From Phycisphaerae bacterium (GTDB lineage Bacteria > Planctomycetota > Phycisphaerae > Phycisphaerales > SM1A02): a stretch of 58,686 nt of DNA. Below are positions 1 to 58,686 of the stretch, one piece after another. The position numbers and the translations under genes were made by a program. The DNA is taken from the NCBI GenBank assembly GCA_002722935.1, contig PBMX01000033.1, positions 1 to 58,686 of the forward strand, in the 5' to 3' direction. The notes below the pieces were generated by a model, which was not told where the DNA came from, made no database searches, and saw only the letters and a list, made by a program, of their open reading frames with translations. Each line of letters starts with the position of its first letter. Position 1 is the first letter of the stretch.

Positions 1-1
1 C

Positions 2-892
2 CTCGGGACGAACAACCGCTGCAGTCCCCTGAAGTACCGGGAGGGTGAGCAGGAGGACGGCACGCCGCGCTACATCGATGCGACCGATCGATGCCTTGCC
101 ACGATCGAGCGCCACGGAATGGATGCGCTCATCGTCATCGGAGGCGACGGGACCATGAGCTGCACGGCACCGCTCGTCACCTCAGGCGTCCCCTGCGTCG
201 GGGTTCCAAAGACCATCGACAACGACATCCACGGCTGCGAACTCTCCTTCGGCTTCACGACGGCGATGACCACCGCGACCATGTCGCTGGACCGGTTGCA
301 TTCGACCGCGGACAGCCACCACCGGGTGATGGTCTGTGAACTCATGGGTCGCAACTCCGGCTGGCTCACGCTCGGAGCCGGCGTCGCCTCGGGTTCGGAC
401 ATCATCCTGATCCCCGAGATCCCCTTCGACATGGATGTCATCTGCGACTTTCTCGATGAACGCATGACCTCGCCTGCGGGATTCGCGATCATCGCCTGCG
501 CAGAAGGTGCCAGGGCGGCCGGCGAAGAACAGACCGTCTCCAAGGTGGTCGGAGACAGCGTCGACCCGGTTCGACTCGGAGGAATTGGACACAGGGTGGC
601 GGATGAACTTGAACGTCGACGTGGATTCGAGGTGCGCACGACCGTTCTCGGCCACGTGCAGCGCGGAGGCGCCCCGGTCGCAACCGACCGCATCCTTGCC
701 ACGAGGTTCGGCGTCGCCGCGATGGAACTTCTTCTCTCCGGGAAGCATGATCGAATGATCACCTGGGCGAATGGAACGATCGGGGACATCGGCATCCTCG
801 ACGCCGCCGGGAAGCAGCGTCTCGTCGGTCTTGATCCCCCCCTCATCGACGCCGCGCGAGCCGTTCGAACCTGCATGGGCGACCGGAGATAG
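2..892 (+). CDS. pfkA: 6-phosphofructokinase, 5'-truncated by the window edge
   Basis: Cytoplasmic glycolytic kinase that phosphorylates fructose 6-phosphate. The frame is open from base 2, so the gene starts outside the window; 296 codons remain. Visible family motifs, in order, are GGDGT (nucleotide/phosphate loop), PKTIDND (catalytic Asp), ELMGRNSGW (sugar-phosphate binding) and RGGAPVATDR near the C-terminus. The residue matching E. coli Gly104 is Gly, which favours ATP over pyrophosphate as donor, while the residue matching Gly124 is Lys. From family knowledge this Gly/Lys pair occurs in an ATP-using subgroup, so donor choice is inferred. The next gene begins 3 bp downstream, suggesting one transcript with the heptose genes. 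Confidence 0.93.
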   Translation, partial: LGTNNRCSPLKYREGEQEDGTPRYIDATDRCLATIERHGMDALIVIGGDGTMSCTAPLVTSGVPCVGVPKTIDNDIHGCELSFGFTTAMTTATMSLDRLHSTADSHHRVMVCELMGRNSGWLTLGAGVASGSDIILIPEIPFDMDVICDFLDERMTSPAGFAIIACAEGARAAGEEQTVSKVVGDSVDPVRLGGIGHRVADELERRRGFEVRTTVLGHVQRGGAPVATDRILATRFGVAAMELLLSGKHDRMITWANGTIGDIGILDAAGKQRLVGLDPPLIDAARAVRTCMGDRR

Positions 893-895
893 AGC

Positions 896-1456
896 ATGCG
901 ATACGCCATCTTCCTCGATCGCGACAACACCATCATCCGGAACGATGATCATCTCGGCGATCCCGCAGGGGTCGAACTCTTCGAGGACTCAGTCGAATCG
1001 CTGCTTCGATTCGTCGAGGCCGGATACGAACTGGTCGTCGTGACGAACCAGAGCGGCGTCGCGCGAGGCCTCTTCACCGAGGAGGATGTACACGCGGTGC
1101 ACGAGACGATCAGGAAACAGGTTCGTGACGCCTCCGGTGGACATGATCTCCTGGTGCACTGGTACCACAGTCCATACCACCCGGATGGACATGTCGAGCC
1201 GTTCAACATCGCGCACGACACCAGGAAGCCCGAGCCGGGGATGCTTCACCAGGCTGCCGCGGAACTGGACCTCGATCTCACCGGGAGCTGGATGATCGGG
1301 GATACCCCCCGCGATGTCCGTGCCGGGCAGAACGCGGGGTGCCGGACCATCCTGCTTCGTCACAGTGGCTACGAGACGATGGACGAACCGGCCCCCGACG
1401 CCGTCGTGAACAGTCTCGCCGATGCCGTGGACATCATCCTGGACCTGCCCTCGTGA
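896..1456 (+). CDS. gmhB: HAD-family phosphatase, GmhB-like (heptose 1,7-bisphosphate 7-phosphatase type)
   Basis: A 186-residue HAD phosphatase of the HisB-N/GmhB group, expected to remove the 7-phosphate of D-glycero-D-manno-heptose 1,7-bisphosphate. It opens with the nucleophile motif FLDRDNT, then has VVTNQSG (motif II), TRKPEPGML (motif III lysine) and MIGDTPRDV (motif IV acidic pair). Known GmhB enzymes carry a zinc loop with three cysteines; here that segment reads SPYHPDG then AHDTRKP, so all three are replaced. Its place directly before a heptosyltransferase-like gene (GTGA overlap) supports a heptose role, but another sugar or histidinol phosphate substrate is possible. Confidence 0.8.
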   Translation: MRYAIFLDRDNTIIRNDDHLGDPAGVELFEDSVESLLRFVEAGYELVVVTNQSGVARGLFTEEDVHAVHETIRKQVRDASGGHDLLVHWYHSPYHPDGHVEPFNIAHDTRKPEPGMLHQAAAELDLDLTGSWMIGDTPRDVRAGQNAGCRTILLRHSGYETMDEPAPDAVVNSLADAVDIILDLPS

Positions 1457-2487
1457 TCGTCCAACCGAACATCGATCGCCTGCTGATCGTGGCGCCATCG
1501 TGGATCGGGGATGCCGTCATGGCGAGCGTCATGTTCCGCGCTGCGCGCAAGGCCTGCCCCGATGCATGCATTTCCCTCGCGTCACGTCCCTACCTCCACC
1601 CGCTGCTTGACGGGCTCCCGTGGTTCGATCGGCTGGAAGCCCTCGAGATGGGTGGTCTGCTGGGCCCCGTCCGCGCAGGTCGATCACTCGCCGCAGGCCG
1701 ACCCGATGCGGTCGTCCTGCTTCCAGGCAGCTTTCGGTCGGCGATGATGGCCTGGTGGACCCGCGCCCCCCTTCGCATCGGCACGAACCGGGACGGTCGT
1801 GGCATGCTGTTGACGAATCCCCTGCCGGATGCCGATCGATCAAGTCCCGTGTCCGCCATCGAGCAGTACCGCCGCATCGCCGAAGCATGCTTCGGCGAGG
1901 ACGCTGCAGCAGATGCGTCTCTTCAACTCGTGGCGACCGAGGATGACGAGGCGGAGGCCCATCGCGTGCTGGGTGAAGAAGAGTCTCCACTGCTGCTGGT
2001 GCCGGGCGCAAATCGCGAGGACAAGCGATGGCCGGTGCAGCACTTCGCGGCGACCGCCGATGCCCTCCACGAATCACATGGACTGAGGCCCGTCATCACC
2101 GGCGCCCCGGGAGAGGCCGATCTGGCGGCGGAACTTGCAGCGGAGATCAACTGCGATGCGATCGATGCAGTGGCCGCGGGCATGAAACTCGGGGCCTTGA
2201 AATCGGTCGCCTCCCGTGCACGCCTCGCCATCGTCAACGATACGGGGCCGAGACACGTGGCGGCCGCGATGGGCACGCCACTGGTCAGCCTGTTCGGACC
2301 CACGGATCATCGCTGGGCGCACCTGCCGGGGATCCGCGAACACAGGTTGCTCGGCGATCCCTTCCTTCCAGAGGAGGTCATGGCGGATCGACACCCCGAG
2401 AGGTGCGGCATCGATCGAATCACGGTCGGGGATGTGACCGTAGCCGCGAGAGCACTGCTCGACGCTGGGACGTCTCGAGGGAACTGA
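1453..2487 (+). CDS. waaF: Glycosyltransferase family 9, ADP-heptose:LPS heptosyltransferase type
   Basis: A 344-residue GT9 enzyme expected to transfer heptose from ADP-heptose onto the LPS core at the inner face of the cytoplasmic membrane. The N-terminus VAPSWIGDAVMASVMFRAAR is the acceptor-side motif of the family (usually PSWIGD). PGANREDKRWP and the C-terminal LVSLFGPTDHRW match the nucleotide-sugar half. I chose the GTG at 1453, which overlaps the previous stop as GTGA, because the family motif begins about 12 residues later; the longer open frame from 1339 is an extension inside the preceding gene. The 3' end overlaps the convergent kinase gene by 68 bp. Confidence 0.88.
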   Translation: MIVQPNIDRLLIVAPSWIGDAVMASVMFRAARKACPDACISLASRPYLHPLLDGLPWFDRLEALEMGGLLGPVRAGRSLAAGRPDAVVLLPGSFRSAMMAWWTRAPLRIGTNRDGRGMLLTNPLPDADRSSPVSAIEQYRRIAEACFGEDAAADASLQLVATEDDEAEAHRVLGEEESPLLLVPGANREDKRWPVQHFAATADALHESHGLRPVITGAPGEADLAAELAAEINCDAIDAVAAGMKLGALKSVASRARLAIVNDTGPRHVAAAMGTPLVSLFGPTDHRWAHLPGIREHRLLGDPFLPEEVMADRHPERCGIDRITVGDVTVAARALLDAGTSRGN

Positions 2488-3139
2488 GCGCCGCGCGCAG
2501 AACGGACGCCCATCCGTCAGCCAGCAGATTCCGGCGTGATCGGAGCTCGACATCCAGTCGCTCGAGCATTCGATAGATCGCCCAGGGCTTCGAGAAACTC
2601 AGCCGCACATCGACGGTGTCGATCAACCAGACACGCGGCTGCTCTCCCTGATCCTCGATGATGATGTTCGAGAGCTTCATGTCCCGGTGCACGAACCCTC
2701 CCCCGGCGATGCGGTCGATCATCAATCCCACCTGGGTCGCGAACGCCCTGGTCCGGTCGACATCGCCATCGGCTCCTTCCAGATATTCCAGCGCAGTCGA
2801 TCCATGCGCCCAGTCGATCTCGAGCGTGCAACCCGAGAGGGACCACGACGGCCCGCAGATGATCCGCGGCGTGGGCACCTGGATCGAGTCGAGCCGCTTG
2901 GCTCCTCGTCGCTGTCGCTGTGGCTGAGCCAGCCCGAGCAGGCCCGTCAGGACGAGTTTCGGTCCAAGCGGCCAGGTCTTCAACGTGCTTGGTCCCGAAC
3001 CGGGCCGCTGGAGTTTCCAGACGGCTCGACCATCACGGCGTCCCTTGATGTGTTCGACGGCATGGAGCGGGTCACGGGCCACGAGCGAAGGATAGCGACG
3101 CTGGGTCACCTCGTCGTGGTCGTGTAGGCTGTATCCCAT
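2420..3139 (-). CDS. LPS kinase-like protein (WaaP/InaA/Kdo kinase family)
   Basis: A 239-residue small kinase-like protein. The core FVHRDMKLSNIIIE is the HRDxKxxN catalytic loop of the WaaP/InaA lipopolysaccharide kinases, followed by WLIDTVD as the metal-binding Asp segment. Such enzymes phosphorylate heptose or Kdo of the LPS core, which fits the heptosyltransferase next door. The start at 3139 has AGGAA about 9 nt upstream; the frame is open further, but that part lies antisense to plsY and is not used. It is divergent from plsY with 15 bp between start codons and overlaps the convergent glycosyltransferase by 68 bp. Confidence 0.78.
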   Translation of the reverse strand: MGYSLHDHDEVTQRRYPSLVARDPLHAVEHIKGRRDGRAVWKLQRPGSGPSTLKTWPLGPKLVLTGLLGLAQPQRQRRGAKRLDSIQVPTPRIICGPSWSLSGCTLEIDWAHGSTALEYLEGADGDVDRTRAFATQVGLMIDRIAGGGFVHRDMKLSNIIIEDQGEQPRVWLIDTVDVRLSFSKPWAIYRMLERLDVELRSRRNLLADGWASVLRAALSSLETSQRRAVLSRLRSHPRP

Positions 3140-3154
3140 GCGGAGCGGTTCCTG

Positions 3155-3847
3155 ATGGACATGACATGGCTGGGATGCATGATCGGGGCCTACCTTCTCG
3201 GGTCGATTCCATTCGGTGTGCTCATCGGGCGAGCACGAGGCATCGACATCAGGGAGCATGGTTCGAAGAACATCGGCGCGACGAATGTCGGCCGCGTCCT
3301 CGGCCGACCTCTCGGGCTGCTCTGTTTCTTTCTGGACATGGCCAAGGGAGCCATTCCCGTGCTCGTTGCCGGCAGGCTGCTCGGGACGCTGGGCCTGACC
3401 ACGATGGAAGCCGGCGCAGGCGACCTCTGGTTGTGGATGCTCGTGGCGCTGGCCGCCCTTGCGGGGCACATGTACTCGCCCTTCCTTCGATTCGGCGGAG
3501 GCAAGGGAGTAGCGACTGCATTCGGTGGCCTCGTTGCCATGTGGCCCGTCCTGACCATCCCCGCCCTGGTGGCCCTGGGCTCCTGGATCCTCGTCGTCAT
3601 GAGTACGAGGGTCGTATCCGTTGCAAGCATGGCAGCCGCCCTGATCATGCCGATCGCCACGCTCGCGATGATGCTGCTGGGCGGCAGCCGGAGTGAACCA
3701 CGACCGGACACGCTCGACCTGCTCGCCAGTGGGTCCGCCCCGCTGCTGACCACCATCGGGATCGCAGGACTCGTCCTCTGGCGACATCGATCGAATATTC
3801 GTCGCCTGCTCCGGGGCGAGGAACACGTGATCAAGTCGAAGAACTGA
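3155..3847 (+). CDS. plsY: Acyl-phosphate:glycerol-3-phosphate acyltransferase PlsY
   Basis: A 230-residue integral membrane enzyme that acylates glycerol 3-phosphate with acyl phosphate, the first step of phospholipid synthesis. The N-terminal LGSIPFGVLIGR and GSKNIGATNVGRVLG segments are the first two conserved PlsY motifs, and FLRFGGGKGVATAFG is the third, glycine-rich phosphate motif. Several hydrophobic helices fit the usual topology. It is slightly longer than the typical 200-residue protein because of a loop and a C-terminal tail. The 3' end overlaps the convergent UbiA-like gene by 17 bp. Confidence 0.93.
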   Translation: MDMTWLGCMIGAYLLGSIPFGVLIGRARGIDIREHGSKNIGATNVGRVLGRPLGLLCFFLDMAKGAIPVLVAGRLLGTLGLTTMEAGAGDLWLWMLVALAALAGHMYSPFLRFGGGKGVATAFGGLVAMWPVLTIPALVALGSWILVVMSTRVVSVASMAAALIMPIATLAMMLLGGSRSEPRPDTLDLLASGSAPLLTTIGIAGLVLWRHRSNIRRLLRGEEHVIKSKN

Positions 3848-4685
3848 AGACGACCAGGAAGACCACGAAGACCGCCAGGGGCATCCGAAGGTCGACTGCA
3901 TGCCGCAACTTCTCGGCCTTGAATCGCCTCAGCAGGAACTGCGTGGAGACGATGAGCAGTGGAACGCCCAGCCCGACGACGGGTGACACCGAGCCGATCA
4001 ACCAGAGCGACAGGAGAATCAGCGCGGAACCGAACGTGATCGTATCGGAGACGATCCTGGCCCGGGCATGCCCGAACCGGATCGGCATGGTCCGGGTTCC
4101 GGTCCGCTGATCGGCCTCGGTGTCGGCGAAGTCGCAGAGGATCGCATCGGAGAGGACGAGCAGAAACAGGACGAGAAGAACCGTCGCCATCGTCGGGTCG
4201 TCGCCCGGGAACTCGACTGCACCGAAGAAGGCTAGCGCCATGCAGAAGGCCGCCATGGACAGGGCCACCACGGCGTTCTTGAGATACAGGCGGTCACGAA
4301 CACGCTTCCCGTCTGAACCATGGCCGTAGCACAACATGCCGAACACGGAAGCCGGCACGAGCAGGCATGCCCACGGATCGACGAAGAAGAGCATGATGAA
4401 GGAGAGGACCCCGGACGCCCAGAGCACGCATCGCACGAGCGACCGGTTCTTGCCGTAGTAGAGCACCCGTTGCGACCAGGTAACGCCCGGCCTCCGGGCG
4501 ACTCGAGTCCGATGCAGGAGGTAGACGAACCAGGTCGTCGCAAGTCCGGCTCCCAGTGCAGGCCAGTCCATGGGAAGGTCCATCGCCAGGAGCACCAGGA
4601 GCACGCAGCCCGCTGCATAGCAGCCTGAATACAGGGACAGGTGTCCGAGGTTGTTGAACGTGTTCCTCAGGGCCGCGGCTTGCAT
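3831..4685 (-). CDS. UbiA-like membrane prenyltransferase homologue lacking the first Asp-rich motif
   Basis: A 284-residue protein with about eight hydrophobic helices. The segment DAILCDFADTEADQRTG, followed by RTMPIRFG, matches the second aspartate-rich motif of UbiA-type prenyltransferases. The first Asp motif, expected near residue 60, is absent; the corresponding helix reads FVYLLHRTRVARR. The substrate is therefore unknown, and the protein may act on a different lipid or be non-catalytic. It may be leaderless: TAGCCT lies 6 nt before the ATG and there is no clear ribosome binding site. No partner gene is obvious. Confidence 0.6.
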   Translation of the reverse strand: MQAAALRNTFNNLGHLSLYSGCYAAGCVLLVLLAMDLPMDWPALGAGLATTWFVYLLHRTRVARRPGVTWSQRVLYYGKNRSLVRCVLWASGVLSFIMLFFVDPWACLLVPASVFGMLCYGHGSDGKRVRDRLYLKNAVVALSMAAFCMALAFFGAVEFPGDDPTMATVLLVLFLLVLSDAILCDFADTEADQRTGTRTMPIRFGHARARIVSDTITFGSALILLSLWLIGSVSPVVGLGVPLLIVSTQFLLRRFKAEKLRHAVDLRMPLAVFVVFLVVFSSST

Positions 4686-4691
4686 GGGGAC

Positions 4692-4697
4692 AGGCTA
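4692..4697 (-). promoter_or_regulatory. Candidate -10 box for leaderless UbiA-like gene
   Basis: On the minus strand TAGCCT is followed by 6 nt (GTCCCC) and the ATG at 4685. There is no Shine-Dalgarno sequence, so transcription may begin at the start codon. Confidence 0.4.
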
Positions 4698-4716
4698 CCT
4701 GCAGCAGCCGGGGAGT

Positions 4717-5724
4717 TCACTGGCCAGCGTAGATGGGTATGTGGATGAGGACCTCGCGAGGCTCCCTCGGCCAGGTTTCGACGATGGCCCGAGCATGGGC
4801 TGGTCTCATCCACTCGCCACCCGCTTCCCCGAGGTGATCCGAAAGCAGCACGAGAAGCGCCTCTTCCTCCTGCAGGGTGTCGAAGGCACCGAGGAATGCA
4901 TCCAAGCGTGACAGGGGAACGATGATGGTCCAGTTCGCACCTGTCCGGGCGTATTCGAATTGCTGTTCGTAGGACGGCTCCCACTCGGGCTTGCCCTGGA
5001 GGAAGGTCGGCTCGAGACGGTCTTCGCCTGCTTCACCATCGGAGGAATCCGAACCGGTCGATGCACTCAAGCCCGGCTTCTTGAAGTCGTCTGCCGAAGC
5101 GTTCCGAACCAGCGTTCCACCTGAACGGTATGCCAGATTTCGCAGAAGCCCGATCGCATCATCCGAAGGTGGGAGCAGCATCGCCAGCGGCTCCGGCTCA
5201 CCGGGGAGCGCGTCGGTTTCTCCTGGAGCCTGAACCGGGTTCCCTGCTTCAGCCATGGAGTCGGTATTCCTGCTCGCCAGGAACTCCAGCAGCTCGCCGC
5301 TTTCCGCAACCGGCAGGGGTTGATCTTGTTCGTCTTGAAGGGAGTCGAATGGAACCAGCAGCAGGAGACCGGCGAGCAGTCCAACGCCGATGATCAACAT
5401 CGCCGCGATTCGGAGGTTGCTCCTGAAACGTGCGCGAACATCGAAGGTGTGCTTGCCCTGCCTGAATCCGCCCGGTCGCTGTCCGGCCGTTTTTTGAACG
5501 GGACCCGTGGTCACACCTTGATCGATGGCTTCGAGCAGGCCTTCGGGAACCGGTGGCTCCACGATCGACCGGAGGGCCTCGCGGTCACGTCGCATGGCAT
5601 GCAGACGCTCGGAGAGATCGGGATCCGCCTGCATCCGGGCTTCTACTTCGGCACGGGTCTCTGCATCGAGTTCTCCCTCGACCCAGCCAAGCCAGCGTGC
5701 TTCATCATGTTCAGTAGGCTTCAT
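4717..5724 (-). CDS. Anti-sigma factor, membrane-anchored, zinc-less
   Basis: A 335-residue bitopic protein. The N-terminal 60 residues (EARWLGWVEGELDAETRAEV, then a charged helix) resemble the anti-sigma domain seen with planctomycete ECF factors; there is no HxxxCxxC zinc motif. One membrane segment lies near residues 105-126 (IAAMLIIGVGLLAGLLLLV), leaving about 200 residues outside the membrane as the likely sensor part. The start overlaps the stop of the ECF sigma gene as ATGA, so the pair is translationally coupled, as is normal for a sigma and its inhibitor. The signal sensed is unknown. Confidence 0.75.
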   Translation of the reverse strand: MKPTEHDEARWLGWVEGELDAETRAEVEARMQADPDLSERLHAMRRDREALRSIVEPPVPEGLLEAIDQGVTTGPVQKTAGQRPGGFRQGKHTFDVRARFRSNLRIAAMLIIGVGLLAGLLLLVPFDSLQDEQDQPLPVAESGELLEFLASRNTDSMAEAGNPVQAPGETDALPGEPEPLAMLLPPSDDAIGLLRNLAYRSGGTLVRNASADDFKKPGLSASTGSDSSDGEAGEDRLEPTFLQGKPEWEPSYEQQFEYARTGANWTIIVPLSRLDAFLGAFDTLQEEEALLVLLSDHLGEAGGEWMRPAHARAIVETWPREPREVLIHIPIYAGQ

Positions 5725-6368
5725 ACCCAGTCCTCAGCTTCTGATTCATGTCCCCTGCCACCTGCTTCCAGCGAGGATCGCATCGCCTCTCGAGCTCTGA
5801 AGAGACGCGACTTGATGGTTCCAATCGGCACCTCGTAGATTTCGGCCAACTGGGCATACTCGGTCTCATGCACGTCCCTGAGAAGCAGGAGGACCCGCTG
5901 CTCGGGATCCAGTTCCTGAAAGACCTGCCTCAGGTTCAGGTACATGTCACGCTGTTGGACGCCTGGAGCCGGGTCATGTTCCCTCGTTGGCAGTTGATCG
6001 GCCCTGGAGCCGGTGCCACCGGGCATGGGGGCATCCAGGCTCGCATGGCGACGCAGTTTCTGCTTCCTGAGGTGGGTCAGGCAGCAGTTGATGCTGATGC
6101 GGATTATCCAGGTACTGAGCTTGGAACGGCCATCGAATCCAGGCAGGCCGTTGATCACCTTGATCATCACGTCCTGGGTGAGGTCCGAGGCATCTTCGCG
6201 GTTTCCGAGGGTTCTCCAGCAGATCGACCAGATTCTCGGCTGGTAGCTTTCCAGGAGATGGGACAGCGCAGACGCATCACCCTGCCGCCATGCGGCCAGG
6301 AGCTGGTTTTCAGTCTCCGGATCGACCTGGGGGGCCTTGGGGGGCCTGGTTGGATCTCCAGTAGCCAT
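5721..6368 (-). CDS. ECF-type RNA polymerase sigma factor
   Basis: A 215-residue sigma-70 family ECF factor. Region 2 is visible as HLLESYQPRIWSICWRTLGN with DLTQDVMIKV, and FDGRSKLSTWIIRISINCCL is region 2.3-2.4. Region 4 includes LDPEQRVLLLLRDVHE and the helix-turn-helix IYEVPIGTIKSRLFRARE. The start at 6368 has GAGGA 5 nt upstream, and homology begins soon after; the open frame continues further up but only through the purB start region. It is coupled to the anti-sigma gene by a 4-bp overlap and divergent from purB. Its regulon is unknown. Confidence 0.92.
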   Translation of the reverse strand: MATGDPTRPPKAPQVDPETENQLLAAWRQGDASALSHLLESYQPRIWSICWRTLGNREDASDLTQDVMIKVINGLPGFDGRSKLSTWIIRISINCCLTHLRKQKLRRHASLDAPMPGGTGSRADQLPTREHDPAPGVQQRDMYLNLRQVFQELDPEQRVLLLLRDVHETEYAQLAEIYEVPIGTIKSRLFRAREAMRSSLEAGGRGHESEAEDWV

Positions 6369-6399
6369 GACGTCCTCGATGCAGGAGAGAACATACCTG

Positions 6400-7899
6400 A
6401 TGCGATACAATGCCCCTTCGGTTGATGTCATCCTATCCCCTGCACTGAAGAAGCGAATCACCACGTTGGATTCCTGCGACCAATACCGTTCTCCGCTCGA
6501 GACCAGATATGCATCAGGTGCCATGAAGGCGCTCTGGTCGGATCGCCGTCGCTTCACGACGTGGAGGCGACTCTGGCTGGCTCTCGCGGAGAGCCAGCAG
6601 GCTCTGGGGCTCGATATCAGTGATGAACAGGTCCAGGCCATACGCGATCATCTCGACGACCTGGACCTCGATGCGGCTGCACGGTACGAGCGGGAGTTTC
6701 GGCATGACGTGATGGCCCACGTCCACGCCCTGGGCGATGTCGCTCCGGCCGCACGTCCAATCCTCCACCTGGGTGCGACCAGCCAGTACTGCAACTGCAA
6801 TACGGAACTCCTCCTCCTGAGGGAAGCCCTTGAACTGCTGGCAGGGAAGACCGCCGCAGTCGTGGTCGCCCTCGGCGAGTTCGCTGAAACCTGGAAGAAC
6901 CTGCCCGTACTCGGCTTCACCCACTACCAGCCCGCGCAGCCGACCACCGTCGGAAAGCGAGCCAGCGTATGGGCGCAGGATTTCGTCCTCATGCTCGAGG
7001 AACTGGAGTTCAGGCTGGACACGCTTCGTTTCAGGGGCGTGAAGGGAACGACTGGTACGCAGGCGTCCTTCCTCTCCCTCTTCGATGGAGATGAAGCAAA
7101 GGTCGATGAACTCGACCGGATGGTCACCGAGAAGATGGGCTGGCCCATCGAACGTCGATTCGCCGTCACGGGACAGACCTATCCACGCGTCCTCGATGCG
7201 CAGGTGCTTTCGACGATTGCGGGAATCGGAGCCGTCTCTCATCGACTCGCGACCGACATTCGACTTCTGGCCAACCGCAGGGAACTCGAGGAACCCTTTG
7301 AATCGACGCAGATCGGATCCTCGGCGATGGCCTACAAGCGAAACCCGATGCGGTGCGAACGGGCATGCGCCCTTGCCAGATTCATCATGAACCTCCCGGG
7401 CAACGCCCTCCAGACGGCCTCTGTCCAGTGGCTGGAACGGACACTCGACGATTCGGCCAACAGGCGACTCGTGCTGCCCGAGGGGTTCCTCGCGACAGAC
7501 GGCCTCCTCGACATTCTCCTGAACGTCATCCAGGGACTGATCGTCAACGAACCGGTCGTGAAAGCGAACCTCAAGGCGGAACTCCCCTTCATGGCCACCG
7601 AGAACCTCCTGATGGCGGCGGTACGAAATGGCGGCGATCGCCAGGAACTCCACGAGATCATCCGATCACATTCGATGGATGCATCCGCCCAGGTGAAATC
7701 GGGCCAGGCCAACGACCTCCTCGAGCGACTCGCAGGGGAGCCGGCCTTCAAGGGAATCGACCTGGAGGCCCTGCTCGATCCGGCCCAGTACATCGGGCGG
7801 GCACCATCACAGGTGGATTCCTTCAACAGGAATGTGGTTGATCCGATCCGGTCTCGATACGCTTCAAACAACGTCGAAGTGGCCGAGTTACGGGTCTGA
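6400..7899 (+). CDS. purB: Adenylosuccinate lyase, eukaryal-type
   Basis: Purine synthesis enzyme that releases fumarate from SAICAR and adenylosuccinate. From 6400 it would be 499 residues. YRSPLETRYAS matches the N-terminus of the animal-type ADSL branch; LGATSQYCNCNTELLL, GFTHYQPAQ and TGQTYPRVLD are active-site segments. GSSAMAYKRNPMRCE is the fumarase/aspartase superfamily signature, with Ala where Pro is usual. The start is uncertain: ATG 6400 has AGGAG 12 nt upstream, but the first 22 residues look non-homologous and the TTG at 6466 would give a standard N-terminus. It is divergent from the ECF sigma gene. Confidence 0.9.
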   Translation: MRYNAPSVDVILSPALKKRITTLDSCDQYRSPLETRYASGAMKALWSDRRRFTTWRRLWLALAESQQALGLDISDEQVQAIRDHLDDLDLDAAARYEREFRHDVMAHVHALGDVAPAARPILHLGATSQYCNCNTELLLLREALELLAGKTAAVVVALGEFAETWKNLPVLGFTHYQPAQPTTVGKRASVWAQDFVLMLEELEFRLDTLRFRGVKGTTGTQASFLSLFDGDEAKVDELDRMVTEKMGWPIERRFAVTGQTYPRVLDAQVLSTIAGIGAVSHRLATDIRLLANRRELEEPFESTQIGSSAMAYKRNPMRCERACALARFIMNLPGNALQTASVQWLERTLDDSANRRLVLPEGFLATDGLLDILLNVIQGLIVNEPVVKANLKAELPFMATENLLMAAVRNGGDRQELHEIIRSHSMDASAQVKSGQANDLLERLAGEPAFKGIDLEALLDPAQYIGRAPSQVDSFNRNVVDPIRSRYASNNVEVAELRV

Positions 7900-7922
7900 A
7901 ACCCAAAATTATTGAAAAAATA

Positions 7923-7983
7923 CCGTACATATGCCGTACATGCCCTACTTTTTCTTGCAGGACTACCTCAAAAACAGGTATAT
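7923..7983 (+). promoter_or_regulatory. Promoter region of the H1-like gene with an 11-bp-phased direct repeat
   Basis: CCGTACAT occurs at 7923-7930 and again at 7934-7941, exactly 11 bp apart, about one helical turn. Downstream, TTGCAG (7955-7960) and TATATG (7979-7984) are spaced like -35 and -10 boxes (18 bp). The repeat upstream of the promoter could be a binding site for a regulator. The repeat is seen directly; the promoter is inferred. Confidence 0.45.
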
Positions 7984-8005
7984 GACCGATAGATTCTGCG
8001 TATCC

Positions 8006-8043
8006 GGGCCAGCAATGGCATTTGATCAGGGATTGCTGGACCC
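8006..8043 (+). promoter_or_regulatory. Stem-loop in the 5' untranslated region of the H1-like gene
   Basis: GGGCCAGCAAT (8006-8016) pairs with ATTGCTGGACCC (8032-8043), with one bulged A at 8040 and a 15-nt loop. It lies within the likely leader, 38 nt before the start codon. It could affect mRNA stability or translation; no known riboswitch class is recognised. Confidence 0.45.
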
Positions 8044-8080
8044 ATGTCAATGAACACTGGTCTCAACTGAGGGCCTACCC

Positions 8081-8248
8081 ATGGATGCATATGAACGTCT
8101 GAAGAGTCTCGTCGAAAACGTCGCCGATGATGTCGCCAAGTGCGAAGGTGGCAACAAGGCGGCTGGAACACGTGTCCGAAAGGGCATGCAGGAAATCAAG
8201 GCTGCAGCGCAGGACGTCAGGAAAGCCGTCCTTGAAGCACGCACCTGA
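8081..8248 (+). CDS. Histone H1-like (Hc1 family) nucleoid protein, 55 residues
   Basis: A 55-residue basic, helical protein. The central GGNKAAGTRVRKGMQEIK segment matches the conserved core of bacterial histone H1-like/Hc1 proteins of Chlamydiae, Bacteroidetes and Planctomycetes, where it is read as GNKAA-RVR. These proteins bind DNA and compact the nucleoid. The Lys/Arg-rich tail of chlamydial Hc1 is absent, so this is the bare domain. The ribosome binding site GAGGG lies 7 nt before the ATG. The gene stands alone between a promoter region with a phased repeat and a strong hairpin, suggesting a short, possibly abundant mRNA. Confidence 0.78.
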   Translation: MDAYERLKSLVENVADDVAKCEGGNKAAGTRVRKGMQEIKAAAQDVRKAVLEART

Positions 8249-8271
8249 TACTGCACTCGACACACGAGTAC

Positions 8272-8305
8272 CGACACACGCCGAGCATCAGCTCGGCGTG
8301 TGTCG
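8272..8305 (+). terminator. Perfect 14-bp hairpin after the H1-like gene
   Basis: CGACACACGCCGAG (8272-8285) pairs perfectly with its complement at 8292-8305 around the loop CATCAG. It begins 23 nt after the H1-like stop. Only TT follows, so it may act as a terminator with help or as a 3'-end stabiliser. Confidence 0.6.
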
Positions 8306-8348
8306 TTCCCGGCTGGAAGATCGTATCCTGCTGACCTAGGAACACCAC

Positions 8349-8831
8349 GTGCCATCGGATCCCCTCTTCGACATCTCGACCATCGACCTCGACCAGGTAG
8401 CAATTCCCGCGGAAGCGATCTCCGACTACAACCCGCAGTCCGGGGACATGCGCCATCTGGATCATGTCATCTGGCTCGATGACGATCTCTCGTGCGGACT
8501 CGGCGTGAAGCATGTGCGCGAGGATGAGTTCTGGGTTCCGGGGCACATTCCCGGCCGACCGCTGCTTCCGGGCGTTCTCATGATCGAAGCCGCTGCCCAG
8601 CTGAGCAGTGTGCTCTACCAGCAGCGAATGGACTCCTCCGGAGAGAAGTCGTTCCTCGGTTTCACTCGCTGCGACAACTGCGCCTTCCGCGGACAGGTCG
8701 TACCGGGCGATGTCCTGTACCTGCTCGTGAAGGAGAAGAAGTTCGGAGACCGCAGGTTCAGTTGCGAAGCGCAGGGAATCGTCGAGGGAACGATCGTCTT
8801 CGAAGTCGACATCACCGGGATGCGGATCTGA
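8349..8831 (+). CDS. fabZ: FabZ-like 3-hydroxyacyl-ACP dehydratase (hotdog fold)
   Basis: A 160-residue hotdog-fold protein. FWVPGHIPGRPLLPGVLMIE carries the catalytic His and Glu of the FabZ/FabA family (H-x-PG-P-x-PGV-xxE), followed by AAAQLSSVL. FabZ dehydrates 3-hydroxyacyl-ACP in fatty acid synthesis. The N-terminal 40 residues are longer than in E. coli FabZ and the gene stands alone, so a role in a special lipid pathway is also possible. The start is GTG at 8349 with AGGA 9 nt before it. It converges on the Trp-rich protein gene with one base between the stops. Confidence 0.8.
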   Translation: MPSDPLFDISTIDLDQVAIPAEAISDYNPQSGDMRHLDHVIWLDDDLSCGLGVKHVREDEFWVPGHIPGRPLLPGVLMIEAAAQLSSVLYQQRMDSSGEKSFLGFTRCDNCAFRGQVVPGDVLYLLVKEKKFGDRRFSCEAQGIVEGTIVFEVDITGMRI

Positions 8832-8832
8832 T

Positions 8833-9276
8833 CTACGGACCACCGAGCACGGCGAAGCGCATGCCGCTGCTGCCGACGACGAACGTACGGTCGCACTGAG
8901 GCCACCCGATCGTCCAGCTGACACAGCCCCAACCCCAGGGCCACCACGTTCCCCAGATTCGAGGACCGTTGAAGTACCAGGAGTCGACCTCGTAGGGGTC
9001 GTACCAGGGATCTCCCGCTCGATGACGTCGAGGTGACACGGAGTAGACCTGGTAGGGAGCCTGCCGGTGCAGGGCGTATCGTTTCAGTGCCTCGGACCCG
9101 TCGGCCGAGGAGGCAACGGCCTGGTGTGCACTGGCGAACATGTCCAGGACGACCAGGGAAGTGCCACCCGCCTGGACCGGAGGAGGCATGCTGATCACCG
9201 TATCGCCCTGCGCGGAATGCAGCCCGGAAGCCAGGACCGCAAGGACGGATATGACATGTCGAAACTGAAAGATCAC
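8833..9276 (-). CDS. Exported tryptophan-rich protein of unknown function
   Basis: I do not recognise this protein of about 147 residues. It starts with a likely signal peptide (FRHVISVLAVLASGLHSAQG, cleavage near residue 25). The C-terminal third is very rich in Trp, Tyr and Gly, with RIWGTWWPWGWGCVSW at its centre, and holds two cysteines that could form a disulphide. GTG 9276 is preferred because GGAGG lies 5 nt upstream; the TTG one codon earlier is too close. TACAAT at 9299-9304 (minus strand) may be the -10 box. Function cannot be inferred from the neighbours, a FabZ-like gene and manA. Confidence 0.6.
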   Translation of the reverse strand: MIFQFRHVISVLAVLASGLHSAQGDTVISMPPPVQAGGTSLVVLDMFASAHQAVASSADGSEALKRYALHRQAPYQVYSVSPRRHRAGDPWYDPYEVDSWYFNGPRIWGTWWPWGWGCVSWTIGWPQCDRTFVVGSSGMRFAVLGGP

Positions 9277-9298
9277 CAATACCTCCGATGCTCACTGT

Positions 9299-9304
9299 AT
9301 TGTA
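9299..9304 (-). promoter_or_regulatory. Candidate -10 box between the Trp-rich gene and manA
   Basis: TACAAT on the minus strand lies 22 nt before the GTG at 9276. Its complement, TATTGTA on the plus strand, could serve manA, so this AT-rich spot may be a shared divergent promoter. Confidence 0.35.
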
Positions 9305-9348
9305 GATCGAGCCGGCACCAGGGCCGGTGAAATCCAGGGAAAGCCTGC

Positions 9349-10320
9349 ATGGACTACACGCCCCTGACATTCGCACCCATTCTCAAGCCCAAGGTCTGGG
9401 GTGGACGGAGGCTCGAGCATTGGGGCAAGCAGCTGCCGGCCGCCGTGAACATCGGTGAATCCTGGGAACTGGCCGACCTCCCGCCCGAGATCGAGAATGG
9501 ATGTTCGATCGTGGATGAAGGAACCGCGGCCGGAACCTCGCTGCGACGACTGGTTGAACAGGATCCCGAGGGAATCCTCGGACGACTGTCGGATTCCTGT
9601 CGTGACGGGTTTCCACTCCTTCTGAAATTTCTCGATGCCCGTGAATCCCTCTCCGTCCAGGTTCATCCTGATGCGGCCTATGCACGGGCCAATCCAGGGG
9701 CGCACCTGAAGACGGAGTCGTGGCTGGGCCTTGAAGCCGAACCTGGAGCCGTCATCTACAAGGGAGTTCGCGAAGGCGTGACACGCGAGGACTTCGCCTC
9801 CGCGATCCGGGAGGGTTCGGTGATCGACCAGCTCGTGGAAGTTCCCGTGAAGGCCGGCGACGTACATGATCTTCCAAGCGGGACCTGCCACGCCCTTGGC
9901 GGCGGTGTCCTCGTCGCCGAGATCCAGACACCGAGCGACACCACGTTCCGGGTCTTCGACTGGGGACGGACCGATCGCGAACTGCACATCGAGCAGGCGC
10001 TTGAGTGCATCCGGTTCGCCCCACCGGATCCGACACCGGAAGCCGTGGTCATCGACTCCGGGGATCTCAGGACGAGTCTTCTCTCGAAGACCCCGTTCTA
10101 CGCCGTCGAGCGAATCGAGAACGACGTGAAATCGACGATACCCACGGCGACCGATGATGCCCCCGAAGTCCTGATGATGATCGATGGAAAAGCCTCTCTC
10201 GGCGATACGCACCTGCCCCCCGGACGAACGGTCCTGCTGCCGGCAAAGCTTGCGCCCCTGGAACTTCAACTCGACGAAGGTTCATCACTCCTTCGAATCA
10301 CCGTCGATCACGACGGGTGA
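9349..10320 (+). CDS. manA: Mannose-6-phosphate isomerase, type I
   Basis: A 323-residue cupin-type zinc isomerase that interconverts fructose 6-phosphate and mannose 6-phosphate, feeding GDP-mannose and surface glycan synthesis. LKPKVWGGRRLEHWGK is the N-terminal family motif. QVHPD and KTESW supply zinc ligands, and LPSGTCHALGGGVLVAEIQ gives the last His and the cupin core. YTPLTFAPILKPKVWG is typical of the short form found in Firmicutes and Planctomycetota. GGGAAA lies 7-8 nt before the ATG. A weak hairpin follows the stop. Confidence 0.93.
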   Translation: MDYTPLTFAPILKPKVWGGRRLEHWGKQLPAAVNIGESWELADLPPEIENGCSIVDEGTAAGTSLRRLVEQDPEGILGRLSDSCRDGFPLLLKFLDARESLSVQVHPDAAYARANPGAHLKTESWLGLEAEPGAVIYKGVREGVTREDFASAIREGSVIDQLVEVPVKAGDVHDLPSGTCHALGGGVLVAEIQTPSDTTFRVFDWGRTDRELHIEQALECIRFAPPDPTPEAVVIDSGDLRTSLLSKTPFYAVERIENDVKSTIPTATDDAPEVLMMIDGKASLGDTHLPPGRTVLLPAKLAPLELQLDEGSSLLRITVDHDG

Positions 10321-10322
10321 TT

Positions 10323-10342
10323 GCCCGCAATTATCGGGCTTT
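10323..10342 (+). terminator. Weak hairpin after manA
   Basis: GCCCG and CGGGC form a 5-bp stem around a 7-nt loop and are followed by TTT. The stem is short, so termination would be partial. Confidence 0.35.
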
Positions 10343-10447
10343 GAAAAAAGGTAGAGCAAGATTGCAGTCGGAGCCGATGTCTCTCCCCGGCCCGGAAGGT
10401 CAGGACCAGGACTGACCCCCGGCATGGAACAGGAAGAGGCGGCTTGC

Positions 10448-10681
10448 ATGAAGATCGACGGATTCAATCCCTGTGGGTTCCTGCGCATACAGCGCCCGAC
10501 CTGCATCACCCACACGACCGACCGTGTACCGGTCGCGGCACGTGTGTCGTCTGGAGTCGAGTTCGAAACTCCGTCCATCCCGGGTCATCCAGGAACACTC
10601 TCCTTCTACACCCGCGCGGCGGACCGCGTTGAAGCCGCGATCAACGACATCGTCGGCCAGCACATCGATGTTCGCGGGTAG
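10448..10681 (+). CDS. Small conserved-looking protein, unknown function
   Basis: I do not recognise this 77-residue protein. It begins MKIDGFNPCGFLRIQRP and ends AADRVEAAINDIVGQHIDVR, with a Pro/Gly linker between; there is no signal peptide or membrane segment. The start at 10448 is chosen because AGGAAGAGG lies 7 nt upstream; the ATG at 10424 would put that site inside the gene. It ends 3 bp before the convergent proS stop. Codon use resembles its neighbours, which supports a real gene. Confidence 0.6.
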   Translation: MKIDGFNPCGFLRIQRPTCITHTTDRVPVAARVSSGVEFETPSIPGHPGTLSFYTRAADRVEAAINDIVGQHIDVRG

Positions 10682-10684
10682 TTC

Positions 10685-12205
10685 CTAGTAGCTCTTGCCC
10701 CAGGTGACGCGCTGCGTGCTGGGCTGACCAGTGAAGGGGCATGTGCCGGGATCATCCTCGCCCTCGAGCGGCAGGCAACGGATGGTGACCCCGAGGTCGT
10801 TCTTGATCTGTTCCTCAACCTGGCGATCTCCGCAGAAATGCGTGCGAGCGAAGCCGCCGTGGATCGGGGTGGGATCTCCCTCGGGAGAGGCGAAGAAGGA
10901 TTCGAAGTCCTCCCTGGTGTCGATGTCATGCGTATGTTCCTCGCGGAAGGCCAGGGCTCGATCGAAACACCCCTGCTGCATTTCCTCGAGTATCGACTGG
11001 ATGTTGGAGAGAAACTGCTCCCGCCCGATCGATTCCTTGTCCTTGGGTGACTTGTCACGCCGACCCATGAAGACCGAGTCGGATTCCATGTCCCGTGGAC
11101 CGATCTCGAGCCTGACGGGCACGCCCTTCTTGATCCAGGACCAGGTCTTCTCTCCACCGCGGATGTCACGTTCATCCAGTTCCACCTCGAGCGGGCGACC
11201 GAGCCAGTGCTGTGAACGAATGTCATCCGCGAGTTTGCGGCAGTAGGACAGGACCGAATCCGGATCGTCGGCCTTGAAGGTGATGGGCATGATCACGACG
11301 TGCGCCGGAGCCAGTCGCGGGGGAAGCACGAGCCCGTCATCATCCGAATGGGTCATCAGGAGTCCACCGATGAGGCGTGTCGACACGCCCCAGGACGTCG
11401 TCCATGCATGCTCCCGCTCACCCTGTTCGCTCAGGTAGACGATGTCCTGCGCACGAGCGAAGTTCTGCCCGAGGAAGTGGGATGTCCCTGCCTGGAGACC
11501 CTTGCGATCCTGCATCATGGCCTCGATGCAGAGCGTGTCGACCGCGCCGGGGAAACGCTCGGCTTCGGATTTCCGACCTCGGAGAACCGGCATCGCCATC
11601 CAGTCCTCGCAGAACTCCGCGTAGACATCGAGCATCCGTTGCGTGTGTTCCCTCGCCTCCGCCTCGGTGGCATGGGCGGTATGACCTTCCTGCCAGAGGA
11701 ACTCCGATGTCCTGAGGAAGAGGCGTGTCCGCATCTCCCAGCGAACGACGTTGGCCCACTGGTTGATCAGAAGGGGCAGGTCCCTGTAGGACTCGACCCA
11801 TCGGGAGAATGCCTCCCCGATGATGGTTTCCGACGTCGGCCTGACGACCAGCGGCTCATCGAGTTCACCTGCCGGGACGAGACCGCCGTCCGGTCCGGCC
11901 TCGAGTCGATGATGTGTGACCACGGCGCACTCCTTCGCGAAGCCCTCGACGTGCTCGGCTTCCTGTTCGAGGAACCGCTTCGGGATGAACAAAGGGAAAT
12001 AGGCGTTCTTGTGACCCGTGGCCTTGAACATGCCGTCAAGGACCGACTGGACCCGTTCCCACACCGCATAGCCCCAGGGCTTGATGATCATGCAGCCTCG
12101 AACCGGCGAGGGCTCGGCGAGGTCCGCTGCACGAACGACCTGCTGGTACCACTCCGGGTAGTTCTCGGCTCGCACGGGGGTGATGGCTGTCTTGGCCTTC
12201 GACAT
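10685..12205 (-). CDS. proS: Prolyl-tRNA synthetase, archaeal/eukaryal type
   Basis: A class II aminoacyl-tRNA synthetase charging tRNA-Pro, 506 residues from the ATG at 12205. IKPWGYAVWERVQ is motif 1 of the archaeal/eukaryal group; VVRPTSETIIGEAFSRW and RWEMRTRLFLRTSEFLWQEG cover the ATP/proline site and motif 2. The protein lacks the editing insertion of the long bacterial form and ends in Tyr, as the short type does. TATACT lies 7 nt before the ATG with no ribosome binding site, suggesting a leaderless mRNA. It is divergent from the prenyltransferase gene. Confidence 0.93.
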   Translation of the reverse strand: MSKAKTAITPVRAENYPEWYQQVVRAADLAEPSPVRGCMIIKPWGYAVWERVQSVLDGMFKATGHKNAYFPLFIPKRFLEQEAEHVEGFAKECAVVTHHRLEAGPDGGLVPAGELDEPLVVRPTSETIIGEAFSRWVESYRDLPLLINQWANVVRWEMRTRLFLRTSEFLWQEGHTAHATEAEAREHTQRMLDVYAEFCEDWMAMPVLRGRKSEAERFPGAVDTLCIEAMMQDRKGLQAGTSHFLGQNFARAQDIVYLSEQGEREHAWTTSWGVSTRLIGGLLMTHSDDDGLVLPPRLAPAHVVIMPITFKADDPDSVLSYCRKLADDIRSQHWLGRPLEVELDERDIRGGEKTWSWIKKGVPVRLEIGPRDMESDSVFMGRRDKSPKDKESIGREQFLSNIQSILEEMQQGCFDRALAFREEHTHDIDTREDFESFFASPEGDPTPIHGGFARTHFCGDRQVEEQIKNDLGVTIRCLPLEGEDDPGTCPFTGQPSTQRVTWGKSY

Positions 12206-12212
12206 GGGCGGC

Positions 12213-12218
12213 AGTATA
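12213..12218 (-). promoter_or_regulatory. Candidate -10 box for leaderless proS
   Basis: TATACT on the minus strand, 7 nt before the ATG at 12205. No Shine-Dalgarno sequence is present between them. Confidence 0.5.
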
Positions 12219-12256
12219 GGTCCACTGCGTGGAAGAAGTGACTTCATGCGACCGGG

Positions 12257-12262
12257 TAGAAT
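12257..12262 (+). promoter_or_regulatory. Candidate -10 box for leaderless prenyltransferase gene
   Basis: TAGAAT on the plus strand, 8 nt before the ATG at 12271. No Shine-Dalgarno sequence is present between them. Confidence 0.5.
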
Positions 12263-12270
12263 CGATCTTC

Positions 12271-13191
12271 ATGTCGACGCCGGCATCACGCTCCCATTCT
12301 CCCCTGGACTCGATCCGCACCATGGCGGGAGACATCAAGATTGCGCACAGCGTCTTCGCGCTGCCCTTCGCTCTGCTGGCGGCATTCATGGCCGGTGCAG
12401 CGGGAATGGTGACGAATGAATGGAGTCGGTTCGGCTGGCAACTGCTGCTGGTGGTGCTTGCCATGATCCTCGGACGTACCTGGGCCATGCTGGCCAATCG
12501 CCTGCTCGACCATCGTCTTGATGCACTCAATCCACGTACCTCCGGCCGGGCCATTCCCAGTGGACGACTTCACGTTCGCCACGCCATGGCCGGCCTTGCC
12601 TTCAGTGGAGTCGGGTTCCTGATCGTCTGCAGCGGGTTTCTCCTGCTGGATGGAAATCCCTGGCCGATCATCCTGTCCGTTCCCGTCCTGCTGTGGATCG
12701 GCTGCTATCCCCTCGCGAAGCGATTTACATTCCTCTGCCACGCATGGCTGGGGAGTTCGCTCGCCATGAGCCCCCTTGCAGCGGCCCTGGCCATCCAGCC
12801 GGGTGTTCTGCTGGACACTCCCTCTCTCTGGATGCTTTCGGGGATGGTCCTGGCCTGGGTAACCGGGTTCGACGTCCTCTACTCGCTGCAGGATGTCGAT
12901 ATCGACAAGGACCAGGGTCTCCACAGCATGCCTGCGCGACTGGGTGTCGGGAATGCACTGTGGATCAGTCGCCTGCTGCATGCCGTGGCGGCCGGGCTGC
13001 TTCTCTTCATCGACATCGGGCCCCTCTTCTTCATCGCGAGCCTCGCGACCTGCCTCCTCCTGGTGTGGGAGCACATGGTGATCGCGCGATGGGGTACGCA
13101 GCGGATGACCCTGGCTTTCTTCACGCTCAACGGCGTGATCAGTTGTGTTCTTGGCCTTGCAGGAATCCTCGACATCCTGCTGTTCCCTTGA
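12271..13191 (+). CDS. mqnP: UbiA-family polyprenyltransferase, MqnP-like
   Basis: A 306-residue membrane enzyme expected to attach a polyprenyl chain to an aromatic ring in quinone synthesis. Both Asp motifs are present: NRLLDHRLDALNPRTSGR near residue 75, and DVLYSLQDVDIDKDQGLHS in the second half, followed by SMPARLG. The second motif with LQDVD-D--GLHSMPAR matches the MqnP branch of the futalosine menaquinone pathway better than E. coli UbiA; this is an inference from motif style. I chose ATG 12271 because TAGAAT lies 8 nt upstream; 12322 is an alternative. No other menaquinone gene is nearby. Confidence 0.8.
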   Translation: MSTPASRSHSPLDSIRTMAGDIKIAHSVFALPFALLAAFMAGAAGMVTNEWSRFGWQLLLVVLAMILGRTWAMLANRLLDHRLDALNPRTSGRAIPSGRLHVRHAMAGLAFSGVGFLIVCSGFLLLDGNPWPIILSVPVLLWIGCYPLAKRFTFLCHAWLGSSLAMSPLAAALAIQPGVLLDTPSLWMLSGMVLAWVTGFDVLYSLQDVDIDKDQGLHSMPARLGVGNALWISRLLHAVAAGLLLFIDIGPLFFIASLATCLLLVWEHMVIARWGTQRMTLAFFTLNGVISCVLGLAGILDILLFP

Positions 13192-13200
13192 CCGGGGAAG

Positions 13201-13671
13201 TCAGCCCTCGCCGGCCTCCGGGCGATCGTCGGTCAGAACATCGAACTGCAGCGCGAGGATCGACAGCAGGGACACGATGATGGCCACGGAGTACTGAGAA
13301 AGCCCGCAGGCGACGCCCACGGCCGCAGCAACCCAGATGCAGGATGCCGTGGTCACTCCATGAACCTTGCCCCTGGCCTGAATGATCGTGCCGGCACCGA
13401 TGAAGCCGATGCCACCGACGATGCCGGCGATTACGCGACTCGTATCAAGCCTCAGCATCGGGGCCGCGTCACCGAGGGTCTGCTCCGCCTCGACGAGGGC
13501 CTGCATGGCCCCGATTCCGGTCACGGTGAATGCCGCGGCGCCGAGGCTCACGAGCATCATGGTGCGCAGTCCCGCCACCTTCCCTCGCGTCCCTCGCTCC
13601 CAGCCGATGAAGGCGCCGAGTATCAGCGCCGCAAGCAGCCGGAAGAACATGTCCCAGAACGTCAGTTCCAT
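13201..13671 (-). CDS. MgtC/SapB-family membrane protein
   Basis: A 156-residue membrane protein. LLAALILGAFIGWERG, the AGLRTMMLVSLGAAAF helix and VIAGIVGGIGFIGAGTII with GVTTASCIWVAAAVGVACG are the conserved helices of the MgtC/SapB family. Some members promote survival at low magnesium or modulate F1Fo ATPase; the role here is unknown. It lacks the C-terminal ACT-like domain of the long form. TAGACT lies 6 nt before the ATG with no ribosome binding site. The SDR gene upstream ends 4 bp before this start codon, so both a shared message and its own leaderless transcript are possible. Confidence 0.88.
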   Translation of the reverse strand: MELTFWDMFFRLLAALILGAFIGWERGTRGKVAGLRTMMLVSLGAAAFTVTGIGAMQALVEAEQTLGDAAPMLRLDTSRVIAGIVGGIGFIGAGTIIQARGKVHGVTTASCIWVAAAVGVACGLSQYSVAIIVSLLSILALQFDVLTDDRPEAGEG

Positions 13672-13675
13672 GGCT

Positions 13676-14452
13676 TCAGTCTACACGACGCCTGTGTGGC
13701 GGCGTGCGCCAACGAGCGGGCAGCAGTGGGACGAGGCGTATCAGCACCTTGTACAACAGGCCTGGCACGCAGACCGCCCGACCACGCTCGACCGCCTTCC
13801 ACGCGGCACGGGCGACCCGGTCGGCATCGAGCCACATGAACCCGGGGACGCGACTGACTCGATCGGCCGAGCCATGGGCCTCGAAGAACTCGGTCCTGAC
13901 GTAGCCCGGGCACAATGCCGTCACGTTGACCCCACGTGGCCCAAGGTCCAGGTGCAATGTCCTTGAATACTGAAGGATGAACGCCTTGATCGGCCCGTAG
14001 AGGCTCCCGGAAGTCACCGAGAGATACGAAGCGACGGAGGCGACATTGATGATCCTGCCGTGTCCACGCTCAAGCATGCCTGGTGACAGGAGGCGAACGA
14101 GATCCACCCATGAACGGAGCAGGACCTGGAGGAAATCGTGGATGTCCTGCAGTGGTTGTTCATGGATCGTTCCTCCGAAGCCGTACCCGGCGTTGTTGAC
14201 GAGGATGTCGACCTCGAGGCCAAGGTCCTTGATGGACTCATGGAGGCGTACGGGTGTTCCTGGATCGGCCAGGTCCCCGGCCAGCACGTGAACGTCAACT
14301 CCGTGTCGAGCACGAAGTTCCTCTGCCAATGACATGAGTCGGTCCTCTCGCCGGGCGGTCAGGACGAGATTGCAGCCCTCCGCGGCAAGGAGATGGGCAA
14401 AGGACGCCCCGATTCCGGAGGAGGCACCCGTGATGAACGCGGTTCGAGCCAT
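13676..14452 (-). CDS. Short-chain dehydrogenase/reductase (SDR)
   Basis: A 258-residue NAD(P)-dependent oxidoreductase with the Rossmann fold. TGASSGIG binds the cofactor, NNAGYG is the second motif, VASVASYLSVTSGSLYGPIK supplies the catalytic Ser and YxxxK, and CPGYVRTEF follows. The pattern VLTARRE after the second strand (Arg-Arg) suggests NADPH preference. The substrate is unknown. TAAGAT lies 6 nt before the ATG, again without a ribosome binding site. The stop is 5 bp from the MgtC-like start. Confidence 0.88.
   Translation of the reverse strand: MARTAFITGASSGIGASFAHLLAAEGCNLVLTARREDRLMSLAEELRARHGVDVHVLAGDLADPGTPVRLHESIKDLGLEVDILVNNAGYGFGGTIHEQPLQDIHDFLQVLLRSWVDLVRLLSPGMLERGHGRIINVASVASYLSVTSGSLYGPIKAFILQYSRTLHLDLGPRGVNVTALCPGYVRTEFFEAHGSADRVSRVPGFMWLDADRVARAAWKAVERGRAVCVPGLLYKVLIRLVPLLPARWRTPPHRRRVD
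13678..13683 (-). promoter_or_regulatory. Candidate -10 box for the MgtC-like gene
   Basis: TAGACT on the minus strand, 6 nt before the ATG at 13671. It overlaps the 3' end of the SDR gene. Confidence 0.4.
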
Positions 14453-14458
14453 GCAGGC

Positions 14459-14464
14459 ATCTTA
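14459..14464 (-). promoter_or_regulatory. Candidate -10 box for the SDR gene
   Basis: TAAGAT on the minus strand, 6 nt before the ATG at 14452. It overlaps the stop region of the GH13 gene upstream. Confidence 0.35.
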
Positions 14465-17032
14465 TTGGGAGAGGTAGATGGCGGAGTAGGGTCCGACCTC
14501 GATCTCGGCCGAGTAGTTCATGCCATCCCAGGGCACCGGCTCGGCCGTAACGGTCGTGCTTCCCCATCCGGCGAAGGAGGGGTCGTAGCTGGTCGCGTCA
14601 CTGTTGAACCGCACATGCCAGGTGCCCGGGCCGGGGAACCCGATCCGGTATCCGCTCTGGCCCTGGATCGAGAAATTCGCGGCGATGACGACGTCATCAC
14701 CGCCTCCCCCGTTCTGCCACCGATGCCAGGCGAGGATCTTGTCCGTGTTGTTCTGGTGGAAGACGTTCGTATTGGAACCACGGAGTCCTTCGGTCTGTCC
14801 CCAGAAGTTCCGCCTGCAGGCGATCATGTCCTTGTACATCTGCAGGATGCCGCTGAACGTGGATACTCGAGACCAGTCCAGGGGAACCTCATCACTCCAG
14901 AAACCGTCCTCGAGAAACTCCTGGCCCATGAATATCAATGGGACACCGGGAGAGGACATGAGAACAGCCGCCCCGAGCGTCGAGCGTTTCTTCGAGTACC
15001 AGCTGTCGGCGCATCCGGGGCAGATCGTCTCTGGCAGCCGAGCCGAGCCGTTGGCGACCTCGTCATGCGATTCCGTGAAGATCACCCGTGCAAGCGCATC
15101 GCCACTGTACGTCCAGAGGATGCTGTTCTTCACGGACTCCATGTCACGGTCCGAATCGGAACCTGCTTCAAGAGCTGCGCGCAACGGGTGAACGAAATTC
15201 GGATCCCACTGCGAATCGAAGCCCGCGCCGCCTGATGCGGTGTCGTTCGTGATCGCATGATCGGAGTTCATGTCCTCGGCCGTGATGAACTTCCAGGGCT
15301 GCGTTCCATCGACGTCGTTGTTGAGCCACTGGAGCAGCGTCCACCCCTCGGGAATCGCCTCATCACCCGTGGAATGGATGTACCCGACGGAGTCGACCCG
15401 GTACCCGTCCATGTGAAAGTCGTTGAGCCAGTACATGAAGTTGTCCCGGATGTACTGACGAACGCCGTCACGACCGAAATCGGGTCGCGGCCCCCAAGGG
15501 GTCTCGGCCCGGTGATCCTGATAGAAGTAGATGCCGCCCCCGCCATTCTCGTTCCAGCCGTCGAACTGCCACAGGTCCAGATCGGACGGTCCGAAGTGGC
15601 TGTAGACGACATCGACGAGCACGGCGATGCCGCGGGCGTGAGCCTGCTCGACGAACCACTTGAAATCGCCCGGCGTCCCATAGTGGCTCTCCACGGCGAA
15701 GGGGTAGGACGGGTTGTAGCCCCAGGACGTGTCCCCGGGGAACTCGAAGAAGGGCATCAACTGGACCGCGCTTACGCCAAGTTCGGAGAGGTGGTCCAGC
15801 CGGGCCGTCGCCTCGTTGATCCACCCCGGCGCCCCGCCGCCATCTGGAACCCCGTAGGTGCCGATGTGCATCTCGTAGATCACCAGGTCCTTCCAGTCGG
15901 GCATGGTGAAGTTGTCGTTCCAGGAATAGGTCCCCGGGTCGTAGATGATCGAGTTGCCCACGGAGTTGGTCAATCGACGTGCCCACGGGTCATTCCGCCA
16001 GTACCAGTCCTTGCCGTTGCGGATGACGAACTTGTATTCACTGCCGGGCAAGGCCCCGGTGATGTCCGCCGACCAGTAGCCGTCGCCGTCCCATGCAAGG
16101 TGGTCGGCCAGGAAGTCCCACCCGTTGAACGAGCCGGCCACGGTCACCTCGTTGGCATTGGGGGCCCACACCCGGAACAGGGAGCCGTCCTCGCGTTTCA
16201 GCCAGGTCCCGATGAAGGCGTCGATGAGCCGACCATCGAGATCGACGTTCCGTTCCCAGGGATTGTCCGCCGTCCCACCGGGCCCGGCGTCGATGAAGAC
16301 CATGAAGTGCGACCAGTCCTCGACATGCAGGTTCCCGACGACCGATATGGCGACATGCAGGTGCGTGGCGTCGTTCCACAGGCGCACCTCGGCGATGTCG
16401 AGGTTGTCGTGGTCGAAGACATCACCCGTGGCGTCCGTGAAGACCAACGGGTCACCACCACCACTGGAGATCGTGTAGTTCCGGAACTCGCCGGCGACCG
16501 AGGGGACGTACCACCATGGCGTCGCCATGTCCGATCGGCTCAGGTGATCCACCCCGGGATGCCCGATCTCGACACCGGTGCTGGCCACGTCGAATGCGAT
16601 CTCGTCACCTGGCATTCCACCAAACCGGTCGAGCGCAATGGAGACGATCACTTCCCCGTTGCCTGCATTGGAGGCGTCGGGATCACCGACCGCAGCTTCG
16701 TCCCAGCCCGCACCCGGGCAGGGACCCCAGCCACCGATCACGATGAGCAGATCACTGACGTCCGTCGTTCCGTCGAAGTTCAGATCGGCGGCATCGGTTC
16801 CCCAGCCACCAATGACGGCAAGCAGATCCTCGACACCGACCATGCCGTCCCCGGAGGGATCCGCGGGACATCCCGGCTGCAGCCATGTCCATTCCTGCTG
16901 TCCACCCGGAGCTTCATCGAAGTACGGCACGGCCCCCATGCCCGGACTGCTCGAAGGAACCGTCCCCCCACCAGCCTGGGCTGCAGCGAACACCATGAGT
17001 GTGATCGGAAGGATGCTTTGCCATCTGAACAT
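14462..17032 (-). CDS. Exported GH13 enzyme (branching-enzyme-like) with dockerin-like repeats
   Basis: An 856-residue exported protein. Order of parts: signal peptide (about 1-20), two dockerin/EF-hand-like calcium repeats (SGDGMVGVEDLLAVIGGWG and LNFDGTTDVSDLLIVIGGWG, about 60-103), a beta-rich module (about 125-280) resembling DOMON/glucodextranase binding modules, a CBM48-like module (SLFRVWAPNANEVTVAGSFN), then a GH13 barrel. Barrel motifs are DVVYSHFG, GYRVDSVGYI (nucleophile Asp), FITAEDMNSD (acid Glu) and FTESHDEV. The sequence is closest in style to glycogen branching or trehalohydrolase-type GH13 enzymes, which are normally cytoplasmic, so export is unusual. GAGGA precedes the start. 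Confidence 0.85.
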   Translation of the reverse strand: MFRWQSILPITLMVFAAAQAGGGTVPSSSPGMGAVPYFDEAPGGQQEWTWLQPGCPADPSGDGMVGVEDLLAVIGGWGTDAADLNFDGTTDVSDLLIVIGGWGPCPGAGWDEAAVGDPDASNAGNGEVIVSIALDRFGGMPGDEIAFDVASTGVEIGHPGVDHLSRSDMATPWWYVPSVAGEFRNYTISSGGGDPLVFTDATGDVFDHDNLDIAEVRLWNDATHLHVAISVVGNLHVEDWSHFMVFIDAGPGGTADNPWERNVDLDGRLIDAFIGTWLKREDGSLFRVWAPNANEVTVAGSFNGWDFLADHLAWDGDGYWSADITGALPGSEYKFVIRNGKDWYWRNDPWARRLTNSVGNSIIYDPGTYSWNDNFTMPDWKDLVIYEMHIGTYGVPDGGGAPGWINEATARLDHLSELGVSAVQLMPFFEFPGDTSWGYNPSYPFAVESHYGTPGDFKWFVEQAHARGIAVLVDVVYSHFGPSDLDLWQFDGWNENGGGGIYFYQDHRAETPWGPRPDFGRDGVRQYIRDNFMYWLNDFHMDGYRVDSVGYIHSTGDEAIPEGWTLLQWLNNDVDGTQPWKFITAEDMNSDHAITNDTASGGAGFDSQWDPNFVHPLRAALEAGSDSDRDMESVKNSILWTYSGDALARVIFTESHDEVANGSARLPETICPGCADSWYSKKRSTLGAAVLMSSPGVPLIFMGQEFLEDGFWSDEVPLDWSRVSTFSGILQMYKDMIACRRNFWGQTEGLRGSNTNVFHQNNTDKILAWHRWQNGGGGDDVVIAANFSIQGQSGYRIGFPGPGTWHVRFNSDATSYDPSFAGWGSTTVTAEPVPWDGMNYSAEIEVGPYSAIYLSQ

Positions 17033-17107
17033 GCAACGTCCTCGACATGGACACCACGAGGCGGTGAACTCACCACCTCCCAGTATAAACCTCCCGGGTA
17101 ATCGACA

Positions 17108-18208
17108 TCACAGGCCGCAGTTCCACTCGGAGATGACCTGGAGGAGGTCGGAGACATCCACGACTCCATCTCCGGTAATGTCGCTTGCGCAGACTTCCAC
17201 GCAGGCATTTTCATCGCAGGGGATGTTGTCGCCCAGGTACTCGCCTGCAGCCGCTTCGCAGTCCTCGGCCGAGAGCAGTTCACAGGCCCCCCCGACGCAG
17301 CAGGCTCCCGTGACTTCCGGGCAGGGATCGGCCACCTGGCCGTCAGTGAAGAACTGGTCCCCGTTGATCGTATTGAAATCCACCTCGCGGGGATTGCCGA
17401 GGTTGGCACCTCCAGCGATGCCACCAAGCACCTGGTTGGACATGTAGTCATGTCCACCGGAGTTGATGAAGGCGCAGATCGAGGCATCGTCGATGGTCGG
17501 ATCCGTTGAATCCCAGTTGAAGAGGAAGAGCGGAATGGCGAGTTCGACCCCGGTGTTCACACCTTCGCCGCACCCGATGCCGGTCCCCCACTCGACTCCA
17601 GCGGTATTCGAGTTGTCCAGCGCAACCTGCATGCCGTTGCTGGAGATGAGGGTCTGCCCCGACCCGGCCGAACCGAGGTAGGACCCGAACCCGCCACCCT
17701 CGGTATGGAGTTCAGCGTAACTGGCGTGGAAGATTAACTCCCCGGTCCCTTTGTCGATGCCGCAGGAGACACCGATCCACATGTCGGCCGTCATGCCTTC
17801 GTCGAAGGTCAGGCCGTTGCCGCTGCCGTCATCACCCATCGCTCCAAGAGCGTTGTAGTCCACGTCGGGGTTGTCTCCCCGGAGACTCCCCTGGCCACCA
17901 TCGCGTGCATCGATGAAGATCTCGAGCTTGTTGTAGTTGGATTCGAGGTTGCCTCCAAGAAATATGTACAGGTAGCCCCCGGCGATCAATGCATCGGCCT
18001 GATCCAGTTCCGAGCCGTTGGCCGTACCGGGATCGGGATCGTCATTGTTTCCGAAATCCGTCTGTGTGTTCTGGACGACGGAAGGCCCTCCATAGCTGCT
18101 GTCGTACTGGCCATCGACGGTCACAGCGCCTCGCTGCGGAGCTCCTCCGCCGGCGAGCATGAGTGTCATCGCACCAAGGACGACGCCACGGGTCATTGCA
18201 TGGAACAT
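17108..18208 (-). CDS. Exported protein with one dockerin-like repeat and a Cys-rich motif
   Basis: A 366-residue exported protein with an N-terminal signal peptide (TRGVVLGAMTLMLAGGG). Residues about 25-270 form a beta-rich, Gly/Asp-rich region that starts TVDGQYDSSYGGPSV, like surface-protein modules of Phycisphaerae. Near the C-terminus GACCVGGACELLSAEDCEAA is a cysteine repeat common in exported proteins of this group, followed by ITGDGVVDVSDLLQVISEW, a single dockerin-like calcium repeat. AGGAG lies 8 nt before ATG 18208, which decides that start over the upstream in-frame codons. No cohesin is visible in the window, so the dockerin partner is unknown. Confidence 0.72.
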   Translation of the reverse strand: MFHAMTRGVVLGAMTLMLAGGGAPQRGAVTVDGQYDSSYGGPSVVQNTQTDFGNNDDPDPGTANGSELDQADALIAGGYLYIFLGGNLESNYNKLEIFIDARDGGQGSLRGDNPDVDYNALGAMGDDGSGNGLTFDEGMTADMWIGVSCGIDKGTGELIFHASYAELHTEGGGFGSYLGSAGSGQTLISSNGMQVALDNSNTAGVEWGTGIGCGEGVNTGVELAIPLFLFNWDSTDPTIDDASICAFINSGGHDYMSNQVLGGIAGGANLGNPREVDFNTINGDQFFTDGQVADPCPEVTGACCVGGACELLSAEDCEAAAGEYLGDNIPCDENACVEVCASDITGDGVVDVSDLLQVISEWNCGL

Positions 18209-18350
18209 GGTTTCTTCTCCTCTCCCAACTCGGATGCGGTGATGCACGTACAGCCCGCAGGGATTCATCCTACCGGGACAGTGATGGCATTCCACCATTG
18301 AAAATCGGGGTTTTTACACCTGAAGATGCCGCAAAACCACCCCGCAGGCT

Positions 18351-19718
18351 TCAGTGGGCAAGGGCCCCCATCGGATCCCAGGGCGGAAGCACGATCGGCT
18401 CCGCTTCAAGGGCCTCCTGAAGTTCCGCTGGGAGGGCTGATTTCCTCGCGGCGATCTCGAACATGTACTCGTCGAACCAGGAATCATTCATCACCTGGAA
18501 CCCCTTTCGACCGACCTTCTCCTCGCCCCAGGAGTTCTCCACCCGCCATCGGCGAGGCGTTCCATCGACGACATCGACACCCGTGAACAGCATCGCGTGC
18601 GTCATCAGGGTCTCGTGGTACTCGAGCCGGTCACCCTTGGTGAGGTTGAAGGGAACGTCGTACATGTTTTCATAGTCGAACAGCCTGGCATCCCAGATGC
18701 CCAGGTCCCGTCGGAACATCTTGCCCACATCGCAGCCGAACCAGACGGGCTCGCCGTCCTGGAGCGCCTTGATGGCCAGTTCCTTCATCAGTTCGATCTC
18801 GATGTTCAGGTATCGAACCGGTTCTCCACCGACCACGTTGCCCAGGTACTCCACGGTGTAGGTCCTGCCGAAGGGGCTGGATTCGCGCGCATCATTGACG
18901 AGGCAGACGTAGTCGTTGATCGGAAGATCGACGTAGGCATCCACGAACTCCAGTGGTGTCATGCGGCCGGTGCGGTGGTGCTTGCGATCGGCGTCGTTCC
19001 ACTGCCAGTCGAAGTCCTCGGGGGGCGTGCCGAGATGGACGCAGAGAATCCTCCAGACCTGATCGAGCACCTCCGCCTTGACATCGCGGGCATCATCCAT
19101 GGAGCCGTCACGTGCGAGGCAGCGACGAAGATCGCGTGCTCCCCGACGAAGTACGTTCAGGAGGATCGCGTTCATCCGGCGGGTGCAGGAGGAACTCTCC
19201 GTCTCTGGCATGGCGGCCTGGGGGACGAGGCCGTGCTTCCTGACCAGGTTGATGAACATGTTCCACTGGCCACCGTCATCGAGCGGCCTGTCGAGGAGAA
19301 AGGCGACCGTTCGATCATCGATGTCGCGTTCGCCGGTCTCGATGATGGCCTCGAGGAAGTAGTTGGCCCGTTCGAACTTGTCCCAGAAGAGCGTCCAGTT
19401 CTGGCTGAACTCGAAGTCCTTGACGTTGAGCTTCTTCATCGCGCCGGCACGGAAGAGGTTCAGGGCGGCGAACATCCAGCAACGACCCGACTGCTTCTGG
19501 TTGGTGGCCTTCCAGTCGTCGAGCCACGTGGAGAAGCTGTAGTCCGTCGTCGTGACGATCGACCGGTCCATCGCGACATCGTCGATGGACACCTGACTGA
19601 CGGCGTTCTGGGCCAGTCGCCACTTCGGGTTGGCATCGAATCCGTTGCGAAGCGAGTCGATGCGGTTCGTGTCAATGGCGCCTGCCATGTCCGGTGTGGT
19701 TGAATCGAGCGTAGTCAT
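18351..19718 (-). CDS. pepC: Aminopeptidase C / bleomycin hydrolase (C1B cysteine peptidase)
   Basis: A 455-residue cytoplasmic papain-like peptidase that trims peptides from the N-terminus. NQKQSGRCWMFAALNLFRAG holds the oxyanion Gln and catalytic Cys, THAMLFTGVDVVDG the His, and WRVENSWGEE the Asn. Length and motif order match PepC/bleomycin hydrolase, which forms hexameric barrels. The start at 19718 (MTTLDSTTP) has TACCAT 6 nt upstream and no ribosome binding site; the open frame extends 17 codons further without support. Confidence 0.93.
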   Translation of the reverse strand: MTTLDSTTPDMAGAIDTNRIDSLRNGFDANPKWRLAQNAVSQVSIDDVAMDRSIVTTTDYSFSTWLDDWKATNQKQSGRCWMFAALNLFRAGAMKKLNVKDFEFSQNWTLFWDKFERANYFLEAIIETGERDIDDRTVAFLLDRPLDDGGQWNMFINLVRKHGLVPQAAMPETESSSCTRRMNAILLNVLRRGARDLRRCLARDGSMDDARDVKAEVLDQVWRILCVHLGTPPEDFDWQWNDADRKHHRTGRMTPLEFVDAYVDLPINDYVCLVNDARESSPFGRTYTVEYLGNVVGGEPVRYLNIEIELMKELAIKALQDGEPVWFGCDVGKMFRRDLGIWDARLFDYENMYDVPFNLTKGDRLEYHETLMTHAMLFTGVDVVDGTPRRWRVENSWGEEKVGRKGFQVMNDSWFDEYMFEIAARKSALPAELQEALEAEPIVLPPWDPMGALAH

Positions 19719-19724
19719 CCCCGC

Positions 19725-19730
19725 ATGGTA
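19725..19730 (-). promoter_or_regulatory. Candidate -10 box for leaderless pepC
   Basis: TACCAT on the minus strand, 6 nt before the ATG at 19718. No Shine-Dalgarno sequence is present. Confidence 0.35.
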
Positions 19731-19755
19731 CCTGTTCCGCCTTGCCGTACGAATC

Positions 19756-19785
19756 AAAAAAGGGCCCACGGCATGCCGTGGGCCC
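19756..19785 (-). terminator. Rho-independent terminator of dnaK
   Basis: Positions 19762-19785 are a perfect 24-nt palindrome (arm GGGCCCACGGCA), followed on the minus strand by six T (19756-19761). It lies 41 bp beyond the dnaK stop and separates dnaK from pepC. Confidence 0.9.
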
Positions 19786-19826
19786 CTTCATGTCGTATTT
19801 CCACTGGAGAGTGGGTGTGCTCTCCG

Positions 19827-21743
19827 TCAGGAGTCGTCCTTGACTTCGTACTCAGCGTCGATGACATCATCGTCCTGGGGTCGATCATCCGGATCACCGC
19901 CATCGGTCGATGCAGCGTCACCCCCCGCCTGGGACTCCTGTGCAGCCGCCTCGTAGACGGCCTTGCCCAGTTCGGTCGCCGAATCGTTGAGCTGCTTGAG
20001 GGCGGCCTCGATCGCGTCCTTGTCATCCTCCTTGAGCTTCGACTCGAGGTTGGACAGGGAGGATTCGATCGATGAACGGACGTCCGCCTCGACCTTGTCG
20101 CCATGTTCCTCGAGCTTGGAACGAACCTGGTAGGCGACCTGCTCTGCCTGGTTCTTCAACTCGATCAACTCGCGGCGAGCCTGGTCATCGGATGCGTGCG
20201 CCTCGGCATCGGTCTTCATGCGCTCGATCTCGTCCTTGTCCAGACCGGAGGAACCGGTGATCTGGATGTTCTGGCTCTTGCCAGTGGCCTTGTCGGTCGC
20301 GGACACGTTCAGGATGCCGTTGGCATCGATGGCGAACTCGACCTCGATCTGGGGCATGCCCCGTGGCGCCGACGGAATGTCGGTCAGATCGAACTTCCCG
20401 AGCGTACGGTTGTCCTTGGCGAACTCGCGTTCGCCCTGGAGCACGTGGATGGTCACGGACGTCTGGTTGTCCGAGGCCGTCGAGAAGGTCTCCTTCTTCG
20501 AGGTCGGGATGGTCGTGTTCTTCTCGATGAGACGCGTCATCAGTCCGCCGAGGGTTTCCACCCCGAGGCTCAAGGGCGTCACGTCGAGAAGCAGAACGTC
20601 CTTGACGTCGCCCTGGAGCACGCCGCCCTGGATCGCCGCGCCGATGGCGACGACCTCGTCGGGATTGATTGAACGATCGAGTTCAGCGGTTTCGAAGACC
20701 TCCTTGGCGATCTCCTGTACCCGTGGAATACGGGTGGAACCACCGACCATGACCACGTCCGAGATGCTGGACGTCTCAAGTCCCGCATCCTTGATCGCGG
20801 TTCGACACGGTTCGGCGAGTCGATTGAAGAGCGACTCGGCGAGCGACTCGAACGTCGCACGGGTGATCGTGATCTGCAGGTGCTTGGGTCCGTTTGCATC
20901 CGCGGTGATGAAGGGCAGGTTCACCGAGGTCTCGAGCTGCTGTGACAACTCGCACTTGGCCTTCTCCGCGGCTTCCTTCAGACGTTGAAGGGCCATTGGA
21001 TCCTCGCGGATGTCGATGCCCTCGGTCTTGCGGAACTCGTCGGCGATGTGGTCGATGAGGACCTGGTCGAAGTCGTCACCACCAAGGTGGGTGTCGCCAC
21101 TGGTGGACAGGACCTCGAAGACTCCATCACCGATGTCGAGAATGGAGACGTCGAACGTGCCGCCACCGAGGTCGAAGACGACGATCTTCGCGTTGGACTT
21201 CTTCTCAAGCCCGTAGGCAAGTGCCGCAGCCGTTGGCTCGTTGATGATCCGCTCGACCGTCAGGCCGGCGATTTCACCGGCGTCCTTGGTCGCCTGGCGC
21301 TGGGCGTCGTTGAAGTAGGCGGGAACCGTGATGACGGCGCGATCGACGGATTCCCCGAGGTACTCCTCGGCCATGCGCTTGAACTCGCGGAGGATGATCG
21401 CGGAAAGCTCCGGCGGGGTGTACTCCTCCCCTTCGACCTCGACCTTGACCAGGTCGTTGTCGCCTCCCGTGATCGAGTAGGGAACCAGCTTCTCTTCCGA
21501 CTGCACTTCGCCGTGTCGTCGGCCCATGAAGCGCTTGATGGAGAAGATGGTGTTCGTTGGATTCGTCACCTGCTGGTGACGAGCCGGCTCGCCGACAAGG
21601 CGATCGGACTTGTCTGTAAAGGCTATGACGGACGGCGTGGTTCGATTGCCCGCGGCGTTGATCAGCACCTTCGGCTGATCGCCTTCCATGACGGCAAGAA
21701 CGGAGTTCGTCGTACCGAGGTCGATTCCAATGATTTTGGACAT
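19827..21743 (-). CDS. dnaK: Chaperone DnaK (Hsp70)
   Basis: Cytoplasmic ATP-dependent chaperone, 638 residues. [19 protein letters not shown] is the N-terminal phosphate loop; [34 protein letters not shown] and [14 protein letters not shown] are the other Hsp70 nucleotide-domain signatures. The C-terminal tail ends in acidic [15 protein letters not shown], as in most DnaK proteins. ATG 21743 is chosen because AAGGAG lies 6 nt before it; the frame is open 11 codons further. No grpE or dnaJ is adjacent, and no CIRCE element (TTAGCACTC-N9-GAGTGCTAA) is present upstream. It has its own strong terminator. Confidence 0.98.
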
Positions 21744-21946
21744 GTGTAACTCCTTCCTGGCCATGCACCCTGGCATGAGCCATGGGGCGTTGGCCCCGGA
21801 AGTTCATTGCAATCATCGTGCCAGCACAAGGAGCTCCCCGAGGGCCCACACAGGCACTCCCAGGGGTGTTCAAAGGCCTTCAAGATGCTCCCCGGCAGTC
21901 GATCCTGTCCCACGGGAGATCGTGCCTGCCAGAATGACCGTCTCCA

Positions 21947-21965
21947 GGGGGCTAGAATCGCCCCC
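21947..21965 (+). promoter_or_regulatory. Leaderless-type -10 box inside a GC inverted repeat before dus
   Basis: TAGAAT (21953-21958) lies 7 nt before the ATG at 21966. It is enclosed by GGGGGC (21947-21952) and GCCCCC (21960-21965), an inverted repeat ending at the start codon. The arrangement could be an operator, or could hinder opening of the promoter. Confidence 0.45.
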
Positions 21966-22970
21966 ATGATGCGGATCGGTTCCGTCGAACTCGACTCACC
22001 GGCATTCCTGGCCCCCATGGCCGGGCACTGTGACCTGCCCTTCAGGCTCCTGTGCCGTGAACAGGGTGGCGTAGGGCTGGCCAGTACGGACCTGCTCAAC
22101 AGCCACAGTCTCCTGAAGGAAACGCCGCGTGCCATGCAACTTGCTGCAACCTGCGAAGAGGACGCGCCGCTCTGCATGCAGGTCTACGGCAGCGGACAGG
22201 ATCCCCTCCCCGCCGCAGCATGCTGGGCCGTGGATCACGGGGCCGACATCATCGACATCAACATGGGCTGCCCGGTGGACAAGGTCGCGAAGAAGAACGG
22301 CGGCTCGATGCTCTTGTGCGACCCCCGGTCGACGGTCGTCCTGGCCGCATCGATCGTCGATGCGGTTCAGCGGATCAGCGATGTACCGGTCACGGCGAAG
22401 ATCCGGCTCGGCTGGGATGATCAGCGGATCGTCGGCCCGTCTCTTGCCAGAGCGCTTGAGAACATCGGCATCGCCGCCATCACGGTCCACGGTCGCACGA
22501 CAGAGCAGCGATTCAGGGGCGAGGTGCGACTCGACGGGATCGCCGAGGTGAAGGCCGCCGTCGATTCGATCCCCGTCATCGGGAACGGTGACATCCGTAC
22601 GGCCGAGGATGCCCGGCGGATGGTCGAGGTGACCGGCTGTGATGCCGTCATGGTCGGCCGTGGCGCCCTTCGGCGTCCCTGGATCTTCGAGCAGATCAGG
22701 TCAAGGCTCGTGGACGGAATCGATCTGCCGGACCCGACCTTCAACGAGAAGCTTGGCATCATCGAGCGGCACCTGGACCTGATGCTCGAGCACCAGGACG
22801 AACGCATGGTGCTTCACAGGCTTCGCAGTGCGATCGCCTGGTACGGAAAGACGATGGGACATGTCAAGCCGCTGAAGGAAGCGGTGCGTACGGCGACGAC
22901 GAGTGTCGACATCCGGAGCGCACTTCGAGCCTGGATCGATCTGCCTGCAGCCGTACCCGTCAGTGAATGA
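21966..22970 (+). CDS. dus: tRNA-dihydrouridine synthase
   Basis: An FMN enzyme of 334 residues that reduces uridine in the tRNA D-loop. [13 protein letters not shown] opens the barrel, [20 protein letters not shown] contains the catalytic Cys, [12 protein letters not shown] and IGNGDI are flavin/phosphate segments. It resembles DusB-type bacterial enzymes, but subtype is not certain. ATG 21966 (followed by a second ATG) has TAGAAT 7 nt upstream. Its 3' end overlaps the convergent gspF-like gene by 11 bp. Confidence 0.92.
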
Positions 22971-24201
22971 TGCTGCTCATCCGGAAGATCGGCAGCAGCA
23001 GCGCGATCGCCACGGCACCCACCAGGAGTCCCATGAACACGATCATGATCGGTTCGAGCAGCGACGTGCACCGCTTGATGGCGACGTCCAGTTCCTCTTC
23101 ACTGGCATCGGCGACCTTCTCCATGACCTCGGGCAGACGCCCGGATCGCTCGCCGGCGGCAACCATGGAGGCGACGCTCGACGGCACGTGCGGTGAAGTC
23201 TCGAGCGCAAGTCCGACCCGATGACCGTCACGGACATTCGCCTCCATGTCGTTCCAGACACGTTCGAACTGTCGATTCCGGGTGACGCCCTTGCAGATGC
23301 GGATGACGTCCATCAGGTTCACTCCCGCGGCCAGGAGGGTCGACATGGTTCTCGTCGACCTCGTGACGTAGAGATGCACGTGGATGCCACGCAGTACAGG
23401 AAGCCTCAGTTTCAGCCAGTCGATGAAGGACCTCCCCGCCGTCGTTCTCCTCCCGAGGATGATGCCCAGAAGCAGCCCGATCAGGATGGGTGCCCAGATC
23501 GTGTAGCCGCTCGCGGCGAACTCACCGATCGACATGAGGATCCTCGTGGGAGCCGGAAGACTCGCAGAACGCATCTCGTAGATCCGTGCGAAACGTGGAA
23601 GTATGAATGTGACGAGGAAGATGACGACCATGAATCCGGTTCCGAGCATGAATGCCGGGTAGATCAGGGCGCCGCGAACCTGCCTGATGGTCCGCTGTTC
23701 CTTGCCGAGGTAGTCGGCGATTCGCCCGAGCATGAGGGCGAGGGTGCCTGAAAGCTCGGCGGCACGCACGAGGTTGACCATGACCGGTGGGAATACCCCC
23801 GGCCACCTGGCGAGGGCCTCGGAAAAGTTGACGCCGCCGCAGACCTGGTCATGAATCTGGTCGATGATCTCGCGGAACTCGCGGCGCCTCGCCTGCCCCG
23901 CAAGGGCTTCGAGCCCCTCGGGAAGGGTTACGCCGGTATCGAGCATGACCGACAGTTGCTGGCAGAAGCCCGACACGTCCCCACGTGACACCCGTCGTGC
24001 ACGCATGGTGCGGACCACTTCCGCATCGTCCACGGACGTTCCGATTCCGGAGTCGGCCCCGATGGAGGTGATGAACAACCCGTCACCACGGAGGCGATCG
24101 GCGACCGCTTCGACGGTGTCCGCGACGACGGAGCCGGTGACGGATTCACCCTCGGGCGTCCGAGCGGAGTAGGTCCAGGTTGATTCAGTCGTCATCGTCA
24201 C
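22960..24201 (-). CDS. gspF: Type II secretion/type IV pilus inner-membrane platform protein (GspF/PilC)
   Basis: A 413-residue platform protein that couples the assembly ATPase to pilin insertion. It has the two repeated GspF domains (about 70-195, beginning [20 protein letters not shown], and about 270-400) separated by membrane helices, with a last helix near the C-terminus ([20 protein letters not shown]). The short N-terminal beta segment [17 protein letters not shown] is also typical. It is the last gene of the filament operon, 18 bp after the ATPase gene. Confidence 0.93.
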
Positions 24202-24219
24202 GTCAACGGGTCCTCAGTC

Positions 24220-25947
24220 TTACAGCCTGGTGGCGCCGAGCACTTCCTCGGGGGTGGTCAGTCCGGCTCGAACCTTCGCCATGCCGTCATCACGAAGAGT
24301 CTGGAAGTCCGACGTTTCAAGTCGTGTCCGAAGGGACTGCAGCGACTCGCCGTTGGCGATCGCATCGAGGAACGTGGCGTCCGGAACGAGCAGTTCGAAC
24401 ATGCCGATTCGACCGGCGAATCCCGTTCCCCTGCACCGACTGCAGCCTTCGCCACGCTGCAGGTCCTCGATGGTTCCGCAGGCCTGGGCAAGCGCTTCGG
24501 CGGCCTGGTCCTCGGGAGTCCAGGGCGACTTGCAATGCGGGCAGATCTTCCGGACGAGTCGCTGGGCCAGCACTCCGCGGAGCGTCGCTGCGACCAGGTA
24601 CGGCTCGATTCCGAGATTGCACAGCCTGGTCACGGCGCTTGGTGAATCATTCGTATGCATCGTCGAGAAGACGAGGTGACCAGTGAGTGCGGCCTGCATG
24701 CAGATCGAGGCGGTCTCCGAATCACGGATTTCACCGACCATCATGATGTCCGGGTCCTGGCGGAGCATCGATCGCAGAGCCGAGGAGAAGGTGAAGCCCG
24801 CCTTCTCGTTGACCTGGGACTGGTTGATCCCGGGGATCTTCGCTTCGACCGGATCCTCGACCGTCGTGATGTTCTGGTCATCGGCGTTGAGCTGTCCCAG
24901 GACGGAATAGAGCGTCGTGGACTTGCCCGACCCGGTCGGCCCCGTCACCAGCACCACGCCGTTGGGGTGCCCGATGACGTCCTGCCAGCGTGAAAGCATG
25001 CCCGCGTCGAAGCCCAGTTGTTCCAGGCCGAGGCGACTCTGCTCGCTGTCGATGATCCTGATGACCGTCTTCTCGCCCCATGTACCGGGCATGGTCGAGA
25101 CACGAAGATCGATGGGTCGTCCCTCGAGCATGACGTTGAAGTCGCCATCCTGCGGGATGCGACGTTCCGCGATGTCGAGATTGCTCATGATCTTGATCCG
25201 GCTGGTGATGGCCGCATGCATCCTGTACGGAGGAGCGATCTTCTCCCAGAGGCGGCCGTCCAGCCTGTACCTGACGCGAAGTTCCTGGTCGCCCGGTTCG
25301 ATGTGGATGTCCGAGGCCCCTTCCTGAACCGCGGAATAGATGATGAAGTTCACAAGCTTCACGACCGGACCGTGCCCCGCGACCTGCTCGAGATCGGCGA
25401 GTTCCGTGACCTGTCGTTCGATGACGCTGAAATCCTCTTCCGCGATGTCCTCGTAGATGTCGTCGATGACGAAGATGTTCGCCGCAGGCAGCCATGACTT
25501 GATGGCCGATTCGATTGCCGTTCTCGATGCGGCGACGATCTGGACGTCGTAGCCGGTCCGCCTGGAAATCTCCTCGACGAGGTAGATGTTCGACGGTTCC
25601 GCGACAGCGACCGTCAGGGTCGAACGGACGAGGTACATCGGGAGAACCTGATGCTCCTCGATGAAGGCTCGAGGCAGCACTTCGATCGTTCTCGGGTCGG
25701 CGACGCGAGCGAGTTGATCGATGCATGGAACACCGTATTCATCGGCGAGTACCTCGACGATGTCCATCTCCGAGGCCATGCCCAGCTCGACGAGGACCTC
25801 GCCAAGCAGCTGGTGTTCGACCTGTGCCGACTGGTGCTCAAGCGCCTGGGCCAGTTGGGCATCATCGATGACGCCCTTCTGGATCAGCATCGTCCCGATG
25901 GGCATGCGACCGATGCCCGTTGCGGTTGTTCGTGGTTGCGGCTTCAT
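24220..25947 (-). CDS. gspE: Assembly ATPase GspE/PilB with MshEN-like N-terminal domain
   Basis: A 575-residue cytoplasmic hexameric ATPase that drives pilin polymerisation. The N-terminus (about 15-150) resembles the MshEN domain, which in some relatives binds c-di-GMP: PIGTMLIQKGVIDDAQLAQAL then LGEVLVELG, although the first Arg of the canonical motif is Pro here. Walker A is GPTGSGKST (336-344), the Asp box includes TTVEDPVE, Walker B is IMMVGEIRD and the His box LVFSTMHTNDS. Cys 469, 472, 502 and 505 form the zinc knuckle typical of GspE and PilB. Its start overlaps the STAS gene by 4 bp. Confidence 0.95.
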   Translation of the reverse strand: MKPQPRTTATGIGRMPIGTMLIQKGVIDDAQLAQALEHQSAQVEHQLLGEVLVELGMASEMDIVEVLADEYGVPCIDQLARVADPRTIEVLPRAFIEEHQVLPMYLVRSTLTVAVAEPSNIYLVEEISRRTGYDVQIVAASRTAIESAIKSWLPAANIFVIDDIYEDIAEEDFSVIERQVTELADLEQVAGHGPVVKLVNFIIYSAVQEGASDIHIEPGDQELRVRYRLDGRLWEKIAPPYRMHAAITSRIKIMSNLDIAERRIPQDGDFNVMLEGRPIDLRVSTMPGTWGEKTVIRIIDSEQSRLGLEQLGFDAGMLSRWQDVIGHPNGVVLVTGPTGSGKSTTLYSVLGQLNADDQNITTVEDPVEAKIPGINQSQVNEKAGFTFSSALRSMLRQDPDIMMVGEIRDSETASICMQAALTGHLVFSTMHTNDSPSAVTRLCNLGIEPYLVAATLRGVLAQRLVRKICPHCKSPWTPEDQAAEALAQACGTIEDLQRGEGCSRCRGTGFAGRIGMFELLVPDATFLDAIANGESLQSLRTRLETSDFQTLRDDGMAKVRAGLTTPEEVLGATRL

Positions 25948-26294
25948 GCGGCCTCTCCAAGCGAAACGGCACGCGCGGCCTCCTCGACCGAATCTCGAAG
26001 CTCGAAACGTCGATCAAGGCGAGTGAGGGCGAGCGCCATGCCGGCGTCCCCGGTGAAACCGGCGAGACAGAGTCGGCCGCCGATGGCCCGGATGTCGTCC
26101 GAGAGCGGCAGGAGGGACTCGAGCCCCTTCGAATCGATCCGTTCCAGACTGCAACCGTCGACGACCAGGGCGAGCCCGGGTCGATCAAGGAAGGGCTGCA
26201 CGAGGCGGCGCATCGAATCCACGTCCTCGAAGGTGCATTCTCCGGCGAGTGTCAGAACGACTGCGGATCGATGTTCTTCACAGGTCATGTTCAT
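25944..26294 (-). CDS. STAS-domain protein (anti-sigma factor antagonist-like)
   Basis: A 116-residue single STAS domain. LTLAGECTFEDVDSMRRLV and CSLERIDSKGLESLLPL are the strand-helix and loop motifs; the Ser in DSKGL is the residue phosphorylated in SpoIIAA-type proteins. Such proteins bind partner kinases or anti-sigma factors. Both flanking genes overlap it by 4 bp (HD-GYP upstream, ATPase downstream), so it is tightly coupled to the filament operon and probably works with its signalling proteins. No RsbW-type kinase is in the window, so the partner is unknown. Confidence 0.82.
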   Translation of the reverse strand: MNMTCEEHRSAVVLTLAGECTFEDVDSMRRLVQPFLDRPGLALVVDGCSLERIDSKGLESLLPLSDDIRAIGGRLCLAGFTGDAGMALALTRLDRRFELRDSVEEAARAVSLGEAA

Positions 26295-27934
26295 GCGGCA
26301 CGCTCCTGGATCGCCTTCGCACGCCCATCGGCGGCGGTGTGATCCTCGACCATCCGGTCGTATTCAGTGAAGTCCAGCGAGACGAATATCGGGATGAGCT
26401 CCGGATCGAACTGGGTACCCGCGCACCGTCTCATCTCGGCAAGAACGCGTTCACGGGACATGCCCTGCCGATAGGTTCGACTCGAGGTCATCGCATCGAA
26501 GGCATCCGCGATGGCGATCATCCTGGCGACCAGTGGAATCCGTTCGCCTGCGAGGCCCGCGGGATATCCACCCCCGTCCCACCGCTCGTGGTGGTGCATG
26601 ACGCCGGCGAGGACATCATCGAAGTTCGGAATGTCACGGAGAATGCGGTGCCCCATTTCCGGATGACGACGGATCCACTCGACTTCCTCCTCGTCGAGAT
26701 GGCCCGGCTTGACGAGCACGCGTTCCGGAACACCGATCTTGCCGACATCGTGCACGAGGCCGGCGATGTGCATCCGGTGAAGCGTGTTCGAATCACATCC
26801 GCTGGCCGCGGCAAGCTGCCGCGTCAGCATCGCGACGCGTCGGGAATGTCCACAGGTGTACTTGTCCTTGGCATCGATGGACGCGGTGAGCGATTCGAGC
26901 GTTCCGAGGAACATCGCGTTGAGATCCTCGTAGAGGCCCGCGTTCTCGAGAAAGATTTCCATGTGCGAGGCTGCGGCGCAGACGAGCTTGATGTCCATAG
27001 ACGATGCATCCGGGTCGCTTCCGCACTTCTCCGCCGCCACGAGCAGTCCTATGACACGACCGTCATTGACGATCGGCTGGGCGATCACCGTTCCATCGAG
27101 ACCCGGCAGGCCCCCATCGAGTCCCGGGGCCGTGATGATCGATCGACCCGGCTCGGCACGAAGCAGCAGTGCCTGTCCAAGTTCCCGCACCGCCTGGGTC
27201 GTACGACCCGGGGTTCCGGCCACCGCGACCCGTGCACGCCGGAAGGACGGATCTCGCTGCTCGTCCTGGACGATCGCGGCGACCCACGCATAGGGCAGCT
27301 GCTGCAGGAGTTCTTCACAGGTGACGTGGAGGAAACGCTCGGGACATTCGACCTCGGTCATGTTCCGCGTGATGGAATACAGGAGATTGATCTCCTCGTA
27401 GGATTCGCCCAGTTCCCGGCCCACGTCGTCCAGCACGACCTCGTGCTCCCGACGACGCTGGTCATCGGCCAGTGTTCCATGTGCAAGCACGGCCAGGCGA
27501 CGGATGTCCCCGGACGAGGCCGGCGGAAGCGCGGCCAGGGCCGCACGGGCATGCATTTCATCGAGTGATGCGGACTGGCAGAGCGATACGAACTGCTCTG
27601 CGTCGAGAAGTTCCTCGCATGGAACGCAGACGACGTCGTAGCCTGTTCGTTCACGGCGATGCTCCACGGGAATCGGAATGAACCAGAGACCCGGCACGCC
27701 GGGGCATTCCACAGGCTCGGCCCGATCGACCCAGGATCGCGTGCAACGGGCCAAGCCGCGATGGACGATTTTCGGTTGTTCGATGAGCGAAGCGAGCCAG
27801 TCTCCATGCTTCTTCCCGCCGGCAACGACCTTGCCATCCTGGTCACAGGACAGCATGAACAGCCCGGCGGCACGAAGCCTGCTTCGGACGGTCTCCCCCG
27901 TCGCGTGTTCATGCTGGAACTGTCTGGTGGTCAT
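26291..27934 (-). CDS. GAF and HD-GYP domain protein (probable c-di-GMP phosphodiesterase)
   Basis: A 547-residue cytoplasmic protein. A GAF-like domain (about 195-335) precedes a C-terminal HD-GYP domain. The latter has GHSRRVAML, HDVGKIG (His-Asp 395-396), HPEMGHRIL, HHERWDGGGYPAG (448-460) and DAFDAMTSSRTYR, so the metal ligands and GYP loop are intact. HD-GYP enzymes usually hydrolyse c-di-GMP. The first 190 residues do not match a family I recognise. It starts within the response regulator stop (ATGA) and ends in the STAS start. It probably lowers c-di-GMP close to the filament ATPase. Confidence 0.9.
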   Translation of the reverse strand: MTTRQFQHEHATGETVRSRLRAAGLFMLSCDQDGKVVAGGKKHGDWLASLIEQPKIVHRGLARCTRSWVDRAEPVECPGVPGLWFIPIPVEHRRERTGYDVVCVPCEELLDAEQFVSLCQSASLDEMHARAALAALPPASSGDIRRLAVLAHGTLADDQRRREHEVVLDDVGRELGESYEEINLLYSITRNMTEVECPERFLHVTCEELLQQLPYAWVAAIVQDEQRDPSFRRARVAVAGTPGRTTQAVRELGQALLLRAEPGRSIITAPGLDGGLPGLDGTVIAQPIVNDGRVIGLLVAAEKCGSDPDASSMDIKLVCAAASHMEIFLENAGLYEDLNAMFLGTLESLTASIDAKDKYTCGHSRRVAMLTRQLAAASGCDSNTLHRMHIAGLVHDVGKIGVPERVLVKPGHLDEEEVEWIRRHPEMGHRILRDIPNFDDVLAGVMHHHERWDGGGYPAGLAGERIPLVARMIAIADAFDAMTSSRTYRQGMSRERVLAEMRRCAGTQFDPELIPIFVSLDFTEYDRMVEDHTAADGRAKAIQERAA

Positions 27935-28332
27935 GCTGCCTCGAGTGATGAAGTCCGATCGGCACCCCCCTCGAGTGTCGAATGGACGAGATCGATTACG
28001 GAACGAGGACTGAACGGCTTGCTCAGCACCTCGACGATGTTCGCGCTGTTGAAGTCATCCCGATCAAGGAGATACCCTCGAGCCGTCAGGATGATGATCG
28101 GGAGCGATGCCGTCGCCTTGTCGGAAGCCAGCGCGGAACTGAGTTCCAGCCCGGTCATGTAGGGCATCTGGACGTCGGTGATGACGAGATCCGGCATGAT
28201 GGTTCGGGCCAGTTGAAGCCACTCCTCACCGTCCTTCGCGGAATGCACCTCGAATCCAGCGTTGCGCAACTTCAGCGTGAGCACATGGAGAATGTGCAGT
28301 TCATCGTCGACAACAAGGATCCTGTAGGGCAT
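27931..28332 (-). CDS. Response regulator, single receiver domain
   Basis: A 133-residue CheY-like receiver without an output domain. The acidic pair is in ILVVDDE, the phosphorylated Asp in VITDVQMP, followed by ILTARG (Thr) and LSKPFSP (Lys). ATG 28332 has AGAGG 5 nt upstream; the longer open frame enters the kinase gene. It sits between the histidine kinase and HD-GYP genes and overlaps the latter, so it most likely passes the phosphate signal to the HD-GYP protein or to filament components. Confidence 0.93.
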   Translation of the reverse strand: MPYRILVVDDELHILHVLTLKLRNAGFEVHSAKDGEEWLQLARTIMPDLVITDVQMPYMTGLELSSALASDKATASLPIIILTARGYLLDRDDFNSANIVEVLSKPFSPRSVIDLVHSTLEGGADRTSSLEAA

Positions 28333-28343
28333 GAAGACCTCTT

Positions 28344-29819
28344 TCAGGCGGCGCGTACAGCCGCTTCCTCTCCCATCGGGATAGAAAACCAGAACCTTGA
28401 CCCCATTCCGAGTTTCGAGTCCAGACCGATCTGGCCCTTGTGGACCGTTTCGACGATGTGGCGGCACAGGTTGAGTCCCAGGCCGGTTCCCTCGGCGAAG
28501 CGCTTGTAGTTCTCGATGCGGTAGAACGTCTCGAAAATGCGTTCGTGGTCCTGTGGCGGGACTCCGAGACCGGTATCCGACACGGAGACGTGCACGGCCC
28601 GCGTGAGGTTATCGGAATCGACCGACAGCGTGACCCGCCCACCCTGGGGCGTGTACTTCACCGCATTCGAAAGCAGGTTCAATACGACCTGGTAGAGCAT
28701 GTCACGGTCGCCCTGGACCCCCAGATTGACCGGTGCAAGAGCCCTGTGCACGGTGATGTTCTTCTCGCGAGCCTGTGGCTCGAGGGTCTCGGCGGCCTGC
28801 TCGATGAGAGCCCCGAGATCGACGAGTTCTCGATCGACGTGGACGATGCCGGCCTCGATGCGGCTGATGTTCAGCATGTTGTCGACGAGACGGGTCAGTC
28901 GCTCGGTCTCGCCCTGGATGATCCTGTAGAAGTCCTGCTGGGAATCCTCGTCCTGGGCCTCCCCATCGACGAGCATCTCGACGTACGCACGCACGGATGA
29001 GAGCGGCGTCCGCAGTTCGTGCGAAGCCTTCGACACGAATTCGCTCTTCATCCTCGAGAGTTCCTCCTCGCGAGTACGGTCGCGGATGATCGTCACGATC
29101 GCGGCGACCTCATCCCGATGATCCCCGACACAGGCAAGCGTGAACTCGCAACTGGGTCCATCCGTATCACCGGAGTCCTCGACTCCATGCAGCACCTGGT
29201 TGAAGGTACGGCACTCGACGAGGTTCCCCTCCAACCTCGTCGAGTGGATCGCTTCAAGGATGGCCTTGTCGGACAGGATTGCTCGAACCGGCTGATCGAC
29301 GACATCCGCGGGATCACAGCCCAGAAGCCGACCCGCCGCGGAGTTGACGAGAACGACCTCGTCGAATGCATTCGTCACGATGACCGCGTCATTCATCACC
29401 TCGAGCACGGCTTCGATCTGCATGCGTGCCGATGTCCCGACGTGGTTCCGGATTTCCAGATCACGGTAGTTCATCTGCAGCTCGCGTTCCCTGCCACGGA
29501 ATCCTTCGACGGTATCGACGAAGGTCTTCAACACGGGTCGAAGCCAGAACGGACCCCTCGGCGCCGGTGGCGCAAGGCGATCGTCGGCGGCGTCCACGTA
29601 GACCTGGAGCCTTGCAAGCGTCGAACGAGCCGCGATGGAGACGGGCAGCAGGATCGCGAAGAGACAACCGGCCGAGATGATCCAGATGAAGAACCATGGA
29701 ACCATGGCCGTGTTTCCACCGGTTTCCCGCACCCACAGCAGTCCTGCACCGATCGCCGGGCTGACCGCCAGGATGGCGAACACGAGGCAACCGAGGATCA
29801 TGGTGAGTGTCTTCTTCAC
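28344..29819 (-). CDS. Sensor histidine kinase with PAS domain
   Basis: A 491-residue membrane kinase. Two helices near the N-terminus (about 5-30 and 40-64) enclose a very short extracytoplasmic loop, so sensing is probably within the membrane or through the PAS domain at about 130-250. The H box SKASHELRTPLSS has His 267; LLSNAVKYTP (N), DTGLGVP (G1), FETFYR (F) and GTGLGLNL (G2) complete the ATPase domain. The start is GTG with AGGAG upstream. The paired regulator begins 11 bp downstream. Confidence 0.93.
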   Translation of the reverse strand: MKKTLTMILGCLVFAILAVSPAIGAGLLWVRETGGNTAMVPWFFIWIISAGCLFAILLPVSIAARSTLARLQVYVDAADDRLAPPAPRGPFWLRPVLKTFVDTVEGFRGRERELQMNYRDLEIRNHVGTSARMQIEAVLEVMNDAVIVTNAFDEVVLVNSAAGRLLGCDPADVVDQPVRAILSDKAILEAIHSTRLEGNLVECRTFNQVLHGVEDSGDTDGPSCEFTLACVGDHRDEVAAIVTIIRDRTREEELSRMKSEFVSKASHELRTPLSSVRAYVEMLVDGEAQDEDSQQDFYRIIQGETERLTRLVDNMLNISRIEAGIVHVDRELVDLGALIEQAAETLEPQAREKNITVHRALAPVNLGVQGDRDMLYQVVLNLLSNAVKYTPQGGRVTLSVDSDNLTRAVHVSVSDTGLGVPPQDHERIFETFYRIENYKRFAEGTGLGLNLCRHIVETVHKGQIGLDSKLGMGSRFWFSIPMGEEAAVRAA

Positions 29820-29846
29820 GATTCGTACTCCTGGCCGATCCGGGGA

Positions 29847-31046
29847 TCAGCCTCCTTCCGTCACGCCGACGACCTTCGAGTCGTCCTGGAGGCGTTCATC
29901 GAGATTGACGGCCGTGGCCCAGGCCTTTTCGGCCCCCGCCTCGTCGCCACGCATCCGTCGCACCTTCGCCAGCAGGACCCATGCGAGGGAATCGGCATCG
30001 TTGCAACCGATCGCCGTCTCGAGGTGCCCCTCGGCGGATTCAAGCGCGTCGTTTGCTCGATCGATCACGGCAAGCATGACCCATCCAGCCGCGTGGTCGG
30101 GCGCCAGCACGGTGACCTTCCGCCCCGCTTCAAGCAGTCCACGATGATCGTCGAGGAGCCATGCGAGCCAGCCCCATTCCTCCCAGACATGCACGTCGTT
30201 GGGAGTCGAAGTCCTGAGATCCCTGTAGATGACCCGAGCTTCCGTGTACCGCTCGGACTGCATCAGGCACCGGGCCTTGAGCAGTACCATCTGCCTGTTC
30301 AGTTCATGTTCGCTCGATTCGAGCAGCCGGATCGTGTCCAGGCATGCTGGAACCTGTTCCGCGAGGAATTGCGCCGTGGCCAGTTCCTCGAGCAGCTGCA
30401 TGTCATCGGGCTGAAGCAGGCTCGCTTCCTCGTAGAGCCGTGCCGCTGCCTCGCGATCACCTTCCAACTGGGCGATCTGCCCGAGAAGATGCCTGAATGC
30501 CGGGTGGTGCTCGAACTTCCTGAGCCGTCCCTCCATGAGGGCCTTGGCTTCCTCGTGACGACCCAGCGCAACCAGCGTCTCGGACGCGGCGAGCAGGTAC
30601 TGGGGACTGGTGTCATCCAGTTCCGTCGCGGCCAGGTAGTGCTCGTACGCCTCCTCGTCCTCGGACCATCGCTGGTGGACGATGCCCATGAAGTAGTGTG
30701 CATCCGCCAGTTCCTCGTCACGCTCGACCGCCGATTCGAAGGCTGCGAGCGATTCATCCAGTCGATGGAGTTCCAGCAGTACCCTGCCATGCAGAAGGTG
30801 GTACTCGGCTGCATCGGGGTATCGCTCGACCGTCTTCTCGATCAGTTCAAGCGAGTCGCGCAACTGTCCGGTCTCGAATGCCTGCTGGGCCTGTGAATAC
30901 CCGATCTGGGTGTTGATCAGGTCGATGCGGCTGTAGGCATCCTCGCGTGCCTCGAGTCCGGCCTTCGACGGCCCGCCGCAGGCGGACAGTCCGAGCAGGG
31001 ACAGGGACAGCAGGAGCGTATTGATGTTGGTCGTTGCTTTTCGCAT
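29847..31046 (-). CDS. TPR-repeat lipoprotein (pilotin-like position)
   Basis: A 399-residue lipoprotein: signal sequence NINTLLLSLSLLGLSACGG with lipobox LSAC, then about ten TPR repeats. In type IV pilus systems a TPR lipoprotein (PilF/PilW) assists secretin assembly, and this gene lies directly after the secretin gene (20 bp gap), so a similar job is inferred; it is longer than PilF. ATG 31046 is chosen because AGGAGA lies 7 nt upstream. The sequence does not identify its binding partners. Confidence 0.82.
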   Translation of the reverse strand: MRKATTNINTLLLSLSLLGLSACGGPSKAGLEAREDAYSRIDLINTQIGYSQAQQAFETGQLRDSLELIEKTVERYPDAAEYHLLHGRVLLELHRLDESLAAFESAVERDEELADAHYFMGIVHQRWSEDEEAYEHYLAATELDDTSPQYLLAASETLVALGRHEEAKALMEGRLRKFEHHPAFRHLLGQIAQLEGDREAAARLYEEASLLQPDDMQLLEELATAQFLAEQVPACLDTIRLLESSEHELNRQMVLLKARCLMQSERYTEARVIYRDLRTSTPNDVHVWEEWGWLAWLLDDHRGLLEAGRKVTVLAPDHAAGWVMLAVIDRANDALESAEGHLETAIGCNDADSLAWVLLAKVRRMRGDEAGAEKAWATAVNLDERLQDDSKVVGVTEGG

Positions 31047-31066
31047 GGATCGTCTCCTGGCCCTTG

Positions 31067-32878
31067 TCATTCCTTCGTGCCCACGGCCGAAATCGGCGTG
31101 GCTCCGAACCCGCTTCCCGCCGTCTCCTCGAGGGTCGGAAGATCTTCTTCAGCGGCGGCATTGCCGTCGCGCTTGTCGCTCGAATCCGGAGCAAGCTCCC
31201 GATCGATCAACCGCTGGTTGATGCTTCGTTCCCAACCCGTGCGAGTGCTGCCCGTCAACGAATCCCGGAGACGGATCATTTCAGGCTGGATGGAGGATGT
31301 GCGAAGCGAGTTGTTCGTGTAGTACAGCGCAAGTTCCAGGTCCCCGCTCCTGTAGGCTTCGATGGCGTCACGGTTGTAATCCGCCGTGATCTGGTCTCGG
31401 CTGAACGGAAGCAACCCGGCCCTCGATCCGACACGGACCGTATCCACGATCTCGAGACCATCCTCGCCCATCTCCCAGAGCCGCTCGTCGGCGATGATCG
31501 TCGGGGTCAGCAGGAAGATGATCTCAACACGCTCGATCCTGTCGTCCTGCCCACGGAATGCGGATCCCATGACGGGGATGTCGCCGAGGATCGGAACCTG
31601 CTCGCGATCCATCTGGGTCTGTTCCTTGAAGAGGCCGCCGAGCACGATGGTCTCGCCGTCCTTGACACGGACGTTCGTGAAGATCTCGTGGGCATCCTCC
31701 TTCGGAACGGTGAAGTTCTCGAGATTCTGGTAGGTCCCGCTGGAGAGGCGCGGGTAGAGTTCCATCCGGATCATGTCGTTGGGCGTGATGAACGGACGGA
31801 ACATCAGGTGGATGCCTGTGTCCAGGAACTCGACCGTCTGCGTCGTCGAGGTCTCGGTCTGGGTCGTACTCAGGTATCCGAGTCGTTCGCCCACGAGAAT
31901 CTCGGCACGCTGCCTGTTGAGGCACATGACCTTCGGGCGGGCGACGACGGTCACATCCGTGACCTTGTCGAGTGCTCGAAGGAAGATGCCGAAGTCGTCC
32001 TTGACGACGCCGACCTTGAACCCGCCGTTGCCGGTCACCGACTTGCCGACCGTCGACGTGCCTGCAATCGCGTTGTCGGTGCTGATGCCGCCGTTGATGA
32101 GTCCGGTGGCGGCGGCAAGCGGACCACCGACGATCTGCTCAAAGTTCAGGTGACTGACGATCGAGAAATCGACGCCGAATGCGTTGTTCTCATCGACCTT
32201 GGTCTGGAGAATCGTGGCCTCGACCATCACCTGCTTCGGTGAAACATCGAGACTGCCGAGCACCTCGGCGATCTCCTCGAGTCGATCGGGGTAGTCGGTC
32301 ACGACGATCTTCGCGGTGAACGCGTAGGAATCGGTTCCATTCTTGATCTCGTCCGGGTTGAAACCCTCCTCGACCGCCCCGAGGGGCACGGCGTTGCCGG
32401 CCTCGCTGAGCAGTGGAGCCACGACCTCGGTCGCGTCATCGGCGTTGAGGTAGTACAGCTCGAAGATCCTGGTTTCCAGGGATCGCAGTGATTCCTTGAT
32501 CGCGTCGATCTGGTCCGAGGGATAGACGTAGATGAAGTTGCCTTCCTCGACATACCCGTACCCGTTGACCCGGAGAATCGCGTCGAGCGCCTCCTCGAAC
32601 GTGACGTCGTAGAGATTGGCGGTCACCGTGGCGGACACGTCGCGGCCGGCGATGATGTTCCGCTGGCCCTGGATCGAGAGCATCTCGAGCAGCTGGACGA
32701 GATCGGCATCCTGGACCGCCATGTCGACCGTCCCGTAGCTGGTGACCTCGACGGGCGCATCCGGCGTCTCCGGGTCTGCGTCCTGTCCGACGACCGGCGT
32801 CGTGACAAGCAGCAGAAGGAGGCTGAGAACCGCAAGGGGTCCAGTCTGGTTCGGGGTGAAGCTTTTCATGGTCCGCAT
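31067..32878 (-). CDS. gspD: Secretin (GspD/PilQ family outer-membrane channel)
   Basis: A 603-residue exported protein with a signal peptide (LAVLSLLLLLVTTPVVG). N-terminal ring domains follow (DADLVQLLEMLSIQGQRNII and an N1-like repeat at about 115-210), then the secretin core: VMVEATILQTKVD, VVARPKVMCLNRQRAEILVG and the signature VPILGDIPVMGSAFR. The C-terminal 110 residues after the barrel are a long extension of unknown role. GGAGG lies 7 nt before the first ATG. The order PilM-N-O-P-secretin matches type IV pilus loci. Confidence 0.94.
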   Translation of the reverse strand: MRTMKSFTPNQTGPLAVLSLLLLLVTTPVVGQDADPETPDAPVEVTSYGTVDMAVQDADLVQLLEMLSIQGQRNIIAGRDVSATVTANLYDVTFEEALDAILRVNGYGYVEEGNFIYVYPSDQIDAIKESLRSLETRIFELYYLNADDATEVVAPLLSEAGNAVPLGAVEEGFNPDEIKNGTDSYAFTAKIVVTDYPDRLEEIAEVLGSLDVSPKQVMVEATILQTKVDENNAFGVDFSIVSHLNFEQIVGGPLAAATGLINGGISTDNAIAGTSTVGKSVTGNGGFKVGVVKDDFGIFLRALDKVTDVTVVARPKVMCLNRQRAEILVGERLGYLSTTQTETSTTQTVEFLDTGIHLMFRPFITPNDMIRMELYPRLSSGTYQNLENFTVPKEDAHEIFTNVRVKDGETIVLGGLFKEQTQMDREQVPILGDIPVMGSAFRGQDDRIERVEIIFLLTPTIIADERLWEMGEDGLEIVDTVRVGSRAGLLPFSRDQITADYNRDAIEAYRSGDLELALYYTNNSLRTSSIQPEMIRLRDSLTGSTRTGWERSINQRLIDRELAPDSSDKRDGNAAAEEDLPTLEETAGSGFGATPISAVGTKE

Positions 32879-32914
32879 CCTGTGGCCTCCGGCTCCCCCC
32901 GGTGGAACCTGGAA

Positions 32915-33496
32915 TCAGGTTCCGGACCCACCCATCCTGAGCTCGTAGCGTCGCCCTTCGTATTCAAGGACAACGGACCTCCGTTGAACCTCGATCAGGA
33001 CGAATCGGATCGAGCCCGAATCCTGAGAGTCGATCATCTCACCCGGCCGGTACGTCCGACCACTGATCACGGCCATGGGACTTCCCTGCATGACCGCTTC
33101 AAGCCTCAAGCGAGTGATGACCTGTTCAGGATCTTCGGCCGTCCTGGGGATCGACTTGGGTTGATCATTGGAAAGAGATGCATCTTCTTCCAACCCGTTG
33201 AACCACATGGAGTTGAGAGCGAAGGGATCTCGCCCAGGAACCTCCTCAAGGACGACCATACGGCTCAATTCAGGCTGGTTATGGGACGTTGTTCCATTTC
33301 CAGGGTTCTCCATGGAGGCAACGATCGCCCCTTCCCCATCGGCCATGACGGCCCTGGGCAGGTTCTTGATGACGATGATCCTGGCCCAGAACAGGAGGCC
33401 GATGGCCGCCAGGGCGCAAAGCAACGCGAATTTCCGGCGATCAGCGGTCAACTGGACGAGCATTCGCCGCAACAGCACCTGGAGGCGTTCCATCAT
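32915..33496 (-). CDS. PilP/GspC-like periplasmic linker protein
   Basis: A 193-residue bitopic protein with one N-terminal helix (ALLCALAAIGLLFW). GRDPFALN is the RDPF-type motif found in PilP, and the C-terminal segment from VISGRTYRPGE to the end resembles the small beta domain of GspC (HR) and PilP, which docks on the secretin. The start overlaps the PilO-like gene by 4 bp, and the secretin gene follows after 36 bp. Family assignment rests on position and these motifs, so PilP versus GspC is not settled. Confidence 0.72.
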   Translation of the reverse strand: MMERLQVLLRRMLVQLTADRRKFALLCALAAIGLLFWARIIVIKNLPRAVMADGEGAIVASMENPGNGTTSHNQPELSRMVVLEEVPGRDPFALNSMWFNGLEEDASLSNDQPKSIPRTAEDPEQVITRLRLEAVMQGSPMAVISGRTYRPGEMIDSQDSGSIRFVLIEVQRRSVVLEYEGRRYELRMGGSGT

Positions 33497-34062
33497 CGAG
33501 CTCCTTTCGTTTCCGACCGCTCGTAGACCACGTCGAGTCCGACCGAGGCCTGGATCGTTCCGCTTCCATGCTCGAAGGATTGTCGTGATCCTTCCATCTG
33601 CACGGACCTCACGCGGACGAGGCGATCAAGCTGTTCGACACGACGGATCAGGTCGAATGCATGTTCAAACGTCGTATCCATTTCCACAACGAGGGGAAGT
33701 ACCTCGAATCGATCGTTGCCTGCGGTATCGGGAGTGCCCCGCACCGTGAAGGTCTGGTCGATGACAGTGTCACCATTGACCCCGATCGAGAGATGCTTCA
33801 TGAGATTCGCGACATCGGGATGGGTCGGAACCCCGAGGCAGGCCTGGTCACGCTCGGCACGAAGCCGTGCAAGCCCGGACCGTCGTTGGTCGACCTCCGA
33901 TTCGGCATCGACGAGATGACCTATCTTCGCATCAAGAACGGACGATTCCTCGGCAAGCTGGTGTGCACGCGCGTAATTCGGCCACGTGAAGAAGGCCGTG
34001 ACACAGATCACCAGAAGCAGCACGGCGCAGAATGCGACTTGTTCGAGATTTCGTCGACTCAT
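33493..34062 (-). CDS. pilO: PilO-like inner-membrane alignment protein
   Basis: A 189-residue bitopic protein: helix at about 8-26 (VAFCAVLLLVICVTAFF), then coiled coil (AEESSVLDAKIGHLVDAESE) and a ferredoxin-like domain. This layout is that of PilO and GspM. With PilN-like and PilP-like neighbours it would form the inner-membrane alignment complex joining platform to secretin. It overlaps both neighbours by 4 bp. Sequence similarity alone is weak; the order of genes carries the call. Confidence 0.75.
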   Translation of the reverse strand: MSRRNLEQVAFCAVLLLVICVTAFFTWPNYARAHQLAEESSVLDAKIGHLVDAESEVDQRRSGLARLRAERDQACLGVPTHPDVANLMKHLSIGVNGDTVIDQTFTVRGTPDTAGNDRFEVLPLVVEMDTTFEHAFDLIRRVEQLDRLVRVRSVQMEGSRQSFEHGSGTIQASVGLDVVYERSETKGAR

Positions 34063-34700
34063 GGCTGCACCTCCATCGCCACGCCGTCCAGGCCGGTCAC
34101 CTCGAAACGACCTGCAAGATCGATCGTGAATGACAGACTGAACTCGCGAGCCGGAAGATCACGGATGACCTCCGAACGGCTGTATTCAAGCTGTACCGAC
34201 TCGAAGGGTTCGCGTACCCCGAGTCCATGGACCAGAGCGGCCACATCCGAATCGCTTGCGGCAATCCCGGCCATGGTGCCGGCCAGACGACGTTCGACCG
34301 AACCGGCGCCCCCGCCCTGCGATGAATCCGAATCGTATCGCAGGTCGAAGTCCGTCAACGTTACGCTCGGCGGCAGCGTATCCACGAGTGTCGCGATGAT
34401 GCGGGTCGCATCAAGCGGCAGCGCTACGGACCGATAGTCCACCATGAACTTCTCCAGGGCCTGCTGCTCACTTTCGAGCGTGCGCGCGGTCCGATCGAGT
34501 TCCAGCGCCATTTCAGCCTTCGCCGACGTGGAAGCATGCTCCTGCTCGGTACCGTCGAGCACCATCCTTGAATGCGTCGCCGTCAGGATCATGCACATCG
34601 TCAGCGCAAGGCCTGTCACGATGAGTCGGCTCGTGCGCATGCCGGCACGCGTCCGCTCGAGCATGGAATCCGTGATGAGATTTATGGGATGCTGCTTCAT
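34059..34700 (-). CDS. pilN: PilN-like inner-membrane alignment protein
   Basis: A 213-residue bitopic protein. MKQHPINLITDSMLERTRA is the PilN-type cytoplasmic start (normally INLLP), which binds PilM. One helix follows (VTGLALTMCMILTAT), then coiled coil and a periplasmic ferredoxin-like domain from about residue 95. The ATG at 34700 overlaps the PilM stop by 4 bp, which decides the start over the longer open frame. Confidence 0.78.
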   Translation of the reverse strand: MKQHPINLITDSMLERTRAGMRTSRLIVTGLALTMCMILTATHSRMVLDGTEQEHASTSAKAEMALELDRTARTLESEQQALEKFMVDYRSVALPLDATRIIATLVDTLPPSVTLTDFDLRYDSDSSQGGGAGSVERRLAGTMAGIAASDSDVAALVHGLGVREPFESVQLEYSRSEVIRDLPAREFSLSFTIDLAGRFEVTGLDGVAMEVQP

Positions 34701-35824
34701 GCCGCCGTCCTCCCCCGACAGGTGCCGGCCCTGGCTGGAGATGCGCCGTGCTCGAGACTCCTGAGGCTCAAGCCCGCCGCGACCGTCCACGCCCCGGGTG
34801 ATCCGGTCATGAGACACTTCCGCAGCGCCAGCCCCTCCTGGAGATCGGCAATCGTCATTGACGCGTCATCTTCATGAACAGGCACATTGCATGTCGTTTC
34901 CAGGGCCTCGATGATTCCAGGCTCATGTCCATGAGCACCGGTCGAGATCAGGCGGGTCGGACTCAGGCCCCGGAATGTCACCGATGCATAGCGGAGACAG
35001 AGAAGTACCTGTCGAGCCAGATCCGCCGCCAATGGACGAATCGCTTCCCGAAGGGCTCGATCCGTCGTCGGGTTGATCTCCGCGGCACCTGGATGAAGTC
35101 GCTGGAGCCTCAGTTCGCCTGCAGACCCCGTGTCGAGACAGAGCCGCTCGGCGACATTGGCATCCATGTCCTGGCCACCAATCTCGATCCGCTTGCAGAA
35201 GGCGATCGAATCGCCCTGAAGCACCAGGATCGTCGTGGCGGTATCACCGACATCGAGCACCGCTCGGCACGTATCCCGGTCGGCATGACGCCGATGATGC
35301 CGACTCAACAGGCGTGCAACGGCCGAGAATCCGGCGTCGACGGCCACCGGCCGAAGGCCCGCCTCGACGAGAGCCTCGAGTTTCGTATTCAGTGTTTCCG
35401 TGCGAGCGGCGATCATGAGCACCTCGGCCCGTGACTGCCCGTTCGTGTCGACCGCACCGGTCCTGATCCAGTCGGACTGGATCGATTCACGTGCCACGCC
35501 CATTCGCTGAGATGCCTCCCACGCGACGGCTTCGGCAAGTTCCTCGTCGGGCATGATCGGCAACTGGGTCGACTGGAGGAAGACGTCCCTGCTTGGAAGA
35601 CTCACGACGCATCGGCGACCCGTGAAACCGCCGCCCACGACGGCTTCACGCAGAACGGATGCCAGCCGTGCATTGTCATGGTCCTCCATCGATGGCGCGC
35701 GATGGGCCGCCCCGGTCACGCCAAGTTGGCCGTTGGCGACGCGGACCTGGAGCATCCGGACATCGTGGTCACCGAAGGCGACACCGACTGTTCCTGTTCG
35801 AGCTTGAAATCCTGGAAACTTCAT
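34697..35824 (-). CDS. pilM: PilM-like actin-fold ATPase
   Basis: A 375-residue cytoplasmic protein of the PilM/FtsA actin-like fold that binds the PilN N-terminus. VGVAFGDHDVRMLQV is the first phosphate segment, CVVSLPSRDVFLQSTQLP and VAWEASQRMG are PilM-type motifs, and AVLDVGDTATTILVLQGDSI is the second phosphate loop. The second of two close ATG codons (35824) is preferred since AGGGGA lies 8 nt before it. The C-terminal 30 residues are unlike other PilM proteins. Confidence 0.85.
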   Translation of the reverse strand: MKFPGFQARTGTVGVAFGDHDVRMLQVRVANGQLGVTGAAHRAPSMEDHDNARLASVLREAVVGGGFTGRRCVVSLPSRDVFLQSTQLPIMPDEELAEAVAWEASQRMGVARESIQSDWIRTGAVDTNGQSRAEVLMIAARTETLNTKLEALVEAGLRPVAVDAGFSAVARLLSRHHRRHADRDTCRAVLDVGDTATTILVLQGDSIAFCKRIEIGGQDMDANVAERLCLDTGSAGELRLQRLHPGAAEINPTTDRALREAIRPLAADLARQVLLCLRYASVTFRGLSPTRLISTGAHGHEPGIIEALETTCNVPVHEDDASMTIADLQEGLALRKCLMTGSPGAWTVAAGLSLRSLEHGASPARAGTCRGRTAA

Positions 35825-35843
35825 TCCCATGTCCCCTGCTGGT

Positions 35844-36419
35844 TCATCCCGTTATTCGACGCACCGACAACCTGCCGGTCATCGGCGTGACGAGCACTTC
35901 CCACTGTTCATCCTGGCTCTCGATGACGATCCTTCCTGAACCGGCCGCGATCCCGGGCGCCACAACCGTGCTGCCCATCGCATCGAAGGTGATCCAGTTC
36001 CCTGAGCCATCCGTCTGGACCGCTCCGACCTGCACCGTGTCGTACCGGTCGTCGGCCATGTAGTCGACGAGATACCTGCCATGTGTTCCGAAGGTCCCGG
36101 CGGGGTCTTCCACGTAGGTTGCCGTCGATTCATCGAAGGTTGCATCGAAGTCGGCTTCATCTACGACGAGCAGGCAGTACCCGCGTCCATCATCGAGAAA
36201 CTGTACTCGTCGGTATTCCTGGTTCGAAATGGCCTCGGATTGCGCGAAGTGGATGTCGGCCATGAGACGACGGACTGCCGACTGGGTCTCCATGGTCGTG
36301 AGTCCGACCAGGTTCGGAATGAGCAGCACGGCGGATAGACCGAGCACGCCTACTGCGAGCACCAGTTCAACCAGGGTGTAGGCGAAGCGCCTGCCGTGAT
36401 CTCGACGATTCCGACTCAC
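35844..36419 (-). CDS. Pseudopilin (GspH-like) with Ala at the cleavage site
   Basis: A 191-residue prepilin-like protein. RRFAYTLVELVLAVGVLGL is a class III signal: short basic leader, then YTLVE with the conserved Glu at +5 and a hydrophobic helix. The residue before the cleavage point is Ala, not the usual Gly. The rest is a beta-rich domain resembling GspH/FimT. It overlaps the next gene upstream by 4 bp and lies 19 bp before pilM, so it is probably a minor, priming pseudopilin. The peptidase that would process it is not in the window. Confidence 0.82.
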   Translation of the reverse strand: MSRNRRDHGRRFAYTLVELVLAVGVLGLSAVLLIPNLVGLTTMETQSAVRRLMADIHFAQSEAISNQEYRRVQFLDDGRGYCLLVVDEADFDATFDESTATYVEDPAGTFGTHGRYLVDYMADDRYDTVQVGAVQTDGSGNWITFDAMGSTVVAPGIAAGSGRIVIESQDEQWEVLVTPMTGRLSVRRITG

Positions 36420-36766
36420 CTGGATCCCTCCCGAGGCCTGGACGTGCCCGTGTCCTCCGCGGAATCCGCCTGCACCCTGACCTGGATGGTCCCGGTGTCG
36501 AGGCTTGCCGCGATCGCATCGACTCCTGCACGAAGACGTGCAAGGGATGCGATGAGCTCATCACGCTGCTGAATCGATCGTTCGCCGATGCTTGAGACGC
36601 CGTCGGCATCCTCGGCCGGCGTGCGGGCCGTACCTGCAGGCTTGCTTCGAACCTGGGCGGATGCACTGCTCGTCATCGGCTCGTTGGATACCTGCCCCCA
36701 TGCAATGATGCCAAGGAGAATGGCGATTGCCGCCAGCAGGCTGTCATGTCGTGTTTCTTGTTTCAC
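36416..36766 (-). CDS. Small membrane protein between the pseudopilin genes, unknown
   Basis: A 116-residue bitopic protein. It has one N-terminal helix (SLLAAIAILLGIIAWGQV), a Ser/Ala-rich linker and a short coiled coil (RSIQQRDELIASLARLRAGV). It lacks the Glu-5 and leader of a pilin. The start is GTG 36766, chosen because GGAG lies 9 nt upstream and the helix begins at once; the frame is open to 36943 but that part runs through a terminator. I do not recognise a family. Its stop overlaps the GspH-like start, so it is probably a filament-specific accessory protein. Confidence 0.6.
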   Translation of the reverse strand: MKQETRHDSLLAAIAILLGIIAWGQVSNEPMTSSASAQVRSKPAGTARTPAEDADGVSSIGERSIQQRDELIASLARLRAGVDAIAASLDTGTIQVRVQADSAEDTGTSRPREGSR

Positions 36767-36887
36767 ATTCGTGCTCCAAGGTGTGCCCCGCTGTCCATCG
36801 ACCCGATCAGGTGGCCTCCTCAGTTCGATCCGGCAGACGACAAGGAATCCCCGGATTCGACGTCCTATAAGAAGCGTGTTCAAGAGT

Positions 36888-36923
36888 TGAAAAAGAGAGA
36901 CGCCGGCCCTTCCGACCGGCGTC
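36888..36923 (-). terminator. Hairpin with T tract after the major pilin gene
   Basis: On the minus strand GACGCCGG pairs with CCGGCGTC (36916-36923 and 36899-36906) around a 9-nt loop and is followed by TCTCTTTTT. It lies 67 bp after the pilin stop. It would let the pilin be made in excess over the genes behind it. Confidence 0.75.
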
Positions 36924-36990
36924 CCCACGTGCGCCCTGATCATGGTCGTCCTCCCTGCTCCAGAGAGCCCGAACGACCACGAGCTACGCT

Positions 36991-37443
36991 TTACTGGTAT
37001 TCGTCGTAGACGGCCCCTGAAGCGTCCACGGCGAAGAGTTGATACGGCCTGGTGTTGTCCGTCGTATAGGTCCCGGCCGCATTCCAGTATGCCTGGGACC
37101 AGACCCAGCCGACCGCGGTCGAAGCCGTACCTGCGACGCCGTTGTTCGAGGTCATCGGGTTGTTCGGAGGCCCGGGAAGATAGCCAGCTGTGATCATCGT
37201 GCTCCAGTCGCCTGCAGCTGCGAGCGATGCAGGATCAACACCCGCATTCTGGGCCCTGTAGAGCTCGATCTGGCTTCGAAGGGTCTGCAACTGGCTCTTG
37301 ACCCCGGATTGATTCGCATCATCGGCCGCATTCGTGAACTGCGGGATGACGATGGCGGCCAGGATGCCGAGAATCACCACTACGATCAGAATTTCGATCA
37401 GGGTGAAGGCGGTTCGTGCCGCGGTGTGTGTTCGTGTTCTCAT
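36991..37443 (-). CDS. gspG: Major pseudopilin (GspG/type IV pilin family)
   Basis: A 150-residue prepilin. After a basic leader, RTAFTLIEILIVVVILGILA is the N-methylation motif and helix, with Glu at +5; the residue before cleavage is Ala. The tail AAIVIPQFTNAADDAN and the short C-terminal beta region match GspG-type pseudopilins. ATG 37443 is chosen because GGAG lies about 10 nt upstream; two earlier in-frame ATGs at 37458 and 37470 lack such a site. As first gene of the run, followed by a terminator, it is likely the most abundant product. Confidence 0.92.
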   Translation of the reverse strand: MRTRTHTAARTAFTLIEILIVVVILGILAAIVIPQFTNAADDANQSGVKSQLQTLRSQIELYRAQNAGVDPASLAAAGDWSTMITAGYLPGPPNNPMTSNNGVAGTASTAVGWVWSQAYWNAAGTYTTDNTRPYQLFAVDASGAVYDEYQ

Positions 37444-37641
37444 TTTCAAGGGCTCCATACATGACTGCATACGGACTGGGCCTGCCCGGCGGGCAACACG
37501 GTTATCCATCCGTTCGAGAGTCGTCATCGACCCGACGCAGGGGACACACGAGGGTGGATCGTCTCTTCCTGCCGAAAGTGCCCTCGATACCGATGTCCTG
37601 GGTGGAACAACCAGCACAAACCGACCTCGACGAGGCACGAG

Positions 37642-37647
37642 TAGAAT
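37642..37647 (+). promoter_or_regulatory. Candidate -10 box for the DUF1015-serA-serC unit
   Basis: TAGAAT, 27 nt before the GTG at 37675. Here an AGGAGA ribosome binding site follows, so this mRNA has a normal short leader. The 231 bp from 37444 to 37674 hold only divergent control signals. Confidence 0.45.
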
Positions 37648-37674
37648 GTCGCAGGCCTACAGGAGACGTCGACC

Positions 37675-38919
37675 GTGCGAATTCGCCCCTTCAACATGAT
37701 CCGGCCCCATTCGGCCCGTGCTGCGAGCGTGTCGTGTCCCCCCTATGACGTGGTGGACACCCGCGAGGCCCGGGACCTGGCCGAGGGAATACCCGAGAGC
37801 TTTCTCAACGTGATTCGACCCGAGATCGCTCTTCCCGAGGGAACCGCCTACAACGATGAAGCCGTCTATGAAGAAGCATCGAGGCAGTTTGAACGATTGC
37901 TTTCCGAGGGCGTTCTTCAGCGTGACGCATCGCCTTCGCTGGCCGTGTATCGCCTGTCCTGGAAAGGACGGACCCAGCATGGACTCGTCTGCTGCTGCCA
38001 CGTGGATGACTATGCCAATGACGTGATTCGAAGGCACGAGACCACGCGACCGGACAAGGAGAATGACCGGACACGCCACCTCCTGTCGCTGGACGCCCAG
38101 GCCGGCCCGGTCCTGATGGCGCACCATGATCAGGCGAAGATCGATGAACTCGTCCAGGGTGCGATCGCGGGCAGGCCCTCCTGCCATTTCAAGAGTTCCG
38201 ACGACGTCACGCACACCATTTGGATCATCGAGGACACGGCACCATTCGTCGAAGCCTTCGACGCGATTCCATGCGTCTACGTTGCGGACGGGCATCATCG
38301 CACGGCCAGCGCACTGCGAGCGGCGGAGACCATGCGGGAGAAGCACCCGGAGGCCGGACCCGATGCGGAGTTCAACTGGTTCCTCTCCGTTCTCTTCCCC
38401 GCTAGCCAGTTGCAGGTACTTCCGTACAACCGGCTCCTCACGGACCTCGGCGACCTTGACGAGGCTGGATTCCTTGCAGCCCTTTCCGAAGTCGGGACCA
38501 TCGAGCCCACCACGGAGCAGGCCCCCGATGCCGAGGGCGTGATCTGCATCGCGCTGCCCGGTGGCTGGTACAGGTTCACCTTTCATGATTCCCCTGACGA
38601 AGCGAACCCGGTCACGTCGCTCGACGTGGCGATGCTGCAGGACCGGGTTCTGGACCCGATACTCGGCATCACGGATCCCAGGACTGATCCAAGGCTCCAG
38701 TTCGTCGGTGGCATCCATGGGACCGACTGCCTCAAGTCGAGGGTCGACGATGGCGAAGCGGCCGCGGCGTTCTCGTTGTTCCCCACCAGGATCGAGGCGA
38801 TGATGGATGTCTCGGATGCATCCATGTGCATGCCTCCCAAGTCGACCTGGTTCGAACCGAAGCTCAGAAGCGGACTGTTCGTTCACGCCCTAGATACACG
38901 CGTACCGGCGGATACCTGA
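37675..38919 (+). CDS. DUF1015 family protein with ParB/sulfiredoxin-like motif
   Basis: A 414-residue cytoplasmic protein of the DUF1015 family. CPPYDVVD near the N-terminus and VYVADGHHRTASALRAAE at about residue 205 are its landmarks; the DGHHR motif resembles that of ParB/sulfiredoxin-fold nucleotide-binding proteins such as the free serine kinase SerK. DUF1015 genes often lie near serA and serC, as here (23 bp before serA). A role in serine or phosphoserine metabolism is therefore inferred; the biochemical function is not established. The start is GTG with AGGAGA about 10 nt before it. Confidence 0.85.
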   Translation: MRIRPFNMIRPHSARAASVSCPPYDVVDTREARDLAEGIPESFLNVIRPEIALPEGTAYNDEAVYEEASRQFERLLSEGVLQRDASPSLAVYRLSWKGRTQHGLVCCCHVDDYANDVIRRHETTRPDKENDRTRHLLSLDAQAGPVLMAHHDQAKIDELVQGAIAGRPSCHFKSSDDVTHTIWIIEDTAPFVEAFDAIPCVYVADGHHRTASALRAAETMREKHPEAGPDAEFNWFLSVLFPASQLQVLPYNRLLTDLGDLDEAGFLAALSEVGTIEPTTEQAPDAEGVICIALPGGWYRFTFHDSPDEANPVTSLDVAMLQDRVLDPILGITDPRTDPRLQFVGGIHGTDCLKSRVDDGEAAAAFSLFPTRIEAMMDVSDASMCMPPKSTWFEPKLRSGLFVHALDTRVPADT

Positions 38920-38942
38920 TTTCCAGAGGAAGATGCACTGCA

Positions 38943-40211
38943 ATGACGACTTCTCCCGACACATCCCAATCGGCAACCGGCACCATCAGCGGTGAGCAGC
39001 CTCGTGTTCTCGTCGCGGACTCCTTCCAGGCCGAGGGACTCGAGGCCCTTGAACAACTTGGATGCGAAGTCACCTTCGAACCCGGCTGCACGAAGGAGGA
39101 ACTCCCCACGAGACTCGCTGAACTGGAACCCGACATCCTCGTGGTCCGATCGAGTCGAGTCGATTCGGTCTCCCTGCATGCGACTCCCCGCCTCTCCCTG
39201 GTGCTCCGAGCTGGCGCCGGGTACGACACCATCGACATCGAGACTGCATCGGCCCAGGGAATCTCGGTGGCCAACTGCCCGGGCATGAACGCGATCGCAG
39301 TGGCCGAACTGGCATTCGGCCTCGTCCTGTCCTGTGATCGACGAATCGCGGACCAGACCATCGACCTCCGGAACGGCCGATGGGACAAGAAGGGATATGC
39401 CGATGCGGCCGGGCTTCATGGAAGAACGATCGGCGTCCTCGGGCTCGGACGGATCGGGCTTGCCGTCATCGAGCGGGCGCGAGCCTTCGGAATGAAGGTC
39501 GCCGCCTGGTCTCGAAGCCTGACCGACGAGACCGCCGAGGAACTGGGCATCCAGCGATGCGGAGATCCCCTGGAACTGGCACGTTGCTCGGATGTCGTCA
39601 GCGTACACCTTGCAGCAGGCCACGGCACGGAGCAGTTCATCGATGCCACCTTCCTCGATGCGATGAAGGACGGCGCGATCTTCGTGAACACCAGCCGGGG
39701 CAGCCTCGTCGACGAAGTCGCTCTGGCCACGGCCATCGAGTCCAAGGGATTGCGGGTCGGGCTTGATGTCTATGCCGATGAACCCGGCTCCGGTGAACAG
39801 CAGTTCAACTCGACGATCTCCCCCTCTCCACCGACATGTGGAACACACCACATCGGCGCCTCGACGCAGCAGGCCCAGGAGGCCATTGCGGCGGAAGCCG
39901 TGCGAGTCGTGAAGCACTACCTCGCAACCGGTGATGTACTCCACTGCGTAAACAGGGCCTCGAAGACCGCCGCCGCCCTGCAACTTGCCATTCGGCACCT
40001 GAACCAGCCAGGCGTTCTCTCCCACGTCTTCGATCTCATCGGGGAATCCGGGATCAATGTCGAGGAGATGGAGAACGTCATCTTCGAGGGAGGAAAGGCC
40101 GCCTGTGCCCGCATCCAGCTCGATCGAGAACTGGGGCCCGCAGAACTTGAAGCCGTCCGCTCCCACCCGCTGGTGCTGAGCGTGCACCAGACGGAAGTCC
40201 TGTCCACTTGA
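38943..40211 (+). CDS. serA: D-3-phosphoglycerate dehydrogenase
   Basis: A 422-residue NAD-dependent enzyme for the first step of serine synthesis. After about 20 leader residues come the substrate domain (LVVRSSRVDS), the dinucleotide motif GVLGLGRIGLAVIERARAFG, the catalytic region SRGSLVDEVAL with Arg/Glu/His residues (THHIGASTQQAQE holds the His), and a C-terminal ACT domain from about 345, which in relatives binds serine as a feedback signal. ATG 38943 has AGAGGAAG 12 nt upstream. It is 21 bp before serC. Confidence 0.93.
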   Translation: MTTSPDTSQSATGTISGEQPRVLVADSFQAEGLEALEQLGCEVTFEPGCTKEELPTRLAELEPDILVVRSSRVDSVSLHATPRLSLVLRAGAGYDTIDIETASAQGISVANCPGMNAIAVAELAFGLVLSCDRRIADQTIDLRNGRWDKKGYADAAGLHGRTIGVLGLGRIGLAVIERARAFGMKVAAWSRSLTDETAEELGIQRCGDPLELARCSDVVSVHLAAGHGTEQFIDATFLDAMKDGAIFVNTSRGSLVDEVALATAIESKGLRVGLDVYADEPGSGEQQFNSTISPSPPTCGTHHIGASTQQAQEAIAAEAVRVVKHYLATGDVLHCVNRASKTAAALQLAIRHLNQPGVLSHVFDLIGESGINVEEMENVIFEGGKAACARIQLDRELGPAELEAVRSHPLVLSVHQTEVLST

Positions 40212-40232
40212 AGCATTCATCCCGGGAAGACC

Positions 40233-41330
40233 ATGACGACCACTGATTCGAACCACGTACTCAACTTCTCCGCAGGCCCGGCGATTCTTCCTGTGTCCGT
40301 TCTCGAGCAGGCTCGTGAATCGATACTCGAACTGGATGGAACCGGCATCGGGATTCTCGAACACAGCCACCGCGGGCCCGCCTTCACGAAGGTCATCGAC
40401 GATGCGCGCAATGCATGCAGGACCGTTGGGAACATACCCGACGACTTCGAGATCCTCTTTCTCCAGGGGGGCGCCTCCTCGATGTTCGCATTGATCCCGA
40501 TGAATCTTCTCGGGGAGGGACGGGCGGCCGACTACATTCACACCGGAACCTGGACCGGCAAGGCGATCAAGGACGCCGGACTGATCGGCGATGCCCGGAC
40601 GATCTGGGATGGAAGCACGTGCGAGTTCCGGCACCTGCCCGAGGACGCCGAACTCCGGCACTCGGATGATCCGGTCTACACCTACTACTGCTCGAACAAC
40701 ACGATCTATGGAACCATGTGGCCGGCACCGCCGGCGTCGAAAGGGGTACTGGTCAACGATGCCAGCAGCGAGATGTTCAGCCGTCCCATCGACTGGGAGC
40801 GGCACGACCTCGTGTACGCGGGGGCGCAGAAGAATCTCGGGCCGGCAGGCGTGGCCCTCGTGATCATCAGGAAGGACCTGCTTGAACGTTCCAGGCGGGA
40901 TCTTCCATCGATGTTCCGCTTCGACAGGCATGCCGAGCAGGGTTCCTGCCTCAACACACCACCGACGTTCGGCATCCACGTCATGGGACTCGTCTTCAAC
41001 TGGATCCTGGAACAGGGCGGACTGGTGGCGATGCAGGAGCAGAACCTGTCGAAGGCGGCGACGCTCTACGAGTCCATCGACGGCTCCGGTGGGTTCTACA
41101 CCGGCCATGCCAGGCAGGATTGCCGCTCGACCATGAATGTCACGTTCACCTGTCCAACCCCGGACCTGGATTCGCTGTTTCTCGCGGAGGCCGAGGATGC
41201 GGGCATGCGGAATCTCAAGGGCCACAGGAGCATCGGCGGACTTCGTGCCTCGATCTACAACGCCTTCCCTGCCGAAGGGTGCCGACGCCTTGCATCATTC
41301 ATGGACGAGTTCGCCGCCCGGAACGGATGA
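40233..41330 (+). CDS. serC: Phosphoserine aminotransferase
   Basis: A 365-residue PLP enzyme converting 3-phosphohydroxypyruvate to phosphoserine. NFSAGPAILPVSVLEQA is the N-terminal family motif, EHSHRGPAF contributes the phosphate-binding His-Arg, and VYAGAQKNLGPAGVA holds the PLP lysine (200). The C-terminal KGHRSIGGLRASIYNAFP completes the substrate pocket. It is the last gene of the plus-strand serine unit; no phosphoserine phosphatase (serB) is present in the window. Confidence 0.96.
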   Translation: MTTTDSNHVLNFSAGPAILPVSVLEQARESILELDGTGIGILEHSHRGPAFTKVIDDARNACRTVGNIPDDFEILFLQGGASSMFALIPMNLLGEGRAADYIHTGTWTGKAIKDAGLIGDARTIWDGSTCEFRHLPEDAELRHSDDPVYTYYCSNNTIYGTMWPAPPASKGVLVNDASSEMFSRPIDWERHDLVYAGAQKNLGPAGVALVIIRKDLLERSRRDLPSMFRFDRHAEQGSCLNTPPTFGIHVMGLVFNWILEQGGLVAMQEQNLSKAATLYESIDGSGGFYTGHARQDCRSTMNVTFTCPTPDLDSLFLAEAEDAGMRNLKGHRSIGGLRASIYNAFPAEGCRRLASFMDEFAARNG

Positions 41331-41337
41331 ACAGGGT

Positions 41338-42207
41338 TCATGACAGGCGTCGAGCCAACTCCATGACGCCACCGATGTAGGAACCCCCGAAGAGGTTCAG
41401 GTGATTCAGCATGTGGTAGAGCTGGTAGACGGCCACGCGATCATCGGCTTCATCAAACCCCAGGGTTGATCGCCATGCCTCCTGGCACTCCCGGGGGAAT
41501 CCACCGAACAGCCTCATCATGGCCATGTCCGCCCAGGCATCACCGAATGAGCATGCAGGATCAAGAACGGCGATCGACCCCTCGTGCAGAACGAGTGCAT
41601 TGCCGGACCAGAGATCCCCGTGCAGGAGTGACGCAGGCGGGATCCGTGGAACCAGTTGATCCAGTCGCCCCATCACCCCGTCAAGCATCGCGGTCGCATC
41701 GCGATCGAGCAGGCCGGCATCCCTCGCGCGGGTCACCTGCGGCCCGATGCGACATTCGATATTGAACTCGACCCAGTCTTCATGCCACGTATTCAACTGT
41801 GGAGTCCGGCCGATTAAGTTGTCACGATCGAATCCATAGCCTTGCATGCCGGCCGCGGAATGAAACCCGGCCAGGGCTTCCCCGAACTCGTGCCACCGTC
41901 CGGAATCCGGCGGACCGATGGAAAGCGACTCAAGCACGAGGACTGCATGCGTATCGGATTCCTCGAACCCGAGCACTGCAGGGATACGGATGCCGCCCTG
42001 AGCCGTCATCGCCTCGAGATTGTGTTGTTCGGCAAGGAGCATGTCCCGTTCGGAGCGTGCAGCGATCTTCATGACGCAGGCTGCACCGTCTGCGCACTCG
42101 ATTCGAAGTACGTCATGAATGCAACCACCGGAAAGCGTGGACCAGCCAACAGGTGCCTGCCCGAGCACCGTCGTGCACGCGTGCAGGACCAGAGCTTCGT
42201 CGGTCAC
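41338..42207 (-). CDS. Fructosamine-kinase family protein
   Basis: A 289-residue cytoplasmic kinase-like protein of the fructosamine-3-kinase/ketosamine kinase family, which phosphorylates sugar adducts on proteins so that they fall off. SLLHGDLWSGNALV is the catalytic loop and DPACSFGDAWADMAMMRLFG the metal-binding segment with the family's aDlAm-lFGGf pattern. Its start overlaps the tyrosine phosphatase stop by 4 bp, so it is transcribed with the exopolysaccharide genes; whether it serves them or protein repair is unknown. Confidence 0.87.
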   Translation of the reverse strand: MTDEALVLHACTTVLGQAPVGWSTLSGGCIHDVLRIECADGAACVMKIAARSERDMLLAEQHNLEAMTAQGGIRIPAVLGFEESDTHAVLVLESLSIGPPDSGRWHEFGEALAGFHSAAGMQGYGFDRDNLIGRTPQLNTWHEDWVEFNIECRIGPQVTRARDAGLLDRDATAMLDGVMGRLDQLVPRIPPASLLHGDLWSGNALVLHEGSIAVLDPACSFGDAWADMAMMRLFGGFPRECQEAWRSTLGFDEADDRVAVYQLYHMLNHLNLFGGSYIGGVMELARRLS

Positions 42208-42683
42208 CCTTCGTCCTCGAGCAGTCGGTCCAAAAGGAGATCACATGATCGCTCGAGCAGGTCGAAGACGACCTGGAAGCCGTCGCCATCACCGTAGTAG
42301 GGATCGGGAACATTCTCATGCCCACACTCTGGATCATGCTGGAGCATCTTGCTGAGCCGATCGACGGGAGCCCCCATTGCAACCAGATTCCCGTAGTTGT
42401 CTTCATCCATGCACACGATCATGTCGAATGCCTCGAAATCGGCCGAGCACACCTGGCGAGCCGAGCCCTCGAGCTGGATTCCGTTTCGACCCGCCATTCG
42501 CCGCATCCGTTCATCAGGCTCTTCTCCGGCGTGCCAGCCCCCGGTACCGGCGGAGTCCACGATGAACGCGTCCTCGACACCTCGGAGCATCGCCTTGTGC
42601 CGAAACATCACTTCAGCCATCGGGCTCCGGCAGATGTTGCCCATGCAGACGAACAGGATCGACTTCCTGCGATCGGTGTTCAT
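42204..42683 (-). CDS. Low-molecular-weight protein tyrosine phosphatase (Wzb-like)
   Basis: A 159-residue cytoplasmic phosphatase. FVCMGNICRSPMAE is the CxxxxxRS phosphate loop and VPDPYYGD supplies the general acid Asp. In exopolysaccharide loci such enzymes (Wzb) dephosphorylate the Wzc tyrosine kinase; it lies three genes downstream of the Wzc-like gene here. Because that Wzc homologue has lost its kinase motifs, the phosphatase may act on another protein or small molecule. It is coupled by 4-bp overlaps to both neighbours. Confidence 0.92.
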   Translation of the reverse strand: MNTDRRKSILFVCMGNICRSPMAEVMFRHKAMLRGVEDAFIVDSAGTGGWHAGEEPDERMRRMAGRNGIQLEGSARQVCSADFEAFDMIVCMDEDNYGNLVAMGAPVDRLSKMLQHDPECGHENVPDPYYGDGDGFQVVFDLLERSCDLLLDRLLEDEG

Positions 42684-43972
42684 GACGCATGGTTCTCCGC
42701 TCTTGCTCGACGACCCATCCTGAACCCGGCCAGGACCACGATGGACATGATGAGGAGGAAGACCAGGTAGATCAACGTCGCCGGAACGAGTTCATCGATC
42801 CACAGGATCCCGAGGGAAGCCCCGAGCACGGCGAAGAAGATGCCTATCCCGTAGATCGAAAGCACTGCGCGACGGACGCTTCCTGTACGTCGCTTGATCA
42901 TGTGGTGCAGGTGCTTGTCGTCTGGGTCCCAGAGTGGAACTCCCTGCACCCGGCGACGCACGATGGCGAGCAGGGTGTCGATGATCGGGATGGAGAAGAC
43001 GATCAAACCAGCGAGGACAAGGTGCGTCTGGCCGGCTTCACCGAGCATCAGGATGATGACGACGCACATGTAGCCCAGCAGCAGGCTTCCACAGTCACCC
43101 AGGAAGATCGTGGCCGGGTTGAAGTTGTATGGCAGGAACCCGAGGACGGTTCCAAGCAGGGCAAGGCAGAGCACGACGCGCACGCCCGCAAGTGTGACAT
43201 CGACCTCCACCTCACTACCGGGTGGCCCCATCGATGACTGGATCCGCTCCACGTCGATCGGATCGATGTGTCCGATGAGCGAGAGGGAAATCGCGAGCAG
43301 CCCGATGGCGATGATCGCGACGACCCCCGAGAGAAGGCCATCCAGCCCATCGATCAGGTTGGTCGCATTGCAGCCGCCGAGCACGAAGATGCCGATGATG
43401 AGGCCCCCGATCAGTTCCGTGAGATTGAGGCTGAACCCACCCAGTTGCAAGGCCCACGGGGTCAACTGGTCGATCCCGAAGAGCCAGTCGAGCAGGCCCG
43501 CCGCGACACGGGTCCCGACGTTGCTGACCGCGAGTCCCGCGGCCGCGATCAGCATGCCGGAGACCTTGATCCAGGAGTCACATTCCTTCACATCGTCGAG
43601 AAGACCTGTGAAGCAGATCGCGATCATCCCCACGATGATCATCACGGGAACCTGTCTATACCCCAGGGGCCATTGATCAACGAATGGATAACTCAAGATC
43701 AGTGAAACAAGCAGACCTGTAGCGATTGCGAGCCCGCCAAGATAAGGCACGGCCTTGGAATGGATCTTCCGTGACTCGCTGGGCGCATCGACGATGTTCA
43801 TCGAGATGGCCAGACGGCGGTACAGCGGTGTCACGAGGAGGGTCACGAGGAACGCGATGACGAGCACCGGGAGACTCGAGACGAGGATCTCGCTCCAACT
43901 GGCCGACTTGATGCTCGTGGAAAGCAACTCGAAGACTTGACCGCCGCGCTGCGTTGCTTCAGGCACGTTCAC
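42680..43972 (-). CDS. wecA: Undecaprenyl-phosphate sugar-1-phosphate transferase (WecA/TagO, MraY family)
   Basis: A 430-residue polytopic enzyme that starts glycan assembly by moving a HexNAc-1-phosphate from UDP-sugar to undecaprenyl phosphate. FTGLLDDVKE, GGCNATNLIDGLDGL, FLGDCGSLLLG and DDKHLHHMIKRR are the conserved cytoplasmic motifs; about eleven helices are visible. The start is GTG 43972. It probably primes the exopolysaccharide or O-glycan made by this locus. It overlaps the phosphatase gene by 4 bp. Confidence 0.93.
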   Translation of the reverse strand: MNVPEATQRGGQVFELLSTSIKSASWSEILVSSLPVLVIAFLVTLLVTPLYRRLAISMNIVDAPSESRKIHSKAVPYLGGLAIATGLLVSLILSYPFVDQWPLGYRQVPVMIIVGMIAICFTGLLDDVKECDSWIKVSGMLIAAAGLAVSNVGTRVAAGLLDWLFGIDQLTPWALQLGGFSLNLTELIGGLIIGIFVLGGCNATNLIDGLDGLLSGVVAIIAIGLLAISLSLIGHIDPIDVERIQSSMGPPGSEVEVDVTLAGVRVVLCLALLGTVLGFLPYNFNPATIFLGDCGSLLLGYMCVVIILMLGEAGQTHLVLAGLIVFSIPIIDTLLAIVRRRVQGVPLWDPDDKHLHHMIKRRTGSVRRAVLSIYGIGIFFAVLGASLGILWIDELVPATLIYLVFLLIMSIVVLAGFRMGRRARAENHAS

Positions 43973-44022
43973 CGATGCTCTTTCTCGAGTGCGTTCGGTT
44001 CATGGCCCATGGGTCCCGTCAC

Positions 44023-46233
44023 CTAGTCATCGGACTCTTCAGACGTGTAGGACGCCATGAGTTCGTAGTTCTTCTTGAAGTAGCCGCCCGCGGTACGCCT
44101 TGGGCGATTCAGGACGACGCCGAGCAGTTCGCATCGAGCGGCGTTGAACTGGTTGATCAGTCGCGAGACGAGCCCCCGTTCCTCGCGATTGGCCTGGATG
44201 ACCATGCACGTCGCATCGACGCGGTCGGCGAGAACCAACGCGTCGCCGGCCGCGATGGCGGGAGCCGTATCGATGATGACGAGGCCGAATGAACCACGAA
44301 GCGTGGCCATGAACTCGTCGAAGGATCTATCGGCGAAACGATCGTAGACCCGGTTGCCCGGTGTTCCTGCCGAAACGACGGAGATTCCGGAACCCTCCAC
44401 CTGCTGCACGACGTCAAGAGCGCCCGCGGCACCGTTCAACACGTCCCCCAGGCCGGGCGAGTCGTCATCGATGTCATAGACCGATGCGAGACACGGGCGA
44501 CGGAAATTGGCATCGACGACGGCAACGGAGATGCCCGAGCCCGATGCTGAATCCGCGAGGTTCGAAACCACGGTCGTCGCACCGGAGCCGGGCATGCCGC
44601 TGGTGACGAGCAGTGATGAGAAACCCTTCTGCTGCAGGGTCCGGCTCAGCGCGGTCCAGGCCTGACGATAGGACTCGGCGATGATGCTCTGTGGTTCCTG
44701 TGAAACGGCACGCTCTGCGTCCTCGATGTCCGTTGGATCCTCGTCGACTTCCGGAATCGTACCAATGATGGTTGCGCCGGAGATGATCGCCAGATCGCCC
44801 GCTCCACGGATCTTCTGGTTCATGATCTCCCTGAGGAAGATGATGCCGATGAAGCAGCCCAGGGTGAGCACGACGCCCGCCGGGATGATGATCTCCGGAC
44901 GCGGGAACGAGAGTTCGCGAGGCGTGAGGGCGAAGTTCACCAGTCGGACACGACCTGCATCCGCACGCAGCTTCATCAACTTGATGCTGTTGAGGAGTTG
45001 CAGATCGTCATTCCGCTGCCCCTCCAACTGCGTCCGCTGCTCGACCATCGAGTCGTAGATCGATGAAGAGGATGCCAGATCCCTGAGCATCGTGTCCTTG
45101 GCCTCGATCTCGGATTCGAGGCTCTCGATGACATCCTGCAACTGGGTACGCTGATCCCCGAGCGTCTTGAGCTTCGCATTCAGGTTCCTGCGAATGACTT
45201 CCTCTCTCTTCGATTCGATCTGGAGTTCCGTCGCCCGGACCTGTCGCTCGATGGTCCTCACCTGGGGCGTATTCGGGTTGAACTGCTCCTTGACGGATCG
45301 CTCCTCGGCCTTGAGAGCCTGGAGCGTCTGCAACTGCCGCTGCATCGTGACGTCGTACTCGGCCTCGAGGATGTCCTCGTGCGTCGGCTCGATGGTTCCC
45401 TCGAGTTTCGCGGCCGTCTGCATGTACTGTGTCTGGATGCTCGTCAGTTCCGAGGCCGCCGTGGTGACCGCCTCCGTCAGTTTCTGGCTTTCAAAGGCGG
45501 CCTGGGAATAGCGAGGATCATCGAGGGTCGTGATGCCGTGCGTCAGGATGAATCCCTGTATCTCCTCGTTGAGATCACCGAGGGCCAGTCGGGTACCACG
45601 CAACTGGTCCTGGAAGAGCGCCTCGTTCTCACTGAACTGCTCGTTGTCGAGGCGCTCGATCTTGCGCAGGTACGCCTGGGCAATGGCATTGAGCACGATC
45701 GGAACATCCTGCGCATTGTGCCATGACCACCTCACTGAGAACAGGTTCGTGTTCCGGATGACGGGCGTCGAGAGCGTCTCGATGAGATCATCGACCGCCT
45801 GGGCTTCAAGCGGAGTGCCGGTCTCAGGATCGATGAACCACTCCTGCATCCAGCCCGTGTCGCGTACCCCGGGGTTGGCAACAGCATCACTGAGAACATC
45901 ACGTCCCTTCATCAACAGAGCCTGCGTGTTTGCGACCCTGGAAACATCCTTTTCACTCATGGACTCGCTGGTCCCGATATCCGTCGATTCGACGAGTCCG
46001 GGTCTCACTTCGAACATGACCTCGGTTGAATAGAGCGGGTAGAGGTATCGAAGCGAGAAGAATGCACCAACCCCGATGATCCCACCAAGAAAGATCGAGA
46101 CACAGATTCCAAGCACGTGCTGGCGGAGCACCCGGATCGGATCGATCGTAGGCCCTCCCTTGCCCTGAGCACGCTGGGACGGAGATCTCTGGGGTCCCTT
46201 GGATCCTGATTGTCGGCCCGTCTGGCTACTCAT
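44023..46233 (-). CDS. wzc: Wzc-like chain-length protein with a degenerate tyrosine-kinase domain
   Basis: A 736-residue inner-membrane protein. A Wzz-type region with helices near 40-62 and 447-468 encloses a long coiled-coil periplasmic part (about 200-425). The cytoplasmic domain looks like a BY-kinase but key motifs are lost: Walker A reads GMPGSGATT (546-554) with Ala 552 (GCG at 44578-44580) for the essential Lys, A' reads VVDANFRRP with Asn for Asp, and the ExxRxxR helix reads ESYRQAW. Walker B (LVIIDTAP) and three C-terminal Tyr (718, 723, 729) remain. It probably controls polymer length without kinase activity. Confidence 0.88.
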   Translation of the reverse strand: MSSQTGRQSGSKGPQRSPSQRAQGKGGPTIDPIRVLRQHVLGICVSIFLGGIIGVGAFFSLRYLYPLYSTEVMFEVRPGLVESTDIGTSESMSEKDVSRVANTQALLMKGRDVLSDAVANPGVRDTGWMQEWFIDPETGTPLEAQAVDDLIETLSTPVIRNTNLFSVRWSWHNAQDVPIVLNAIAQAYLRKIERLDNEQFSENEALFQDQLRGTRLALGDLNEEIQGFILTHGITTLDDPRYSQAAFESQKLTEAVTTAASELTSIQTQYMQTAAKLEGTIEPTHEDILEAEYDVTMQRQLQTLQALKAEERSVKEQFNPNTPQVRTIERQVRATELQIESKREEVIRRNLNAKLKTLGDQRTQLQDVIESLESEIEAKDTMLRDLASSSSIYDSMVEQRTQLEGQRNDDLQLLNSIKLMKLRADAGRVRLVNFALTPRELSFPRPEIIIPAGVVLTLGCFIGIIFLREIMNQKIRGAGDLAIISGATIIGTIPEVDEDPTDIEDAERAVSQEPQSIIAESYRQAWTALSRTLQQKGFSSLLVTSGMPGSGATTVVSNLADSASGSGISVAVVDANFRRPCLASVYDIDDDSPGLGDVLNGAAGALDVVQQVEGSGISVVSAGTPGNRVYDRFADRSFDEFMATLRGSFGLVIIDTAPAIAAGDALVLADRVDATCMVIQANREERGLVSRLINQFNAARCELLGVVLNRPRRTAGGYFKKNYELMASYTSEESDD

Positions 46234-46274
46234 GAAATCTTCTCATCGAATGACGGCAGGGAATCCCTGCATGT

Positions 46275-49034
46275 TCAACCCCTGCCTATATCGTCCTGAA
46301 GTCGCTCTATCTCCGATCGGGTTCCATCATCCGGCGATAAATCAAGTGCCTTCTGAAGATGATCCCTGGCCTTGTCGCGACGCCCCTGGTCTATAAACAC
46401 CTGCGCCATATGCAGATGCGCCCTTGGAGTCGGGCCTTTCTTGATAGACGATCGAATATGCTCCTCGCCCTTTGAATGCTTGCCAGTCCGGTAATAGGCC
46501 CAGCCGAGGGTATCGAGCACATCGGGATCGACCGGCATGATCTGCAACGCACGTTCAGCGAAGGCCACGCCCATCTCCGGATCGCCGAGGTGATCGAAGT
46601 AGGCATTGCTGATGGACAGGATGACGCCGACATTTTCGGGCTCGAGTTCATGTTGCTTGAGCCGACTCACCATGGCCTTCTCATGGTTCCCGATGGAAGC
46701 GTTGATCGTCGCGATGGTGTCGAGAATCGCGACGGAATTCGGGCTCAATGCTGCCGCTTTTTCCGCGTAAGGAAGAGCTTCCGTCGGCTGGGCCAGGTCC
46801 GTCGCGAGAATATACGCATAGTTGTTGAGTGCACCGGGATCCTCTGGATTGAGATCGACGATCGTCTTGAAGGATTCCGCGGCTTGTTCAGAATCGCCAT
46901 GCGCAACCTGGTAACTGCCGAGCATCAGCACCAGTCCCGGGTACACATCGGGCTCTTCCGTGCGTGAGCGTTCCACTGCTGTCTGCTGGAGATCGATGGC
47001 CCGTGCCAGTCCGGATTCTCCGAAGAGACCCCAGTAGGTCGACATGCCGACGATATCCCAGAACTCGTCGGTGTCCTCCGTGATCGACGCCGCCAGTTCA
47101 GCCCCTTCTTCCGGATCACGATTCGCATAGACCGCAAACAGGTCCTCGTACCAATCCCTGATGGACATCCGCGAGAGATTGCCCAGTTCGATTTCCTTCC
47201 TGTAGATCGGGTATGCCCTGCGAAGTTGTCCGTCCGCACGGTCGTACGACCCCTTCCCTCCCAACGCCCTTGCATAGAGTCCCATGAGTTTCGGATCGCG
47301 GGACGTCTGCATCGTGGCGCTGAACAGTTCGATCAAGGCGTCGTAATCCCAAGGATCACCCGTACGCGTCACGCTCCGCAACTTGAGCATGATGGATCGA
47401 CGCGGTTCCATGGAATAGGCATTGAGATACGCCATCGTCGAGTTGACGAGGCTTGGCTCCGGAAGCGCCTGGTAGAAATCACCGAGGGCTTCGTACCATT
47501 GACCCTCGTCGGGATAGAGCGAAATCGCCTCCTTGATCAGGTCTTCCGCCTTCTCGCTCTGGCCTGACTTGAGGTATGCGATCGTGAGCCTGTTGCGCAG
47601 CTCATCCGAACCAGCGTGCTTCCTGAGCACCGACTCCAGTTTTTCGACGGCCTCGTTGATTCTTCCCTGGGACTGGAGGATCTCGGATTGCTTGACGATG
47701 AGCGTATCCGACTCGGGCATGAGACGAATGCCGGAGTCGGCGATGAATGCCGCCTGCTCGAGCACCTCCTGATTGCGCGTCCTGGAGTATTCGGCAAGCA
47801 TGCTGTCGATCAGTTCGATGTATGGACGCACCTGGGACGGATCCACCTCTCTGGCTTCCGCGAGCCAACGACGATAATCCTCCATGGCTGCATCGGCTAC
47901 CGACCGGTCCCCCTTGGACTCCGCCACGGCGGACAGTTCGTATGCCATCATCGCCTGGAGCATCAAGGAGTCGTACGTAGGCGCCTGATCACCGATGTAC
48001 TTCTTCAACTCCGATTCAGCCTGTTCGAAGCGTCGAAGCTTGAGCATGGCCCGGATGAGGCTTGCATGGAGTTCCGGCGAGTCCGTCGCCTCGTATCCCG
48101 ACTGGATGTACGGCAGGGCTCTCCTGTAATCACCGGCTGTAACGAACAACTGACCGAGCGCTATGTCGATCGGCCGTGTCGAGGCCGTCTGCTTCGGAAC
48201 GGCGCTCAGAAGCAGTTCCCCCGCTTCCCTGGCTCGATCGATCTGCAGCAGCAGGTTCGCGACTGATATGACCATCGGGACATAGTTCGGATCATTCTCG
48301 TTCTCTTCGATGAAGCGTCGAAGAACCTGAACGGAATCGTTGCGCCTGTCCAACTTGCCATAGACCTCTGCAAGCAGCAGGGCCTGGCCGAGGGACAGGC
48401 CTCCTGCATCGGCGAGTTCCTCGAAGATGACCGTGTACATGTCGACCCATTGACTCTGCAGGGTCTCGATCGCCCGCTCCTGTGCCTTTATGGACATCCC
48501 CCCCCACTCGCGCTCGGAGTACTGCTCCTCCCCGTATTGATTCAGCATGAGCTCCCGAGCCGGCTTGAGACTGACCAGCATCTCGGCGAGTCTCAACTTG
48601 TTCAGGATGTTCGAAGGATCCAACCTGTGCGTGGATGCCCGCATCCACAGGGCTGTTTTCTGACTGCCCGTTTCATACTCGGCCTTCAGCCACTCTTCTC
48701 GAATGTAGGCATCGTTGGGCAGCAGATCCTTGGCGTTCTGGAGCACTCTCAACGTCGTGAGCGGGTCATCGCCGGCATTCACGAGGCTGCTTGCATACAG
48801 GCGCGCCGTACGGGTGCTGTTTGGATTCCTCCTGTACGCTTCCGAGAACGCTTCGATCGCATCTTCGGACTTCCCTCCTTCGTCAAGCGCGACACCCAGT
48901 GATATCCACGCATTGTCGGACCAGGGGCTGACATCGATGGCTCTCCGAGATGCGAGCAGGGCCGATTGAAGATGCTCTGCATGAAGCCCGTCATTCCCCG
49001 CAGCTTTTTCCGCAACGGCTTTCCTCAGGTGCAT
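46275..49034 (-). CDS. TPR-repeat protein, downstream part of an interrupted frame
   Basis: At least 919 residues made almost wholly of TPR repeats, for example AWISLGVALDEGGKSEDAIE and PDVLDTLGWAYYRTGKHSKG near the end. There is no signal peptide or membrane helix. The ATG at 49034 has no ribosome binding site, and the same frame is open for 26 coding-like codons further up to the TGA that ends the preceding TPR gene. It is therefore likely the C-terminal part of one large protein. TPR proteins accompany exosortase/EPS loci, where they scaffold synthesis or export; that role is inferred from position. Confidence 0.75.
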   Translation of the reverse strand: MHLRKAVAEKAAGNDGLHAEHLQSALLASRRAIDVSPWSDNAWISLGVALDEGGKSEDAIEAFSEAYRRNPNSTRTARLYASSLVNAGDDPLTTLRVLQNAKDLLPNDAYIREEWLKAEYETGSQKTALWMRASTHRLDPSNILNKLRLAEMLVSLKPARELMLNQYGEEQYSEREWGGMSIKAQERAIETLQSQWVDMYTVIFEELADAGGLSLGQALLLAEVYGKLDRRNDSVQVLRRFIEENENDPNYVPMVISVANLLLQIDRAREAGELLLSAVPKQTASTRPIDIALGQLFVTAGDYRRALPYIQSGYEATDSPELHASLIRAMLKLRRFEQAESELKKYIGDQAPTYDSLMLQAMMAYELSAVAESKGDRSVADAAMEDYRRWLAEAREVDPSQVRPYIELIDSMLAEYSRTRNQEVLEQAAFIADSGIRLMPESDTLIVKQSEILQSQGRINEAVEKLESVLRKHAGSDELRNRLTIAYLKSGQSEKAEDLIKEAISLYPDEGQWYEALGDFYQALPEPSLVNSTMAYLNAYSMEPRRSIMLKLRSVTRTGDPWDYDALIELFSATMQTSRDPKLMGLYARALGGKGSYDRADGQLRRAYPIYRKEIELGNLSRMSIRDWYEDLFAVYANRDPEEGAELAASITEDTDEFWDIVGMSTYWGLFGESGLARAIDLQQTAVERSRTEEPDVYPGLVLMLGSYQVAHGDSEQAAESFKTIVDLNPEDPGALNNYAYILATDLAQPTEALPYAEKAAALSPNSVAILDTIATINASIGNHEKAMVSRLKQHELEPENVGVILSISNAYFDHLGDPEMGVAFAERALQIMPVDPDVLDTLGWAYYRTGKHSKGEEHIRSSIKKGPTPRAHLHMAQVFIDQGRRDKARDHLQKALDLSPDDGTRSEIERLQDDIGRG

Positions 49035-49112
49035 TCTCGAACGGAATATGTCGCCGCCGCTGGAGTCGATGTTCCGAGCAGCGCCGAAATCAACCAGTTC
49101 CTCGAGGGTCTT

Positions 49113-51407
49113 TCAGTCCTCCGCTTCGGACGCCCGTTCGAACTGGATCGAAAACAGGCCGGCGTTCTCGGACGGGGCAGATGTCAGGATGGTGGGTTCA
49201 AGGCTCTGCATCTCGAGTTCGGCTCTCGAGGCGATATCCCTGGCCTCCGCCGAGGCTTTCAACTGGCCTGAAATCTCGAGTTCATCCGCGATCTGGTTCT
49301 GCTGCGCAGCCAGCGCATTGAATGCAATGAACAGATTTTCCCGGGCTTCCCTGGAATCCGGATCGTCGCTGATACCCAGTGCCTCTTCCCGTACCAGTTC
49401 GAGAATATCCGACGCAGCGACTCTTCGACGAATCTGCTCAATCCGCTCATTCCCGGGTTCGATCACGAGCGCATCGTCCAGCAACTGCACGGCAACGTCG
49501 ACATTGCCACGACTGGATTCGACCTGGGCCATGGAAATCAGCAGGCGAACATCGACGGGATCCATCGTAGCTGCGACATCACGAAGAAGTTGGATCGCCC
49601 GGTCGGGATTGGCGGCCTTCATTTCATTGTCCGCCTGGCCGATGACTCTCAGAACCGGATCGGAAATGCCTTCGAAGCCCGTGTTGTTCTCCGTTCGCTT
49701 GAGCAGTTCCAGCGAGGCCATGACTTCCTGAACCGCCTCGTTGTTCCGCTGGATTCCCGCGGGGAGTGATTCAAGGGTCCGGATGCCTTCATCGATCCTT
49801 CTCAGGCGACCTTCCATGCTCGCTTTCGCGAGGTAATGATCGAGCTGCATCGGTTCCGCCTCGACGGCGGCGGCAAGACGTTCGAGCGCAAGTCCCTGCT
49901 GCCCGATCCGCTCGAGGCATATCGCCGCATTCCGATAGACCATCGCTGATGGATCGTTCGCGATGAATATGAGACGCTCGAAGGCGTTTGCTGCCTCGCG
50001 ATAGTTCCCCTGGCCCATCTCGATGCGCGCATCGGCGTTCAACGCGACCACGTTGTCCTTGTCTCCACTCATCAGGTCATCCAGGCCCCCTCGTCTTTCG
50101 ATCATGGCGTCGAAGTACGCGTCCTTGTCGGACTCGTCGGCTTCAGCCCACAAGGCATGCGCAATCTCGAAATCCAGGCTTGCTGCCGTCAACCTGTAGT
50201 CGTACTGCTCGAGTGATTCGAGACTGATCGGCTTCTGATCGGCCCCGAGTACCTCCGAAACCGCCTCGCTTGCGGCGTCGTAGTTCTTCATGGCGTAGTA
50301 GAGGTCAGCCAGCGCGAGGCGGAACCGGAGGTCCTCCGGTTCGTCTGCGAGGTACGCATTGAGCAGAGCCACGGCACGATCCTGGCCATTCTCGAAATCG
50401 ACGCGCCTGAAGTACATCAGCAGTTCCTGAACCTTGATCGGCATCGATCCCGGGTCGACGAGGATGATCGACTCGACGTGATCGAGGGACGCCTGGAGCC
50501 GTGCTTCAAGTGCATCGATCTCATCCTGGGAAATGCGCGTACGGTCATTCTGTATTTCACCGTTCTGGACGATCTTCTGGAGATAGAGGTCGCGAAGCAC
50601 CATCAAACTGGTGGCGGGACCATCCGGATTCTTCGCGACGGCCTCCTTGTAGGTCGTGTTGGCATGCTGGAGGTTCTTGGCCTCCTGACCGACACGCCCT
50701 TCCAGACCGAGCCGACGTGCCACTGCAAGTCGACCGAACGCCAGGTATGCCCAGCCCTCGTCGCTTCCCGGAACCAGCTCTATATGCTCGATGAGATCCT
50801 CCTCACCCGGGAAGTAGATCCGACCGTCGATCCGAAGATCGTCTGTCATTTCCGCATCCCTGAGGCGGAGCGTCGAGAGTCCCTTGTACAACATCGCCTC
50901 CGCGTAGAGATCGGACGTATTCGGGAATCGTCGTTCGATCTCGGTGCAGATCTGCAGGATCTGCCTGGGATACTCCTCCCGGTCAGTGATGCGTGCAGCG
51001 ATGTACATTTCATCGATCAGCGACGCATAGTTTTCCTCGGAAGCCGGCAGGTTCTTTGCTCGCGACATCATCACGGCATTCCGTTCATTGAACAGTTCCC
51101 TCGCCTCGACCTGTGACACGGGGACGATGTGGTCGTAGGTCTTCAGCAGGTTGTCGTAGACGACGACGTTGTCCGGCTGCCTGTAGAGCACCCTGCCGAA
51201 GTACTTCTTCGCCAGCCTGTAGTCGCCTTCCTTCATCGCCTCGAGGCCCGAGTTGATGTTGCGTGTCGCCCGCCACGATCCCTGGTAATACAGGGCTCCT
51301 CCACCGATCACGCCGATCCCGCCCACGACGAGAGCGATGATCAGGAGAAGTTTCATGTTCAGCTTCTGCTTCTTCTTCTTTTTCTTTTTCTTTTTCTTCT
51401 TGGCCAT
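49113..51407 (-). CDS. Membrane-anchored TPR protein, upstream part of an interrupted frame
   Basis: A 764-residue protein. It starts with eleven consecutive lysines (residues 3-13), then one membrane helix (LLLIIALVVGGIGVIGGGAL), then TPR repeats outside the cytoplasm beginning about residue 50 (GLEAMKEGDYRLAKKYFGRV). The N-in basic start is an extreme form of the positive-inside rule. The ORF ends SEAED then TGA, and the frame runs on into the next TPR gene. It lies 16 bp after the exosortase gene. In exosortase loci such TPR proteins are usual companions; a scaffold role in exopolysaccharide export is inferred. Confidence 0.82.
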   Translation of the reverse strand: MAKKKKKKKKKKKQKLNMKLLLIIALVVGGIGVIGGGALYYQGSWRATRNINSGLEAMKEGDYRLAKKYFGRVLYRQPDNVVVYDNLLKTYDHIVPVSQVEARELFNERNAVMMSRAKNLPASEENYASLIDEMYIAARITDREEYPRQILQICTEIERRFPNTSDLYAEAMLYKGLSTLRLRDAEMTDDLRIDGRIYFPGEEDLIEHIELVPGSDEGWAYLAFGRLAVARRLGLEGRVGQEAKNLQHANTTYKEAVAKNPDGPATSLMVLRDLYLQKIVQNGEIQNDRTRISQDEIDALEARLQASLDHVESIILVDPGSMPIKVQELLMYFRRVDFENGQDRAVALLNAYLADEPEDLRFRLALADLYYAMKNYDAASEAVSEVLGADQKPISLESLEQYDYRLTAASLDFEIAHALWAEADESDKDAYFDAMIERRGGLDDLMSGDKDNVVALNADARIEMGQGNYREAANAFERLIFIANDPSAMVYRNAAICLERIGQQGLALERLAAAVEAEPMQLDHYLAKASMEGRLRRIDEGIRTLESLPAGIQRNNEAVQEVMASLELLKRTENNTGFEGISDPVLRVIGQADNEMKAANPDRAIQLLRDVAATMDPVDVRLLISMAQVESSRGNVDVAVQLLDDALVIEPGNERIEQIRRRVAASDILELVREEALGISDDPDSREARENLFIAFNALAAQQNQIADELEISGQLKASAEARDIASRAELEMQSLEPTILTSAPSENAGLFSIQFERASEAED
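51369..51401 (-). repeat. Low-complexity AAG/AAA lysine tract
   Basis: Eleven consecutive Lys codons (mixed AAG and AAA), residues 3-13 of the TPR protein. The A-rich run could cause ribosome or polymerase slippage and could vary in length between strains. Confidence 0.9.
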
Positions 51408-51423
51408 CTGGATGGTGTCCGTT

Positions 51424-53202
51424 TCAGGTGTCGGCTGGATTGTTCAACTCGCCGTTCTGGACATCGGCCCAGTCAGGCAGGCACAACATGATTTCACCGA
51501 GAAATACGTTCATGGAATCACTCATGACCTCGATGAAGTCCTCAACATCGAACTCGGGGCCTCCCTTGAGCATGAACTGCAACTTGCAGTAGTAGGCGTA
51601 CTTCTCATTTGGATTGAAGGCCAGCATCCGGACGCCCCCGGGAGTGGGCGTCAAACGCCCGTTCGCAATGAAGAAGTACCCTGCAAAGATACGCTCTTCG
51701 GGGCGGGCTGGATCGAGGAATTCCGACGTACGGACCACGATGTCCCCGACAGGCATCCTGACCTCGTGAAGCCCCCTGGCAGTAGCCAGTTGGAATGGCA
51801 CCCCGTCGATCTCGTGGATTGGATCCTCCGTCCACCCTGCCCGATCGATCTCCAGGTCGTAATGCGTCGGTTCCGGGGATCTCTCGACGAGTCCGCCTGC
51901 AACAAGGCATCGATCAGGGACATGAGGCACGACATCGATCTGCCCGGTGTAGTAGGCGACGTGGAGATTGAGCACCGGCCAGTCGGGCTCGGCGGTGTTC
52001 CTGTAGATCCTGGATATGTAGTACTGGGTGCCCAGTTCCTCCGCGGCGGCCTCCGGCATCCTGTACTCCTGGAGCATCTTCCAGCTGCCGATCGTCGTTT
52101 CGACGTTGGCCAGCGAACTCCTGAGCTTGACCGGGTGTTTCTGGAGGTAGACGTTCAACTGCGAGGCGAGGAGTTGGAAAAGCACACCTCCCGCCACCAT
52201 CACGAGACAGGCCACGACGAACGCCTTCCGTGCCCCGCGTGAAAACCGGATCGACAGCGTGTCGACCTTCGAACCACCCGTTGAACCCGGTTCCGCTTCC
52301 GGTTCGTCATCCGAGACCACGAGATGCCTGAGGATCCACATGACTCCCAGGTAGATGAAGAACGCGGGGATCAACCACAGCATCCCGACCATGGAGTGGA
52401 AGTCGCCCGCGGCGAAGTTCGAGTCCACGGTCGCCAGGACGCCGAGCGTCATGACCCTCAGCACGTTGACGAAGATGGCCGTCGGCACGGCGAAGGCGAC
52501 CAGGAGGCATCGCTGCCACGCATGATCGAGGCCCCTGTAGGCCATGGCGACACCGAGCGCGAGGAAGGCGACCACCATGCGCATTCCTGAACATGCTTCG
52601 GCGATGTTGACAGGAATGACTTCGCCGTCGAGGAAGATCCGAAGCGTGTTGCCGGACTTTGTCATGTCGTAGCCGAGCAACGTCAGGCCCCAGTATGAAC
52701 CATGCGCAGCGATGTCCTGGAGGCGGAACGTCACGATCTGCAGGAATCGATCCGAGATCGTCTGGCTGAACAGGATCATGTAGAGGAGGGGGAACCAAAG
52801 CCATTTCATCGATCGCCAGCCGAAGAGGAAGAGCGTGAGACCGATGAGCGACAGGCCGAATCCAGCGCCCATGAGGTTGTGATGCTTCAGGACCTGGGGT
52901 CCCAGTGCGCAGAACGAATACCAGGACATGCCTGCGACAAGAAGAAACAGGCCCGTCCAGGATGAACGGAACGGTTCCCGCGTGAGTTCCTCCCGGTTCA
53001 GCCAGACGAAGTACCCCGAGATGAATGGAATGACGAGGGTATGGCCCCAGTCAGCCTGCTGGTTGACCGCGAAGAGAACCTGTCGTTGGAGGAAATCCCA
53101 GAAGAGCCAGGTGATGATGACCAGGAGAAACCCGCCCATCAAGAGAAGTGAACGCTCGGAAAGCGTCTCTCTTGATTCCAGCGAGGTCTCCGATACCGTC
53201 AT
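51424..53202 (-). CDS. Exosortase fused to an EpsI domain
   Basis: A 592-residue polytopic protein. The N-terminal half (about 15-295) is an exosortase/archaeosortase with the catalytic triad Cys 204 (IAEACSGMRM), Arg 249 (FVNVLRV) and His 269 (DFHSMVGML). After another helix (about 330) comes an EpsI-type domain (about 350-575) with VAYYTGQIDVVPHVPDRCLV. Exosortases cut PEP-CTERM-like tails and join the protein to a lipid or glycan, and are typically linked to exopolysaccharide loci, as here. No PEP-CTERM protein is encoded in the window. GGGGAGAGGAG precedes the ATG. Confidence 0.93.
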   Translation of the reverse strand: MTVSETSLESRETLSERSLLLMGGFLLVIITWLFWDFLQRQVLFAVNQQADWGHTLVIPFISGYFVWLNREELTREPFRSSWTGLFLLVAGMSWYSFCALGPQVLKHHNLMGAGFGLSLIGLTLFLFGWRSMKWLWFPLLYMILFSQTISDRFLQIVTFRLQDIAAHGSYWGLTLLGYDMTKSGNTLRIFLDGEVIPVNIAEACSGMRMVVAFLALGVAMAYRGLDHAWQRCLLVAFAVPTAIFVNVLRVMTLGVLATVDSNFAAGDFHSMVGMLWLIPAFFIYLGVMWILRHLVVSDDEPEAEPGSTGGSKVDTLSIRFSRGARKAFVVACLVMVAGGVLFQLLASQLNVYLQKHPVKLRSSLANVETTIGSWKMLQEYRMPEAAAEELGTQYYISRIYRNTAEPDWPVLNLHVAYYTGQIDVVPHVPDRCLVAGGLVERSPEPTHYDLEIDRAGWTEDPIHEIDGVPFQLATARGLHEVRMPVGDIVVRTSEFLDPARPEERIFAGYFFIANGRLTPTPGGVRMLAFNPNEKYAYYCKLQFMLKGGPEFDVEDFIEVMSDSMNVFLGEIMLCLPDWADVQNGELNNPADT

Positions 53203-53295
53203 GACTCCTCTCCCCGGTCAGTCTCATCCTCGAAAAGCACGACATGCGCCTGCAGGCCCCTGTCGTAACCCACGTTGCACATCAGGCACGACACA

Positions 53296-54852
53296 CTATT
53301 GGGGCCGAACACTGATCGGCGGCGCGCCGAAGACATCATTCCCGAAGTTCCTGTCCAGCAGGAACCCGAACCCGTAGTTCATGCGAAGTCCGTTCCTGAA
53401 GACCGCAAGCGGATAGGCCAGCCAGTTCGTGCCGACGTGCACATGGTCGTTGGGCTTCAGGTAGAAATCCGGCTTCGTCCGACGCCTGATGGCGGCGAGA
53501 TTCATTCGAACCGTGGCCTCGCGGTGTTCACCGACCATCCTCGTCAGATCGACCCGATCGGGAATCGCGAGCGAGCCGAGACCACCTGCGGCGGCGATCA
53601 GGCGACTGAGGGTCAACGGATCCGTCGTGGGCAGGTTGTAGACGCCCGGTCGAAGAACCTCACCGGAGATGTAGACCACGCCGACGGGGGGACCGTCGAT
53701 GTAGATCTGGTCATCGGGGCGAACGATGATGTTGTAGCTGTTGTCACCATGGGTCAGTGACCTGTACGGAATCTTGATGACCCGTTCAAGCACGAGGTTT
53801 GACGGTGAGGCGGGATGCTCGCTGCCACGCTTGACCTCGGACTCGATCGCGGAGTTTACCTCCGACTGCTCGACGCGAACCCACTCATCGCGTTCCGGTA
53901 CATAGATGAATGCGTTCTCGTGGGACACCTCCGGCACATCCGACTGCAGGTCGTCGATGTCCACGGGACTCGGCGTCCGGACCGAAGGCACATCGAGATC
54001 ATCGACGTCCACGAGCGGGGCGTCATCCATGCTGTATGCACCCGGGCTGGGCTTGGATTTGGCATTTTCAAGCTGGTCGATCAACGACTCGATGTTGGGT
54101 GCCGACGTGTCGACCGGGCTGGTCGTCGAATGCTCCGACCCGGCTCCATCGTTCTCCCAGTGGCCGCGCAGATCATCGGATGTGTAGACCTGGCGAACGA
54201 CGTAGACCCACTTCGTGCTCAGCGGAACCGCGCCTGTCATCGACAACGCTTCCAGGAGCCGGAGGCTCGGATCATTCAGCGTGAATCGGCCGGGCGTGGC
54301 GAGATGGCCATAGATGGTGTAGGTGAATGCACTACCCGTGTTGATGGTGACATGAACCGTCGGGTGCTGCATGACATCGGCACGCAGCCTGTCCTCGATC
54401 GCGACCTGCAGTTCCTCGGCCGTACGCCCTGCAACGAGCACTTCCCCGAACTTCGGGAACCTGATGTATCCACCGGCATCGACTCGGCGCGTAATCGGGT
54501 ACCACTGGCCCTTCATGTAGAGCTCGTAGATCTCGATCGTCAGTTCATCACCGGGATGGATCCTGTAGGTGAGATTGCTTGGAACCAGATCTTCGGGCGT
54601 GACACCGGTCGTCTGACCCCACAGGTCGAGACTCGGCTCGATCACGTCGATCCGCTCCAGAACGGGCATGGTGGTCGGGGTCTGCATGAACCGACCTGTA
54701 CGGGATGGGTCGAAGTACGAGTTGACCTCGCATCCCAGGCTCGGCAGAAGCATGAGAACAGCCAGCAGGAAAGTCCTGCCCCGCCCCCAGCATGCAGATT
54801 GCCCTGGTTCTCTCCGCACTCCATGTCTCCAGATAGCGTGTACGGATTTCAT
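53296..54852 (-). CDS. wza: Polysaccharide export lipoprotein (Wza/OPX family)
   Basis: A 518-residue outer-membrane export protein. The N-terminus has a signal and lipobox (LAVLMLLPSLGCEVNSY). YRIHPGDELTIEIYEL, TRRVDAGGYIRFPKFGEVLV and GRTAEELQVAIEDRL form the PES domain; SLRLLEALSMTGAV and GDNSYNIIVRPDDQIYI with VYISGEVLRPGVYNLP are SLBB repeats. A low-complexity acidic insert (about 265-345) separates the repeats and is unusual. ATG 54852 places the signal near the start; the open frame upstream runs through the intergenic region. It would form the export channel for the polymer made by this locus. Confidence 0.9.
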   Translation of the reverse strand: MKSVHAIWRHGVRREPGQSACWGRGRTFLLAVLMLLPSLGCEVNSYFDPSRTGRFMQTPTTMPVLERIDVIEPSLDLWGQTTGVTPEDLVPSNLTYRIHPGDELTIEIYELYMKGQWYPITRRVDAGGYIRFPKFGEVLVAGRTAEELQVAIEDRLRADVMQHPTVHVTINTGSAFTYTIYGHLATPGRFTLNDPSLRLLEALSMTGAVPLSTKWVYVVRQVYTSDDLRGHWENDGAGSEHSTTSPVDTSAPNIESLIDQLENAKSKPSPGAYSMDDAPLVDVDDLDVPSVRTPSPVDIDDLQSDVPEVSHENAFIYVPERDEWVRVEQSEVNSAIESEVKRGSEHPASPSNLVLERVIKIPYRSLTHGDNSYNIIVRPDDQIYIDGPPVGVVYISGEVLRPGVYNLPTTDPLTLSRLIAAAGGLGSLAIPDRVDLTRMVGEHREATVRMNLAAIRRRTKPDFYLKPNDHVHVGTNWLAYPLAVFRNGLRMNYGFGFLLDRNFGNDVFGAPPISVRPQ

Positions 54853-55099
54853 GACGGACGTGTTCGCGTTCAAGACCCTGAAAAACAACTTGTGTTGGCC
54901 CGAGCACCCCGGCACGACAACATCGGTGCCTGACACAGCCACCGTAGAGCCTGACATCGACTTGATGAGGCCCCTTGGTTGAGCCAGAGGCCCTCCAAGG
55001 TGGGTTTCCAGTCCGTTATCAGACTCTGGAGGCACCATTTCTGCGCCCCTGAACTCACCACGGTGGACTGGAAAGACCGCTGCAACCACCCCATGGGAG

Positions 55100-55105
55100 T
55101 ACAAT
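55100..55105 (+). promoter_or_regulatory. Candidate -10 box for leaderless lipA
   Basis: TACAAT on the plus strand, 7 nt before the ATG at 55113. The 260 bp between wza and lipA hold no gene that I can support. Confidence 0.45.
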
Positions 55106-55112
55106 CAACTCC

Positions 55113-56150
55113 ATGGCGAGGACCAAGCCCGGAAAATCGGCCCCCACCGCCCTGGATGCCACCCTCAGGAGGCATCCACGGCCCCTCGGTGGAGATACAG
55201 CTCGACAGCATGTCGGGAAGGGTGTGGTGGATCTGAATGCCATGATTCTCAACAACCAGGACCATGATCCACAATCCCTGAAACTCGAGCGGAAACCCGA
55301 CTGGATTCGAGCGCAAGCCCCTGGTGGTGATGAGTTTACGAAGACAAGAGACCTGATCAAGGCGAACAGCCTCCATACCGTCTGCGAGGAGGCATCGTGT
55401 CCGAACATCGGTGAATGCTGGAGCAGAGGCACCGCCACCATCATGATCCTGGGGGATACCTGCACGAGATCCTGTGGTTTCTGCAATGTCAAGACGGGTC
55501 GACCCGCAACCGTCGACCATGATGAGCCCAGGCGGGTCGCCGAGGCACTGTCCCGAACCGGCCTGACGCACGTGGTCATCACCTCCGTCGATCGTGACGA
55601 CCTGCCTGACGGTGGAGCCTCGATCTGGGCCGAGACGATCCGCAGGGTCCATGAAGCCTGCCCCGACCTCTCCGTTGAAACACTCGTCGGTGATTTCAAG
55701 GGTGATCTGGATGATCTGCAGGTCGTCGTCGAAGCACGGCCCGAGATTCTCTCGCACAACATGGAAACCGTGCGACGCATGCATCCGGCCGTTCGTCCAC
55801 AGGCTCGTTACGAGCGTTCACTCGAGGTACTTGCGCACATCAAGAGCCAGGGGCTCGTTTCCAAGACGAGCATCATGGTCGGTATCGGGGAACGGGACGA
55901 CGAGGTCTTCGAGGTCATGGACGATATCCGGGTCCAGGCCGACACCGACATCCTGACGATCGGGCAGTACCTCCAGCCGACGCGAAACCACCTGCCCATC
56001 GATCGATGGGTCCCCCCGAAGCAGTTCGAGACATACAGGACCATCGGGCTGGGCATGGGATTCAAGGTCGTCGAATCGGGTCCACTCGTGCGAAGTTCCT
56101 ACCACGCCGAGGAACAGGCCCGGAGGCTTTCATCGACTCCTTCGTGCTGA
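55113..56150 (+). CDS. lipA: Lipoyl synthase
   Basis: A radical-SAM enzyme, 345 residues, that inserts two sulphurs into protein-bound octanoate. Cys 91, 96 and 102 (CEEASCPNIGEC) bind the auxiliary cluster and Cys 117, 121 and 124 (CTRSCGFC) the SAM cluster; SHNMETVRRMHP and TIGQYLQPTRNHLPI are further motifs, and RSSYHAEEQ near the end is the C-terminal Ser motif. The start is uncertain: ATG 55113 has TACAAT 7 nt upstream; ATG 55242 would give a more usual length. No lipB is adjacent. Confidence 0.94.
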   Translation: MARTKPGKSAPTALDATLRRHPRPLGGDTARQHVGKGVVDLNAMILNNQDHDPQSLKLERKPDWIRAQAPGGDEFTKTRDLIKANSLHTVCEEASCPNIGECWSRGTATIMILGDTCTRSCGFCNVKTGRPATVDHDEPRRVAEALSRTGLTHVVITSVDRDDLPDGGASIWAETIRRVHEACPDLSVETLVGDFKGDLDDLQVVVEARPEILSHNMETVRRMHPAVRPQARYERSLEVLAHIKSQGLVSKTSIMVGIGERDDEVFEVMDDIRVQADTDILTIGQYLQPTRNHLPIDRWVPPKQFETYRTIGLGMGFKVVESGPLVRSSYHAEEQARRLSSTPSC

Positions 56151-56226
56151 TCAAGGCTGCGCAATCCGACCAGCCCCTCCATCCGGAACACTCGACACGA
56201 CATTTCAATGTGCGTGCTTGCACTCC

Positions 56227-56577
56227 ATGGCGTTGAATGTGATCGTCCGGAGCATGTTCCACGACTCCATCTTCGAATACGCGTCCAGCGAATCGGCCAC
56301 AGGCGAACGACGCGATCATGATCGCATGCCCTCATGCGAGGAACTGGTCATCGATTGGCATGCCATGCCGGGCATGCCGGGTCGATACGGGCTCATCAAT
56401 GAAAGTACGGGAGGTGGACTCGTGCGAAGCAGCGTGCCACTGGTCGAGGGCATGACCGGAAAGATCCGGACCAGGCTTCCCGGAGGTGAACCGGGACGAG
56501 CTTCAGTCATCGTGGCCTGGTGCCGACGTGTCGGCGAACACTACCACGTCGGCCTGCGTTACTTCGCAACCTGCTGA
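56227..56577 (+). CDS. PilZ-domain protein (c-di-GMP receptor type)
   Basis: A small protein, 116 residues from 56227. RRDHDR provides the RxxxR motif and INESTGGGLV the (D/N)xSxxG motif of PilZ domains, in the right order and spacing, followed by ARVRTRLPG-like and VAWCRRVGEHYHVGLRYF strands. PilZ domains bind c-di-GMP and alter motility or polymer synthesis. The start is uncertain; ATG 56254 is also possible. It follows lipA and overlaps the convergent ClC gene by 19 bp. A link with the HD-GYP protein elsewhere in the window is plausible but unproven. Confidence 0.75.
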   Translation: MALNVIVRSMFHDSIFEYASSESATGERRDHDRMPSCEELVIDWHAMPGMPGRYGLINESTGGGLVRSSVPLVEGMTGKIRTRLPGGEPGRASVIVAWCRRVGEHYHVGLRYFATC

Positions 56578-58001
56578 ACCACAACATCACCCGAGGCATC
56601 TCGGTGCTCGACGTGTCCGAGGAACAGGTCGGCCAGCGCCTCGTAGATCGCCGTTCGACAGATGAGCCTGGAACATTCATAGGCGACGACCGCCGTCAGG
56701 ATCAGCGGAATCGTCATGTGCCGTGCCCCGGTCATCTCGATCATGATGACGCCGCAGGTCAGGGGACTCTGCACGACACCGGTGAAGTAGGCGACCATGA
56801 ACATCATGATGACGGCCTCGGGAGCGATCCCCGGAAGCAGCATGTCGACCAGTGGAACACACGTCTGCCCGAGCCCCGCCCCGACCGACAGGCTGGGATC
56901 GAACAGTCCACCGGGGATGCCGCTGATGAGACTGAAGAATGATGCGCACGCCTTCAGGGGCGCGTAGTGCCAGGGCGCCGTCCATGTGTTCCCGTCGGCA
57001 TCCGGTATCAGGATGGCCTGCGCCTGGGGGAAGCCGCTTCCATATGTTTCACCACCGGACACCAGTCCGAGCAGGGCAAGCGAGCCGCCGATCACCAGCG
57101 GCGTGATCCAGATGTTCCACTTCATGCAGCACCCGACGACCCTCGTGCCCTTGACGACGCACTGGGAGAAGAAACCGCCCAGGAAACCGCCGATGATCCC
57201 GATGAAGAGGACCGAGCACCATTGAAGCATGGTCCAGTCGCCCGCATCGATGTCGACCTTCCCGTAGAAGAGGTAATCCTTCCCGAGCAGGAGCACCACG
57301 ACCACCGAGGCGATGATCACGGTTCGGATGATCGTTCCGGCGTTGTTCTTCTCGAACGAACGACCGATTTCCTCGAATGCGAAGATGATTCCGGCGATCG
57401 GCGCGTTGAAGGCCGCGGCTATGCCCGCACCTCCACCACCGAGAATCAAGCCACGGCGGACAAGGTGCGCCGGAAAGTGCGTGATCTTCGTGATGAGGTA
57501 CATCAGGCAGGCACCCACGTGCACCGATGGTCCTTCCCGTCCGATGGTCATCCCCGAGAACAGCCCGAGGGTCAACAGGATGATCTTGCCGAAGGCGATC
57601 CGCCAGGACAGCATCATGGATCGCATCGGGCCTTCCGGTGTCTTCAGGGCGGCGATGGCCTGTGGAATCCCCGTCCCCTCCGTCCCCGGAAAGAAACGGT
57701 CACGAAGCTGCATGATCAGCAGCATGCTCCCCGTAACCACGAGCATGGGAACGATGATCCCCAGAACTCCGGGCATCCGCCATTCACTGCCGAAGAGTCC
57801 ACCTTCTCCCTGCAGGAACATGAACCAGTCCCGGCCCCAGACCTCGGCCTGCTGGAAATACCAGGCGACCAGTCCCGTCAGGACCGCCGCGACCACGAAC
57901 AGGCCATGCCTGCCCCAGGCACGCCAGCAGAAGACCTCTCGACGCCAGAGTCGAGCCGTTTCCCTGGTTTCAAGTTTGATGTCCTGCTGAAGATTCGACA
58001 T
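56559..58001 (-). CDS. clcA: ClC-family chloride channel/proton antiporter
   Basis: A 480-residue polytopic protein. GTEGTGIPQ, GREGPSVHVG and GIPGGLFDPSLSVGA are the three anion-pore motifs of ClC proteins. The gating Glu of GREGP is present, which leaves both channel and Cl-/H+ exchange possible. There is no C-terminal CBS pair. ATG 58001 is preferred to the TTG at 58019 because TATAAG at 58025-58030 would start transcription near 58018. Probable roles are acid tolerance and ion balance. Confidence 0.93.
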   Translation of the reverse strand: MSNLQQDIKLETRETARLWRREVFCWRAWGRHGLFVVAAVLTGLVAWYFQQAEVWGRDWFMFLQGEGGLFGSEWRMPGVLGIIVPMLVVTGSMLLIMQLRDRFFPGTEGTGIPQAIAALKTPEGPMRSMMLSWRIAFGKIILLTLGLFSGMTIGREGPSVHVGACLMYLITKITHFPAHLVRRGLILGGGGAGIAAAFNAPIAGIIFAFEEIGRSFEKNNAGTIIRTVIIASVVVVLLLGKDYLFYGKVDIDAGDWTMLQWCSVLFIGIIGGFLGGFFSQCVVKGTRVVGCCMKWNIWITPLVIGGSLALLGLVSGGETYGSGFPQAQAILIPDADGNTWTAPWHYAPLKACASFFSLISGIPGGLFDPSLSVGAGLGQTCVPLVDMLLPGIAPEAVIMMFMVAYFTGVVQSPLTCGVIMIEMTGARHMTIPLILTAVVAYECSRLICRTAIYEALADLFLGHVEHRDASGDVVVQQVAK

Positions 58002-58024
58002 GGGAAGGGCCTGTTGCAAACGGT

Positions 58025-58030
58025 CTTATA
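58025..58030 (-). promoter_or_regulatory. Candidate -10 box for clcA
   Basis: TATAAG on the minus strand, 23 nt before the ATG at 58001. A clear -35 box is not visible. Confidence 0.4.
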
Positions 58031-58235
58031 CCATCGTCGGCATCATGAAATCAGCATGAGAAGGCATGAAAGCCCCTTCCTGCGACCTCCTGGAGTCTCC
58101 GCCTCTTTTTTTCAAATACGCGAAAGGAAGCATGCCACCCCTGATTCTCTCCTTGGTGGCCAACCCAGGACCACACGAGGCTCCCTTCCCCTTCTCCCGC
58201 CACCACAAACAGTCTCTCTCTTCTCTCCTCCCGGA

Positions 58236-58270
58236 ACACCGCGACTTCGTGCCGCGGTGTCCCTTTTTTT
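58236..58270 (+). terminator. Rho-independent terminator with no upstream gene
   Basis: ACACCGCG pairs with CGCGGTGT (58236-58243 and 58253-58260), followed by CCC and seven T on the plus strand. The nearest plus-strand gene upstream ends at 56577 and is followed by a convergent gene, so the terminated transcript is unidentified; a small RNA is possible. Confidence 0.75.
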
Positions 58271-58551
58271 GGACCTGCACATTGATGCATGGTCTCTAAA
58301 CGAGGCATCCTTGAAGTCTGACACCACACCGCGAACCCGGATGAAATCGGATCCGTAGCAGGAGTACTCGTTGTTGATGCCGGTTGGGGATCCGGCATGC
58401 TCAGCGGGCACATCTCTCTCCAGGCCGGGCATCGACCAGTCTTCAGGATCCCCGGCTTCTCCATCCCAGTTTCCACCCCGGAGTCCGGGGACGCCCGCAG
58501 TGCCTGATGGATGCGCTGTCCTGCATCCGTACTCCGCTTGACGGGGGCTTC

Positions 58552-58686
58552 ATGAACAGCCGCGCACCACGAAATGATCTTGAAACGTATCTCCGCGAAA
58601 TAGCCCGCGTACCCCTGCTGACCGCCGAGGAGGAACGCGAGCTTTCCTGGAAGATCATCAACGACAACTGCGAGGAATCACGGTGC
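58552..58686 (+). CDS. RNA polymerase sigma-70 factor (RpoD/SigA-like), 3'-truncated by the window edge
   Basis: Only the first 45 codons are in the window. The sequence DLETYLREIARVPLLTAEEE followed by RELSW matches sigma region 1.2 of primary-type sigma-70 factors (DPLxxYLREIGRVPLLT-EEE). The N-terminus is short, so this resembles the non-essential or planctomycete group 2 type rather than a long RpoD with region 1.1. ATG 58552 has GGGGG 4 nt upstream; ATG 58507 is in frame and would add 15 residues. The remainder of the gene lies outside the window. Confidence 0.82.
   Translation, partial: MNSRAPRNDLETYLREIARVPLLTAEEERELSWKIINDNCEESRC

Follow-up and report, generated by a model that had tools for sequence, protein, structure and literature searches.

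A giant TPR gene beside exosortase and exopolysaccharide genes of a Phycisphaerae bacterium is very probably interrupted by a stray TGA codon

The nearest curated family is that of PrsT, the TPR protein of XrtA/PEP-CTERM systems (TIGR02917), which is found beside exosortase and exopolysaccharide genes. PrsT has been described as a lipoprotein (PMC1569441), and floc formation in Aquincola tertiaricarbonis requires the prsT gene (PMC9850573). The gene studied here resembles prsT in its surroundings but is interrupted by a stop codon, for which the leakiness of stop codons is also relevant background. Of the stop codons of E. coli, TGA is the leakiest, and when it leaks it is mostly read as Trp (PMC11126739). 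Our literature search turned up no papers on either stop codons in MAGs or exosortase TPR proteins in Phycisphaerae.

The window, by which we mean the whole stretch of 58,686 nucleotides that was analysed, is contig C33 of the MAG G000 (1.4 Mb in 46 contigs, 65% complete). At 46275..51407 on the minus strand it holds a giant TPR gene, 1,710 codons long, which is a single gene in relatives and is interrupted here. The gene sits between an exosortase-family gene that adjoins it (51424..53202, minus strand; TIGR02602 at 119 bits against a cutoff of 105.55) and a gene for a Wzc-like polysaccharide chain-length/tyrosine autokinase (44023..46233, minus strand), for which TIGR01007 gives 93.9 bits, below the cutoff of 108.05 and thus a family-level similarity. 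A polysaccharide export protein-like gene is near (53296..55104, minus strand; TIGR03028 and TIGR03027, both below cutoff). As with PrsT, a TPR protein is therefore encoded beside exosortase and exopolysaccharide genes, and TIGR02917 is the best curated match of both halves of the gene, although the scores of the halves scanned separately (52.9 and 173.7 bits) miss the cutoff of 312.2. The window protein is also much longer, with about 1,710 residues against about 900 for PrsT, and its N-terminus has a Lys-rich start and a hydrophobic segment but no lipobox cysteine, so that it lacks a lipoprotein signal. The product is best explained as a giant membrane-anchored protein, to judge from its sequence, belonging to an exosortase/exopolysaccharide gene cluster of this Phycisphaerales planctomycete. 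By analogy it would scaffold the export or sorting of exopolysaccharide-associated proteins.

The preliminary description of this DNA had reported two TPR ORFs in the same frame of the minus strand that are parted solely by the TGA at 49113..49115, and this was borne out when the ORFs were re-read. As called, the ORFs span 49113-51407 (764 aa plus the TGA) and 46275-49034 (919 aa). Starting from the ATG at 51407, the frame runs for 764 codons to the TGA and is then open until the terminal TGA at 46275-46277. The N-terminal half (49116..51407, minus strand, 764 aa) contains a Lys-rich stretch, an N-terminal hydrophobic segment and TPR repeats. The C-terminal half (46278..49112, minus strand, 945 aa) contains TPR repeats, is conserved and is without further lesion. 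As had been noted before, only the upstream part has the membrane signal; its absence downstream follows from that part being the latter half of a single protein. The stretch of 26 codons behind the TGA had been described as open and rich in GC3, which is correct, with 18 of the 26 (69%) ending in G or C. As evidence this is weak, since the GC3 of the two halves of the gene is much the same (73% and 71%). Strong evidence that these codons are coding comes instead from their homology to the congener G001. At the very start of the protein (51330-51407, minus strand) 11 lysines in a row stand ahead of the hydrophobic segment, and a Lys-rich N-terminus is common to several relatives.

Comparison with related genomes, which had been proposed as a check, finds the orthologues to be single uninterrupted genes. 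Both available congeners carry the gene in one open frame, 1,727 codons long in one and 1,728 in the other, at identities of 68-72% and 47-50%. A wider survey, which used the intact congener protein as the query against 181 family genomes, found the gene in 135 of them. In 117 of the 134 other carriers the match falls within one frame that stays open for 1,500 codons or more; the remaining 17 are shorter, and in the subset of these that was checked several begin at contig ends. G000 alone among the 135 carriers has an internal stop in the gene, and a search across the family genomes found no homologue encoded as a pair of genes, each with a start of its own. In two genomes, G204 and G116, flags for one TGA had suggested a recurrent stop; in both the flagged stop lies outside the ORF, and their frames of 1,604 and 1,580 codons are uninterrupted. 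Among the 17 shorter cases, the gene of G030 (L251, contig C154, 2482-7346) is in frames of 445 and 1,283 codons with an apparent frameshift at a different place.

The alignment shows what the stop has replaced. In 52 aligned relatives, each with one frame open over 1,574-1,892 codons, the column of the TGA holds Phe in 23, Trp in 13, Tyr in 5 and other residues in 11, and is thus aromatic in 41 of 52. It is Trp, encoded by TGG, in G001, G002 and G008, and Phe or Tyr in more distant relatives. The TGA is one base away from the TGG of the nearest relatives. The earlier proposal of one protein with a change from Trp to a stop therefore stands, given the uninterrupted gene of the congeners and of most of the family and the Trp or other aromatic residue at the site.

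The state of the downstream half tells us something about the age of the stop. No further stop or frameshift was found in its 945 codons, and there is only one gap column against each congener. Under neutrality, a stretch of this length with no stop limits the time since loss to at most about 0.03 substitutions per site; the synonymous distance between G000 and G001 is near saturation. With G002 as the outgroup, the lineage-specific changes of G000 and G001 number 50 and 42 in the N-terminal half and 66 and 67 in the C-terminal half. The downstream half shows no decay. The lack of decay and the equal changes in the two lineages mean that the stop is very recent, leaky or not real.

It is also useful to ask how often such stops occur elsewhere in these drafts. 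A scan for same-frame ORF pairs that did not use a reference overlooked the present gene and for the most part picked up antisense shadows; a comparison with G001 took its place. This survey set 823 kb of the G000 MAG against 890 kb of G001, of which 268 kb was homologous, or about one third of the sampled G000. Within the 268 kb there is one further clear lone stop in G000, a TAG in a Tricorn-protease-like gene (L281, contig C39, 1178-1180, minus strand), where about 1,030 conserved codons precede the stop and 239 follow. This gene is 78% identical to the intact gene of the congener and otherwise collinear with it. In the reverse comparison, over 271 kb, two otherwise intact genes of G001 each have a clear lone TAG: an SNF2-type helicase gene (89% identity) and a Gfo/Idh-type oxidoreductase gene (88%); the sites are L094 at 10772 and L083 at 3685, both on the minus strand. 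The other flagged stops, judged by inspection, fall upstream of the start codon, in frames of low identity or in antisense frames. In the drafts of G000 and of its nearest relative, G001, the background thus amounts, independently, to some two lone stops in every 270 kb, and this figure from two related MAGs gives a rough yardstick, per 270 kb of comparable sequence, for other findings of split genes. As a side observation, the congener matches two different minus-strand frames at 36416-36983 of the window (36852-36983 and 36419-36769), which could mean a frameshift or a small gene upstream; the downstream gene there probably starts at a GTG ahead of a hydrophobic segment.

We are confident that the locus holds a single TPR gene interrupted by a stray, unprogrammed change of TGG to TGA, either as a consensus or assembly error or as a recent nonsense allele. 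The correct annotation is one interrupted TPR gene and not two genes. Between the two sources of the stop the chances are about equal, with a slight lean toward error. The coverage of G001 is apparently 5.5, which makes consensus errors plausible in that genome. Against all of the stops being errors, two of them within 268 kb would imply an error rate in the consensus of about 2e-4 per base. This figure, which is derived from the stop-creating fraction, is high for well-covered short-read assemblies. If the stop is real, the product would be an anchored protein cut short at 764 residues, accompanied by a small amount of full-length protein through misreading of UGA as Trp. Since TGA is leaky in E. 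coli and mostly gives Trp, such a low level of full-length protein is to be expected from a true nonsense allele, and no programmed signal is needed for it. The truncation, if real, would probably weaken the scaffold function.

The preliminary description had also raised the possibility that read-through of the TGA is functional and acts as a length switch, so that the scaffold is made both in a short, anchored form and in a long one. The downstream half is without relaxation, as such a switch would have it, and the residue that leakage of TGA nearly always inserts in E. coli is the Trp of the congeners (PMC11126739). However, conservation of the stop at the same site in related genomes, by which functional read-through would be recognized, is not seen, as the stop is absent from every other of the 135 gene copies. 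Its position is also a poor one for a switch. In an AlphaFold2 model of a 500-residue central fragment of the congener's protein (mean pLDDT 86) helical hairpins follow one another without a break, and the Trp of the site, residue 251 of the fragment, opens the second helix of one hairpin. This Trp is the usual aromatic residue of TPR motifs. Because it is placed inside a TPR hairpin, at its turn, the stop in this model cuts a repeat and does not fall at a domain border. Additionally, the RNA after the stop has no notable structure (z -1.24), and equivalent lone TAG stops are present in unrelated genes of G000 and G001. With a stop that no other copy shares, that interrupts a helical repeat and that has lone TAGs for company elsewhere, functional read-through is very unlikely to explain the locus and a programmed length switch in the TPR gene is unlikely. 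The narrower version, in which the TGA is real, fixed in the species and read as Trp often enough to supply both short and long scaffold forms, is a little less probable again; if it were true, it would mean a lineage-specific length switch in exopolysaccharide/exosortase assembly. The earlier interpretation is thus supported in part, for the single gene with a Trp-to-stop change, and is not supported for the functional switch.

That the locus holds two separate genes, the second beginning at the ATG at 49032..49034 on the minus strand, is highly improbable. This ATG does exist and both parts are long ORFs, but all close relatives have a single gene and the start is not conserved, the ATG being an internal Met. 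Among the nearest relatives its column holds Phe, Tyr or Leu; across all 52 that were aligned, Leu stands there in 27, Tyr in 7, Ala in 6 and Met in only 2, with others besides. The 26 codons between the TGA and the ATG are conserved coding sequence, and neither a Shine-Dalgarno-like match nor a sigma-70-like promoter was found at or near 49034. The ATG had earlier been said to have no ribosome binding site, and it has no Shine-Dalgarno-like 3-mer; this though is a weak argument, since the start of the TPR gene at 51407 has only GGA as such a match and other starts in the window are weak too. Re-initiation at 49034 after a recent nonsense mutation is possible as a secondary effect.

Recoding of TGA, as Trp throughout the genome or as selenocysteine at this site, has almost no chance of being right: the TGA does stand at a Trp position, but of 262 long ORFs in the sampled genome 218 end in TGA, which is therefore the standard stop, the TPR gene itself terminates with TGA, and relatives show Trp, Phe or Tyr, not Cys, at the site. 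The best match of the tRNA-Sec model, considered as a candidate tRNA-Sec, is a tRNA-Ser with the anticodon TGA.

The value of these results is mainly corrective, in that the split of the gene should not be taken as regulation. A single TPR gene with a stray stop closely resembles the lone nonsense codons of draft genomes and the segregating nonsense alleles that make an individual pseudogene, with which it shares one premature stop, a conserved and otherwise intact gene and intact relatives. We observed no difference from these, and comparable cases occur in G000 and in its congener. The stray stop in this TPR gene is an ordinary kind of event.
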